From Romanomermis culicivorax (lineage: Eukaryota > Nematoda > Enoplea > Mermithida > Mermithidae): a DNA stretch of 64,000 nt. The stretch is from the NCBI GenBank assembly GCA_963922205.1, contig CAWUHX010000320.1:186001-250000 (forward strand). Reading direction: 5' to 3'. Positions 1 to 64,000 of the stretch are shown here, one piece after another. Under the pieces are notes generated by a model. The model saw nothing but the letters and a program-made list of their open reading frames with translations, was not told the DNA's origin and ran no database searches. Within the stretch, counting starts at the first letter, position 1. Every line of letters starts with the position of its first letter. Position numbers and translations under genes: made by a program.

Positions 1-91
1 GCGTCAAATTACCATCCAATTTCACGTATTGGTCATTTCTTTTGGCGATGGTCAAAAAGTCCACTCGTCGTCCGTCTGCCGTGAATCGAAC
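1..91 (-). CDS. Nrx-1: neurexin exon 5 (partial at window edge): LamG2 continued
   Basis: Acceptor TGGAACAG at 92-93 is followed by 30 in-frame codons beginning [18 protein letters not shown], in phase with exon 4. The T-x-DG turn matches the strand after WH.V..HRR in LamG domains (human TISVDG). The exon runs off the left edge. The plus-strand open frame over the same bases is a shadow. Confidence 0.85.
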
Positions 92-3000
92 CTGTTCCAG
101 GGATAGAATTTACAGCGTGCATAGAGTGGAAAAGGAAATTTTTCATGGTCAGAACGGTCACATGATAGAATACTGTACTGTCCATCGGGATTTAACATTC
201 CGTTATTTACAAAAAAGTTTCGATACCAGCATTAATCAATAGGATTTCGAATTTTTTTATTATGCTTCAATAGACAACCACGAAAGCAGATTGAATTTGA
301 CATATTCTCTCCACAGAGTTTTACAACTTGATATAGTAGTAAAAGGCAGATTCTTTCATGACAGACATAGGAATATACTTTAAAACTAATTGAAAAATAT
401 CGTCTATGTCCATTGGATAAAGCAACATTGACACCTTTGAATTTACAACTGAAATCTTTACGATTTACGATTATTCAACTAAATTTTCGATCTGTTCGTG
501 TTCCATTCTACAGCAAAAATGTTACTGATTAACCAGCAAGCTTAGCTCCTTTCTATGTTGAACTTACGCTTACAGCTGACATTGCTTAATAAGTAGGTAG
601 TAGTAAAATGGAACTTTCTTCTTTGATAGCTTTCATTCAAACTGTTTACTTAACAATGTATCAAAAAAGTAGAATTCGGTTGTAAGTTTAGAACCAAAAA
701 GCTTATGCTTCAATCAAACAATTGAGTCATTAATGTGAATTTACCGGTGGAAACTACTGCAGTTTTTTCAAACGAAATCTTCAGAGTTTGATTTAATTTG
801 ATGTAGATAATACATTGTTTTTGCATTCCCCACCGTGCATTCCACTATCCAAGTTATGAAACCAGTACACTCTACAGCATAAAGTAGGGGTTAATTGACC
901 TTTCGCCCCGCAGAATACCCATTTATTTTTTATTTTTTCCTTACAAAACGCAAAAAAATAGTTATGAATCGAAATGTCACATTGACATCTATTCGTAAAC
1001 TTGGCTTAAAATGAGGTATCGTCAGTTCCTAGGCAGTTCCTCGGTTGACCTCACCCAGATTTTCTTTTCTGTCGTTGTATACTCTACAGTAATCATTTTT
1101 CTTACCCCTGAATATCAACTCACTTTTCTAAGGCAACCAATAAAATTCGAATCTTCTAAAATTTGAGCAATAAATTTATGCCTGGGTTTACCACCAACGT
1201 AAGCTATAGTGCTGTACAACCATTGCAACGTGGTAGAATCTTTTTTGGCATCGGAATATACCCCGTCGACTTGTAACGACAGCTGTAGTATGAAGCAAAC
1301 TTTTTTCTCAATTCGCTACAAAAATTAAACTTGAAAACTCACGTGCATAATCGCTACGCCATTTTGTTTCTGGAAAAAATTGAAAATTTTTACCAATTTT
1401 GGAAGAAAAAAAAACATTTTTCTCACAATTTCCAGCCGTCGATGCAGAAAAACGTGATGCCAATCGTTGTCGTCGAATCGAGTCGACTCGACGGCCGTGA
1501 AACTTTGTTCAGGAAATTTAGAAACACGGACTTCTTTAAAACTGCCGGCCAAATTGGACGCCGCGATTAAGACGCCTTCTTTCATGGCCAAATGAAGGTA
1601 GTCCTAAAAACGAGATTGCTGGCATAAAGATTTTCAAAAATTAATTTCAATTTTACACTTGGTTTTAAAGTTTCGTATTTCTTATTTAAAAAATTGCTCG
1701 TCAAAAAAATAGGTCGTGAGGTAGTCAAGCTATAGTCTATCTTTTCCAAATGAGCATCGACAAGAGGAAAGATGCTCATGTACATAAGAAACATTATTTT
1801 TTCAGATTGACTGTGCAGTAGGACAAAAATTTAAGGAAAGAAAACGTTCGCAAGCGATGCATATGCATGAACTGGATTGATTTCTTTAAAGCCTTATCAT
1901 AGGTGGCGCGACAGCGTCAACCTATAATACACTTGGCCCCCAAATTTCATGTCCCCTCCCTTAGAGCCAAAACGGTGAGAGCTAGAACCTTCGGGTTTTT
2001 TTGCATAATATCGGGCATAGGGGCAAACTATGGGGTGCCTTTCGTCATTTCGCCTCTATCTGCAAGTGGTGCTCGGTGGGGCCCCAAAAATAGGTAAAAA
2101 ACGCACTTTTTAAGGCCCCCCAGTTCCACCATGCCCAGCAATCGGTGTGCCATATCCAACCTCCATACTTCGGCCTAAGCATCTTGGGGGTGTAATCTCA
2201 AATGCGAATTTTTCTTTTTTTGAAATATGGCCTCAATTCAATTATATGGTTGTCCAAAGTCCCGGAAAATGCCAAATTTCCCAATTTTGTTCTATGGGTT
2301 CAAAAAAATAATTTTTTGCAGCATAATGCACAACTAATTTTTTAGCAGTTTCAAATAAACCTGTAGCCTTATTGAGATTTTTGGGCTGCAAGGGTTTTCG
2401 ACCATTGGGAATTTGATGGATGCGGTCACTTTACACAAAAAATTATCCCAGGTGTAAACAAGCGTATTTCCGTGATTTTTCAGTGGAGGGAGTTTTCGAC
2501 CGCGGGGAATTCAATAGACGTCCTCACTTTACACGAAAAATTATCCCGGGTGTAAACAAGCGTATTTCCGTGATTTTTCAGTGAAGGGAGTTTTCGACCG
2601 CGGGGAATTCAATAGACGCCCTTAATTTACACGAAAAATTATCCCGGGTGTAAACAAGCGTATTTCCCTGATTTTTCAGTGGTGGGAGTTTTCGACTGCG
2701 GGGAATTCGATAGACGTCCTCACTTTACACAAATAAATTATCCACGGTGTAAACAAGCGTACTGCTGTAATTTTTTTGTGGACGGGATTTTCGACCATGA
2801 GAAATTCAATGAATGTGATCACTTTACACCAAAATTTATCCAGTGTGTAAACAAACGTATTTTCGTGATTTTTTGCTGGAAGGGGTTTTCGACCACAGGG
2901 AATTTGATAAATGCGATCACTTTACACAAAAAGTTATCCCGGTTGTGAACAAACGTATTTTCGTGATTTCCTGGTGGGCGGGGTTTTCGATCACAGAGAA

Positions 3001-6000
3001 TTTGATGAATGCAATCATCTTACAAAAAAAACTACCGCAGGTGTAAACAAGCGTCTTTTCGAGATTTTTATGGAAGGGGTTTTCGACTGCGGGGAATTCA
3101 ATGGATGTGTCACTTTACATGAAAAATTATAAGTATGTGTTCGTGAGTTGTATGTGGGAGGGGTTTTCGACCACTGGGAATTTAATGAAAGTGATCACTT
3201 TACACACTAATTCATATTGAGTGTAAACAAATGTATTTTTGCGATTTTCGAGGGAAGATGTTTCTCACCATGGGAAATTTAATGGACGGAGTCAGTTTAC
3301 ACGTGTAAACAAATGTATTTCTGCGATTTTTTTGGTTGAAGGATTCTAAACCATGAGGAATTCAATAGATATGGTGACCTTTCAGAATCTTTACAACGTT
3401 TTTAAAGTAATATGCGGTTCACACATCCTTTACTTTTGCCGGAGGTGAGAATTTGTTGCTTCAAGTTTTTTTATTGTTTTTTTGAAGCGCAGATGACCAA
3501 ATTTAAAACTTCAATGTGCTTCTATGAAGGTTTTCGTGCATGGTTGAGGCCCACTAAAAAGAGGTGAACTAGTTTATTAGAAAATGCCCCGATGGGGCAG
3601 AAAAAAGGAGAATATACTTGCTTCGACAGTTGCCATGGTAGAAAAAGAAGTGGACTAGGTTTTTGAGAACTTGGGTCAAAGTTGGAAAAAATTCACTTCC
3701 TTTATACTGGATTTTCATTCTTTCTCAAAAAATTGTCTATGTCTGCGAAAAAGTATGTTCTGCAGCTGAGTGCATCAACACACCTTCCAACCAACCATGT
3801 GCATCTCTGAAATTTTTAGGAGGGTACAGGCGTGGACCTTGATCTTTTAGCATTTTGTGGGACAAAAAATTCAAAAAAAGGTTGACCAAAAAATTTTTTG
3901 CATAACAAATTTTCCAGTTCCAAAACCCTTGTGGAAGTTTGTACCCCATGTCCCCTCTCACACATGTTTGCTTCCAACTGTGTTAAACATTTTTACTGAA
4001 TTTGGTGTCAACAAAAGGAATCATGTGGGAAAGTGGCTTATAAAATCCCATTCAGCTTTTTTAGAAAAAGAGCTACAGCACAAAGTCTTCTAAGAACTAA
4101 ATTGATTGTGCAAGATACGTTTCATTCACTCATTTTATATGAAATATCGCATAGAATTCACTCCGTAAGTTCTACCGATTGCAAGCTACAAACAAATTTA
4201 TTCTCTTCTATTTAACTATTGAACAAAATAGCATCATTCACAGTTTTTGAGAGCATCATTCACAGATTTAAACTGAAATTTGCAGAAAAAGCGCTTTTTG
4301 CGGGATTGCAAATGGGAAGCAATTTCACCCATTTTTGTCGCTCCAATCTTGCTTTCAAAAAAGTCGTACTGTTGCCGTGGGAGTGCGAGTAGAGTCCGGG
4401 AGAACCGGGTAGGTGATTTCGCGCACACTCCTAATATAGGCAGGCCTAAATCAGGTGCGTTTTTGTATGCTTTACTCTGTTCTCCCATTTGCAGATCAGT
4501 GCCCAATCACTGTAACCAAATTCCAGTTGCACTAAAGGGGTCTGAGCTCAAGCTCATGGTAATCTCGAACAAAAAGGCCACTCAGTTTGATCTCAAGTTC
4601 GGTATAATTTTAATGTCATCCTGTTCATAATGAGCTCAATGTCGAGATTATCCCCAGCTCGAGCTGTTGGATTGCACTAAAATTTTCGCATAATTTTCTT
4701 ATCTCTAAAGCAAATAAATATAAAAATTTCTGCAATTCCCAAACCCGAACTTAAACCTCAGTTTTAGTTTATCCTGAAGTGAGTATGATTTGTGCATTGG
4801 AAGAAAATAATTTGGACATTGTGAATAGCTTAAACTCAAGATCATCAATTTAATCCCGATGTTGAAATTATCTTCATGTTGGGTTAGTGCAACGAGCCTC
4901 AGGTTCCTTTATAGTTCTGAAAATGACTATAATATGCCTCCCTCACTATTTCTCAGCTAGTGTGAAAGGCAGGAGTTTTGAATTGGTCGGGAGTTAGAAT
5001 GCTATCAGTTTACCATTTCTTTACACTTGAAGTCAGGTGCATATAATTTTCATATAGGAAAAGTTTACTGTAGTTGATGCCAGTTGAAGGACAAAATGCA
5101 CGATGCTGCAGAATATAATTTTTCACAGACAGACAATTTTTTTGAGACAGAATGAAAATCCAATATAAAGGAAGTGAATTTTTCCCAACTTTGACCCAAG
5201 TTCTCAAAAATCTAGTCCACTTCTTTTTCTACCATGGCAACTGTCGAAGCAAGTATATTCTCCTTTTTTCTGCCCCATCGGGGCATTTTCTAATAAACTA
5301 TTTGATAATGCATGAACTTTAGAATGTTCGGATATTGTTCATCACATTGCGTAGTGTCCAATCCAGTCTCTGACCTTGACATCTCATATTCTAGATTACA
5401 GTAAACCATGAACTATATGTATTGATAAAAAGACAATGAACGTCCGGTTGTTGAGGTGGTCTCAGGTGCACGTGTTCAGCTTCCGGCGTCGGTGCGCAGG
5501 CGGTTGGACGCAGCGAAAAGTGGCGAAAAGAAAATGATATATTTGCATAGGTTTATGCTGCCACTGTTTCGCGTTTTTGGTGTCTTTTTGTCATTGTTAA
5601 AAAAGATACGATTTATGGAGCGACGCCGCTATCGCCTTTATATAATAATTTTGTTTATTATTGTTATTTTGGCGTCGCCACTAGCTACCCAATACAACTT
5701 GAACCCGTAAGTGTATTGTTCTGTGAGCGTAGAGGAAGGAGTGTATAAGAGTAGGATTGGAGACTTGGGTAGGAGCTCCTGAGGTACGTGCCAAGGTGTT
5801 CTGCCTGAGGTTTAGTGAAAGTTCTGGCGAGTATCTGGTGAAACGTCTGGAAGAGTTTTGTGTTTATTGTTGTTGTTAGCCTGTGGTCAGAACTGTTGCA
5901 TAGTGTTGACCCCACAGCAGCCTAACACGGTTTCTGAGCTTTAACAGTCGTGAATTGCAATGATCATAGGCTATTTGCAATACCATTTGCAGTTTTTCAA

Positions 6001-9000
6001 TAGTTCTTTAATTCAGAATTGTAGGATGATTCGAATTTTCTTCAAAGAAAGTGAATCTTCTAAGTTTAATATTATTGAACGTTTTATTTTCGAAGTTAGA
6101 CAATAATTAATCAATTTTTCTAAAGTGGTCGTTATGTAGATCTTGTTGTCTTACATCAAGTGACTGCAGGTTAGGGTCTGAAAAAAGTTGATACTTTTCT
6201 TATTTAATTTTCCGGTGCAGCGCATAGAAGTTGTAATGTTTGTAAAACGCCAAAGAATTGCATGTGCGCCTCATGCAACAGACTTTCTACCAATTCAGCT
6301 TTTGTTATAAAATGCTTATAAATCAAGAAGTGACAAGAATTAGCACTGTCGACGAAATCATTCACACAAAACTTTTACTGTAGAATTTTTGGACAAAAAA
6401 TTTGTTGAACATTTATAGTCTATTTTTATGAAATGCTTTCAAATGGAAAAGTGACACAAATCAGTATTGTCGTCAAAATCGTTTACACGGAGCCTTATTG
6501 TAATATTAATTGTAATGTAAAAATGTTAAAGGTTAGGTCAGTATGCTTACAAATTTCCACTCCTATATGATATATTGTTTATCAGAAAATCGTGAAGATT
6601 TGAAATACTACTTGCTTTCCATTTTCATTATTTAGAAGCATTCCAAAAAAAACAGACTGCAGTTGATTATTATCAAAAATTTTCAGTCGTATGTAACATT
6701 ATGCCTTGGCAGAAAATGTGTGACATGAAAAAACAGATTGTGAATAATAATACGAAAGCTAGGAGATTTCTGATCATTCCATACGTTTGTCACAAGTATT
6801 CATTAGACGATATCCCTATAAACTGTAGACTTCCGTTATAAAATGTTTGCAAATTGGAAAATGATAAAAACTGCATTGTCATCTATAGTCTGTTTTTTAT
6901 AAGATGCTTCCAAATAGAAAAGTGACACAAATCAGTATTGTTAAAGCTAAGCTCACTAAGCTCAGAAATTTTCAGACCTATATGATATATTGTTCATTAG
7001 AAAATCGTGAAAATCTGAAATACTACTTGCTTTCCACTTTTATTATTTAGAAGCATTTCAAGAAAAACAGACTATACATCCTTTGCACAAAGCTTTTGCA
7101 GTAAATATAGCACTTGCTTTCCACGTTTTAGTTGCATATCAATGGGAAAAGAGACTATTGTGAGACTTGAAACACTTATGGTCAGTTTGTTAATACTCAC
7201 GCAGCGTCTCAAAGGCTTTGATAGGATGTAAATAGATTCCGATGATTGCATGTCAACAATATGACCTTGGTCTACGAATCAGATGATGCCTACCTGTTAT
7301 AGTCTGCCACGTAAAAAGTCATTAGAGCCGTAAAACTACATCTTTAAAATCAATTTCTTGAAGTGCTAAAAAGACGGGTGGTGAAATAAAGGACGAAACC
7401 CCTTAAAATTCGTCAGGGTGGAGAAAAAAGAAAATACAAGAAGAAAAAGTATAAATTCGCGAGAATTTCATAATTCGACCAACCCAAAGTAAAATACCAT
7501 TCGCCGTGTTCACCTGATTATCGCCGGAATAGAAAATCATGCCTGACGATTGTTTAGTTTTGAAAAATAAAGTCAATTGTTCGTCGTGCGATGCGAATCC
7601 GTTATAATTCGACGTAAAATCGTACGACAAGAATTCTGATCCCACGAAAGTTGCTTCGACAGGATCTTTCTCTAAAAAAAGAAACATAATTTGGAACAAC
7701 CAATCAATGATTATTCCAATATATCCAAGAAAATTGTCCATTGTCCAGCAGTATTAATCAGGTATTGTCTGCATACTAGAATCTCGAGAATTAGAAGAGC
7801 CAATATTAAGAACAGGCATGGCCGAAGTAGTGCCGCCGAGCCCAGCCAGGTCAAACCGGCACAGCCCATCAACAAACCGAGAAAAAACCCAGCTCAACCC
7901 ACAAAAGTCCATCCTCGAATACTTGAATAATTATGATTTAAAATTCAAAAATGAAAAAAAACAAATAATATAGTCATAGCAACTGAAAATTACCACGTAA
8001 AAATATCAGAGCATCAATTTTTCCATGATTGATTTTTCGACCTAAATCCGCGACAATATGAATTTACGCCATAGAATCAATCCTGGAAAAGTACTGCTAA
8101 CCAATGTAATTTCAGCAGGTAGCTGACATATCACCGTCCTTTCGCATCCCAAGGTGTTTCTGGTGAAAATCCATGAAAAGCACCTCATTTAAACTCTTAA
8201 CAAAACCAAAAGTGTTCACGTTTTAAAGTTTCTAAAGATCGAGTAAAAAGCACGATTTCGCTACTCTGCAAACTGCAAATCTTGCTGGCTATTTTGACTT
8301 TGTTCCTTTTTCGCTATGGTTCAATGCAAGTGCCACAATAAATGTGACATGACTTGAAGCGAAAAGCTACCTTTTTTTGACTATCATACTGTAGAATCTG
8401 GCTAGCCACAGATTTTGAAATAGCTGATGAGGGGGACATGTCAATACTTTCTTTCTGCTACTAACTGTTTCGATTCAAAATGCATCTTTAGACCATCAAC
8501 CAGTCGGATTCGTATCAATCTAATTGAAGTAATAACCAACATTCTCACACTCTATACATGTATAAAACTAAAAGTTATCAAAAGGTCATAAAATTCTGTC
8601 ATATTGCGAAAGTTCCATCAATGCAAAGAGATTTATTGAAAGATCGTATCACTTTTTGGTACTGGAAAAAGATGATTGGTATCAATTGTCAATGTTATTT
8701 TGCACCAGATCTAGTTATGATCGGGAATCCATTCTGTGTAGTTTTTTCATGAATTGATACCCTACTACTAGTGCTCGCGTTCAATAATTTGTTCCATAAA
8801 TATTTTCCTCCTTGCAAACATCTCCAAGACACAATAATAGAAAAGAAATCTATTTCGACTAAAATTAATATTCATTATTGTTGTTGTCCGGCAGCTTGCT
8901 CAAGAAGCTTAAAATGTAATATCGCTCTGCAACCGGAGAAAAAACCATTATCGAGTTCTTTGGAAATGAAGAGTAAAAAATCGAAATTCGAAATATCTTT

Positions 9001-12000
9001 ATCCTTGGTCAATTCTAATTGTAGTTTTTTCGATAAATTTCAATAGTTTCTCACCCTATTCTTCAAATTCAAATTATTTAGCTTCCTGAACATCAACATC
9101 GTTTATATTCTGAAAAAATAATTATTTAACGATTAACGATGTCGTGAGAAAAATTATAGATGTTTGGATTGACGTGAACTAGAGCAATTATGCCTAAATA
9201 TTGCAAAACAAAAATAGTAAAATATTTCTAATAAAATGAGCGTTGAAAATTATTGAATGCTCATTCAAAATGACTGCCTTTACGCAGTGTCTCTGCAATC
9301 AACAGGAAGGTAGTGTTAAGTGACGAATCAAAGCTCTTTCCTTAAATTTCTGAGCTCATCTATCAAAAAACACGAGGAAAAATGCATGTCATCAGATTCT
9401 TTCTTCTGCAAAATTGGAAGTCGATAGTCGAACATGTGCTAAGAGCATTGGGTGTATTCACCTCGTTCTAGCACCAGCACCGTTTCTGGGGGGGGGGGGG
9501 GGAATTCAGACTAAGATGTTACCAAAGGCTGTGTTTCGGAATACTCCAATATTCTTGCATTCCAGAGTAATTTCCGATAATTTTAAAATTCAACGTTTCC
9601 AACAATTTTAGCCTTTTGATGTGTAGAACTTGCAGGAATCTATTACGCTACTAAGAAACAGTGTTGGGAGTCTCGAGTTGATCAATTTTATCGCCCTCGA
9701 TTTATCTGTCCACGTATGATCATAACTTTACTAGTTACTTGGGATGATTTCTAATGAATTTCGCCGAAAATGCGTATAGAATCATAGCAAGTCAAAATTA
9801 TTACGAAAAAATTTTCAGGATTGATTCTTTGATATAAATGTTTGACAATATGTGCAGCTAACTATGCAGCATTTGCTAGCAGCACTTGAAGCTGAAATTG
9901 ATAAAATTCTTTATACAATAATAGCCAATTTAGGAAATTCATTTGATTTATCTACGACCAATCCAAAAACATCAATTTTGAAGTATTCGATAGGCAGAGC
10001 ATAAACATGTCGATGGTTTCTTTATTCCTTGAGTATTTTTTGAAACCTCAGCATTCAACAGCAGTTTTGCTCAGAAGCTCTGGAATAAACTGGTAAGTCT
10101 TCTCACATCTAGGATAGGTAGCATGGATAGATTTTCATGTTTCGGCTACGTGCTGCTTTTTGAAACTTCGTAATTTTGAATTCGGAATACAGAAAATTGG
10201 AGATTTTTTTTGGGGGGTTGGGAAGCAATGACTGTAATTTCTGCCCGGAAGTATAGCCAATATAATTGTCAATGATTGAATGAAAAATAATAGAACTAAA
10301 GGCATTGTTTGCATTTTTGATTCTACAATCGCTTCAGTTGCATAATTCTCGTTTCAAACAAATTTTTGCCAGTATCATGTATTTGATGCTGCTGATTTTT
10401 TTGAATGATTCTGGAATCATCAGCTGAAATTTTGAACGTCGGTGGATTATCATTTGAAGCATCATCGTTGAAGAATTGGTAAAAAATGATGCGAAAAGTC
10501 TACACCTGAAAACAACGCATCTCAATTAGACAAAAATTAACGCGAAAGATTGCACTGAAATTGAAAATTCAGATTGCAAGCATCTATTGACTTCCTCAAT
10601 AACTCATCCATTGTAACTGAAAAATAACTAGAAAAAATAGGTTTCTTCTATGACTCTATGACATTGTTGTGCAGAAATGAGAAAATTGATCATCATGATA
10701 ACGGTTTGACTCCTTCGAACTCAATATACGGCATCAACGCCAACATCATGAGCGTGATGCAGAGCAGACAACCAAACCGAATCAAAATTCAATCAAGTAA
10801 TGTAACATATAGTAATCTGAATAGAAATTAATTTCAAATGTAATCTACTAACTAACTTTACATGGGCTTTTATGGGCTTTGACCTCAGGCCCGGCCCGGT
10901 TCACCATTTTTTTGTGGCCAATCCCAGTTTGGCCTGTTCAGGGGCCTGGCTGAGTAAGGTCGGGCCCGGCAGTGGACCTCCCATGCACGTCCTTAGTTTA
11001 CATATATAATCATTTCGTACCATACTGGCACTTGTGGCCTTCAAAATCCAAGCCGCAGTCGCACTTGGGTCCATCGTCTGTATTGTAACACTGAGCCTTG
11101 TTCGAACATCGGAATTGTTCGCAATGATCATCGTCGCTATCCCGGACGCCCCTCACGTCCAAAACGAGCGGCGCCGTTACGCCGTGCGGCAACGTCCTAT
11201 AGACCAAATTGCGTACAGAACCGGCCAATCGGGCGACGTTCCGTACGCCTTTGTAGGACAATTTGGCGTCGGGCCAATTGGGCGGTAGACCGCCCAAAAA
11301 GACGTCGCTATTCGTTTCGTAATTGCCGAAAACGAAATCTTGTTGGCCCAGGGTCAAAAAAGTGCTCAATCGGCCGTCGACGGTCAATTTGATTTTCTCC
11401 CAAAATTGAAAAAGTTCAACTTTGCGCCACGTGTTGTCGGAGAAACGGGACGTTTGATCGGCGTTTATTTCCAAGATGTTCGGATGATCGGCTATGGGCG
11501 GTCGACGTGCATTTTGGGCATACCTATTTATGCAACAATGAGCATTATAGTGTCTCAAATAATAAAGACAATCAAAAATTGAATTTTCAGGTTGATATTT
11601 TCAAATATAACATGTTTTTCATAAATCGCTTCTAAATTTAAAAAAATGCAAAAATCAGAAAAATACTTTTGTCAATGCTTTAGTCTGGCGTTTCCTGTTG
11701 GTATTTAATGGCACTGCTTTACAGTGTGCCATGAGCAGCCAAAAGTTTTTGAACATGGGTATCAATGGTCTAGAAAAATGTTGTGCACTGAAAATCCTGG
11801 CTTTTAACGGTATACAGCTCTTGCTAAAAACGCCAAGCGGATTATGGAATCACTAACCAATGGATGAAATGTTCCTCGATTCGCTGGCATGTTCAATATA
11901 CATGATGTTTTTCCTATGATTTTGGCTTCCCTTTATCATGAAGGAATTCCTATTTTTTTCTACAGTATAAAGCCTCTCGCTCTGTGAAAATTTTGTGTCA

Positions 12001-12385
12001 AAATGAACCTACTTTTTGTTGTTGTTGCTTAATCTGCTATTTTGAACTAAATGGTTCATAGTTTTGAATGTCTTGATGCTTACCCTGAATGACGTGGATG
12101 ATGATTTCGTCGCCCGATTTTGAACGTCAATCTCAAAATTCGTCCTTCTATGAGGCGGATTTCGTAGAAATTATTAGACCCGCCGTCGTCCGTATACAGT
12201 AATAAACCGTCGTCTCTGTCCGTATGGAATTCGAAACTCAAAACGTTTTCGAACAAATGATGCCATTTCGGGAAACGGGCGTACGATTCGGGCGATCCTT
12301 CTAACGTAAATTGGACGCTTTTTTGAAAAAGTAAGATGAAAATAAAAAAATAAGCCCAAAAATTTCCGATCGGCCGAAATTTCAT
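1..12385 (-). CDS. Nrx-1: alpha-neurexin, N-terminal part (five exons, continues past the left edge)
   Basis: Neurexins are presynaptic single-pass adhesion receptors whose ectodomain alternates laminin G (LamG/LNS) and EGF domains. Here the minus strand encodes a signal peptide, LamG1, one six-cysteine EGF module and most of LamG2. Coding exons are 12385-12084, 11523-11021, 7671-7514, 1603-1427 and 91-1 (open). All junctions have AG/GT sites and compatible phases (2+1, 1+2, 0, 0). Diagnostic stretches are [16 protein letters not shown] and LLLYTDDGG in LamG1, and [22 protein letters not shown] and [14 protein letters not shown] in LamG2, which follow the vertebrate and fly alpha-neurexin order. 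The start at 12385 is chosen because a hydrophobic signal segment follows directly and LamG1 begins within 25 residues. The remaining LamG/EGF repeats, transmembrane helix and PDZ-binding tail must lie left of the window. I am confident about the family; alpha form is inferred from the LamG1-EGF-LamG2 order. Confidence 0.93.
1427..1603 (-). CDS. Nrx-1: neurexin exon 4: middle of LamG2
   Basis: 177 bases, exactly 59 codons, phase 0 at both ends, acceptor TTTTTAG and donor ATT/GTGAGA. It encodes [10 protein letters not shown], then [17 protein letters not shown]. It ends where other neurexins carry alternative splice site 2, so this boundary may be alternatively spliced (inference). Confidence 0.92.
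2390..3385. repeat. 98-bp tandem satellite in neurexin intron 3
   Basis: About ten head-to-tail units marked by TGTAAACAAGCGTATTT, GTTTTCGACC and CACTTTACAC. The motif TGTAAAC (once TGTGAAC) starts at 2453, 2551, 2649, 2748, 2846, 2944 and 3042, a spacing of 98-99. Units after 3100 are degenerate, with one shortened by about 16 bases. Three overlapping short open frames here (2679-3132) are only the satellite read in different frames. Confidence 0.9.
3570..5300. mobile_element. fold-back (long terminal inverted repeat) DNA element
   Basis: Bases 3570-3775 and 5095-5300 are near-identical inverted copies of about 200 bp. The ends read TAGTTTATTAGAAAATGCCC and, inverted, GGGCATTTTCTAATAAACTA. 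The inner arms share the segment around ACTTGGGTCAAAGTTGG. The 1.3-kb centre holds only short open frames with no recognised transposase. Structure suggests a non-autonomous long-TIR or Foldback element inserted in neurexin intron 3. No clear target duplication was found. Confidence 0.8.
5456..5712 (+). CDS. possible first exon of an unidentified membrane protein (weak)
   Basis: The 84-codon plus-strand frame is more GC-rich at its start than its surroundings. An internal Met at about 5614 gives MERRRYRLY followed by a strongly hydrophobic run ([15 protein letters not shown]) and QYNLNP. Directly after it is a good donor, CCC/GTAAGT, at 5709. This resembles the cytosolic stub and signal anchor of a type II membrane protein such as a Golgi glycosyltransferase. 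No downstream exon could be found and it lies antisense within neurexin intron 3. It could equally be a chance frame or repeat. Confidence 0.22.
6405..7080. repeat. dispersed repeat, two diverged copies in neurexin intron 3
   Basis: Segments of about 6405-6650 and 6880-7080 share blocks in the same order: GAAAAGTGACACAAATCAGTA, then ATATGATATATTGTT, then GAAATACTACTTGCTTTCCA and TTATTTAGAAGCATT. Related traces appear at 28080-28220 and 46420-46560. They are non-coding and of unknown family. Confidence 0.65.
7514..7671 (-). CDS. Nrx-1: neurexin exon 3: start of LamG2
   Basis: 158 bases with acceptor TTTTTTTAG and donor CAG/GTGAAC. It encodes [17 protein letters not shown], the start of the second LamG domain, then [18 protein letters not shown]. 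This matches the beta strands of alpha-neurexin LamG2 (fly: ATF.G..FLSYDL and F.TRQPNGLLFYTG). Confidence 0.92.
7672..11020 (-). other. neurexin intron 2 (3.35 kb)
   Basis: No conserved exon is visible. It contains a run of 15 G at about 9488-9502. Near its 5' splice site, at about 10865-10985, is a GC-rich patch with repeated GGCCCGG/CCGGGCC words that looks like a small inverted-repeat insertion. Remaining open frames (8558-9046, 10334-10525) resemble nothing known. Confidence 0.6.
11021..11523 (-). CDS. Nrx-1: neurexin exon 2: rest of LamG1 and first EGF domain
   Basis: 503 bases, acceptor AATAG/GTATGC and donor TATG/GTACGA. It encodes the second half of LamG1 (KIKLTVDG, then [11 protein letters not shown], the usual G-G-P turn) and a linker. 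The EGF module with six cysteines follows (C-x4-C-x5-C-x8-C-x-C-x8-C, about 11120-11025). The phases match exon 1 (2+1) and exon 3 (1+2, recreating a Glu codon). Confidence 0.93.
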
Positions 12386-12472
12386 TCTAAACGATTACAA
12401 CGAAATTGGAAGCTAACGATTAATTTGCATAAATTTTCTTCCCATTATACGATATGAAGCGTACATTTTGGC
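12084..12472 (-). CDS. Nrx-1: neurexin exon 1: 5' UTR, signal peptide and start of LamG1
   Basis: The coding part is 12385-12084 (100 codons plus 2 bases), ending at a CAGG/GTAAGC donor. The protein begins with a positively charged start and the hydrophobic run [12 protein letters not shown], then [17 protein letters not shown] of LamG1. Upstream, a pyrimidine-rich stretch ending in TTTTGCAG at about 12473 looks like a 3' splice site. The exon therefore probably starts at 12472, with a non-coding first exon further right (inferred). Confidence 0.85.
12413..12466 (-). promoter_or_regulatory. short upstream ORF in the neurexin 5' UTR
   Basis: An ATG at 12466, a few bases after the inferred 3' splice site and preceded by CCAAA, opens a 17-codon frame that stops with TAG at 12413. 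This lies 27 bases before the neurexin start. An uORF here could lower translation of the main frame. This is inference from position only. Confidence 0.35.
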
Positions 12473-12839
12473 CTGCAAAAAATGAAAAAGAAAAAAGTTT
12501 AAAAATAGGGGCCGCGAGAGATTCGGGTAGTAATTACATGTAGCTTCGGACGATCGGTTCTTCGAAACTTATCAATGATAACAATGTCAGTGATATCACT
12601 ATTCGGCTGTATCAAGGAAAAAGTCATTATTTTCTAAAAGCGAGGGGGATTTAGCTTCCATAAATTGGTTTTTGAGTAGAAAAGTTGAAAAACTAGTGGA
12701 TTGTACGGCAAAAATATGATTCAAAAATATGTTGCTGGCGGCCACTCCGTTCCTCAGGGAGCTATTTTGAAGAAAAAGATACTTGCTATAGACTTATCTA
12801 CTACGCTATAAAATGTAATTGCTTCGATGCCAAAAGTAA

Positions 12840-13330
12840 GTGCACATCAGTATACTCATCTTGATATCATCATCTTATAATATCATCTTTATATCACCAT
12901 CGGCTCGGCTCTGGTAGACACATGTATCTAAATCTTAACCGTACGTGTATAGTAGCCAAAATCTGCTAGGATCAGACCCCAAGGGGTTGATAGACTTTTT
13001 CAACTAATGCCATTAAAAGTCATGCACATGTAACATTGGTCTCTCATACAGCAGAAGTTGCTCATCCTCCATAAATGGGTTTCAAAATTTTTGATCAACA
13101 CTTGAAAATTCCACACATCTTGTGAAAATTCAAAGCTTTCTGAAAATCGACTCGAGCCTGTTGGGAGTCAGGCAGAATTCGTCATAGGATCAAAAGCAAG
13201 CCTGCCTCGGATTAAGCAACCTCAAACCCGCCAAGAACAAGTCTTGCTAAGGCTATGCGATAGGGTATATCATGATATCATATGATATCAGCTTATATCA
13301 TATCGTATCATATTATATAAAACTAAGGTG
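12840..13330. repeat. low-complexity ATATCAT-rich stretches
   Basis: Two clusters, at about 12850-12905 and 13260-13330, are made of overlapping GATATCAT/ATATCATC words. No gene is seen between neurexin exon 1 and 14 kb; the 13545-13739 frame has no recognisable features. Confidence 0.6.
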
Positions 13331-14104
13331 ATATGATACTTGTTCGACTTTTACAATCATAAATATGGAAATTATAGAAAAAGGAAAAAAAATTTCGTTT
13401 GAACCTGTTAGCTGTGCTGTTTCAATGGACACATGGATTAATCAACAAAACGACTTAATGAAAAACTCTAGTTGTACCTAAGTTCACTATTTCAATATTT
13501 AGTGGCCATCAGTGTGAAACAATGATAAGACTGTGAAGTTTTAGTCAAGATGCAAGAAAAATTTGTATGGTAATAAAAACCAGCACTGTCAAGTCGAAAT
13601 TTTTCACAAGTTGACTGTAATAGGAAAAATATTGACTTTTGCTATGCGATCGGACCGCTATTTTTCTCTCATTTTCCTCATTTTGTGCCACGGAGTGAAG
13701 TTTTAAAAAATGAACTTTAAATAAAGACTGATTTACCAATTATTCACAATAAAAATATACTGCATAACTGAACAACAGCAGTCTAGAACTATAGGTGCAC
13801 TGATACGATAAAAGTAAAAGATAATCAATCATACGTTTTTAATCTCACGCTTATTACGACAAAAAATTCGACTTTTTTCAAATTGGCCGCGCAAATATGA
13901 GAATCCCTACTTGCACTGATTTGTAGTTTCAACAAGTTTCAGAAATATCCAACAAAAAGTTTATAGGTTGCTTGCATCGATTCTTAGTTTCAGCGGTATA
14001 CGTTTGTTTCAGACTCTATTATGAGGGAAGTAGTATGGCACCATTTAAAAGTTGATAATTTTGCATGCATGAGTGAGGCAACACTTATTCAAACTTTTGA
14101 ACAC

Positions 14105-14337
14105 TATACTCAATTCATTTTGAAATGATGCGAGGTCGCGGCCAAATCTTTTATTCAAAATTATGGATGATTCGTCGACTCTATCCACTAAATTTTTTCT
14201 TTGTGACACAGAATCCTTGATAATGAGTCTTTTCAATCGTTTCAAGATTACCGAAATTAATTTCCTGATCTCTAGTAAGCCTGCATTTGCCGAATGTCCG
14301 ACCGCTGCATCGATCATTCCAAAATAAATGGAGTATA
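14105..14337. mobile_element. MITE of the TATACTC..GAGTATA family, copy 1
   Basis: Ends are TATACTCAATTCATTTTGAA and, inverted, TATACTCCATTTATTTTGGA, followed inward by ATGATCGATGCAGC on one side. It is 233 bp. Copies with the same ends lie at 15667-15867 and 26130-26332, with one-ended copies near 30000 and 20589. The minus-strand frame 14045-14317 is largely this element. Confidence 0.75.
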
Positions 14338-14604
14338 GTAGTAAATTCTTTTGAAGTTTATCGTAAAAGTAGCACTAATATGGAATACGAGAAAGGCCAC
14401 ATGAAAAAATTTTAACCTTGAAAAATCATGCACAACATTTTTTCGAAGATGCATCGCAAAAAAATTCAAGATTAAGAGTTTTCCGAAAGTCGATTTCTTT
14501 TTCCAGATAATCTTTCAAAAAATCAAAATTAGAATGAAAAAAATTAAGATTCTATGTTTAAAAAATCAAAAATCAATAAAATAATCACGTCAAAGGATGT
14601 AAAT

Positions 14605-15213
14605 TTCTGGAACTAGCCAATTGAATGCTCTGCTTCGCCTCCTACATTTATAGGTACGGGAATTCTTGGATTTTCAAATTCTGGATTTCAAAGCTGAAGG
14701 CTTGCTGGCGCAGGGCACCCTTGCTTTTCGTGAGGAGTTGCAACTGATGAGGCTATTTTGCGTGATGAATTCGATTGACATATTGGTTCTTCATGAAAAA
14801 AATTTATTTTTCGAGATTCTCAGGAAAGCGCCAAAAATTCTTGTTTTTTTCACCCAAAATGCAGTAATTCTAAAAAAATCAAAATGTTGGAGTTCTTCGA
14901 CTGTTTTATGACTATTCTCTACCTGCTCAGGAACTCAACAAAGAAATAGAAATTTTGATTCCTTCCCAAAATTATTTTAGGTCAAAAACAAGCGTTTTTG
15001 ACGGGTTTTTTTTAAATCTCGAAGGGTAAATTTCTTAAAGAAAACCAATATCAGATTCCCCAGCCAAAATAACCTCTGGCCTCTGCTACTCTTTTAATAA
15101 TCAAGGGCGTCCTCCGCCAGCAAGTCCTTACCACGGGAATCCACGTCGAAGGATTCCCGTATATAGCAACATAGGAGGCGGAGCACGCCTTTACTTGGCT
15201 AGTTCCAGAGATT
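14605..15213. mobile_element. inverted-repeat DNA element, about 0.6 kb
   Basis: Ends are TCTGGAACTAGCCAA (14607) and, inverted, TTGGCTAGTTCCAGA (near 15210). The homology continues inward through CTCTGCTTCGCCTCCTA / TAGGAGGCGGAGCACG. No transposase is seen, so it is a non-autonomous element. The frame at 14666-14911 lies inside and is not recognised. Confidence 0.7.
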
Positions 15214-15229
15214 TTCAACCTTTAATGTG

Positions 15230-15660
15230 CCGCCCATCTTTTTTTCAAGATAGGATCTTAATTTTTTCAATATGGAAATTTGTTTTTTTCAAGATGCGAT
15301 CTTTATTTTTTTGAAATGAGATCTTGATTTTTTCATGATGACATGTCGATTTTTTTCATGGGATATTGTATTTTTCATAATGGGATCTTAAATTTTTTTA
15401 AGTTGACATCTTGATTTCTTTTCAAGATGACTTCTTGATTTTTTCATGATTCCATCTTGATTTTTTCAAGATTATCATTAAAAAGTGCGATGCACTACTT
15501 GAAAGAATTCCGATGCGCTCGAAAAGAAAGTCGAACATTGAAAAACTCTTTCATCTTGATTTTTTTGGGATGCATTTAGAAAAAATATTGTACATTATGT
15601 TTGAAGGTAACGAGTTTTTTCAAATGGAACCTAATTTTTTCAAGTGACCCTTTTCGTATC
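15230..15660. repeat. tandem ATCTTGATTTTTTCAAGATG repeat
   Basis: An irregular array of 25-35-bp units built on (G)ATCTTGATTTTTTCA(A/T)GATG(A/G). It is densest at 15230-15480, with looser copies to 15660. Many units are themselves near-palindromic (ATCTTGA..TCAAGAT). Confidence 0.65.
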
Positions 15661-15666
15661 CTGTTC

Positions 15667-15867
15667 TATACTCCATTCATTTTGAAACGATCGATGCAGC
15701 TGATGAAGTTTCGGCAATTGCAGCCACATTAGAAATCAGGAAATCGACTTAAAAGAGTGACGCGCTGTATCATGAAGCAAAAATTCATTGATTAGCCTTT
15801 CATAATTTTGAATAAAAGTTTGGCTGCGACGTCGCTGTGTCGATTATTTTAAAATGAATGGAATATA
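15667..15867. mobile_element. MITE of the TATACTC..GAGTATA family, copy 2
   Basis: Starts TATACTCCATTCATTTTGAA then CGATCGATGCAGC. It ends in the inverted partner (GTCGATTATTTTAAAATGAA TGGAATATA). It is 201 bp and non-coding. Confidence 0.75.
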
Positions 15868-16710
15868 ATAGTCACGAAATTTAATGAAGAATTTTTTCCC
15901 TATTCTTGTGAAAAAATAAATCTTCGCCAAATATATTTCACTTTAGATTTTACTGTAAAAAGTGCTACAATGTTATTTCCAATTATATGCCGAAAAGTTT
16001 CCACTTGAAATATTGTAAAATACTTCTGTTAATGATAACAAATGGTTCTCTCCTCTGATAAATACGTTGGTAAAAATATTTCGAACATGTCAGCATTCAA
16101 ATATTGTTTATCTTTCATGACCAAAAGTAATTTTTCGTCTATAAATCACTTGGATTCCGCGACTGCTGTTGAGTTTGCATCTGTTGATTAAAAAAAATTT
16201 CCACGCGCACATAGAATTGGTTAAAATTCGGTTAGGAAAATCCTCGGTTGTTAAAGGAGATTTGAAAAATGAACAAGACGATCCGTGTTTCAAAATAGTG
16301 ATATGAGTCACGATAATCCATTGATTCCAATACACGGCGACACGTGGTAAACTAATTTTCTGAATCCACGTCTGCTCTGATCAGAATGAAAAAATGGGAT
16401 TTTTCGACTATTGTCAAAAAATGCGTATTGTTCGTCTCGACAAATGAGAAATACAAAAAAAGCAGAAAAGATGAAAAAACGAAAAAATCGAAAAAATAAA
16501 AAAACAAAAAGCGCAAAAGAAAAATGAAATCAATCATTCCTGCACGGTGCAGATAGAAGCTTGCAAAAAGCATAGTCTAAAGATTTTGGGCTCTTGCTTC
16601 AATTAGCTTCTCATTCCAACGATTAATAGCTCTTGAACTGCTAAGAAATATCAATTCATATAAATTGATTTTGAAAAATGGAATATATATACACGATTAT
16701 TCATTCACAT

Positions 16711-17343
16711 ATGTGCTATATACAGGATACGGATCTGATCTGGGTCTAGTCGGACCTGCTTTTTAGGACCCAGATTCAAAGTGGATCCATCCTTTCCCCC
16801 TGTTCGGGAAATCGGGACGTTCAGGGAATAGGTACTAATGCATTTTTCGGGGAAATAGGAAATGTATTCATTATTCGGAGAATCGGAACCTACGGGGAAT
16901 ATGGACTTTCGGACAATTGGGATATTTGCGGAAAAGGGACGTTGGGGGAATAAAGACACAATGTGAATGTGCGAGTACACTTGCTGTAGGAACATGCATA
17001 TTCATAATTTTTACACATTAATGTCTTCATTGCAAATTGAGCGATCAACTTCTTAGTAAATCTTCGTTGAAAATTAAGTAATAAATTTTGTAAAATAATT
17101 TGACAAGTGCCACAATTCACCATTCAAGTGAAAAATATGATTCAACTACATGTATATATGTCACAGTATGCAACAATATGTTACAACAACAGTATGCTGC
17201 AACTTTACAACACATAGCTGTTCGAAAATTTCGTTTCAGTTGAAACTAGATGGCGGCGCCGCAAAGATTACAAAAACCTATTCATACTTCAAAGGTGGTA
17301 CCGCGCGGTACCGCGCGGCGCCGCGCGGTGAAGTATGACAGGG
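16711..17343 (-). mobile_element. GC-rich-ended DNA element, truncated copy 1
   Basis: This is homologous, in inverted orientation, to 48781-49480. The shared landmarks are GTGAAGTATGACAGGG at the end (17328-17343), the GGCGCCGC block, TTCAGTTGAAAC, and a region of repeated GGGGAAT/CGGGA words ending in ATCCGTATCCTGTATATAGC. It lacks the second terminus present in the copy at 48.8 kb. The minus-strand frames 16705-17123 are read-through of this element. Confidence 0.75.
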
Positions 17344-20300
17344 CCTTAACTTACACCAGTAACTTCGTGCACTTTTCGGATAAAACCTTGATATTCCAGG
17401 GAAAAAATTGTAGACATTTTAAATCACAATTTTCTACGAAATACCTTTTAATGATTGATTATTATGATGCTTCTGACATGGCTATTTCTTATAGAAAAAG
17501 TTATCATATAGAAAAAACGAAAAACTACTAAATTCGTGAAATTCCTTAAAATTTTCACTTTTTGGTTTGTCTATCGAAGCCATACAACGTCTGCAACGTG
17601 CCAAGAAATCTATGTATTATTAATTGATGTTGAAGATCTACCATCATTTGATCATATATTATCACATATTATATTTTATTGACATGTATATTTCTAATAT
17701 CCCTCAAGTTCATAAGACCATCGCCCAAAATAGCCGTGGAAGCGACAGACATAAAGCGTATATGCTCAATTTGGTATGCAATTATGGAAGGTGTGTAGAA
17801 TCTAAAAAAAAGACTAATTAGGCATCCCCGATTTAATTTTCGATGAAAAATGTCGAGAAACTACAAACCTCAGTAATTCATTGTCTCTAGAATTCCACAT
17901 TCGCAGATTGAGTTCTTTCTTGAAACATTGTTTTCACATTTTACTCATTAGTTTTTAAGCTGGGGTCATGAATTATAATTCAAAGCATGGGTGAAGGCCT
18001 CTCACACAAACGAACACACTTTTGAAAATCTGCATTTTTTGCGGTAAGTAGAAAATTCTTTCGGGAAAATGCGGCAAATTAAACACGAATATCGTCAAGT
18101 TCTACTCAAAAATTGGGGTTAGAACGATACAAATCTATTTTTCACTGAGATATGGACGGTTGAAACTTCTTAAAAAGTGCTACCAGATTATTTGATGACG
18201 AGGATAGTAGCGATCAGTGCCCAATTGTTAGCTGATGATCCATAGCCGGATCGGTGAATCACGGAGACTGCCTCTACTCAAGACATAGGAGGAAATGATA
18301 TTAGCTTTCATATTTGGATATAATGAAATGCTCATTTTTCACGAAAAAGTCTTTTTCCTGCGGAATATGCAAATTTTTTAATGCTGCGTCAGCGTTTGAG
18401 CGTCTCCCAGAATTTTAGCAAAAGATAAAAGTCTAAAATAAGACTAACATGAGTACTAAAAAATGAAAGAGTAAAACATCTTTAAACGGCAGAAAATCAA
18501 CAAACGACCATCAAACTTTCTGTATCCTCGGAGGAAATCTCGCCTTCTAGAAATATACGCTGAGAAAAAAAACAAGTCTCCAGACTAAAATGCGCGGTCT
18601 CGTTTGGTGCACAACTATGCGAGTATGGGTATCCCCGAAAATATGGTAATTTAGTAAGCATACAAGACAAATTTGCATATTATTATACAAGCTTAAATAC
18701 GGTCGAAATGTGAAAGCATAACGCTCGTATACGCGTAGTAGCACGTTATTTTTGATAAAGCATCAGTCAAATGCATGATTAAAATTGATTCACGAGCCGT
18801 CTGTAGTACATATCAAGGGAAGCGACTGCTCAAAAGCCACGCACATGGCTCGGAATAGAGGTGCGTAAAACAGAATTCAGATTGCACTCGTGTCGTGAAA
18901 TGTAAAATGGTTATATGGAAATTAATTACTAGGATAGTGACTTGTCGGATGATCAAAGATTGAACCATGATGACAGAAGTATATAACACAGAGTAGAAGC
19001 AAGAATGAAGTTGTAGAAAATTGAGTAAGACCCGATCAAAATTTTTCAGCTTCCGTCATAAGTTTACACAGGAAACTACAGAAGGTAACTAGAAAGTTTA
19101 GAGACTGATAAAGAATGAAATAAAATTTTGACGCATTTTTAGCTCATCACATGAGGAGTTGATAATTTTATTGAAGCATATCTATATATATAGTTTCAGT
19201 CCCTTAGAATAATGCATCGAATTTACAGAAATTAGAGTGTTAATCAGTCATCAAATTTTTAACAACTGATGATGATAGACATTATAGACAACCTGCAAGA
19301 GTAATGGGTGTCAAAAAATTGAACAAGTGAACAGATTTTGTTGAAAGATATGTGTATTAGAATGTACCATGAAATAGACGAAGTCAAATTTTCAGCAAGC
19401 CGGGTCAAAATTATATTTCTAAAAAAATTGCATCGTTCAATTATATCTGTCTGATAGCTGTCACGCATAAAGTTCAATAAATTTGACATTGATTGGATAA
19501 AGATCGATATAAAAAGTGGCTCCCTGTCCAACTGTGAGGAGATATGGATTCCATACTATGATTCTAAAACAAGTAAGAATGTATGCAATACAGCAGGGGA
19601 AAAAAGCAATTAAATTTTTCATAATTATTATAGAACAGTATGAAGCCGTTTTAGAATCATTAGTAGCTCGTGAAAGTATATTGACTGTTTGGGAAATCAT
19701 GTTAGAATATGACAATGACAGTAAAATCTGCACCATTTTATAGTCAAATTTCTTAGAATACTCATTCGTAAATGATAAAATTGGCCAAGGTTTTTGAGAA
19801 ATAAGAGCGTGTGTTATTGAGACAGTATCAAAAACGTGCTCGTATTTTCAGGCATCAGTAGCAAAGAGAAATTTGAAGCTGGTCAACTAAATTTTAAACA
19901 AATTTTAAACCTTTATAAATATGTCAAAATCATTTTCCTGAATACGAGATGCATCAATCGCTTTGAAGGAAAGTCCCTGCTGACGTTAGGAGGTCACTAT
20001 GTGAACAAGATCAAACACAAATCTGGATTAAATGAAACACTTTCTCGGTGATGTCAAAACCCCAAACCACCCACGCACATGTATCATGTATGGTAAATAA
20101 CTTAAGGTTTGCAATACCCAAAGTCTTGTTGCACAAAGCAAGGATTTTCCACTACTTGATTCTGTCGACTCTCTTCTTGCATGAAGAAACATTTCATAAT
20201 CTTGACTGGCTTGTAAACTTCACTATTCATCGTTCTTATAACTCAGCTTGAGAGAGCCAGGCACAATCAACGGAATATAGGAAGCTTTTCATCTGACACG

Positions 20301-23300
20301 AGATAACTTTTTTAAAGAGATGCTTCTTAAGTTCGCCATGTTTTTTTGTTAGTATCATGTTTCTTTTTTAGACTAAGGTATCTACAGTCCTTACGCGGTG
20401 AAATTAATTGGTTCGAGCTAGCTGAACAGACTAGATCAAATCATTTATTCTGATCGGAAATTGGTCATATTTTTTTTTCAGCGTTTAACCCGAAACAATT
20501 ATTAGATTTTCCACATTTTATTGCAAACACAAAGAAATGCTATTACTTATTGAGTTACTTTTGACGAAAATATTACAGTAGGTGTTTGTAGTCTATTTTG
20601 AAATGGCAGATACAGCGAAGCGTAGGAAGTAAATTCAATTCCGAAAAAAATGGTAAGCTTATTACTGTATCAATGAGAGAAGTTTTCTCTTCCATCAGCG
20701 GCATGATAGTTTTCTGCAATAATCTTTTCAAATGCATTTAGGTATCGGCAACAGTTCTATCTGAGTCAAACATAGACAAGCAAGACGTCATTTTTTTGAT
20801 TTGTACAGTATAAAATTGCTCACTCTATGAAAAAGTCGAAATGAACCTACTTTTTTCTCGGCGCTGGGTATGCCAGTTCTCAAATCAAATTCCATGCTCT
20901 CAAAGGAACCAATGAACAAGGAAAATTTTCAACTTGCATTTAAGGCTCTTCATTTATATTTGCTAAATCGAATGAAAATGTTGCAGAAATGGATGTAGTA
21001 ATCTAACGATCAGTTATGATATCAGCCCAATGAATCAGCAGCAAGATAAATCTAGGAAGTCAACCACATCTTGACCGAACAATGACCATCTCTAAATGAA
21101 GATACGCTATTTCAAACCGCTTTTTCGATTGATCTAAACGAGTCCTCTTTTTCATGTCATATCCCTCACCGATTCAAATCCGTGTGGATCCCAATGCAGG
21201 TTTTACCAACTAGCTTTCTACTTTCAGAATTTATCTTGAAAAGTAGCTGAATAAGTTTTCAGTATAGAATTTTTACACAAATGTTTCCTGGGCTTAGTTG
21301 AGTCAGGTCAGAAATTCGTGATTGGGGGATCGTTGCCGGGTCAGGCCCATTACCGTTTCCAAATGCATTTTGTCCACAACCGAAAAAAATTAATCAAGTG
21401 CCTTTAAGACGAATTTGTCACTTATTCTTCTTCGTGAACTGTAGTTCATAAGTATGAAAACTCATGGACACGCTTTTTATACTTTATACTTTTCACTTTG
21501 TACCGCGACGAATTAAATTACTTCGACTGTTTCACTCAAAAAGATTCTCCTGCAAAACTTTCTCCGTCTCGTGCACATTCATTAATTGTTGATAATAATT
21601 TTGGAGTATAACTTTTTCAATCCATTGTGTCCCTTATTGGCCATAAAAACCTGAGTTTCTGGCGCCTTAATTCAAATAGTCTGGTTTTGATAGAATGCTT
21701 ATGACTTGAAAAATGGAAAAAAATCGAGTATCTTCCTCAAAGTAGTTTGCTGCAGGATTTTTTACTCAAAAATTATCTAGTAAAGGTCTTTGAGTAGGCT
21801 CTCGTTTTAGGAGGAAATCGTAAAAATATTAAATAGTAATTGTGTTTCATCATTAAAATTCAGAATTATTTCAAGAAAAACTGTCCATATGCAATTTTAT
21901 GAATATAATTCGAGTTCTTTCGGGATTTTTTCAGTTATTAGAAGAGTAAGGCGCAAAGAATAAGATTTACTTTGAAGGATATTAAGGTATATGATGAAGG
22001 ATATAAGTTTTATGATGAATGTAATGCACCTACCGCGATTCCTAATAAAACAGGATACTGATGTGGCATTGCTAGCTCCTGAAACAATGCTGATAGACCC
22101 GTTCGGAAGTAAAAAACTACAAAACTCGAAGTCGCCATGGAATAGTTGTCAGACTAGCCAATAGCTGTTCATTATAGCAATCAAGGGTCGGAAATATGAA
22201 ATCTGGCCTTTCCATTCAAAACCTTTGAAACGAACTGCCTCCTTCAATCAAGCCTATTTATAAACCAATTTGCATAATTATATCATAACGGGCGTTTTAT
22301 ACACGGGGGTGTCATAAGGTGCCGATCCGTCTACTATTACTGGTCAGCTCGGCAATGTTTATGCCCTTAGAGGTGGTAGCTCTAGAATAGCCACGAATAG
22401 ACTCTTCTATAGTCGTGTGCAGTCTCCCGCTGATAACTAGTGATAAAACAAGCTTTTTATTGCTTCCTCATGCTCAATGAAAGTCTAGGTTTTGGGCCGG
22501 AGCATTTTCTAAAATGAGTATAACTGAACTGTAGAGTAGTCTGTAGACACACATAGTAGTCACTATTTTCCATTATCAAAAAGTTACACGTATACTCGAA
22601 TTCTATGTAATGGAAATATGAGTTTGATCGATAAAGGTGCGGCGATTTCGAGTGGAAAATGGTTAAAAAACTTTGAAAGTACTGTATGTATTGTACAGGA
22701 AAGCGTTAATCTGCGCGATGGGGATGAGATTTGTCAAATCGGGCGAAAAAGTTTTTTTCAGCGACAATGTTTTGTACTTTACGGAAAAATTGTGGAAAAA
22801 ACTACATGGCATGTGACGCCGAAGTAAAAGGGTTAATTTGCATAAAATTTATGCAATGGCATTAGTCATACGCATTATTTTTTGATTAAACTAAAAAGCA
22901 ATGTGTGGAATGGGAAGGAGCTACACAGAAGTTCATCGCGGGAATTAATTGGAGGAACACGAGATTTTCCAACATGATGATGAAAAGTTTGAATATTAGA
23001 AACATGTCTAGGAGAGTAGAAAGAAAAGGATGAAAGGCAGACTAAGATCGCCGTCTAGAATCGTATAACATGCGGGGCAGGATCGTGTTGCGGAAATTGA
23101 TAGCTTGCAAATTGTTACAAATGTTGATCATGAACAACGTAGAGACACAGGTTCGAATTGGGGATCAAAAAAATAGATCTATTACAAGCCGTACTGGGTT
23201 TTTCATGAATAGTAATGTGAAAGGAGTTACGGATTTGGTGAGAACAAATACCCAATACATGGTGCAGCTTTCGGTCATGCACCTAAAAATCTACCGATTG

Positions 23301-26128
23301 TGAAATCGTCGCTCTGAATAAAAGCTTTCAATAATGCAGCTCCATTCACCATCGAATCTAATTTGAAAACATCATCAAACTGTCGCATTCGAAGCTCAAC
23401 TCAAATGATCCACGTAATCAATAACTTCTTCATTTCTATCTAAAATCGCAGCATTCTATTGTTACTCAAAAGGGATGTGAAACAGTTCCTCTAAATCCGG
23501 AAAATTGTTTTTCTCATTGGAACTATGGCCGGAGATGACTTCAGAAAATTCAGAAATGAGTTGTAGAAAATACGTAATTTTTATGTTTTTTTCTCTTTTT
23601 GAGTTTTTGCATTCCCCATTCTGAAGAAAGACATATAGAGTTTTGCCAGTTAGGCTCAAGCTGAATTGATTTGATGTTCTTGATCAGCATAGACAAGACA
23701 AGGGTTAAGAAACTGCGGAAACTATGAATTGTGGAATACACAGCAATTCAGTTCTCCAGTCGATTTTTTCTCCGTTCCAAATCCGAAAGTAGTGAGACGC
23801 GGAATATATCAACATTACTTTTGACCAATCAAAGAGTATCAGGCCGAAATGTACGATATCCATTGTCAGTTTCTTTATGAAAGCCAAATAACTGACAAAT
23901 GTTAAAGTTTTGTAACTGAAATCGTCTACGATAAGCTTTTATTGAACAACTTTTTGATCCCAAAAAATATGGGTTAGCTGAGTTGGTTTGCAGATTTAAT
24001 ACTCCATAGGTTGCGTGGTTTGACAGAAAATACGCTAGACATCACGAAAAAATTATAAAATTACAAAAAAAAAATTTAGCAGAAAATTACCAAAAAAGTA
24101 TGGTTTAGTTCTCTCTGCTGATTGCTGCAGTTTTATTATACCCATATAAAAACTAGTGAAAATAAATATCATTGGTATGATTAGTATGTAAAACTATACA
24201 TTGCATGTCGGTTTGAGTGAAAAATATGTTCCACTCTCATGTGGAAAGTCGAATCTCTCAAATGTTCTATTTTTAATTTGAATGCAGTTAGCTGAGAGAT
24301 CTTACACCCATGAAAAATTTCTCCCGTTTCTGATAAATGTCATGATCAAAAATCTTGAAGCATCATAGAAAGCAAGCACTTTTTTTATGATTACTGTAAA
24401 ATTTACGTGTAAGTGACACACTAGTCACTACAGGGTAATATTTTCTGAAATTACAGACAATAAAATCGTGAGACAAGACGAATCACAGGTTGTCAAGAAA
24501 AGCGTCGACAGTTTCAAAGAACAATCCGACGTTCGTCCCTCCGGCATAAACTTATGAAAGCTGCCGTAGGGAAACCACAACTGTAAAAAAGAGGACAAAC
24601 ACTCGTCGGGCTGCTCAGACTTTCCCTTGTTTCCATAGCACAGATCCCAATAATCATTTCGCTTGCGCGACGTCCAAAGCCCAAAGATCCCAGAAATCTA
24701 ATTTGCATATGAAAAAATGAAAAATTTATGACAATCTCGACCGCGGCGTCATAATTTTCATTTCATTGCGCATCTGTCGAGAGATACACGAAAGCAAGGA
24801 AATTGATGCCGCATTTGCACACTTGATCGAAACTCACTCAACAAGGAGAATGTTCCTCTTTCGGCGGCCCGTCTCATTTTTAGAGCACTTTCTAATCAGA
24901 TTAATAATCAACTGTTGCCCGGTTACAAGATGTGTGTATGTGCTCGTCCTGCTTGTACGCAATATTCTAAGGCAACTAATTGTTCTTTTTTCTGCTTATC
25001 GTGTGCATTGGGGCTTCTTCTTTTCATTGGCCTTTTAGCTTCATCTTTGTCAAAAGGAGCTAATGCATTTTTGAAAATGTCGCTCAGGTTGCGGTTTTTC
25101 CATCACCATCAGAGTGGCGGCAGTATTTTCTCTTGTCGTAAAAATTCTGAACTATAGCATATAGAAAAAAACTGAATCGAGCTTTTGATTTTCAACGCAT
25201 TGTGTGAAAAAGGAAACCCGTCAGAAGAAAAAAAAGTTGATTGCACCACTAAAGTAGTAAATTATTCATATAACCGTGGTTACCTCTAGAGTTGAAGCAA
25301 ATACTCAAAAAATGTTTGATTCTATAGAATGTTATACACAGACTGCATACTGCATAAGAAAATTATTTAATGAAACATCAATCATGAGATGGAAATGTGC
25401 GACATTGCAATCAATAATGTTTGCTTGTGAATAAGTCAAACTTTTTGACATATCGCCGAAAAATTCACGTCACACAATCTCTTTTTAAGTGCATGTCTGA
25501 TGAAGATTGATCGAAGTCTAGTTCTGGAAAAATACAGATTGACCCAATAAGAATAAGAAATCCCATACACACTGTATCGTCAGAACGCACAATTCGTAAT
25601 GCAAATGTTTTTTGTTTTCTCCTGACAGCACACCTATAGTCTGCGTAGGACTGGATATCTGTAACTATATTCAACAAAGATTTAATAATTTATAGAAAAA
25701 TTCCTAAGCTTTGTGTAAACGATATTTCGACTACAGAGCTATTTTTTGTTTTCGATTTTTTTGTTTTTCATTTTTCGATTTACGAGCATTTTGTAGACAA
25801 CAGTCTTCAAATTTTGAATCTGGAGCAACATTCATAACTGAAGGTAACCAGCATGGAATTCCTAACTCAAATAAATCTATTATTCTTCAAATGGTAAAAC
25901 AATGAATCGCGAAACCTTGGCTTGTTTAGAAACTCCATTTTACTATCTTCCACATATATGACTCATCGATAACTAGCTGTAATCATTTTATAATTGAGCA
26001 AGTTGGCACCGAAAATTACTTGGGCAGCCAGAAGTTGTCGAATGTGTAGTAACATGGATGATTTTAGGTATTAACATTTGAGGACTTCTAAGACTTTTAG
26101 ATTGTCGAACTCACGAAGTCAGCGTTTC
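17344..26128. other. 8.8-kb region without a confident gene
   Basis: I see no domain, no splice-linked exons and no RNA gene. Open frames at 19516-19743 (+), 22618-22827 (+), 23070-23303 (+) and 24514-24708 (-) show no family resemblance. The stretch at about 24500-24780 is less AT-rich (CGTCGAC, CCGCGGCGTC) and could be a promoter or non-coding exon. A partial MITE end (GTCTATTTTGAAATGGCAGA) lies at 20589. Confidence 0.5.
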
Positions 26129-26129
26129 C

Positions 26130-26332
26130 ATACGCTATCCATTTTGAAATGATGGATGCGGCAAACTTTTATTCAAAATTATGACTCTATGCAATAAGTT
26201 TTTTCTTCATGATACTGAGTCCTTGATGATCACTCTTTCCAATCGTTTCAAGAGTATCGAAATTGATTTCGTTATTTCAAAGTCGAAACTCCGACGGCTG
26301 CATCGATCATTTCAAAGATGAATAGAGTATAG
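26130..26332. mobile_element. MITE of the TATACTC..GAGTATA family, copy 3
   Basis: Left end ATACGCTATCCATTTTGAAA TGATGGATGCGGC; right end GCTGCATCGATCATTTCAAA GATGAATAGAGTATA. Internally it matches copy 1 (TTCATGATACTGAGTCCTTG against TTTGTGACACAGAATCCTTG). Confidence 0.75.
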
Positions 26333-26654
26333 TATTACATTAATACATACATCGTAAAAATTCCTCGTGTTATGGGTCTTTCTTATCAAATATAGAAATA
26401 TTTTAGCGTTTTTCATCCCAAAGAATCATGGTTCAATAGCATTACCCTTTATATTAACCATATGATTAGTGAATTCTGTAGCAAATTGCCAAATGATAGG
26501 AAACCTCCTTCCGTTACATGTCTGAATACAAGGAAAAAGCCGACATCTGTAGTTAGTCAGCCTGACATGTAATTTTTTACCTTATTACCTCAGTTTTTAT
26601 GTGATAAAAACTTTTTTGTGCACGTTTTTACATATCTAGCAGTTCTTTTCCCAG

Positions 26655-27590
26655 TAAGCCGTAGGCATACTTAGCCGCAACGGGCGAAAAAGTCTGCGGC
26701 TCGCACACTTTTTTGCGGTTTTCAAAAATTGCGACCCGCAAGTCACCCGCAAAACCGCAATGCGGTTGCGGTTGGCAACCCGCAACCGCATTGCGGTTTA
26801 GTGCGGTTTATCGACCCGCAAAGAGTTCTCGAGTGGAGTACTTTTTGCGGTTCTGGCAGCCGCACTTGATACAGTATATGCCGTTTCGCGCTGAATAACA
26901 CTGAATACCTGATCTTTATCAACTAGAAAACTCAATTATTTCCAGAATTTGCTTTGTCCAGTGTTTTTTTTCTGCAAAGGAATCTTTCGAGGAGAAAAAT
27001 TCGGGAACAAAGAATAAAATTTATGCAAGGTTCTCATTGTCGAAAAAATTTTCGGGAATCGGAAACTGAAAAGATGTATTTTGGTGAACACTGTTTTTCC
27101 CGCCGCCTTTTCTTCAAATGGCGATAGGGGTAAAAAATTTTCCCCCAATTTTCTAAAGTCTTTTTTCGCTTAAAAATGCTCATAGACGGTTTATTTTAGT
27201 GTTTTTAAGCTTTTAAAACATGATGTTTTTAGAGCGGTTGATTTTTTCCACATGAGAACCGGACCCAAAATTTTTTTCCTCATTTTCCAAAAATTTTCCC
27301 CATTTTTAAAAACGTTTGTAATGTGCCTACCTACGGATGCTTTTCCATGCAATTAGGAGCATACCCAAGCATTTTGACGCTTTTGGATTCGGAAACCTAC
27401 AACCTTGCATCTCTTAAGTAATTTCCGGTTCGAAATTGCGGTTAACTATGCTTACAATTGCGGTTTTCCGGTTCCGCATTTTTGCGGAACCGCGGGAAAG
27501 TATGCCATTGTGAGAGCCGCAACCGACCCGCAATTGCGGGTCGCAAAATTTGCGGCCGCAAAAAAACCGGTCAAGTATGCCTACGGCTTA
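26655..27590. mobile_element. DNA element with 18-bp perfect TIRs and CCGC/GCGG-rich subtermini
   Basis: Termini TAAGCCGTAGGCATACTT (26655-26672) and AAGTATGCCTACGGCTTA (27573-27590) are perfect inverted repeats. Inside each end are clusters of GCGGTTTTGCGG/CCGCAAAACCGC words able to form many alternative hairpins. The centre (26940-27310) carries a GAGGAAAAATTTT-type repeat also seen near 39450, 43800 and 60400. Flanking TA dinucleotides would fit a TA target duplication. The frames at 26713-26898 and 27405-27809 are mainly this element. Confidence 0.8.
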
Positions 27591-27779
27591 ACTGCTCGTT
27601 CTTTCGTGTTTTATGCAAATAAGTTTCGTTTAAGTAATTTCATCTTTCTGTGTTCGTTCTTTTTTTTTATTTCGTATGGACGTCTCAGTGCTTTGCGCTT
27701 TTGCGTAATTCTGCCTGTGAGTGGCTGCGACTTTTTTAGGTTACTTTTCTTTATTATTGTATGTATTATTTTTACGTCA

Positions 27780-27980
27780 TTAATAAAACTCCACTGCACT
27801 GCATTTTAGTGCACTGACGTCCGCCATTGCATCCATGACAAGTTTCCTTCTCCAGAACTCGGCCCCAGTTACAGTATTCTGGGGACGCAGTGCAAGGTAT
27901 TCCAACGGGGTTCCTAATTCTGGGCAAATCCTCCTGACAACACATCTGCGCAATAGTGAATATTTTACCGATGAGATCAA
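27780..27980 (-). CDS. unrecognised minus-strand open frame (weak)
   Basis: A 66-codon frame in locally GC-richer DNA: an N-terminal KYSLLRRCVVRRICPELG, then LRPQNTVTGAEFWRRKL and a final MDAMADVSALK. Composition looks more coding-like than the surroundings, but I recognise no family. It might be a fragment of a mobile-element gene. Neither splice site nor promoter is evident. Confidence 0.15.
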   Translation of the reverse strand: MISSVKYSLLRRCVVRRICPELGTPLEYLALRPQNTVTGAEFWRRKLVMDAMADVSALKCSAVEFY

Positions 27981-28479
27981 GCCATCGAGAGCATGTTAAG
28001 CCATATAAAGTTTAATGACAAAAATTAGCAATATATCAATATAGATTACATAATGCTTTTACCAAAACATTTTTCACTGGAAACAATATTAAAAGCTAAG
28101 TTGAGTAAGCTCACAAACAAACTTTCCAAAAAATCATATAGTTCAGGAGCAGATCGTAATTGAAAAATTTAGTATTTGCTTTCCGGTTTTATTTTTTAGA
28201 AGTGTTTCAGCGGCCTTTTCAAAGAATTCGCTCAATAATTGCCAAAATTTGTCTTCCTTCAGATCACAAGAACAGGTGTAAGCTAGAGCAATCAAAAATT
28301 CTACAAATAAGCTCGTATATGAATGTCAATTCCTCACTCATAAACACAGAAGGAAACTTGTATTTGTTATTGACAAAATACACAGACCAACCGAGTAAAG
28401 AAAGCAATATTAATGAGATTATTGCACTAAAACGAGTAATCTTACCAACAATAAACAACAACAGGCTCATTTAGAAGGG

Positions 28480-29999
28480 GGCTTGTTCTATTTTTATGAA
28501 AAAGTTAGACAAGAAATACGACTAGAAATATGAAAAAGTTAGACAAGAAATACGAAGCCCAAACTTTATTTTATTTTCTAAATCGTACATATATAAATGC
28601 AAACAAGCACATTAAAGAACCTGCTTCAAGGCACTAATTAATTTCATTGATACGCTGTTGGTAGTTGTAGTAGTACTCAATGTGAATAGGTACAAAAATA
28701 CAAATATCCTAAATTTACTTGACCTAATCATACATCTAAATCCGTGTCATAAATTTTACAAGAAATTCTCTTTTTTAATGTTCTAAAATATGCATTGATA
28801 ATTATGTTTTCTTCTCTTGTTTTTTATGTACATTATTAATGCATGTGTATAACTACTACTAATGAAGAAAAGCTCAGATAAACTACAATACTATAATTTA
28901 TCTTTAAGTAATTTCGGCATATGATTTGAATGCAAAATTAAATTGCACGGGCACTTGGCACTGCAGATCAAAGTTTAGGTTTTCTGTCAAGGTTGAACTA
29001 GAACTTCGATACACAGTATGGTGTAAATGCAATATTGGAAACATTAATTTTGATTTATAGTTATGAGCAAGCAATTCTATACAAACAAAAAGTTTACAAA
29101 CATCGCGGACATCAAAATACAGAATAGTCTAAAAAACGTGTATGGGAATGAATAATAAGAAAAGAAAATTAACTTTGACATTCTAGGAACAATAATATAT
29201 AAGCAATAAATTAGTAGCATTCATTTGCGTAAATAAATGTTGAACACGTATTTGTAAACGTCTCGTACTCACAAAAAGAACTATAATGTAGATAATCAAA
29301 ACAAGATATATATTCCGAGGCTTTATATTATGCTTCTACAATGCATATCATTAGCTATTTATCTTATCGTAGCTCGGAAAAGAACGGTCTTGAAGCTCAT
29401 TTGCATATTTTAAAAAGCCGAATCGGCGCCAAATGACCAATTATACTCTCGTAATGCCGTTCGAAAATTGCATTCAAGGAGTGTCGAGCACGTTACTATT
29501 CAGTGACATAGGCAAAAAAGCAGGTTTAACTGACCATGAAATGAATAGATTATTTGAGAGCAGAATAAGCTATAGAGCGGTATCTTATGTTGCTTACTGC
29601 AACTTTGATTACAAACGGTCAAAATGTCATCTCGTAAGGAAAATATTTTGAAGCTACATATATTGGAAAGACGATATTATGCAAAACTATTATGATTTTG
29701 CAATGATATGATCATCGATAGTAATGAATAAAATTTTACTTTTTCTCCAAAAATAATGGATCAAGGGCATATATAAAAATAATCAACGATTGAATGCCAT
29801 ACGTTTTAGAACCATTCTCACCCTTAAATCGATGCATATATTTTAGAGCGAATTTTTTCGAGAAATTTCAAAAAAACATGAAAACAGAATACAAAAGGAG
29901 CTTTGAAAGGTATACGTGCCCAGGAGATAGGACTCACTGTTACCCGAAATTCACAAAAACAATTCTTCACTGTTTGTTTTCTGTAACAACCAGAAGTGA
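28480..29999. other. 1.5-kb AT-rich stretch, no gene seen
   Basis: Very AT-rich, including a short direct duplication at 28497-28556 (GAAAAAGTTAGACAAGAAAT repeated). The 29433-29651 (+) frame is not recognised. Confidence 0.5.
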
Positions 30000-30120
30000 T
30001 ATACTCTATCTATTTTGAAATGGTCGATGCAGCGGACGAGGTATAAGCGAACGCAGCCTTATTGGAGATCATGAAATAAGTTTTGGATGCCTGAGAATGG
30101 CTGAAAGAGATGATCATTAA
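30000..30120. mobile_element. MITE of the TATACTC family, one-ended copy
   Basis: TATACTCTATCTATTTTGAA followed by TGGTCGATGCAGC matches the left end of the family. It then resembles copy 2 (GCAGCC.TATTGGAGATCATGAA). No right end was found. Confidence 0.6.
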
Positions 30121-30529
30121 GGAATATGAAGAAAATAATTCTTAAATAGGGTAAATGACCTCTAATTAATCTTGATTACAAGTTGCACGACCAAAAATAA
30201 AACGAAAATACACAGATAGGCTACCAAAAGCACTAGTGAAGAGGAGGATTTATTAAGCAAACAGATTTCATCCAGACACAGATCCTGATTAAGGCTTGGT
30301 CTTAGGCTTAGTCGAAAACATGCAAAACAAGACAAAAAACATGTATAGATAACAATAGTAGTGCTGAATGCAACTCGGTACCAGATGAGGCGACTTTAGT
30401 ACCAGATGATTTGATTCTCAGCACCAGATCATGTTTTTTATGCGAACCAATTTTAAGCGCAAAAACGAGATTGAGGACTTAGAGATAGGCCATCAACCAC
30501 TAAAAACTAGATGATTAACCTACTAGGAA

Positions 30530-31040
30530 ATGAATCAACCAACCAACTTGTCTAGAAACATCAAGCAATCAAGGTGTCAACCAACCAATAAATCAGGAAA
30601 TCAAACAACCAAGAAATTGACCAAACCAGGAAATAGAAATCAATCAGTCAAAGAATCAATTTAACCAACCATAGAATCAGGGATTCAGCCAACCAGGGGA
30701 TCAGGGCGAGCCAACCAAAAACTAACCAGGTAATCAAGCAATCAGCCAACCAACAATTGAACCAGGAAATCAACCAACCAACGTGAGAATTATCTAACTA
30801 ATCAGGAAATCAAACAATTAATAAGGGTACCTGGAAATCAACCAACCAATCTACCTGGAAATCAACCAACCACTCGGGGAATCAACGCAACAATCAACTA
30901 GGGAATCAGCCAATCAACCATCGAATCAGAGAATCAAACCAGCCAAACAGGGAGTCAGCCAGCGAAACACGGAATCAACCAAACCCATCAATCAGGAAAT
31001 CAACCAACTGACCTGAGAATCTACAAAGCAATCGGGGAAT
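30530..31040 (+). repeat. CAACCAAC/AATCAGGAAATCAA minisatellite
   Basis: About 0.5 kb of irregular units of 15-22 bases made from AATCAACCAACCAA and (A)ATCAGGAAATC. The strand is strongly cytosine/adenine-biased. No coding potential. Confidence 0.85.
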
Positions 31041-31921
31041 CTACGAATGCGGTGCATCTTAAAATTTTGAGATTTCGACCTTCTAAAATTCACCATAACG
31101 CACTTTTTCAAATTCTCTGCCGTATTTAGGTTTTTCAGGCATAATTTTTCCGCCTGATGTTCCACGTTTTCCAGGTTCGCATTTGGCAATGTCCTAAAAA
31201 GTGTGTAGACTCTGAAATAACCTGGAAAATCAACTTTGATTACATTCTATCAATTTTTCATAAGCAATGTACTACCTTATTTGGCTTGGCAATTACCACA
31301 ACGAATCGGGAACCAATCAGTTTTTTGGACTGGGAGTGAAAATAGCATGACCAGAAACTAATTTTTCGATTCAAGAAAAATTGAAGGTAATCACAACAAA
31401 ATAAATGAAACACAAATGAAGCCCATTACAATAAAACGTTACAGTAAAACTGGTCTTTTCACATTATCTTTAGATTGTTATGATCTTCCTAACACACCAC
31501 AAATTCCATAAATGCCACATGCCCCTCATACGCCACAGATATTCAAAATTATAAATGCAAAACTTGAATGCTGTAATGCAAAACATAGTTGTAGGCTAAC
31601 AGACTTGGGCCCATTCAAAAGTTTGTCCAAGAATTTTTATCTTGAATTTTAATTCTTCAGAATCAGTGTTGATTAGATACTAAAATTTATGTTTGCATTT
31701 TTTGTAAACATAAAATTTAAAATGGTTCACATGATACCATTATGGTAGCAGAGCATAGCCATGAACATTTTTTTTTGTTTCAGAAAAATTCACACCACAC
31801 TAATTTACTACTAGGTTACGTTTGGTGGTTCAAGGCTTGTACAGAAGTAGAAAAAGCAGACATAAGACGCTTCTTATCCACTATGTGGAACTCAATGGAA
31901 TTTGAATAATAAACAATAAGT

Positions 31922-33643
31922 TGTCACGTGCTGACCAATTCTCCCAAACATCACGTGATTTCCATCATGCTGACATTTTATGTTTTTCGCCATTTTTTAT
32001 TTCCCAGTTACTTACTTTTATTTTGTTTCATTCATTATGTTTTACATGCATTTTTGGTGTTTGGTTTTGTCATATTTTGTTGATTTCCTTTTGCACATAG
32101 GCTGCAGTGTGACCCTTTAATCAAAACTTCAGCCAAACGAGCTCACGAGCTCATGGCGATAATTGGTGCATTACGCATACATGTAATTGGGGGGGGGAAG
32201 TGCTATGGGAACCCCCCCCCCCCAAAAAAAAATCGTCGACCATATGGCTAGCCATTGGGCGACCCCCCCAGGATTTTCCAATCCTATGACTAGCCATATG
32301 GTAGCCCTAGGGACCCCCATAGTTTTAGTCGGAATAATACTGAAAAATGTCATTTTTTCCATGAAAAATGTGAATTTTTGAACACAAAATGGTCAAAAAC
32401 GTCAATTTTCTCAGCGCTTCACACCATAAGTACATATTTGATCACTTTTTAGACAAAAATTACTACTTTTTAAACCGTTTTTCGGACATTTTTCATGGGA
32501 AAAATCGAATTTTTTTTCCCCCCAAAATTTTGGGAATTACTGACCCCCGGCCCCAAAAAAGTGCTCCAACCCCCCAGACCTCGGAGCTCCGTTACATGTA
32601 TGGCATTACGTGTGCCTCTAAGTAAAACTAGTGACATCTTTGTGATGTAAAATGGCTAGTCAAGAAGTTTTTATTAAAGACATTCATACATTTAGCATGG
32701 GCATGAAACTCGTACCCAATGCTAAGCGTATTCGAACTGGAAAATGCCATGTGACCATAGGCATCTTCTGCACAGTTTCCCTCTGCAGAAGTTAGCTTGG
32801 GCGTCATAAGCTCCCCCCCCCAGGCCAAACTGCAGGCCCACAAGGTCCTTAAAAGGACCTGTTTCGTTAGTTTTTTGCTCATTCTTGGGTTTCACCCTTT
32901 GCATCTGGTTTTTTATAGCTTGCATCCACCCCCTATATTATCTTTAATAAATTTGAATATTTGATTCTCCCTTCCATCCACCACCCAAATTTGCATAAAA
33001 GCCACCCATCGCCTACCTTGTGCCAGGTCTCCATCCATACCCACACATTAAATAAGAAGAGAGTTGCCCCAACCTCCCACGTGCACCCCTCAAGGAACTG
33101 AGTGGATCAACCTTCCCATTCATCGACTGAAATCTGAAATCAGGAACCCATCACACTTCATCGAATCGAGTTTTGAGAAGCAGGACTAGGTAAGTCTTCT
33201 CAGGTGATTATCATTGTTGAGGGTTTATTTTGGGGAACCGTTTCTTAAGTCCATTTCCCCTTGAGTTTTCCCTCAGTTAGAAGAGCCCTTGATCCCCTTG
33301 GGTTAGGGCTAACAAGGGGATTAGGTTTACAATCAGGTCCGCTATATTAGGTCATCCTACGAGTGACCTTCTCCATCTTTCATACTGAATAGGACCAGGG
33401 ATTGCCACCCCTAACCTGGTGGCATTGTTTATTACTCTACAGCAGCACACCAAGACAGCACCAGAGTACCATATAGGCCTTCCTATAGCCAGTACTAGCC
33501 GGGTTAGGTTCCTGAAGTAAAAAGAAGCAAGCCACCCAACGGGGTCACAGCATGTCACTCATAGTGACATGGCCATATTTTTCTATCGAAATGGCATGGG
33601 TTTTTCATCAATGTGACGGATCACGTTATCATGTAATGTGACA
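31922..33643 (+). repeat. 5' LTR-like unit of the element
   Basis: 1722 bp bounded by TGTCACGTGCTG and ATGTAATGTGACA. Excluding the MITE at 32176-32602, it aligns with the minus-strand copy at 61400-62825. Shared landmarks are CACGTGATTTCCATCATG, CATAGGCATCTTCTGCA, CTCTGCAGAAGTTAGCTTGG, a TATA-like CCTTAAAAGGACC (about 32849), AATAAATTTGAATAT (about 32947), AAGTCTTCTCAGG, and a GC-richer 3' third. Confidence 0.75.
32176..32602. mobile_element. MITE with CATACATGTAA termini and 8-bp target duplication
   Basis: Ends CATACATGTAA (32176) and TTACATGTATG (to 32602) are flanked by GCATTACG on both sides (32168-32175 and 32603-32610). It inserted into the LTR-like unit; the uninterrupted homolog at 62.5 kb shows the joined context. 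Next to the left end are runs of G then C. The centre has repeated CATATGGCTAGCC/GGCTAGTCATAG words. 427 bp, non-coding. Confidence 0.88.
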
Positions 33644-33659
33644 TAGATTCACTTTTCAT

Positions 33660-34000
33660 TAAGTGTGACATATCGAGGCTGGAAAATCGACCTTAAGCCT
33701 GGCTAATCACCCTTAAGTATGAAAAATCACCATTTGAGTGGAGAAACCTCCCTTAAATCAGGTAAATCACCTTTTAAGTCAGAAAACTCTCCCTTAAAAC
33801 AGGTTCTAGCCCTCATATAAGTTGGAAACCTCCCGTAAGGCAGGTAAACTGCCCCTTAAGTCGAAAAATGGCCCTTACGTTATAGAATATCGCCAGCTTA
33901 AGCTGGAAAATATCCCTTAAGTTGAGTTAATTTACTGTAAGCCGGAACTAGCCCTTAGGAGTGATCAAAATTGATTTATGTGTATATTTTATCGCCCTCT
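33660..34000 (+). repeat. CCCTTAAG-type tandem repeat in the retroelement leader
   Basis: A run of 20-28-base units of the form (C)CCTTAAGTCTGGAAAATC(A/G)C, degrading towards 33960. It lies immediately inside the LTR-like unit, where a primer-binding site would be expected. Confidence 0.6.
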
Positions 34001-34879
34001 TGTGTGTGTACCACCCTTATAGTTTATAGTTCAATAAATTCCATAGTGTGAGTTTTTCCCCCAGAGTTGAGTTTCCCAGAGTTGAGTCAAATATAGAGTA
34101 TCCTGATAAATCTCCTCTGAGTCCTCTGTTTCTTCATTTATGTAAATTTCCCCCTTTTTTCTTTTCCCTTTTCATCGTCTCTTTTTTTAATTTCGCTGTT
34201 CTTGTGTTACTGCACCCTCTTAGCACTGGATCAGTTACAGTATGCCTGTTCTAAATACCTACTCTAACTACAGTATACCTGAGTGTGGGTGTTTGAGTAT
34301 CACAGTTCCTGAGGTCTATGGCCTATGAGCTCTGCATGGTTAACAATCACATGATACAGTACATCCTTCCACACTTGATTCTGGATGCCACATGTGGCTG
34401 TGATTCTATTATCTGTGTACAGTACTGTTGTCAATATTTTTATATTCCTTATCTCTACCGCACATTGGCAGAGTTGCTCACTTTTCTGGTCTAAAGTAAA
34501 TTCAACCTTACTGTTGACACATTTAACATGTGTGCATATCAGAATCACACTTCTTATCTCTTCTGTCTCAAACATTCTATTTATTTTACTCATTCTTTTT
34601 TCTGCCATCTCTGCATCGTGTGTGACAACAAATAATCAATAAATTTTCCTTCACTTTTCCAACTCAATAAATAAATATTTTCTTATCTCAAAAACTATTT
34701 TCTTTCCTTTCTATCAAAAAATTTATATCTTTTTATTCCCTTCTCTTCACTAAATCAAATTATCTCATTTCAAAAAAAATAATTTTTTGGTCACACAGGC
34801 GTTACAGTGTGGTATCCTTCAGTAAGTCTCATTTCCTTTCATCCACTTACTGTAAGGTCTCTCATCCTTCTATTTCTGT

Positions 34880-35690
34880 GGATTATTGCAAGGAGGTGAT
34901 GACTTTACGAGTCCTAAACTCTGACATCAGCAATGACAACATCATGTGTTGTTGTTTCTGGGTGGTTAGTCTTATAGACCCTGCCTCTGACGTCTGCAAT
35001 TGACTCATTTGCTGCTGTTGCATCAAGGAAGTTTACCCAATGGGTCCTACCTTTGACGTCAGCAACGGCTGCATCACATGTGGCCATTCAGGGGTTGTTG
35101 ATCATCATTATCTTGCCCTTGGCATTAGCAACAGCTACATCCCTTGCTGTTGCCTTAAGGAATGGATGGCCTCACAGGCACCACCTCTGATGTCAGTAAC
35201 AGTAACATAACATGTTGCCATTGTGGGTCAGTGATCTTACAGCACTGTTCCCCTGATGTCCACAACAGCAGAGGCTCATGTTGTTGTATTAGGACTGGTT
35301 GGTTCACTGAACCCTGTCTTTGAGGTCAGCAACGGCAACACCACATATTGTTGTTCTGAGATGTGTGGACCTTACAAACCCTACATCTGACGTCTGCAAC
35401 AACTGCATCTCATGTCATTCCTGTGGGGGTGGTTGATACTCAGCCACATCCCTTGACATCAGCAACAATGATATAATGTGTTACCATATGGGGGTAGTTG
35501 GCTTCAGAGCCCTATCCCTGACATCAGCTATGATAATGTTTCATGTTCTCCTAGTTGATTTCAGGTTCTACAACCCTATTCTGACATCTGAAACAGCAAC
35601 ATCTTGTGATACAGCAGGGGATTTGATGGCTGCAGAACCCTACCCCTGATGCCTGCAACTGTGACATGAGACATCCGCACTAAAGCCCAG
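34880..35690 (+). repeat. degenerate tandem repeat of about 65-75 bp in the retroelement leader
   Basis: Recurring blocks of the form CC.CTGACGTCAGCAACA.CAACATCACATGTTGTTG followed by a G/T-rich spacer with GGTTG. About ten units are recognisable, all diverged. No long frame is preserved. Confidence 0.6.
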
Positions 35691-37500
35691 TCACCTGTGG
35701 TCAGCAGCAAGGTCATGTGCTGGTTTATACCCCACCTTTGATGTCAGCACCAGGTTGCTGTTGGTTTTCCAGGCTGCCACTTGAGTTGTCAATGATTGTT
35801 GGAAAATGACCCTATCACCTACAGCTCTTGTCAAAGGGTTGAAGTTTGTGTGGAACTGATGCCTGGGAAACATCAGTCAACATGCAAACTCAATCTGAGA
35901 TGCCTTTAGTCCGTGATACTGATCAGCTTGTCCACCCCCGTAGGGCCACTGTTGATCAGTATGTGGCTGCCTTAATGCTTTAACTGCAGGTTTGAATGAG
36001 TGACACTCAGCCTCAGCTGGGTTGGTTGCTTCACTCATGTGAATGTTAGGCATTTGCAATTAGTACTGCCTGTGTCTGACGTTGGCAAGGGCCTGGCAAC
36101 CTTATTGTAAATTTCTTATCTAAATTTATCCCATTTATTTCATCCTTTCGAGCTTCCATCTATGATCTTCTTTAATGTTTCCACAGTAGTGGTTCCCAAG
36201 GAGCCACGGCATAGCCTCTGGTTGGGCTTGGAGTGTAAAGGACCCCTTGTATTACTTCCTTTACTCAAACACCTTAGTTAGCTGGCCTAATGATGTCTGC
36301 ACTACAGTTCCTCATAACCCTGAGTCCACCTCCATTGCTTGTCCATATCCCATATTAAGCCACGAATCCGCCTCAGCAACAGTGTTAGAGTCTGCCTCAA
36401 CACAGTACTGAGTCTGCCTCAGCACTTTACACTCACTCACAAAAGTCAAAGAGACACCTTGTACCCCTGTCCCTAGATGCTTTGAGTCTACCTCAAACCA
36501 TCCCAAGGAAGCTTGGAGAATCCCATCTCCATTTATTTTTGATACAGCTGGGCCAAGGACCCCCATGTCTCTTTCTACTGACTGAGTGTGTCAGAATAGC
36601 ACCTTGGTACAATGTGCTTTTGCCTCCACTGGTGACCTAGGGAGCCTTATTGCAACACAGTGATCAGCATCCTGGCCACCAGCTGTACATAATACTCCTG
36701 GAGAGTGCCTGTTCTGTTCAAAACGTGAGCTCATATTTTGGGCACGGTTGTAACGTATTTGCAAATGTCATCCACTATGGAACCTCCTGTGCAGTCTATC
36801 TCACTGCACAGAGATCGCAATTGCTCCTGGCCAGTGAAGCCAGTTATGTAAAAGGGCAGCCCCTTTGCATGACGAGGTGTGTAAATTAGTTTTGTCCTTA
36901 TTTAACTCCGTCTTAAGGTCACTTTAAGTAGTCCACCTTCATTAATCTTCCAAGCCACTTCATGCACTACTCCTCGTGAGTAGGACCTTGCCGGCTGCGA
37001 GTTGGCCCCACCCCAAGGTTTTGTAAACTAGTACCTACAGTTGAACCTCCAGATAAAATCCCTTTTGAGTGGGTTTTTCCGTCTTCATGAGTCACCTCAA
37101 TTTCGGCTGGGAAACTGCCAACTTATCTAAAATTCTTTATTTTTACTAAAATTGCTGAGTCCAGGCCCCATTCTTAAAATTTATTTGGTTGCAACCAGTT
37201 CCCCAAACATCAGGCTACACTTATGATTAGCACAGGTGACTAGATAAATCCCTTTTTGTGTCCACCTAATTTACGCTTGCTGGGTTTTCGAGTGCTACAA
37301 CCTTGTTCTTTTCTAGCCCAGTTATCATGTGGACGCTAGTCTTTGTTACCGAAGTAGAACAAGCTGTTTACGCCCAAAACGCCATCGTGTAAACGATCAA
37401 GGAATTCATGCCCTCCTTTGGCATGAATTCTTAAAAGTAACACTTTTTCTTACAAAATAGAGACACCCCGAGGTTCCTGCCATCTCAGTACTCAGTCTAC
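35691..37500. other. retroelement interior without preserved gene
   Basis: Moderately GC-rich relative to the flanks and lacking long open frames on either strand. The 36312-36566 (-) and 36650-36889 (+) frames show no recognisable domain. CTGCCTCAGCA and GAGTCTGCCTCA recur around 36360-36430. Confidence 0.45.
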
Positions 37501-37510
37501 ACAGACCAGT

Positions 37511-39134
37511 GAGCCTCTCTTTATTCAATTGGATAAGATAGCTTCACAATCTCGTAGATCAGTCCTAGCCACCATATCGGAGGACCAATTCTTAGACATG
37601 AAGTTGGAAGTTGATCTCCCATCACAGATCGAGAACAAGGTACAAGCAGCATTTGAGAATGCCGTTGGACCTCTTAACTAAAAGTTGGAGGCTATGAGTG
37701 GTCGGAGGCACCCTCCTGTGTCCAGCTTCATGGCCCCTCCTACCTTTTTGGGTGCTTTTGGTGGAGCTATAACCAATTTTATATCTCACTTGACCCATTT
37801 CTTTACACTTCAGGGTGTAAGCGAAATGGATCATGCATATAAAATCATGTTTTTGGAGTCTTGCCTTAGGGGCCCTGCTCTTGCCTCTTGCCAGGACTTT
37901 AGCAGTGGTACTCCACAGCCCACCCGCTATGAAGAGTTTATGACTTTTCTATGCATCAGCAGCTGATCCAAGATCGCCTGCAGAAGCCGCCTAAGTCAGT
38001 GACAGTCTACCTTGAGCACCTCAAGAGATTATCCAGGGTGGCTTATCCGGGTCTCATGACTGACATCAGAGATTCTATTATAAAACCTATCTTCCTGAGG
38101 GGACTGAGACCAGTCCTCCAAGATAGTATCAAGTTCAGAGACTACAACTCTTGAACAGACTCTTAAAGCAGCTTGTCCCAGATTTTTTAGGATGAGATTC
38201 AGTATACTGCACCATCTAATGCTATATTCTGTTCAGAACAAAAACCAGCCAGATTCAATCCTGACATGCCGAACCAAAAGAGCAATGCTCAACCATGGTC
38301 CTTGACTCAGTCCGACCAAATCCGGTGATTACAACAGGAAATGGTGAGGCTCACGGCCAACATTGCAAAGCTAACAGCCAAGAAACAATTACCGGCTCCA
38401 CAAAATCTGAGGCTGCCTACACAGTCATCGGCAAAAGTCCAGAACATCGGCAACTGTCTGTCGGGGGCACATCTTCTGATGTGCTCCTTCTATGGATGTT
38501 GCACGCATTGCAACTCCAATTGTCGGGCCCAACGTCCCAAGGTCACTGCCCCCCTAACAACACCACCACAGCCAACACTGGTGGTTGTTATTTTTGTCCA
38601 ATGTGAGCGCACCAGACAGAACAATGTGACCAGCCCTGCCCGCACTGCCCTCAAATCCCAGTGCACTCTGCCAATGCTTGCTCGCATCGCGGTCCGATAA
38701 ATTCTCGCGAGAATGACTACGATGACCCAGGTTACTCTCCCCAGGGGACAAATGTTTACACTCAGGGATATGCTTATCGACGTCCTAACAGGATGGGGAA
38801 TCAATATCGGCAGCCCTTACATCATAATAATGCTGTTGGGGCCACTGACAGTCTTCCTCACCCAGATCTCCTTGATCTGGATGATGAAGTGCTTGCTGAA
38901 CACCTGGCGGATCCTTCACAACAGTGTTATCCTGTCTGCGTAATCAGTATTGGGTTTTTAGCATCACCAGTGGTTTCAGCACTGGCGATTTCACCAGCCT
39001 TACCACTGCCACCGCCAAGATATGTGACGCCAGTTGTCTTACACCCGTCCACAATGCCGAAAACGATTGGCAATGTCAACATTGTTGCATCGTACGGACC
39101 GAACGATACAGCGGGCAATCTCCAGCCGCTGTAG
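37511..39134 (+). pseudogene. gag: broken LTR-retrotransposon gag with CCHC zinc knuckles
   Basis: Plus-strand fragments in successive frames follow the order of a retrotransposon Gag: an N-terminal region (about 37511-37680, ending in a stop), the gag core with ITNFISHLTHFFTLQGVSE and MFLESCLRGPALA (37685-37966), and VTVYLEHLKRLSRVAYPG with FLRGLRPVLQDS (37951-38154). Cys/His clusters follow at 38483-38530 (second Cys replaced by Tyr), 38583-38625 and 38637-38690, fitting CX2CX4HX4C knuckles. At least one in-frame stop and several frameshifts interrupt it. Gag proteins form the capsid particle and bind element RNA. This copy cannot be functional as read. No pol follows. Confidence 0.8.
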
Positions 39135-39439
39135 CAGCATTAATGGCGCCTCCGGCCCGTTTCTTTTTTTTGTGACAAAGTGTATAATTGAAATTATATA
39201 TTTCTGCAATCAACAAGAACTTATTTATCAAACACCAGCTAAAACACATTTGAAGGCTCAGTTATAAATAAATTAATTCATCATAAAGGTCTTATTATTC
39301 ACGAGATTCTTCCAACCATGATGTTGCTATTAAATCAGATTTGCATGCTCATAACTGAGCCTTTTAATGCAAAATCTACTGTATTGCCTGCAGATGGAGT
39401 ATGTTATTATTCTACGAGAAAGCATTGCATTGCAGTCAC

Positions 39440-39785
39440 CGTTTTTTTCCTCAAATGGGGTCTTTTGAGGAAAAAAATTTCGAAATGAGGAAAAAAAATT
39501 TGGGTATGGTTCTCCATTGAGGAAAAAATTTTGGGGAATTCAAAACCGGAAAGATGCGTTTTGGTCATACCTGTAAGACCTCCGACCAGTTGGGAGGGGG
39601 GTAAATCCGAAATTTTGGGGGCGGGGGTAGGAAAAAGTCGAAATTTTTCCCAAAAAAGGCCAAAAAACATACACTTTTTTGAAAATTTTTTTTTCCAAAC
39701 TTGGGGGGGTTGGGGGGGAAATGATTTTGGGTATAGGGTTGGCCGAGTTGGGGGGGTCCCCCCCCCCAACCCCCCCAACACGTAA
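39440..39785. mobile_element. CATACCTGT MITE copy A with flanking GAGGAAAAATTTT repeat
   Basis: The MITE starts CATACCTGTAAGACCTCCGA at 39566 and runs to about 39785, with the family core (AAAGTCGAAATTTTTCCCA, GGCCAAAAAACATACAC) and paired G and C runs. The right terminus is degraded and no target duplication is seen. Bases 39440-39565 belong to another repeat (CCTCAAATGGGGTCTTTTGA) also seen near 27000, 43850 and 60420. Confidence 0.75.
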
Positions 39786-40239
39786 GTTCATCAGCGGAAA
39801 AATTAAAATTCGCTACAGCGTTGCTACAGTAATAACGAAATAAAAAATATTTCGAACAATTACATATATCTCAACGAAGAAGCAACCCATTTCAGCGCAC
39901 GATAGTGAATTTTGCATAATTATCTATTTTCTTCAACATAGCGTTGCGATATTTGAATATCACTTGCGTTTTTTCATTTCGGTATCATGGTTTACTGTAG
40001 CCGAAAATTTCAAATTAGTCTATGATAGTTACGAAACTTTTCAGGGCGGGTTTTCTCATTTGGCGTGAATCATTTTTCGTTCTACTGAACTGTACCACAC
40101 GAAACTTAGATTTTCTGGTCGAAAAAAGAATGCTGATTCTAAATCTAACTTTGTTCTTTTGCTATATGTAGTATTCTTAGAGCTATCTGTTCCGGAATAC
40201 GAACTATTCAACTGTCATCTGAATCGACGTGCCAAGTAC

Positions 40240-42350
40240 AGGTATGGTTTTGGTGGACTTAAAAGGGTCAAAACCAGTGTTTTTTTTGTGCCAGCATTTT
40301 TTGTAGCATTGAATATTTTCACATCATCAGCAAAAAAATAAATTTCACTAATAATACCATCAAATATCATTTATGAAAATTAAGAACAATGTTGGTCCCA
40401 ATACACTACCCTGAGGAACCCCATCAGTAACCCTAATTGGATTAGAGAAACAATTGCCAATTTTTACCTGTTGAGTCTTATTAAATAAAAAACCATGTAA
40501 CCATCCCAAAAAACAGGCCATAGGAAGCTAATTTTCCGACCAGTTTTTCATGAGAAACAGTATCAAATGCCTTTTGAAAATCGATATAAATTGAATATGT
40601 TGCTACTTTTTTATCCAAATTTTTTGACCATAATGTTTTACAACATAAAAGCTGAAGAACACAAGATTTTTTCTCTCTAAATCCAAGTTGTCTATCATTC
40701 GGAAAAATAAGTCATCAGGTCTACATTTATAATACTTTCCATAACCTTTCATGAGACACAACATAAAAAACTGGTCTATAATTTTCTACCCTTGCTGGGT
40801 CCTTTTTTTGAAAATAGGTACCACATTTGATCATACCTGTAAGACCTCCGACCAGTTGGGGGGGGGGGGTAGGAAAAAGTCGAAATTTTTCCCAAAAAAG
40901 GCCAAAAAACATACACTTTTTTGAAAATTTTTTTTTTTTCCAAACTGGGGGGGGGGGGGAAATGATTTTGGCTATAGGGTTGGCCGAGTTGGGGGGCCCC
41001 CCCAACCCCCTCCAAGTACAGGTATGCATTTGATGTTTTCCAGTTCTAAATTATAAATCTTATAAATCTGGTAATTGTCCAGTTCTAAATGAAATTTCAA
41101 GAATTGTTCTCAAAGTTTCTGCCAAAACTAGGTATAATTTTTTCAGGAAAAAGGCACACAGACCATCAGGACCAAGAGACAGTGTAGGCTTCAAATATTT
41201 TAGACTCAATAGGGCTCTTAAGAAATCCAACTTGATTGATAAATCTTTATTAAACTGCTTTTGAGGATATTCAGGGATTTTTTCATTATCCAAGATAAAT
41301 ACAGATCCAAAATATTGGTTGAATATTACACTTTTCATTTTGTCATTAGTTATATCAGACTCTCCAGAAGCAATAACAAGGATAGTGTGTCTCAACTGAG
41401 TTTTATTATTGATAAATCTATAAAACTCCTTGATTGAATTCGATTTTAGCAAACATTCTTCGTTTCTAGCATAATATTTGATCATTGCAGTTTTCATGAC
41501 TTTAGAAGTGTCTCAGGAGTCAGGGTCTATTTTTGTTTGCATTACTACGATTTTTAACATAATTTTTCCACAAGTTTTTCTTTACTGATTTCAATTTCAA
41601 AAGATACTTTGGCAAATTAGAGGTTTTTGAGAATTTTTTCTTTTTGGGAACAAATTCCAGTATCAATTTCTTCATTACTTTTAAAAAAAACTAGAAGTCA
41701 TGGACAGTAATGCATTGTTCAAAAAATCTGTCCAATCGACTTTTGATAAATAGATTTGAAGAGGTTCGTAATCAGCTTTCCTGAAATCAAATTTATCATC
41801 ATAAATGAGTTTATCCTTGATTCTAACATTGATACTGAAATTGACAGTACAATGGTCACTCGTAGAAAAGTTTTCCCCGTGGTGCAATTATTCACAAGAC
41901 CAGGGAAATTACAGAATACGAAATCCCAAAAATTATGGCTACGAGTTGGTTTCGTTACAAATTGCTCAAAACCATTTCTTGTCAAACAATTGTGCAATGG
42001 AAGAGTAAAATTGTCAATATGACAAGGATATCCATACTGTTTCAAAGATGGTAGATTAAAATCTCCAAGAATTATACATTTGGAATTATCTGCAACACAA
42101 AATTCAAAAAGCAGTATAAATTTACCCATAAGTTCAATGTCATCTGGGTGGGTGGTCTACATATAACAGAGTATATGCGTTTAAGTTTGACACCAGTCAA
42201 AATAACTTCAAATGTTACTACATCAGGTAGAGATTTTTCAGAGGGTATTTTAGACACTTTAACCTTTAAATTTTTTCGATATACAGCAGCAACGCCACCT
42301 CCATTCTGACCTTTTCTATCACAGTGTATTACAGAGGTCCCCAAGGTCGA
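40240..42350 (-). pseudogene. degenerate non-LTR retrotransposon (endonuclease and reverse transcriptase)
   Basis: Reading the minus strand from 42350 leftwards: part of an AP-type endonuclease (GGGVAAVYRKNLKV, CIILGDFNLPSLKQYG, PTRSHNFWDFVF, TSDHCTVNFSI). A linker with SIKEFYRFINNKT and SLGPDGLCAFFLKKL follows. The reverse transcriptase has YRPV, QLGFREKKSC, YIDFQKAFDTVSHEKL, GVPQGSVLGPTLFLIFINDI and the catalytic FADDVKIF near 40320. The motif order is that of CR1/Jockey-like LINEs. Multiple frameshifts and stops break it. The endonuclease N-terminus and the region after the FADD box are missing. A 195-bp MITE splits the RT. It is dead as read. Confidence 0.88.
40832..41026. mobile_element. 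CATACCTGT MITE copy B with 8-bp target duplication
   Basis: Termini CATACCTGTA and TACAGGTATG, flanked by CATTTGAT at 40824-40831 and 41027-41034. It sits inside the reverse transcriptase remnant, and removing it plus one duplication rejoins the RT reading (...WK.SNVVPIFKK). A poly-G run lies near each end. 195 bp, non-coding. Confidence 0.92.
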
Positions 42351-42599
42351 AAAATTAGGTAGGGGTAAAATCGTAAATTTTAAGGGTAGTACTTAGAATA
42401 TGCCATGACCTTTTTTTTGCTCCCAACTTTTTGCGAAGGAGGGGGGAGTTTTAGTACTCTAACCACATAGAACTTACAAAAATGAATAATGCCCCTACTT
42501 TATGCTTTTCACAGTCAAAAAACATTTACTAATCAACTCCATTTTCTAGCTCCCAATCATGCAACTTTAATGCACTAATTATACGTACAGAATAGTCAC

Positions 42600-42960
42600 A
42601 CTTTGAAAACTGTTGTGCCAACTGATTCCTGCATATTTCAAGAATCGGGCACAACATACGTTTGGAAACATTGTTTCAACCAGCATCTTCAGCAGTATGG
42701 ACTTATCCCATCACTGATTAGGCTTGGAACAGTGCTTCCAATTGGAAGTCCTGATGCTGAATGTGGCTTTAGTATTATTAATCCCATTAGACTATGGACT
42801 ACGAGTTTGAAACCAAGTACCACTCCTGATCCACATCAACAGACCTCACATGTCTCAACTCATAGCAGGAAAGTATGCCACAGCTTGGGTAACCATATGC
42901 GCACAGAAGACCCAACGCAGAAGTGGGGAAAAGAAAAGGAGAGCATGAAGAGGCAGAATT
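42600..42960 (+). pseudogene. hAT-like transposase C-terminal remnant, copy 1
   Basis: The frame from 42603 contains LGTVLPIGSPDAECGFSIIN, which resembles the C-terminal dimerisation motif of hAT-type transposases (usually V..GS.D.ERGFS..N). It is followed by diverged sequence. A second copy of the same 0.63-kb segment, with its own stops, lies at 53292-53960. Homology between the two starts at CCCCAAGGTCGAAAA, well before the coding part. Confidence 0.55.
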
Positions 42961-43429
42961 TTAAGAACATAATGTTTTTCTTCCCAAGGGGCAATTTTTT
43001 GATTAATCACATATACATAAGTCATTATTTCGTCTCCCAATTATATTTATAATGATTTCCTACAAGTAGTATATCTTAATGTGCTGATATCCTTTCCTAA
43101 AAATCGCTATATGGCACAGAAGTTGCATACTTTCCCATTATCATTTGCTCAGTAAATGTGTCAAAAAGAGCAGTGAGTAATTCCTCAGAATCACATTCTG
43201 CAATTTTTCTCGAATTAGTATAACCTACTGGGGAGAGGATGAAGTCTACCAAAATTTTTTGCTATAGTGAGCTGTTTTTATGGGAGTAGCAAATGAATTT
43301 CCAAATCTAAGACGGGGTTGGTAATACCCCCCATACCCCCCATGGGGTGCTCTGGCGTATTACCTCATAATCGGCGTTAATACAAATGAGAGCATCTGGG
43401 ATGATATCTGATAACCATAGAGCCAAGTT

Positions 43430-44580
43430 CTTAGTCGCTTTCTTAGTTTTTGAATTTTAGCTTGTCCGACTGAAAATTCATTAAAGTCACTGAGAAATCA
43501 AACCTGATTCATTTTCCAGCGTTCTAGAATATTGAAATTCAGAAGCGCCGAAAAATTTCTTTAATCTAGTTATATTAATCTTTTCACTTTCTCTCCAAAA
43601 CTCGGAAAGTTGAGTTTTAAATGCCTAAAACCGACACGGATCGAATGAAATACAAAAAAACTAGTTTGCGACAGTTTTTTCGATAAATTTAAGCAAATTT
43701 ATCGATTTTAGAATGAGCAACCTAAAATTTGTCCGTGCAACCAAAAATTTTTCCCGAGTTGTACATTGCAACCTAGCCTGTACAAAAAAAAAACCCTGGC
43801 GAGAAGCACCACAGTTTTTTCCTCAGTCGACCATTTTTGAGGAATTTTTTTTAAACTGAGGAAAATTTTTTTGTACTTAGGCACCAATTTGAGGAAAAAT
43901 TTTTTGGTGGTTTCCTGTTCGGAGGTGCATTTACGCGTTATGAAATTGGAAATTGTTGAAATTTTCCGGCGCTTCGCGCGCTGTTAGAACATGTCATTCT
44001 AGCTAATACTTTATATCTTTTAATTATCAAGATATTGTAGATAAATGTTTGATCCTGTGTCGTTTTTTGAGACTTTGACGAAAAGCAAGATTTTTGTCGA
44101 TTATTTTCCCAGTCTGTTTGCGGTCTTTAAAAAGATTTTTGAAATATGTGTGATTAAAACATTTTGAGTCCAAGCAGGAATTCTTGCTGGTTGAAGAATC
44201 AAAATTATTGGTTGCTTTCCTAGTTCTTGAATTGTAGTCTGCCCGACTGGAAATTCATTGAGTTCACTGAAAAATTAAACTTTCTGCCTATTAAATAAAA
44301 GTTGAAAAAGTTAATTCTCTAACGTTCTAGAATATAAAAACCCCAGGAAAATTTCCGGTACTATGCGCCGAACAAGTTACTCATACCAATCTTTTCATTT
44401 CCTCTTCAAAAGACAGAAAATTTGGTTTTAAAAGCCTAAAACCGACGCTAATCGAATGAAATAGAAGAAAACTAGCTTTTGGTGGTTTTTCCGATGAAAT
44501 TAGGCTTATTTATTGATTTTAGAGTGAGCAACCAAAAATTTATCCGTGCAAACCAAAATTTTTACCCCCTTCAAAGTTGC
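43430..44580. repeat. duplicated non-coding segment of about 350 bp (two diverged copies)
   Basis: 43430-43770 and 44213-44580 share GCTTTCCTAGTTCTTGAATT/TTAGTTTTTGAATTTTAGCT, CCGACTG.AAATTCATT, CGTTCTAGAATAT, GCCTAAAACCGAC.C..ATCG and GAGCAACC.AAAATTT. They are separated by a GAGGAAAAATTTT-type repeat (43800-43920). No coding potential. Confidence 0.7.
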
Positions 44581-44599
44581 ACTTATCATAAGAGACAGC

Positions 44600-45719
44600 T
44601 GGGAACATATCTTATCTGTAGTTTGGCAAATGTTCAGTCCTATAACAGGCAGTTGTCAACGACTCTTCCTTAACTTTTCTGTCGAATCGCTATTATTTAT
44701 CACTCGATGAGGACGAAAGGAGTTGTCATTATTTTGGCCCGGCTAGAATTCATAATTTTAAATGTTCATAAAGCGATCAAAAATCAAGTTAGCCCTTGAA
44801 AATTAGGTTTTTGAGTGTTTCTTAGCGAGATTCATCATCTGGTATTCTTTGTCCGCTTCGGTTTTGAAAATTGAACAAATAATGACTAGGATGCATGAAA
44901 TCCGTGAAATTATGTTTTTTATCGTTTTCAGACGTTTTTCTCTATTCCGAAAAAAAACCAAATGTTTGATCCATTTTTCCCCAAGTCGTTTTTTGCTTAA
45001 AATGGTCATATAATATGCTTTACTGAAGTGTTTTTAGCTTATTCAAACATTCTGATACTTTTAAAGGTTCCGAGTTATCAAAATGAGGCAAAAAATTAAA
45101 AATTTTGGAGTTTTGAGTCCAATTTTGCCAAGCATAGTGGGAGAAAAAATCATCAAATATTAACAAGATAAAACATCGAAGATACAAATTAATATTAAAA
45201 CATGAGATGATATAACGTTTAAGGTGATGAAAACTATGAAAGACTAGTTGATACATGATTAAGTAAGGTAGACATGCTAAAAATTGCACCTGAGCTATAG
45301 ATAACAAACAATAACGATTATTGAAATTATATACAGCGGCCATAAAATTTCGACACTTAGACTTCCTAAAATGCACAAAATGCATCCCAAATGTAGAAAC
45401 AGTCCCAATTTTTTTCCCCTTAACGAAATTTTTCCTCAAAAAGCAACGATGTGGATTGAAAAACATTGATCGTAAGGTTTTCATTAGGTGAGAAATCAAG
45501 TTTTCCCTGCTAGTTTACTAATTTTTGAGTTGTCAAGTGCTTATTTGTATCTGGTTCGGCCCTGAGTATCAGAAATGAGCGGTCGCGATTTGCATATTGT
45601 TACTATATGCTCCGTTTTTCATTATATTTGGTTACATCATTCTATTGTTGTTTACTCACAAATTATAATAATATTGTTTTAGGTTTTATTCTATAGCTCT
45701 TATAACATCAAAAATCTAA
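44600..45719. other. intergenic stretch upstream of MICOS10
   Basis: Bases 45040-45500 resemble 55100-55810 (GACATGCTAAAAATTGCACC TGAGCTATAG and CAATAACGATTATTGAAATT), so they are a dispersed repeat. Bases 45540-45719 directly precede the MICOS10 start and should contain its promoter. ATTTGCATATTG lies near 45590. A TTTTAG/G at about 45683 could be a 5' UTR splice acceptor (inference). Confidence 0.5.
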
Positions 45720-45882
45720 ATGGCGGAATTGAAATCCGAAATTACTTTGGATACTAAACCAAAACCTGTCCGGTCCGAAGATGAATTGGGTCGAAAATTC
45801 GACCGTTGTCTAGCCGACGGTCTCATAAAAGTTGGCGCCGGTTTAGGAATCGGTATCATTTTCTCTGTCGTATTATTCAAAC
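45720..45882 (+). CDS. MICOS10: MICOS10 exon 1
   Basis: 54 codons plus one base, donor AAAC/GTAAGT. It encodes the N-terminal extension and first glycine-ladder membrane segment, ending at VVLFK. Confidence 0.94.
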
Positions 45883-48321
45883 GTAAGTTTTGCTAGTACT
45901 AGTTGATATTCTCAATGATCTGATCTGGCGAAATAATAAAAATGACAAATTCTTATAAGTCCGACGATGGTACAAATTTCTTTTTCATCAAAATCGAAAT
46001 TTTGATATAGTTCTTAATTGTTTCACAATTTCCAAAAATGTATCACTGAAACACCAATTTTAAAAAATAGTTATATACAAATTCGAAATTTATCCTCAAA
46101 TTTTCGCGGATAAATTGTTTTCTATAGCTTTGCCTTTGTAGTCTAATTTTTACAAGTGGTTATACATCTAAATATGACAAAAATTGGTACCCAATATCAG
46201 TAGTGTATCCAAGATATTTCCAAAGGAGCATGCGGATTCACAATTTTATCAAAATACCACAAATTGATACAGTAAATATACCGGGTTAACAAACTCAATA
46301 TTCATAATGGCACTAAAAGTTGTAACAGGCATAATATGGCATTTCTTGATGTTCAAATCACAGAACCAATGCGGCAATTACAAAAAAATAAATGTTAACT
46401 GTCATCAAAATCGTTTAAACAAAAGTTGCTCTCAGAAAACTGTCAACGGTTAGTTGAGAACATGCACAATTTTCATAATATGTTCAGTAAGAAATCGTAA
46501 ACATATGAAACAGTACTCTTTCTTTCCCCAAGGCTTCTTATTTAAAAACCAATTAAGAAAAACCGAATAGAAATTTATATGTTTGATTTATTTCCTCACA
46601 TGATCGATTTTTCTAGGACGATCGTGGCCCGTATTTTTCGGCACAGGGACCGGTTTGGGTATGAGCCTTTCGAATTGTCAGCACGATTTACAAGGCCCTT
46701 ACAAAAGTCATTGTGACAAGCGAAAGGTATGTTTTAAAATTCATGTTTACAAGTTACGACTGAAAGTGACTACTACAATGAGACAAAAGTGTTCAAATTG
46801 ACTTATTGCCGTGCTTGTAATCTGGTGTGAGCTTTTGACTCTAAATCCGAGAAGCTTTCGCCATCTAGATCTAGATTCTAGAGATGGAACGAATCCACTT
46901 TTTTGACTACTACATCGAACCCGGATTCAGAAAACTACAATCGTCGGATCGGTATCCTTAACAAAAATTCCGGCCGGATCCGGATCCTGCGTATAGCATA
47001 ATGTCAATGAATAATCGTATAAGTTTTGATATTCGAAATCAAGTTGTACAAATTCATATTTTTCTTATTGCAACAATTAATATAATAATTAGTGATGTAC
47101 GTCGGACATCCGGACGGATATTTTGAAAAACGGATATCCGGATATATCCGCATATTTTGACTGTTCAAAAAATAAGTAAAAGTTACTGAGAAGTTGGGTT
47201 CTATATGATTACTCAAAGTTTCAGCAAGAAAACAGTAAAAGGTTCGAATTTACGTGTATATACTTTTTAGAAATGAAAATTTATGGAATTTTTTTTTATG
47301 TGAAAATAAATTTGAAAAATAGGGTGTAGCCAGGAGTCGAACCTGGGTTACCAGCATTCCGGGCTAAAAACACGGATATCCGGATATGAAAATTTCTCCG
47401 GGGCACATCACTAATAATAATCATTAAAATGTGAAGCAAGAATTAAAAATCTTTATACCAGGTTTGACATTAACAAATAATACGAGAAAATTGACATTTT
47501 TGACCGTTTTTTGTTCAGAAATAACATTGTTCGAGTTTTTCCTGTCCAAAACCACTAGGAACCCTGTAGCAATTATATGACTAACCATATGACTGGCAAA
47601 TCATGTGGGGTGATCGCCGAATGGATAGCCACATGACCGACGATTTCTGAGGTGATTCTACGGTCCTCCCCTATTCTCCCATCCCTATCGTATTCGTTCT
47701 TTGGTAAATTAAATTTCAATCGCAACTTTCTCATTTATATTATTGGTAATCCAAGGGAATACAGTTTCATAATTTTATTTTTTAAAATCAAAGGTACAGT
47801 GAACCGATTAATGTAAATTCAACACGGAAAATTTCGCAAGCTTATTACTGTAGTCATGAACATTTTTCGTCGATTGGCGAAGAAAGGATTAACTAGTAAT
47901 TCGATATCCTAGTTAAAAAATAATCGATATTTCTCAAGTAGCCAGATGCTGACACAGATCCATACCAACCCTCAAGTTTTTATTGTTATGATTTTGGCCT
48001 TCTCATCGTCCTTGCGAAATTTGGCGTTATCACTGTAGTAGGTATAGAGTTTTCCATTCCGTTAAAACTGAACATACGAAATTCTTTGACTGTCGCAGCC
48101 ACTACCACTTCGCTATAACTTAGTCTGCTTTAAATTTATTTTCTTTTCGAACTTGTTTATATTTTAAAGGACAGTATACCATTGAAACTTGAGTTGTAAC
48201 TTTAAGTTTTCCATATTTACAAAGTCACGTAAAATTTTTCTCTTTTTAGTGCCCAGTTACCGCCACGCCTGCGGCCGCTACTACTATTGGCGATGGTTCA
48301 ACGAAACCTTGTTGTCATTAG
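45720..48321 (+). CDS. MICOS10: MICOS complex subunit MIC10 (three exons)
   Basis: MIC10 is a small inner-mitochondrial-membrane protein that forms a hairpin, oligomerises through glycine motifs and bends the membrane at cristae junctions. Exons are 45720-45882, 46617-46726 and 48250-48321, with GT/AG sites and phases 1+2 and 0. The predicted product has 114 residues. The conserved block ELGRKFDRCLADGLIKVGAG is followed by two membrane segments with glycine ladders (GAGLGIGIIFSVVLF and GTGTGLGMSLSNCQHDLQGPY), matching human MICOS10 almost position by position. The protein is longer than the 78-residue human form. It has an extra N-terminal stretch before ELGRK and a C-terminal tail rich in Cys, Thr and Ala, ending KPCCH. 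The ATG at 45720 is the first in frame and gives MAELKSEITL. Confidence 0.95.
46617..46726 (+). CDS. MICOS10: MICOS10 exon 2
   Basis: Acceptor TTTTCTAG and donor AAAG/GTATGT. It completes the Arg codon split from exon 1 and encodes RSWPVFFGTGTGLGMSLSNC, the second membrane segment, then QHDLQGPYKSHCDKRK. Confidence 0.94.
47090..47413. mobile_element. hAT-type MITE with TAGTGATGT termini and 8-bp target duplication, in MICOS10 intron 2
   Basis: Ends TAGTGATGTAC (47090) and, inverted, GGCACATCACTA (to 47413) are flanked by ATAATAAT on both sides (47082-47089 and 47414-47421). The terminal TAGTG fits the hAT consensus. The interior has repeated ATCCGGATATCCGGATAT words near both ends. At about 47329-47372 is a tRNA-like 3' half on the minus strand (T-arm CCAGG-TTCGACT-CCTGG plus acceptor strand). 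324 bp, no transposase. Confidence 0.88.
48250..48321 (+). CDS. MICOS10: MICOS10 exon 3 with stop codon
   Basis: Acceptor CTCTTTTTAG, 24 codons in phase 0, starting CPVTATPAAATTIGDG and ending KPCCH before TAG. This tail has no counterpart in human MICOS10, so the exon call rests on splice site, phase and stop. An alternative last exon is possible. Confidence 0.75.
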   Translation, partial: CPVTATPAAATTIGDGSTKPCCH

Positions 48322-48386
48322 CGTGCATTCAATTGTTTTTGCAGTTCTGGTCTTGCATTATTGAATTTTAGTTCTCATCCAAAGTC

Positions 48387-48620
48387 ATGTTGTATTTAGA
48401 ATGTGGTAATTCGATTGCTCAAATAAAAACGATGAAATTTGCAGAAAGAATAAATAAAATGGACAGTTTCAATAGTGGAGTGTCCGCCATAGGAGCAAAA
48501 CTCGTAAGAACTAAATCTAAAACAGCGAAAACCCAAAAGAAGTACACAAAAAAACGAAAATTTTGGACAATTCTCGAACGGTGCAAGATCTTGGATAACG
48601 GTTTGCCGCCCACGCTATAA
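48387..48620 (+). CDS. unrecognised lysine-rich small open frame downstream of MICOS10
   Basis: 77 codons from the first ATG, or 63 from an internal Met at about 48432 (MKFAERINKMDSFNS). The product is very basic in the middle (RTKSKTAKTQKKYTKKRKFW) and ends ILDNGLPPTL before TAA. Codon use in the second half looks coding-like (GCG, CCG, CTC, CGG, ACG) against an AT-rich background. I recognise no family. It starts around the MICOS10 poly(A) signal, so it would need its own promoter or be a 3' exon of another transcript. Chance is not excluded. Confidence 0.3.
   Translation: MLYLECGNSIAQIKTMKFAERINKMDSFNSGVSAIGAKLVRTKSKTAKTQKKYTKKRKFWTILERCKILDNGLPPTL
48422..48427 (+). terminator. candidate poly(A) signal of MICOS10
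   Basis: AATAAA about 100 bases after the MICOS10 stop, with a second AATAAA near 48449. Either would give a 3' UTR of about 120-150 bases. Confidence 0.55.
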
Positions 48621-48780
48621 AACTCTCACGCAGGTTTATCAAAAATGGTTATGATGACGTCAGTTAATTTCAGTATCAAACTGTTTGAACATCAAAAACA
48701 GTTTTTTAATTGTTTGACAAAACACGGATTTTCGTTTGTCTATGATGTCTTCCATCACATCTTGCAAAAAATGTTCTTAG

Positions 48781-49921
48781 CCCTGTCATACTTCACCGCG
48801 CGGCGCCGTTGTTCTATTCATACTAAAAGCGGCGCCGCGCGGTACCACCTTTGAAGTATGAATAGGTTTTTGTAATTTTTGCGGCGCCGCCATCAGGTTT
48901 CAACTGAACCGAAATTTTCGAACAAGTTATGTATATTCTAAAGTTGCAGCATACTGTTGTTATAACATATTGTTGCATACTGTGACATCTATACATGTAG
49001 TGGAATCATATTTTTCACACTTGAATGGTGAATTCTGACACTTGTCAAATTATTTTACCAAATTGATCACTTAATTTTCAATGAAGATTTACTAAGAAGT
49101 TGATCACTTAATTTGCAATGAAGACATTAATGTGTAAAAACTATAAATATGCAAAGTAGCTGTAGACATGTTCCTACAGCAAGTGTACTCCATTTCGATT
49201 GTGTCTTTATTCCCCCAACGTCCCTTTTCGGCAAATATCCCGATTGTCCAGATGTTCATATTCCCCGTAGGTTGTCCGAAAGTTCATATTCTCCGAATAA
49301 TGAATAAATTTCCTATTTCCCCGAAAAATGCATTAGCCCCTGTTCCCTGAACGTCCCGATTTCCCGAGAACTAGGGAAACGATGGATCCACTTTGAATCT
49401 GGGTCCTAAACAGCAGGTCCGACCGGACCCAGATCAGATCTGGATCCTGTATATAGCACATATCGGAATTAAAAATTTGTGTATGTACAGGGTGATCAGC
49501 CAAAAAAAGGCGGGTACTGACTTCTATAGCTTCCGAACGGGTGAAGCTTTTTTAGTGCGGTTTCCTATGTCACATGCCGATCAATATTGCCCAACGTCAC
49601 GTGATTTACATCATGTTGATACTTTATGTTTTTCGCCACTTTTTGTTTAACAGTTACTTACTTTATCCTCGTTTCGTTCATTTCGTTTTACATGCATTTT
49701 GTGTGTCATTTTTGTTACGTTTTTGTTGTTTTCCATTAGCACGTAGACTACGATATGTGACCCTTTAATCAGAATTTCCGCCAGATAAGCTCTACGGGCT
49801 CATGGACATAATTGGAGCATGATGTGCACCTTTTATCAGTAAAAACGCCGCTTGTTAGTATGAATAGGACAACCGGCGCCATGTGGCGCTGCGCAGTATC
49901 TCGCAGTGAAGTATGACAGGG
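48781..49921 (+). mobile_element. GC-rich-ended DNA element with 16-18-bp TIRs, copy 2
   Basis: Starts CCCTGTCATACTTCAC and ends GTGAAGTATGACAGGG. Inverted similarity extends about 50 bases inward through GGCGCC and TATTCATACTAA/TTAGTATGAATA. Adjacent AG..CT may extend the TIR to 18. The left 0.7 kb matches 16711-17343. The right part (49568-49845) is instead a fragment of the LTR-like unit, starting TGTCACATGCCGATC. The only open frames (49168-49350, 49393-49650) are non-conserved read-through. It is non-autonomous. Confidence 0.78.
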
Positions 49922-50046
49922 CTTTTATATAGAAAACCAACACGTTCTCCAAGTTAATTTGTGAGCATGTCTTGGCTGAGCTAATAACTTTGAGCTTTGT
50001 ATTTTTCGAAACTTTTTTTTTGTTCTAGTTGTCACATTTTACGCCA

Positions 50047-50692
50047 TGTCACGTGTATGACAGGTTTATCTTGGGAGAGCTGGAGAGGTTTGGGTATCTC
50101 ATCAGGTAATACCGTGTTTTAGACGTCACATTGATGGTGAACCATATCAGATTGATCCTATTACAGTGAGTAATAGGCTGTGACTCCTGATGGATACTGG
50201 CATTTTCCCCAGGCTTCCCAAGTTGGCGTTGGGGCCTAACCTGGCAAATAGTGGCTATAGAGAGGTCTATAGTTGGTTCTCTGGAGTTGTCCTTGGGGTT
50301 TTGCTGTAGGGTAACGGACAACGCTGCCAGGCTAGGTGCGACAACCCCCGAGTCCTACTCAGTGAGAGTGGGGACAGGGTCACCCGTAAAATGACCTAAA
50401 TTATGGGACCCGATTATGAACCAGACAGCCCCTTTTTGCCCGAACCTGAGAGGTGGAGGCCCTACTTATCTGTGGAGACCTTGGGAAACCGACTTAGCCT
50501 CGCCATGACACGTAAATGGGTAAACGCGTTGTCATCGTAACCATCGCCAAACACCATTTTCGAAAAATAATGCTCGACCGGGATTCGAACCCGGATCTCG
50601 TTGACTATAGTGCAGCGTTCTACCGATTGAACTACCGAGCCGGTGTTGCGACTGGTACGAAGGGGTGATGTACGGACGTGCGACACGTGACA
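50047..50692 (-). mobile_element. short LTR-derived element carrying a tRNA-like sequence
   Basis: Bounded by TGTCACGTG (50047) and CACGTGACA (to 50692), the same termini as the LTR-like unit. Its left 0.4 kb is homologous in inverted orientation to the 3' third of that unit. Compare GTAGGGTAACGGACAACGCTGC with GTAGAATAATGGACAATGCGGC near 61640, and GGGACCCGATT..GAACC with 61736. The other end instead contains the tRNA-like sequence. No target duplication was found. Confidence 0.65.
50571..50641 (-). tRNA. tRNA-like sequence (probably a tRNA pseudogene/derived promoter)
   Basis: On the minus strand: acceptor GGCTCGG pairing 6 of 7 with TCGAGCA, D-stem GTTC/GAAC, and a perfect T-arm CCGGG-TTCGAAT-CCCGG. 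An A-box-like TAGTTCAATCGG and a B-box GGTTCGAATCC are present. The anticodon arm (GCTGCACTATAGTCAAC) does not form a proper 5-bp stem with a 7-base loop, so identity cannot be assigned. It sits inside a repeat. Confidence 0.5.
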
Positions 50693-51550
50693 TAGTTAAT
50701 TGTCTCACATGATTTCAATTTCTAATACTTCTTGTGTTCCTTTGTTGTGTTACGTTTTTTAGTTGTTTCATTTTGTATTTGCTTCATTATTTGTCATTCG
50801 TTTTTTCTTCTAGTCGCCTCTGATCAGGGTAAAAATGATTTAAAATTCGAAAATATTCTGGACTGATGTTTGTGTTTTTGGAGGACTTTTCATCAGAGTA
50901 AAAGTCGTGTGTATTCAAAGCAATTAGTAGTTTTTTCGAACCAATGACTAACTCATTTCTGCGATGATGCAACAGGTTCAATCTCACTCATTTGCATAAA
51001 AATTTTTGACTGGAAAATTCGAATTCTGATTTGTGTAAAATAACGCTTAAGTAGGATATATTTCGCTATTTGTGGGTGACACGTGACTGAACTGTTGGTT
51101 TAGGCTGCTAGAATTCCTCTCCAGCAAAGTTTTGCTCAATATCCCAAGGCCATGGAAAAAATATCACCCACTACCAGAAATTCCATAGAATGATTATCAG
51201 TCGTTCGTTAGCTGTGAATTTACTTTACCGAAACAATTTAAACGGCAAGATCAACAAACAACGACACATTATAAACAATCAAGCAAAAATAAATCACAAA
51301 CATTGTCGGGAGAAAAAATGCTGATTATTATCGAACAGAAAAACAATATTATTCCAAAACCACCTGACTGAAAATTTAACGGCGATTTTTTTGATCGTTC
51401 TAGTAAAGCGAAAAAAGTGAAGGTGTTGTAAACGCTGAATTATTTAGAACCGGTAAATTTTCGCAAATAGTAGGACGACGTTTCTTCGAACCAGTAGTCA
51501 AATTTCACGGATGATCGAACGACCCGACGTGTAGGTCATTTGGAGCGGCG

Positions 51551-51615
51551 TTAAGGGATCGGCGAATGGGTCAACATGTTCAAGGCCATGTAAGGAATGC
51601 TGGCCGGCATAAATC
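51551..51615 (-). CDS. SIGMAR1: SIGMAR1 exon 4 with early stop
   Basis: Acceptor CATTTTTTAG, then GFMPASIPYMALNMLTHSPIP and TAA at 51553-51551. The first dozen residues fit human VIPSTLAFALAD, after which similarity ends. The overlapping frame (from about 51579 to a stop at about 51507) reads DPFADPLTPLQMTYTSGRSI, faintly like the human tail (DFLTLFYTLRSYARGL). A frameshift or a lineage-specific end are both possible. Confidence 0.8.
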
Positions 51616-54600
51616 CTAAAAAATGACGAAAATTTTGATTTTTGAATCAATAATTTCAAAGTATTCCGCTGTTTCCAATAAACTTGAAGCAAATCTTTTG
51701 TCAGGATCGCATTTTTCGACTCGATTTATTCAGAAATTCATCGAAAAATCTAACCTCGTCCGTAGCATAAAGCCCAAGTATCCTCGGCCATTTCGACGAC
51801 GGATCCTTCGAACATGGCAAAACGTACGTGATCGCCGGGCCGGAAATTTTCTTTGGTCAACGAAGCGCCGTCTTTCCAACGTTGAACGTTGCCCACTAAA
51901 ACGGAGCACGATTGGTTCATCCAATGGAAACCTATGAGAGGAAAATCTTTAGGATGTATAAAATGCGAATTTTCAAATTAAACAGAAATATCTTTAGCTA
52001 ATCTGGACGAAACTATTTAGTGTCATCCGGACAAAAACATTTTCGGTATGGGAAGTATAACACCTCCAACCAAATGTAGGACTTCTGGAAAAATGGTCCG
52101 AGAAGGTCGATTTAGTGTAAAGTGGATTGCATATCAATGCGTATATTTCAAATTTCTCATCATAGACCGAATAGGCATATGAGACGAAAAGAATTCAGCC
52201 GAGCACAGAAACATTGCGAAAGTGAAGAATTCTTGCATGATTCCTTCGTCACTGAATCCAGATTACCTGCTTACAAGTTGAAATCAGCATGATTTTTGCT
52301 GGTTTGTCCGAACTTATGAAAAACAGGTTACTTTTCATAAATTTTTGAAAAATTCGAGGTGATTAATTGTTTTTCCAAGTGGCAGGTTAACGGCAATAAA
52401 GGAAACCTTAGGGCGAATGAAATGACGTGATCAGTTGGAGGTTATAATGCGTTATGTCGGTCAACCCTCGCGGTACTACCCAATCAAAATCATGGATTTG
52501 CCCCTACATAAATTATATAACTCGTTGGAGTAATGGTGCCATATCTCTCAAAGATTTTTTTGCAACTATTCAACTTCTGATTTCAAAATTAGCGGAAATT
52601 TTAAACGGTCAGACCACGATTTCATAAAAATGTGAAAAAAAGGTAAGAAAACTCTGAATAGTGCATCACATGAAAGTTCCAGATTTTCCGAGTTTTTTGC
52701 GTGTCTTCGAAATCGTTCAAATATTTGACGCTTCTTCCAAAAAAGATTTGGATAAGGTAACTAAGATTTCCATAATTTCTTACAGTATACACTTATTTTA
52801 TTTTGTACAATATTCGGAGATAGTAAAATTTTTCCACTAAATCGGATAGGCGTATGCATGGCCGTAGCCAGGAATTTTTTTCGGGGGGGGGGGGGGGGGG
52901 CACATGTTTAGTTTTGACCTAAGTAAATTCAGTTGCAAAACGGTTGTCTTATCTGGAAAATTAGGCCATAGTAGATGAGATAGAGCAATTCGACGATGAT
53001 CTTTATCAGCAAAAATGTCAATGACGGTAGGGTACTTAGGAAAATTCAAAGGTAGGGTACTTAGGAAAATTTCGTCTTCTTTCCCATTTCGGGGGGGGGG
53101 GGGCAGTGCCCCCCCGCCCCCCCCCCTGGCTACGGGCCTGGGCGTATGTTATTAGTTCTCATGGAAAATGACATCTCCTCCTCCCATTCATGAAACTGAA
53201 ACGTGGAAGATTGAAAAAAGATTCTTGGAATTTCAAGTTTCATCTTCATCGTTTTAATGTCTGAGTTTCTTCGACTTTTCCTATGTGCATTTAGCAGAAG
53301 ACCCCAAGGTCGAAAATTTAGATAGAAGTAAAATCGTAAATTGGAAGGGTAGTAACTTGACATGACAAATGTATATGAATGAAATATGAAATACCGTGAA
53401 TTTTTTTCGCTCCCTACTTCATTGCGGTGGGGGTGGTGTGTGTACTTTCACCACAAAATTGTTCTCACTAAATGAACAATGCCCCTGCTTTATACTTTTT
53501 ACGGTCAAAAAACCTTTACTATTTCGACCCCATTTTCCAGCTCACCATCATGCAACATGGATGTACCAATTATATGCAGAAAACGGTCAGACTTTGAAGA
53601 TTGTCGTGTCAATTGATTCCTGCATATTTCAAAAATCGGGCACAACATACTTTTGAAGTTATTTGAAGCAGCATCATCAGGAGTATGAGCTTATTTCATC
53701 ACTGATAAGGGTTTTGACGGTGCTTTTAATTGGAAGTGCTGATGCCGAATGTGGCTTTAGTATTATCAATCACATTTGATTATGAATCACCAGTTTGAAA
53801 CCAGGTACCACTCCTGATCCGCGTCAACGGACCTCGCATGTCTCAACTCATAGTAGGAAAGTATGCCACAGCTTGGGTGGAGAAATATAGCCATATGCGC
53901 ACAGGCGACCCAACGCAGAAGCGGTGAAAAAGGAAAGAAGAGGAAAGTTTGAAAAGCAAAAGATGTGTCAAAATTGTTGCATTATCGAGTAACAATGTAG
54001 CTGGAAAAGGTGCTCTTCAACAATAACCCACTGGTATCATAAATATAGCAAATGCTGTATTGAAATATGTGCAATGATAATCAATACATTTCCGAAAAAT
54101 TTGAATTTTTGGGCTTCTCTTGATTGCCATCACTAACATTAGTTTCAGTTTAACCAGCAATACATCTACGGCATGCAAAGAATCAATCAAATTCGAGCTT
54201 CACGGGAAAAATATAAATTGTTCCAATATAACCCTGCTAATAGCAGGTTATTTTCATATTTTTACCCAACTTTTACGTTTACCTCATCCATCTTCTGTAA
54301 TCTCGATATAGGTAAAATTATGGGTTATTTTTCTCTACCGACGATTTTACCCGTCTTCAACTCATCTTATCCGCGATTATACCTGATTTTTACTCAGCCT
54401 TAACCTAGGATTCTACCCGAGATTTTACTCGACTTTTATTTGCCTACGATTTTGCCCGCCATTTTACTTTTACTCTTACGCACATTTAACCCACTTTCTG
54501 TAATTTGGGCCTTAAATACATATACACATACCCATGTGACCAGACGCCCGCAAAGGCGTCCCTATAAGCGCCAGATATTCCGTAAGCGAAACGTGCATCA

Positions 54601-54926
54601 AATAAATTTTCGCCTGAAGATTGCCGCCGAACGTGAACCAATTAGGATCGGTTGTCGGAATGATATGTTTGGAAAAACGTACGCGCAGTTCGCTGAGTAT
54701 GCTCGTCAATGCACCCGAAGGATGTTGACCTAAATGGTGAAAATTAGAAAAATAGAACGCCATAGACTGTATGTTTTCAACAATTTCTACCCGAATATCT
54801 GCCGGCGATTTTTCTAATTTCTGGAACTGGCAACGTGTACCGTTTGTTGTTGATCAAATAATGAATTGCGCTGGCTGCAGCGCACACTAGAACCGCCGTG
54901 CGGAAAGTTTTCATCATGCTCCGCAT
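51551..54926 (-). CDS. SIGMAR1: sigma-1 receptor / ERG2-family protein (four exons)
   Basis: Sigma-1 receptors are ER membrane proteins related to fungal sterol C8-C7 isomerase ERG2, with one N-terminal membrane helix and a cupin-like ligand-binding barrel. Exons are 54926-54791, 54729-54532, 51931-51755 and 51615-51551. Every junction has GT/AG and phase 1+2. The 191-residue product has a helix (FRTAVLVCAAASAIHYLI), then EIRKIAGRYSG (human EIAQLARQYAG), the ligand-pocket segment YLMHVSLTEYLALIGTPL (human CLLHASLSEYVLLFGTAL), GHMGFHW and DTWALCYGRGFMPASIP (human NTWMVEYGRGVIPSTLA). The tail stops about 30 residues earlier than in human (223 residues). Both pocket acids, human Asp126 and Glu172, align with Cys here. 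Family identity is secure; binding or isomerase activity is not. Confidence 0.93.
51755..51931 (-). CDS. SIGMAR1: SIGMAR1 exon 3: second half of the barrel
   Basis: Acceptor CTCATAG, donor CGAG/GTTAGA, 177 bases. It encodes GFHWMNQSCSVLVGNVQRWK (human [20 protein letters not shown]), FRPGDHV (human FYPGETV) and VVEMAEDTWALCYGR. The Cys residues at the positions of human Asp126 and Glu172 are both in this exon, encoded TGC and TGC. Confidence 0.93.
52857..53140. mobile_element. hAT-type MITE (CATGGCCGTAGCCAGG termini) with 8-bp target duplication
   Basis: Ends CATGGCCGTAGCCAGG and, inverted, CAGGCCCGTAGCCAGG, flanked by GGCGTATG on both sides (52849-52856 and 53141-53148). It has long G runs near both ends and an internal repeated GTAGGGTACTTAGGAAAATT. 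It is in SIGMAR1 intron 2. 284 bp, no transposase. Confidence 0.9.
53292..53960 (+). pseudogene. hAT-like transposase C-terminal remnant, copy 2
   Basis: Homologous to 42330-42960 throughout (CCCCAAGGTCGAAAA, ATGAACAATGCCCCTGCTTT, GGAAGTGCTGATGCCGAATG). The translated motif is again GSADAECGFSIIN. Internal stops differ from copy 1, so both decayed independently. It lies on the strand opposite SIGMAR1, in its intron 2. Confidence 0.55.
54532..54729 (-). CDS. SIGMAR1: SIGMAR1 exon 2: first half of the ligand-binding barrel
   Basis: Acceptor CCATTTAG, donor CATGG/GTATGT, 198 bases. It encodes LTSILSELRVRFSKHIIP, then WFTFGGN and YLMHVSLTEYLALIG. The Glu-Tyr pair of the human pocket (Glu102, Tyr103) is kept. 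Confidence 0.93.
54791..54926 (-). CDS. SIGMAR1: SIGMAR1 exon 1: N-terminal membrane helix
   Basis: 45 codons plus one base, donor TCGG/GTAGAA. Starts MRSMMKTFRTAVLVCAAASA and ends EIRKIAGRYS. The intron to exon 2 is only 61 bp, so this short exon is easy to miss. Confidence 0.88.
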
Positions 54927-55419
54927 TTTGGGCCAATTCAAGTTGGATAGGAATATATATATATATGTATATAATTAAGCTGGAATAAAAATCGGATACT
55001 CAGCAAGTTAACGCCAGATTAGAAGGAAAACTGTGCACATCAGGAAAAGAGGTAAAAATTATTTTTCCCCATTTTCTGCAAGTCGTTTTTAAACTATAAA
55101 ATGCTCATAAACGCTTTCATTTAAGTTTTTTTGAACTTTTTCAAACATGCTAATATCTTTAGAGCCCTTAATTCATTTAAGTTAAAATAAACATGAAATC
55201 TCAGTTTGAAGTCAAATTTATATAAGCATAGCGGAAAAAATTTTCCAAACTATCCAAGGGCATGATGATTTTGAATTACATGAGAAATTGAACATTAAGG
55301 CTTCTGTGATGATAAGAGAAAGCTCATAAAACATATTCTTTCCGGTGCAAATGGTATTGACTTCTTGAACGCTGAAAAGATCAATTTTTTGAACATTTAT
55401 TCCGAGACTTAAATTCGAA

Positions 55420-56640
55420 TTTTTTGTTCGAAAATCGTGATTTCTAGGTATTTATCAGTCGGAAAATTTTAAATTAAGTATTTATTCGTAAAGTTTCATG
55501 AATTTATCAGAAAATTTAAGAGTAGGAAAAGTAAAAATATCCGAAAACGACTTTTACGAAGCTTTTGAAATACCGCTTCAAAAAGTTGGAAAATTTTGTG
55601 TATCTATTTCTTCAAAAAATGTGTCAAAGAAAAAATGTGAATTTTCATCAAACATCAAGATAAAATAGTGCAGATTCTCTATTAAAACATTACATAATAC
55701 GCTCAAGATGATAAGTGAAGGCAAGCATGCTGAAAGCCGCGTCTGAGCTATAGCTTGTAATAAAGAATAATGATTATTCAACTTATAACCCGGACCGGTA
55801 AATTTTGACATTTAGACAGTGTTTTTTTATACTAAAACATGGTTGCCAATGGGCACAAACTTTTTGTGTGGTCAAAGACTAAATTGCCCTGATTTTCAGA
55901 CACTTCAGGGCAGTGTTCTTTTTGCGCGAGCTGTTTTGCACGGTGCAAAAAAATTACCAAAAAAGTTTTGCACGCCAAAAAATTTTTTTGTACTACAAAT
56001 AAATCTTTTTTCCACGAATTTTTTTAACAAATAAAGAGTTCAAATTTTTTTCCACACGTGGAAAGTTTTTTGGAAAAAAATCTTAAAAATCAGATATGAA
56101 TTTTGTGTTCATAAATCGTAATTTCTAGAAATTTATTTATCATTCGAAAAAATTTAAAACCATTAATTTGTTCGTAACGTTTCATAAATTTGGCCGAAAA
56201 GCTATGAGTCCAAAGTCAGAAGCGTAGAAATTTTCCAAAAATACTTCCATGAAGCTTTCGAATTCAATTTATGTTAAGAAAGTAACAAGCGCTTGAAAAC
56301 GTTTAAGTGCAGTGCAAATGTGGAAAAAAAACAGTGACCCCCCCAATCACAGGTATGATATCTACAAACATAGAATTTAGCCACTAATCCAAGCAGAAAT
56401 AATGTATAACTGAAAATATAAGTCGTCTTTACTGCAAAAATGATTTTCTTTTCATTCAAGTAAATTCTAAAAAAAATTTGGAAAATTTCCCCCCCCCTTT
56501 TAAAAGTCCTGGATACGGGTATGCATAAACTAACTGAAATATAAGTCGTCTTTACTGCAAAAATGATTTTCTTTTTATTCAGTAAATTCTAAAAATTTCG
56601 GAAAATCCCCCCTCTCATTTGAAAATCCTGGATACGGGTA
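55420..56640. repeat. local duplications downstream of SIGMAR1's 5' end
   Basis: 55430-55590 and 56095-56265 are diverged copies (AATCGTGATTTCTAGGTATT/AATCGTAATTTCTAGAAATT, TTTCAT.AATTT, ACGAAGCTTT/ATGAAGCTTT). 56400-56524 and 56528-56641 are a tandem duplication (ATATAAGTCGTCTTTACTGC ... TCCTGGATACGGGTATG). The intervening 55840-56040 and 56780-56890 contain repeated TGGCACAAA/TTTGTGCCA words also seen at 60250-60320. Confidence 0.7.
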
Positions 56641-57150
56641 TGGACTTGACCATCCATTTCTCATGTAATTCAAAGTCATTATGCTCATTGATAGCTCGCT
56701 GGAAAATCTTGTAGATTAAACTTTAAACTAGAGAATTTCAATTTTTTCCTCAATTTTAATGAAGTAATCGCTCTAAAAACACCAGAACAGTGTTTTTTGT
56801 GCCAAAACATGGTTTTTGGCACAAAAAATTGGAATGGCACAAAAAATTTTGGGCGTTTGTGCCAATTGGCACAAATTTTAAGACTGGTCGAAGGCTGAAT
56901 TTTCTTGATTCTTAGTGATTTTAGGGGCTGAAAACGCAAAATTTTCTCGGCGCTTGGCGCCTAGTCAATAAGTATAATAATTAGTTACTTTTATTCAGGG
57001 TTGGCAAAAACCAAACTTTTGAAATTTCGAGTTCTTGGTTTTTTGGTTTTTTTTGGCTTTTCTATGGTGTTTTAGTGTTTTTTTGGTTTTTCTATGGTGT
57101 TTTAGTGGTTTTTTCTGGTTTAATTTTTTAGAATGTTTGGTACATCAAAA

Positions 57151-57376
57151 CATACCTGTACTTGGGGGGGGGGGGGGGGGTGGGTCGGGGGGCCAACCCT
57201 GTACCCAAAATCATTTTCCCCCCAACCCCCCCCCAGTTTGGAAAAAATTAAAAGAATTTTCAAAAAAGTGTATGTTTTTTGGCTTTTTTTGGGAAAAATT
57301 TCGACTTTTTTCTACTCCCCCCCCAAAATTTCGGATTTACCCCCCCCCCCAACTGGTCGGAGGTCTTACAGGTATG
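57151..57376. mobile_element. CATACCTGT MITE copy C with 8-bp target duplication
   Basis: Flanked by CATCAAAA on both sides (57143-57150 and 57377-57384). The other internal duplicate carries the unoccupied site TACATCAAAATAACTATG near 58193. Inverted orientation relative to copy B. G and C runs near the ends. Confidence 0.93.
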
Positions 57377-58711
57377 CATCAAAATGACTATGTAAAAAAA
57401 AATGCTGGAAGCCCCCCCCCCTATCATCTTAGACTATAGTTAGGGAGCCTAAAAATGGCAGCTAGAAGTATTAATCTTATCAGAAGTGTCATTACTTTAT
57501 GCTATAGGAAATCGCTATAATAGCAATAAAAATACAGTAATAGCGGGCACACAAGAAAGAAACGATGAGTGGAGAACATAAGAGAATTAAAAATTGAACA
57601 GAGCATGCGATATGTAAAGGGGAATTCAAGAAAAAAAGACAAATAGGGGGAAATATACAATAACTTCATGTACATAACGTAATCAAAACCATAAGAAATC
57701 AACCAAAAAATTGTATCAATGCATCACATATATAAATATGCATAGCAAAGCTGAAATGACACAACTTTTAAGTATACCGTTTTGATAAGAGGGTTTCAAA
57801 TTGATAGATTATTACACACAAACTGCAGTTGAAAGTCACACATAGACATTTCAGATGTTTCCAAATTATTGCTTTTTTACGTGTCTGCGAGCTATAACTA
57901 CAGCAACTGGCTCTTATTGTATATATTAGTCTCGCTTGCATAATGAATACGTGGCCTATCGATTGAATTATACATATTTTGTGTACGATTTTTTTCTTAG
58001 CGACTCTTTGTTAGCCTAACGTATGCAGTCATTGAATTGAAAATATTGAACATATGGGGTTAAATCAAACCTAACAGACAGGGTTGGCAAAAACCAAACT
58101 TTTGAAATTTCGACTTTTTGGTTTTTTGGTTTTTTTGGTTTTTCTATAGTTTTTTAGTGGTTTTTTCTGGTTTAATTTTTTAGAATGTTTGGTACATCAA
58201 AATAACTATGTAAAAAAGTGCTGGAAGCTCCTTGTATCATCTAAGACTAAATAGGGAGCCGTAAAATGGCAGCTGGAAGTATTAATCTTATCAGAAGTGT
58301 CATTATTTTATGCTGTAGGAAATCCCTATTTAGCAATAGAAATACAGTAAAAGTGGGCACATAAAACAGGAACTATGAGTGAAGAACACAAGAAAAGTAA
58401 AAATGGAACAGAGCATGCGATATGTAAGGTGCAAATTCAAGGAAAAGAAGAAAAATTACAAATGAAGAGAAATATACAATACACAATGGACGTAATCAAA
58501 ACTCAAAATAAATCAACTACAGAATTGTATCAATGCATCACATATATACATATGCACAGAGAAGTTGAAATGACACAATTATTAGGCATACCGTTTTCGA
58601 TAAGAGGGTTTTAAATTGATAGATTATTACATATGTTATTAATATTACAAACTGAAGTTGAAGGTCACACATTAGATATTTCAGATGTTTCCAAATTTTT
58701 GCTTTTCAAAC

Positions 58712-58919
58712 CATACCTGTACTTGGGGGGGGGGTTGGGGGGGACCCCCCAACTCGGCCAACCCTGTACCCAAAATCATTTCCCCCCAACCCCCTCCCCC
58801 CAGTTGGGAAAAAATTAAAAAAATTTTCAAAAAAGTGTATGTTTTTTGGCCTTTTTTGGGAAAAATTTCGACTTTTTCCTACCCCCCCCCCCCAACTGGT
58901 CGGAGGTCTTACAGGTATG
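58712..58919. mobile_element. CATACCTGT MITE copy D with 8-bp target duplication
   Basis: Flanked by TTTCAAAC on both sides (58704-58711 and 58920-58927). The first internal duplicate has the unoccupied counterpart near 57866 (AATTATTGCTTTTTTACGTG TCTGCGAGC). Confidence 0.92.
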
Positions 58920-59405
58920 TTTCAAACCTGTCTGTGAGCTATAACTACAGCAAATGGGTCTTATTATATATATACAATTCTCGCTTGCGTGATGGATACA
59001 AATTTTTGTACGATTTTTTCTACTTAGTGGCGACGTCAAGTCCCATAAAAATGAACCCCTCAAAAGCTCCTCTCTCTGTTAACATACAGTATGCTTAACT
59101 GATCTGTATAAAATTTTATTATTGTTGTCTCATTTATATTTTGAAATTTCGAGTTAAGAAAATTAAAAAGCTTACCGTAACAATGAATTCAGGATATTAA
59201 ACACAATCATATTTTATAACATTTTGATGATGATATGGATCAATGGATGTCGCCCCATTTGGTCAAAGTACACTTCATGAAAGATTTCGCATCTACTTTT
59301 TTGTGAGCAAATTAAAGCAAAGTTGTCTCATATACTAAATTTGTGGTTGCAAGATAGATACAAAGGATATCGATTGATTTACATTACATCTTTTGAGTAC
59401 GACTA

Positions 59406-59636
59406 CCCCCCCCCCCCAACTGGTCGGAGGTCTTACAGGTATGGTTGGGGGGAGGGTAAATCCGAAATTTGGGGGGAGGTGATCGAAATAAGTCGAAATT
59501 TTTCCCAAAAAAGGCCAAGAAACATACACTTTTTGCAAATTTTTTCAATTTTTTCCAAAATGGGGGGGGGGGGTTGGATATATGGTTGGCCAAGTGGGGA
59601 GAAGGCCCCCAACTCTCCACCCCACGTACAGGTATG
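59406..59636. mobile_element. CATACCTGT MITE copy E, rearranged
   Basis: The left end is inverted: CCCCAACTGGTCGGAGGTCT TACAGGTATG (to 59443) is joined directly to GTTGGGGGGAGGGTAAATCC, whereas other copies begin CATACCTGTAAGACC. The right end is normal (TACAGGTATG, to 59636). No target duplication was found. Confidence 0.7.
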
Positions 59637-59707
59637 TGAAAAAGCAGTTTTCCAGTGATTTTAGAAAAAAACCAAAAAAACAAAGCCTTGCCAACTCTGC
59701 TTTTATT

Positions 59708-61395
59708 TGTCTAGAAACCTGAGAGAACTGCATTCGAATATCGCAACAAACTTTGAGATTGTCAATGACTGAAAAATGAATAGGAATGGTTAACTTCCAC
59801 AGTTCATTCAGTGTGATTGGAAACCAAAATTTTCATTTTTGGTGTTAGATTCGAACAGAAAAATTGACATTGTTGGCACAATTTTTCAACTAAAAATTTA
59901 CGCGACGCAACTTTCGGCTTAGTTTTTCTTCAAGAAAAAGCAATTATGGACATCGTTAATTTATTTACATCGGTGTTAAGAAGAAATTCGTAGCAGGAAA
60001 TTAAAGAAAAATATAAAATGCCTTAAAAACTCTGTATAAATATCTGAATTCTCTCAGCATCCGATTTCTTTTCCAATCGTATTAACTGCTTTCTCGATCA
60101 GTTTTTTTTATCGCACTGACGCGCTAAGATGAAATAGAGTTGGCAAGATTTTAATGTAAATTAGTGCGGCAAAAGTATCTTATGCTTTTATCAAACTTTT
60201 GGCATAAAACTTTTTAAAAGTTTTCAGTATGTTTTTAGGCTGGTAAAAATTTTTTGTGCCATTGGCACAAATTTTTTTGGCCCTTTGTGCTAATTGGCAC
60301 ATATGTCGGTGCACAAAAAAATGCTGCACCACAACTGGCCTGAAAAAGCTCAAAAACACTTAAATAAAGTGTCTGTGAGCATTTTTAAGCGAAAAAAACT
60401 AGTTTGGGAAAATGAGGAAAAAAATTTTGAAACCTTTCCCCATTTGGGGAAAAGTCCCCGGGGGAAAAACAGCAGGTTCAACGGTCGACATCATCGACTC
60501 GACTCACAAAATTTACATGGTTGCATCCGTGACATGCTCGGTATACAGTAGCGTTGACTAAAATGTGTCATATTGACTGCACTAACCCTGCATCTATCCA
60601 ATAATGTAGAATCGTCAAGAAGCACCTGTCATGTATAATTCTTCCTCACGAATGTCGAAGATACCCCAAGGAAAGATGATTTTCAAAAAATGCATTGTGT
60701 ACAGTACATAAATTTTATACCAGGTTGTTCAATAAGCTTTGTTGAGCTTTGTAGCTGGAAAATATACGGATTTGATAATCGTTTACCCACAGTTTTTACT
60801 GTAGAATTGTCAACTAAGAAAACCAGTAGTCCGATAAATTTTTCAATCCAATTACGGTGTTTGAATATCAATAAAAATACGAGGTACTCACTGACAAGAA
60901 AAATACATATAAGAGTCAAGAAACAAAGCTTTTACTATATATAGTTTGTTTTTAATGAAACGCTTCTCAAGGAAAAAGTGGAAAGATTAGTATTATTTCA
61001 TGTTCCTACGACTTTCTGCTCAACATGGAGCTGGAAATTTGCGCGCCTATGCAACTTACCATAAACGGTTTTGATAAGGAGTACTGATTTTTACAATTTT
61101 TCAGTTTAAGAGCATAAAAAAGAGTGCTTTTTCCGAACCCCTATCACGAACAGTTGACGTTTTTCCCATTTTTATTCTGTCGGGATTATAAAGGATTATT
61201 CTTCTTGCAATCATTTTTCAGCTCGAAATCTCTGCTTCGCTTCAAAGTTGCATTCAATAATGATTAATTTTGTGCGGTGTTTTTTGTATATCACGTATGA
61301 AACGGACTCGTTGTACAGACAAAAACTCTGATCCCGTTTGTATTCTAACACGAACAGAAATTTCGGAGTAATACTGAAAAAGTTCAATTTCCATG
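59708..61395. other. 1.7-kb AT-rich stretch without gene
   Basis: Contains TGGCACAAA-type repeat words (60250-60320) and a GAGGAAAAAAATTTTG repeat (60400-60470). A short piece (60945-61010, TTTAATGAAACGCTTCTCAA) is related to the intron-3 dispersed repeat. No recognisable exon. Confidence 0.5.
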
Positions 61396-62829
61396 CGTTT
61401 GTCACATTAAACGAAGTGGAAGCCATGTCACATTAAACAGATTGGTGAACAGTCACATTGACGGGCAAACCCCGTACCATATCCCATAGGAAACATGGCC
61501 ATGACACGGTAGGTGACATGCTGTGACCCCGTGGGGTGGCTCCAGTATAGGTCTTCGTTTCGGGAACCCAACCCAGCTGGTACTACCACAGGTAAACCTA
61601 TGGTGTACCTCGGCCTTGTCCTAGGGTTAATGCTGTAGAATAATGGACAATGCGGCCGGGTCGGGGGTGCCAATCCCTAATCCTCATTCACCAGAATGGG
61701 GGACGGTGCCATTCAAGGAATGGCGTACTGTAGGGGACCCGATTGTTAACCTAAATCCCCTTACTGGCCCTGACCTTAAGGGTCTGAGGGCTCTCTTAAC
61801 TGAGGGTCCTTCCGGGGGAAAACTAGCTTAGGGGAGACTCCCACAAATATACCCTCAACAACAATAACCCCTGAGAAGACTTACGACACCTCTTCTCAAA
61901 TTACTCGGCGCTGGGTGACGGGTTCGGAAGTCAAACGGGGTCCTACCGATGGCCATGTACGGGAACGGGAATCCGGGCGATTCGGCGTGGGGTTCGGCGG
62001 CTGCTGATTGGCAGGCGGCAATAACGGACGTTTCCTCAGCGAGGGGCAACGGGGTTCTACAATAGACGGCGACGGGGACGGGTTCCTACGGTCGGGTTAC
62101 TGTAGGCGATGTGTGTATGTAGGCGGGGGCGAAAATATGTAAATTTATTCAACGTACGGCAAGGCGTAGTTGACAACAATAAAATATAACAAAATTGGTG
62201 ATGGCGAATGCGACGTAAGGCTAAAACGACGAAAAACCAGTTAGGCCCAATAATGAGTGACAAATAGACAAAACATGCCCTTTTAAAGGGCTCCATAAAC
62301 TACAGTATGCCTTGGGCGGAGTTAACACTCCCCCAAGCTAACTTCTGCAGCGAAAATCGTTGCAGAAGATGCCTATGATCACATAGACATTTTCCAGTTC
62401 ACAACGTTAAGCATTGGGGCGAGTTTTCACTCTCCATGCTTAACATAGGAACGTCACTAGTGAGAATTTCCAACTAGTCGTTTCACGTTGCGAAACGTCG
62501 CTAGTTTTTACTGATAAGAAGTGCACGTTGTGCTCTAATTGCAGTGATGAGCTCGGAGAGCTTATCTCTAACGGAAATTCTTGACTAGCGGGCACATACC
62601 GTAGTCTACGTGTATAACAAAATAATAATTCGAAACGGAAATAAAATGTGCGCGAAAGCAACAGAAATAAACATAAAAAGTACACACATAAATTGCATGT
62701 AAAAAGTATAAAAACGAAACGCAAAATTGATGTAAATTACTATAACACAAAACATAACGAAAAACATAATGGAAAATTGTGATGTGAATCACATGACGTT
62801 TGATGAAATCCGTCGGCACGTGACACGTT
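61396..62829 (-). mobile_element. solo LTR-like unit with 4-bp target duplication
   Basis: On the minus strand it reads TGTCACGTGCCGAC (from 62825) to AATGTGACA (61400), flanked by CGTT on both sides (61396-61399 and 62826-62829). It aligns with 31922-33643, sharing a TATA-like CCCTTTAAAAGGGC (near 62280), GAATAAATTTACATA (near 62140), TTCTGCAACGA...GCAGAAGTTAGCTTGGG and AAGTCTTCTCAGGGGTTATT. The last 25 bases of its 3' end are duplicated (TGTCACATTAAAC at 61400 and 61426). The several minus-strand frames inside are not conserved genes. Confidence 0.8.
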
Positions 62830-62839
62830 TTAGATTTCT

Positions 62840-63073
62840 GGGACTGGTTTCATCAGAGACTTAAGTTCCAGCTGAGCTACAGTTTAAGCTGTAGCTTAAC
62901 TCTTATAACATTTTTGTTAAGGTGCAGCTCAGCTGCAGCTTGACTTTCCCGATATGCTTTGTGTATAAGTTGAGCTACAGCTGAGCTGCACCCTGACGGC
63001 AATGGTATAACATATAGAGTTCAGCTCAGCTTAAGCTGCAGCTCAGCTGGAGCTCTTTGATGAAACCGGTCCC
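62840..63073. mobile_element. hairpin MITE with GGGACTGGTTTCATCA ends
   Basis: Starts GGGACTGGTTTCATCAGAGA and ends, inverted, GGGACCGGTTTCATCAAAGA. The interior is built almost wholly from CAGCTGAGCT/AGCTCAGCTG words, so the single strand can fold into many alternative hairpins. Copy ends are flanked by CTG, a possible 3-bp duplication. 234 bp. Confidence 0.75.
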
Positions 63074-63761
63074 TGGACTATACTTCAGTATGAAATACTT
63101 CTACATACTATTCTTGAGCTCCTGTTGTTCATGCTGTGCACTTTCATTCCTAGAAAGCTGAGCATAAGCTGAGGGCGCTTTTTTAGTTAGTTTTCCTTCG
63201 GTTTCCATTTCCTATAGTTTTCAATCATCGTTAGTTTTGATTTTATTCTTTCCGATAGGCGCAGGTTTGACTCTACGTCTTTGCTCGTGTTCTTTTCCAG
63301 ATTTTTTCCTTATTTTTTGCATTTTCATTATTCTATTCTGTTCTTTTGTCTCTTCTATGTGACGGCACGTTATTCTATTTTTGCATGCGAAAGTATCTTC
63401 GGATAGTGAAATGGGAAGCACCTGCCATATGCAAGCCAATAAATTTGTGCAAGCCTATGCAACTCAGAACAGTCCATCCAAGCTTCTCAATATGGCTACA
63501 GTAATACAATAAGTGGTTATTCAAATCACATCAGGCAAGCTGCCATTTTTGTTGACTATGCTACAGCAATGTAAGTTAGTGTTACAGTCGTTTTTCGCTG
63601 TCCAATTTCTACTGTAGTCCACAAAAATTTTCACCAAGTGGAAAACATTCAACTTTAGGAAAACGGTCAATTCCTCAATGACAATTAAAAGGCAGAAAAA
63701 TCACGATGCTTACATAGTTTTGATTAGAATAGATCTGTGTTTGACACTTGAGTGTTGTGCG

Positions 63762-63879
63762 CAATTCAGAAGTGCAGCCGTCGATTGCAGACCGAGTGTC
63801 GCTGATTGAATCTTAGGAATCGGTGAGAGTCGCCGATTGTCGGCAACTGAACTCCTAGGATTTTTTCACTTCTGAATTG
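63762..63879. repeat. 118-bp inverted-repeat segment
   Basis: Bounded by CAATTCAGAAGTG and its inverse CACTTCTGAATTG. The interior and the following 90 bases contain repeated GTCGCCGATTGTC/GTCGATTGC words. Too short to classify. Confidence 0.55.
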
Positions 63880-64000
63880 GGCTTTCTGCAAATTGTCTAT
63901 TCATTCCTTAGAATTGTCGACTGTCGCCTATTATATCCAGGAAGCAGCGGCAGTCGCCGATTGTCAGCCACAAATTTTGACCATTTAATAAGGTTGTGGG

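Follow-up and report, generated by a model that had tools for sequence, protein, structure and literature searches.

The gene at 51440-54926 on the minus strand of the window (the 64,000-nucleotide stretch of Romanomermis culicivorax DNA analysed here) is a member of the ERG2_Sigma1R family (PF04622), as its profile match lies above the cut-off. Both acidic residues of the ligand pocket, human Asp126 and Glu172, are replaced by cysteine in its product. This double replacement had been proposed in a first-pass annotation, and alignments with homologs and with the sigma-1 receptors of the PDB agree with it; both cysteine codons were located and are indeed TGC (Table 1). The Cys pair is common to the nematode homologs found and is not peculiar to the Romanomermis genome. 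On balance, we lean towards a nematode form of the sigma-1 receptor in which a cross-strand disulfide replaces the amine-binding carboxylates, and in which classical amine binding is poor or lost.

The segment carrying both cysteines corresponds exactly to one exon, exon 3, of a spliced SIGMAR1/ERG2-family gene. Exons 1 to 3 are bordered by GT/AG and, spliced in phase, encode 171 residues uninterrupted by a stop. The product of these three exons matched the Pfam ERG2_Sigma1R profile with an E value of 9.9e-27 (94.1 bits, cut-off 21); in the PDB it matched four distinct sigma-1 receptor sequences, from human or Xenopus, with E values from 9.3e-21 to 1.8e-23. Exon 3 alone reached 32.9 bits with the same profile, and the intact 228-residue copy described below 122 bits against the curated cut-off of 21. 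Identity to the homolog P0001 was 50% for exon 1 (P0001 residues 5-52) and 54% for exon 2. The protein shows the architecture of the family, with an N-terminal membrane helix, a cupin barrel and a C-terminal two-helix lid. The homolog alignment also bears out the retention of Glu102-Tyr103. The alignment had been described as free of gaps; this holds around both cysteines, while between the two sites, away from both, the window protein is one residue longer.

Table 1. Features of the sigma-1 receptor gene and of its surroundings in the window.
Feature	Position	Strand	Description
Exon 1	54791..54926	-	Carries the start codon, the membrane-anchor helix and the beginning of the domain after it; ATG open frame, in-phase GT donor
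Exon 2	54532..54729	-	Ends in ...HVSLTEYLALIGTPLRASGHMG; Glu102-Tyr103 equivalents; AG/GT borders, in phase
Intron 2 insert	about 52857-53140		About 284 bases lacking in the C285 copy
Exon 3	51755..51931	-	177 nt, FHWMNQSC...DTWALCYGRG, both cysteines; AG before, GT after
Asn-Gln-Ser-Cys	51906..51917	-	N-x-S/T sequon immediately preceding the first Cys; Asn at human Glu123
TGC at human Asp126	51906..51908	-	Cys120 of the joined protein; by alignment to PDB sigma-1 receptors
TGC at human Glu172	51765..51767	-	Cys167 of the joined protein; by alignment to PDB sigma-1 receptors
Exon 4	51440..51615	-	Lid helices, C-terminus; 176 nt, equal in length to that of the C285 copy; by homology
tRNA-Ile	50570-50641	-	Anticodon TAT; between sigma-1 exon 4 and the DUF543 gene
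DUF543 gene	45720-45893 and 46607-46732	+	Two exons, each with a match to DUF543 (PF04418)
Open frame	11010-11600	-	196 residues; by eye, laminin-G and EGF domains of a neurexin-type protein

The DUF543 family of the neighbouring gene is, we presume, the Mic10/MINOS1 family of mitochondrial cristae proteins.

The window copy of the gene is disrupted in exon 4, where the middle part is out of frame with both ends and stops appear in the main frame. A full-length protein would thus not come from the window copy as assembled. This disruption could be taken to mean that the Cys pair is itself an artefact of a wrong gene model, a pseudogene or an alignment error. A second, near-identical copy of the locus, on contig C285, speaks against this: two aligned blocks, 97.5% and 99.7% identical, cover most of window 51000-55500, and the copy is undamaged, its exons 1 to 3 encoding the same residues. 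Its exon 4 (G000:C285:356862-357037) has 176 nt in one frame throughout, and joining its four exons yields a 228-residue protein. Between the two copies, exons 1 and 2 show no difference at all, and a single synonymous base change separates the two versions of exon 3; the cysteines are therefore secure. The homologs found in 15 named nematode species also agree, and the homologs P0001 to P0004 are proteins of 222-231 residues on contigs of 973-1139 bases, which would fit spliced transcripts. The reading as an artefact is therefore already contradicted, and we consider it extremely improbable. The simplest reading is that the window and C285 copies are probably two haplotypes, and exon 4 of the window probably reflects base-calling or assembly errors, or a broken allele. 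The two copies also differ in intron 2, where the window holds an insert (Table 1). Here the aligned blocks overlap by 8 bases, with GGCGTATG flanking both sides, and the ends of the insert are near inverted repeats (GGCCGTAGCCAGG / CCTGGCTACGGGCC); it resembles a small non-autonomous DNA transposon.

A second, acid-retaining paralog had been suggested as something to look for. In the whole 359-Mb assembly, six exon matches to the Pfam profile turned up, spread over three places: the window, its copy on contig C285, and contig C187, which carries a divergent gene. When the query was the acid-type Xenopus receptor, and E values up to 1 were accepted, the same three places gave six matches and nothing else appeared. 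As a control, the Pfam profile gave no match in 14 well-known genomes. The C187 gene (G000:C187:442758-443825) reads HWMNQSC and TWMLCRGSG, and thus has both the Cys pair and an NQSC sequon. Its Cys exon begins after AG at the point matching exon 3 of the window, and its nearest relative among those fetched is P0010 (43% over 91 residues). Another SIGMAR1-like gene does therefore exist in this genome, but it has no acids at these positions, both being Cys as at the other two places. Neither query revealed an acid-retaining paralog in the assembly, where a very divergent or heavily split copy could escape.

We then compared relatives at columns 126 and 172. Three protein searches yielded 57 distinct homologs among the matches listed, and these were aligned with the window and human proteins; all counts below refer to the columns of this alignment. 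A cysteine at 126 was found in 37 rows, made up of the window protein, 16 proteins of 15 named species and 20 further proteins. The second cysteine, at 172, was present in all 36 of these rows with a residue there, P0053 having a gap. The named species, all of which have the pair, are Trichinella sp. T9, Soboliphyme baturini, Trichuris suis, Trichuris trichiura, Mesorhabditis belari, Mesorhabditis spiculigera, Necator americanus, Angiostrongylus costaricensis, Dictyocaulus viviparus, Nippostrongylus brasiliensis, Auanema sp., Steinernema glaseri, Diploscapter pachys, Panagrolaimus sp. and Thelazia callipaeda. Placement in Nematoda was looked up for three of the 15, and we take the remaining ones to be nematodes. 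The other 22 rows were human, 14 vertebrate proteins (12 named species), one of the sponge Corticium and six further proteins. Asp126 was present in 21 of these 22, the exception being P0056 with Phe, and Glu172 in all 21 that have a residue there, P0040 having a gap. No row with one Cys and one acid was present in the alignment of the window, human and 57 homolog proteins. The searches used mostly Cys-type queries and needed shared exact five-residue words, the third one taking the best 7,997 candidates by shared words, so an acid-type nematode protein was less likely to be among the matches listed; acid-type proteins of non-nematode animals did appear in the third search.

A tree was built from 53 rows (35 Cys, 18 other) with columns 126 and 172 removed, the 228-residue protein standing for the window. 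Human, the fragments P0012, P0040 and P0053 and the near copies P0014 and P0015 were excluded. A single branch (support 100/100, length 1.09) separated all 35 Cys rows from the others, indicating that one paired switch suffices. Since the genetic code requires three base changes from Glu to Cys and two from Asp to Cys, the switch was not a single accident. The pair was also strictly retained afterwards: only 13 of 184 well-filled columns were invariant in the Cys clade, at a median pairwise identity of 36%, and both cysteines were among them. This supports the earlier suggestion that the paired change from acid to thiol reflects selection and not decay. No other column had Cys in more than 4 of the 37 rows, so that there is no further conserved cysteine. 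If two conserved Cys columns were placed at random among the 184, this very pair would be drawn in 1 of 16,836 cases; retention within the clade (37 of 37 for the first Cys, 36 of 36 for the second) is far above chance. The distribution suggests that two acids were exchanged for two cysteines on the nematode stem or earlier, C. elegans itself lying outside the sample. With arthropods, tardigrades, priapulids and nematomorphs all missing from the named species of the sample, the nematode stem marks the latest possible point for the switch and is not an established origin.

Other residues changed along with the acids. Changes that separate the two groups and reach 95% fixation or more in the Cys clade are E123N, D126C, I128V, Q135R, V153R and E172C. 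Glu102 was kept in 37 of 37 Cys rows and Arg175 in 36 of 36, and Glu123 had become Asn in all 37; the G-R-G that follows the second site in the human and Xenopus receptors was kept as well. In the pocket, Trp89 was replaced by Leu in 29 of 37 rows, Leu105 by Ala in 30 and Tyr120 by His in 32, and Ile124 had become a polar residue in all of them. Arg occupied position 135 in 36 of 37 rows and position 153 in every one. Position 135 belongs to the polar mouth of the human barrel (described in part of PMC10094450), and with Arg fixed at both places the charge of the pocket may be reversed. An N-x-S/T sequon preceded the first Cys in all 37 Cys-type rows. It would be a candidate site for N-glycosylation at Asn123, but it also occurs beside the acids in P0032 and in the sponge protein P0046 and so is not tied to the switch. 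Its presence in every row would fit a luminal site, without proving one.

A structure model from an alignment of five rows was poor (pLDDT 43.4) and was discarded. The model used, from a 53-row alignment without P0012, P0015, P0040 and P0053, was good and confident; it is that of a close relative. It has a predicted sigma-1 receptor fold, with both cysteines located in strands. We read the nematode protein as one that crosses the membrane once and has a cupin barrel and a pair of lid helices, with two cysteines in the place of the two buried carboxylates that hold the amine of the ligand. The human receptor has been shown to be a type II ER protein with a luminal ligand domain (passages of PMC8561001); the same passages record that its topology was long disputed and that the crystal-structure report predicted the opposite orientation. 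In the human barrel, published contacts place 126 opposite 172 on the neighbouring antiparallel strands beta5 and beta10, in a register deduced from the backbone bonds between E123 and R175 (passages of PMC10094450). Because the two positions would thus face each other, and the domain of the human receptor lies in the oxidising lumen of the ER, the pair is most likely a cross-strand disulfide. This register argument would fail if a beta-bulge lay between 123 and 126 or between 172 and 175. We infer a luminal topology in worms, the disulfide itself and the loss of amine binding, and likewise a disulfide in preference to a metal site.

Such a disulfide would staple the barrel at the former ligand site, across the seam seen to open when the human receptor was simulated. 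As described in part of PMC10094450, the R175 salt bridge moved in these simulations from E123 to E102 in one of three monomers, and beta5 and beta10 then parted. A covalent bond joining these strands could assume the lost role of the E123-R175 bridge, and would explain three of the switches together. Ligand entry between the lid helices is favoured over an opening of the barrel by crystallography and an engineered disulfide (passages of PMC8913746), and a staple joining beta5 to beta10 may therefore have no bearing on entry. The protein would keep a chaperone or scaffold role, with weak binding of classical sigma amines or none.

The same geometry would also serve a redox switch, in which a strained cross-strand disulfide opens reversibly and the barrel changes with the redox state of the ER, or in which the thiols act on a client or small molecule. 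With E102 and R175 kept and E123 changed to Asn, the beta5/beta10 seam does look rewired as a unit in the light of the simulations (passages of PMC10094450). However, no redox partner or activity is known, and by sequence such a switch is indistinguishable from a structural disulfide; we regard it as unlikely. A wider proposal, which we put forward tentatively and with some doubt, is a redox latch made out of the drug and steroid site: a strained Cys126-Cys172 disulfide would replace both the acids and the E123-R175 bridge, making the protein a chaperone gated by ER redox and not an amine receptor, and the effects of agonists in C. elegans would pass through other targets.

Two further explanations were weighed. 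The many changes in the pocket, together with the nearly fixed Arg135 and the fixed Arg153, suggest that it may serve another ligand, the thiols being free: the acids would have been lost along with amine or sterol binding, some other lipid would be held, and Cys would be kept for packing. Packing would hardly retain only two cysteines in a clade this divergent, where Ala, Val or Ser would be expected occasionally, and we find this explanation quite unlikely. Alternatively, Cys126 and Cys172 could form a metal site together with side chains close by, for instance the new His120; many cupins bind metal in the barrel. The frequent Tyr120 to His change would agree with this, and cupins solved with Zn, Ca or Cu were among the lower structural matches of the model. 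Yet His120 is absent from 5 of 37 rows and His154 from 17 of 37, leaving no constant third ligand of this kind, and cysteine pairs are usually in the oxidised state in the ER lumen. A metal site is therefore not our first choice, and its probability appears low. The cross-strand disulfide remains the reading that we prefer.

With the human and Xenopus SIGMAR1 (PDB 5HK1, 7W2B) the nematode form shares the fold, according to the model, and the family, according to the profile, as well as Glu102, Arg175 and the G-R-G; it differs in having Cys for both acids, in E123N, Q135R and V153R and in much of the hydrophobic pocket. Asp126 and Glu172, the pharmacological mark of a sigma-1 receptor, are each needed for high-affinity ligand binding (passages of PMC8293995 and PMC6017133). 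Both being Cys in the window protein, the known mode of binding classical sigma amines should be unavailable to the nematode form. The yeast C-8 sterol isomerase ERG2 belongs to the same Pfam family, but its catalytic acid pair, which the isomerase needs, is likewise absent from the window protein. C. elegans cannot make cholesterol (PMC2478713). A disulfide that hinders ligand binding in a sigma-1 receptor has a precedent in the engineered Xenopus C179/C203 variant (passages of PMC8913746); that disulfide, unlike the one proposed here, is man-made and lies between the lid helices. PDB entry 7W2H, a 'double cysteine variant' and presumably C179/C203, keeps Asp and Glu in the pocket according to our alignment.

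Since the Cys pair was found in Diploscapter and in strongyles, which we take to be relatives of C. elegans, it is also expected in the C. elegans protein W08F4.3, whose own sequence lies outside the sample. This protein has been described as the Sig-1R/ERG2 ortholog (passages of PMC6468724 and PMC2478713). Effects of ANAVEX2-73 in C. elegans were read as Sig-1R activation in PMC6468724, passages of which show no binding to the worm protein; residual binding of sigma-1 agonists by the latter is possible. A 2025 paper (PMC12398221) takes the conservation of Sig-1R as a premise and presents a tree of Deuterostomia only, and dipentylammonium has been used in worms as a sigma-1 ligand, according to a title cited in PMC12190457. 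In the open-licence literature we found no report of the Cys pair; one may exist elsewhere.

The nematode Cys pair casts doubt on sigma-1 drug experiments in worms. If C. elegans has it, the effects of ANAVEX2-73 and dipentylammonium need another target or another binding mode. The function of the sigma-1 receptor and the nature of its natural ligand are long-standing questions, and an animal group that keeps the protein without the ligand-holding acids offers a natural separation of 'chaperone' from 'ligand binding'.
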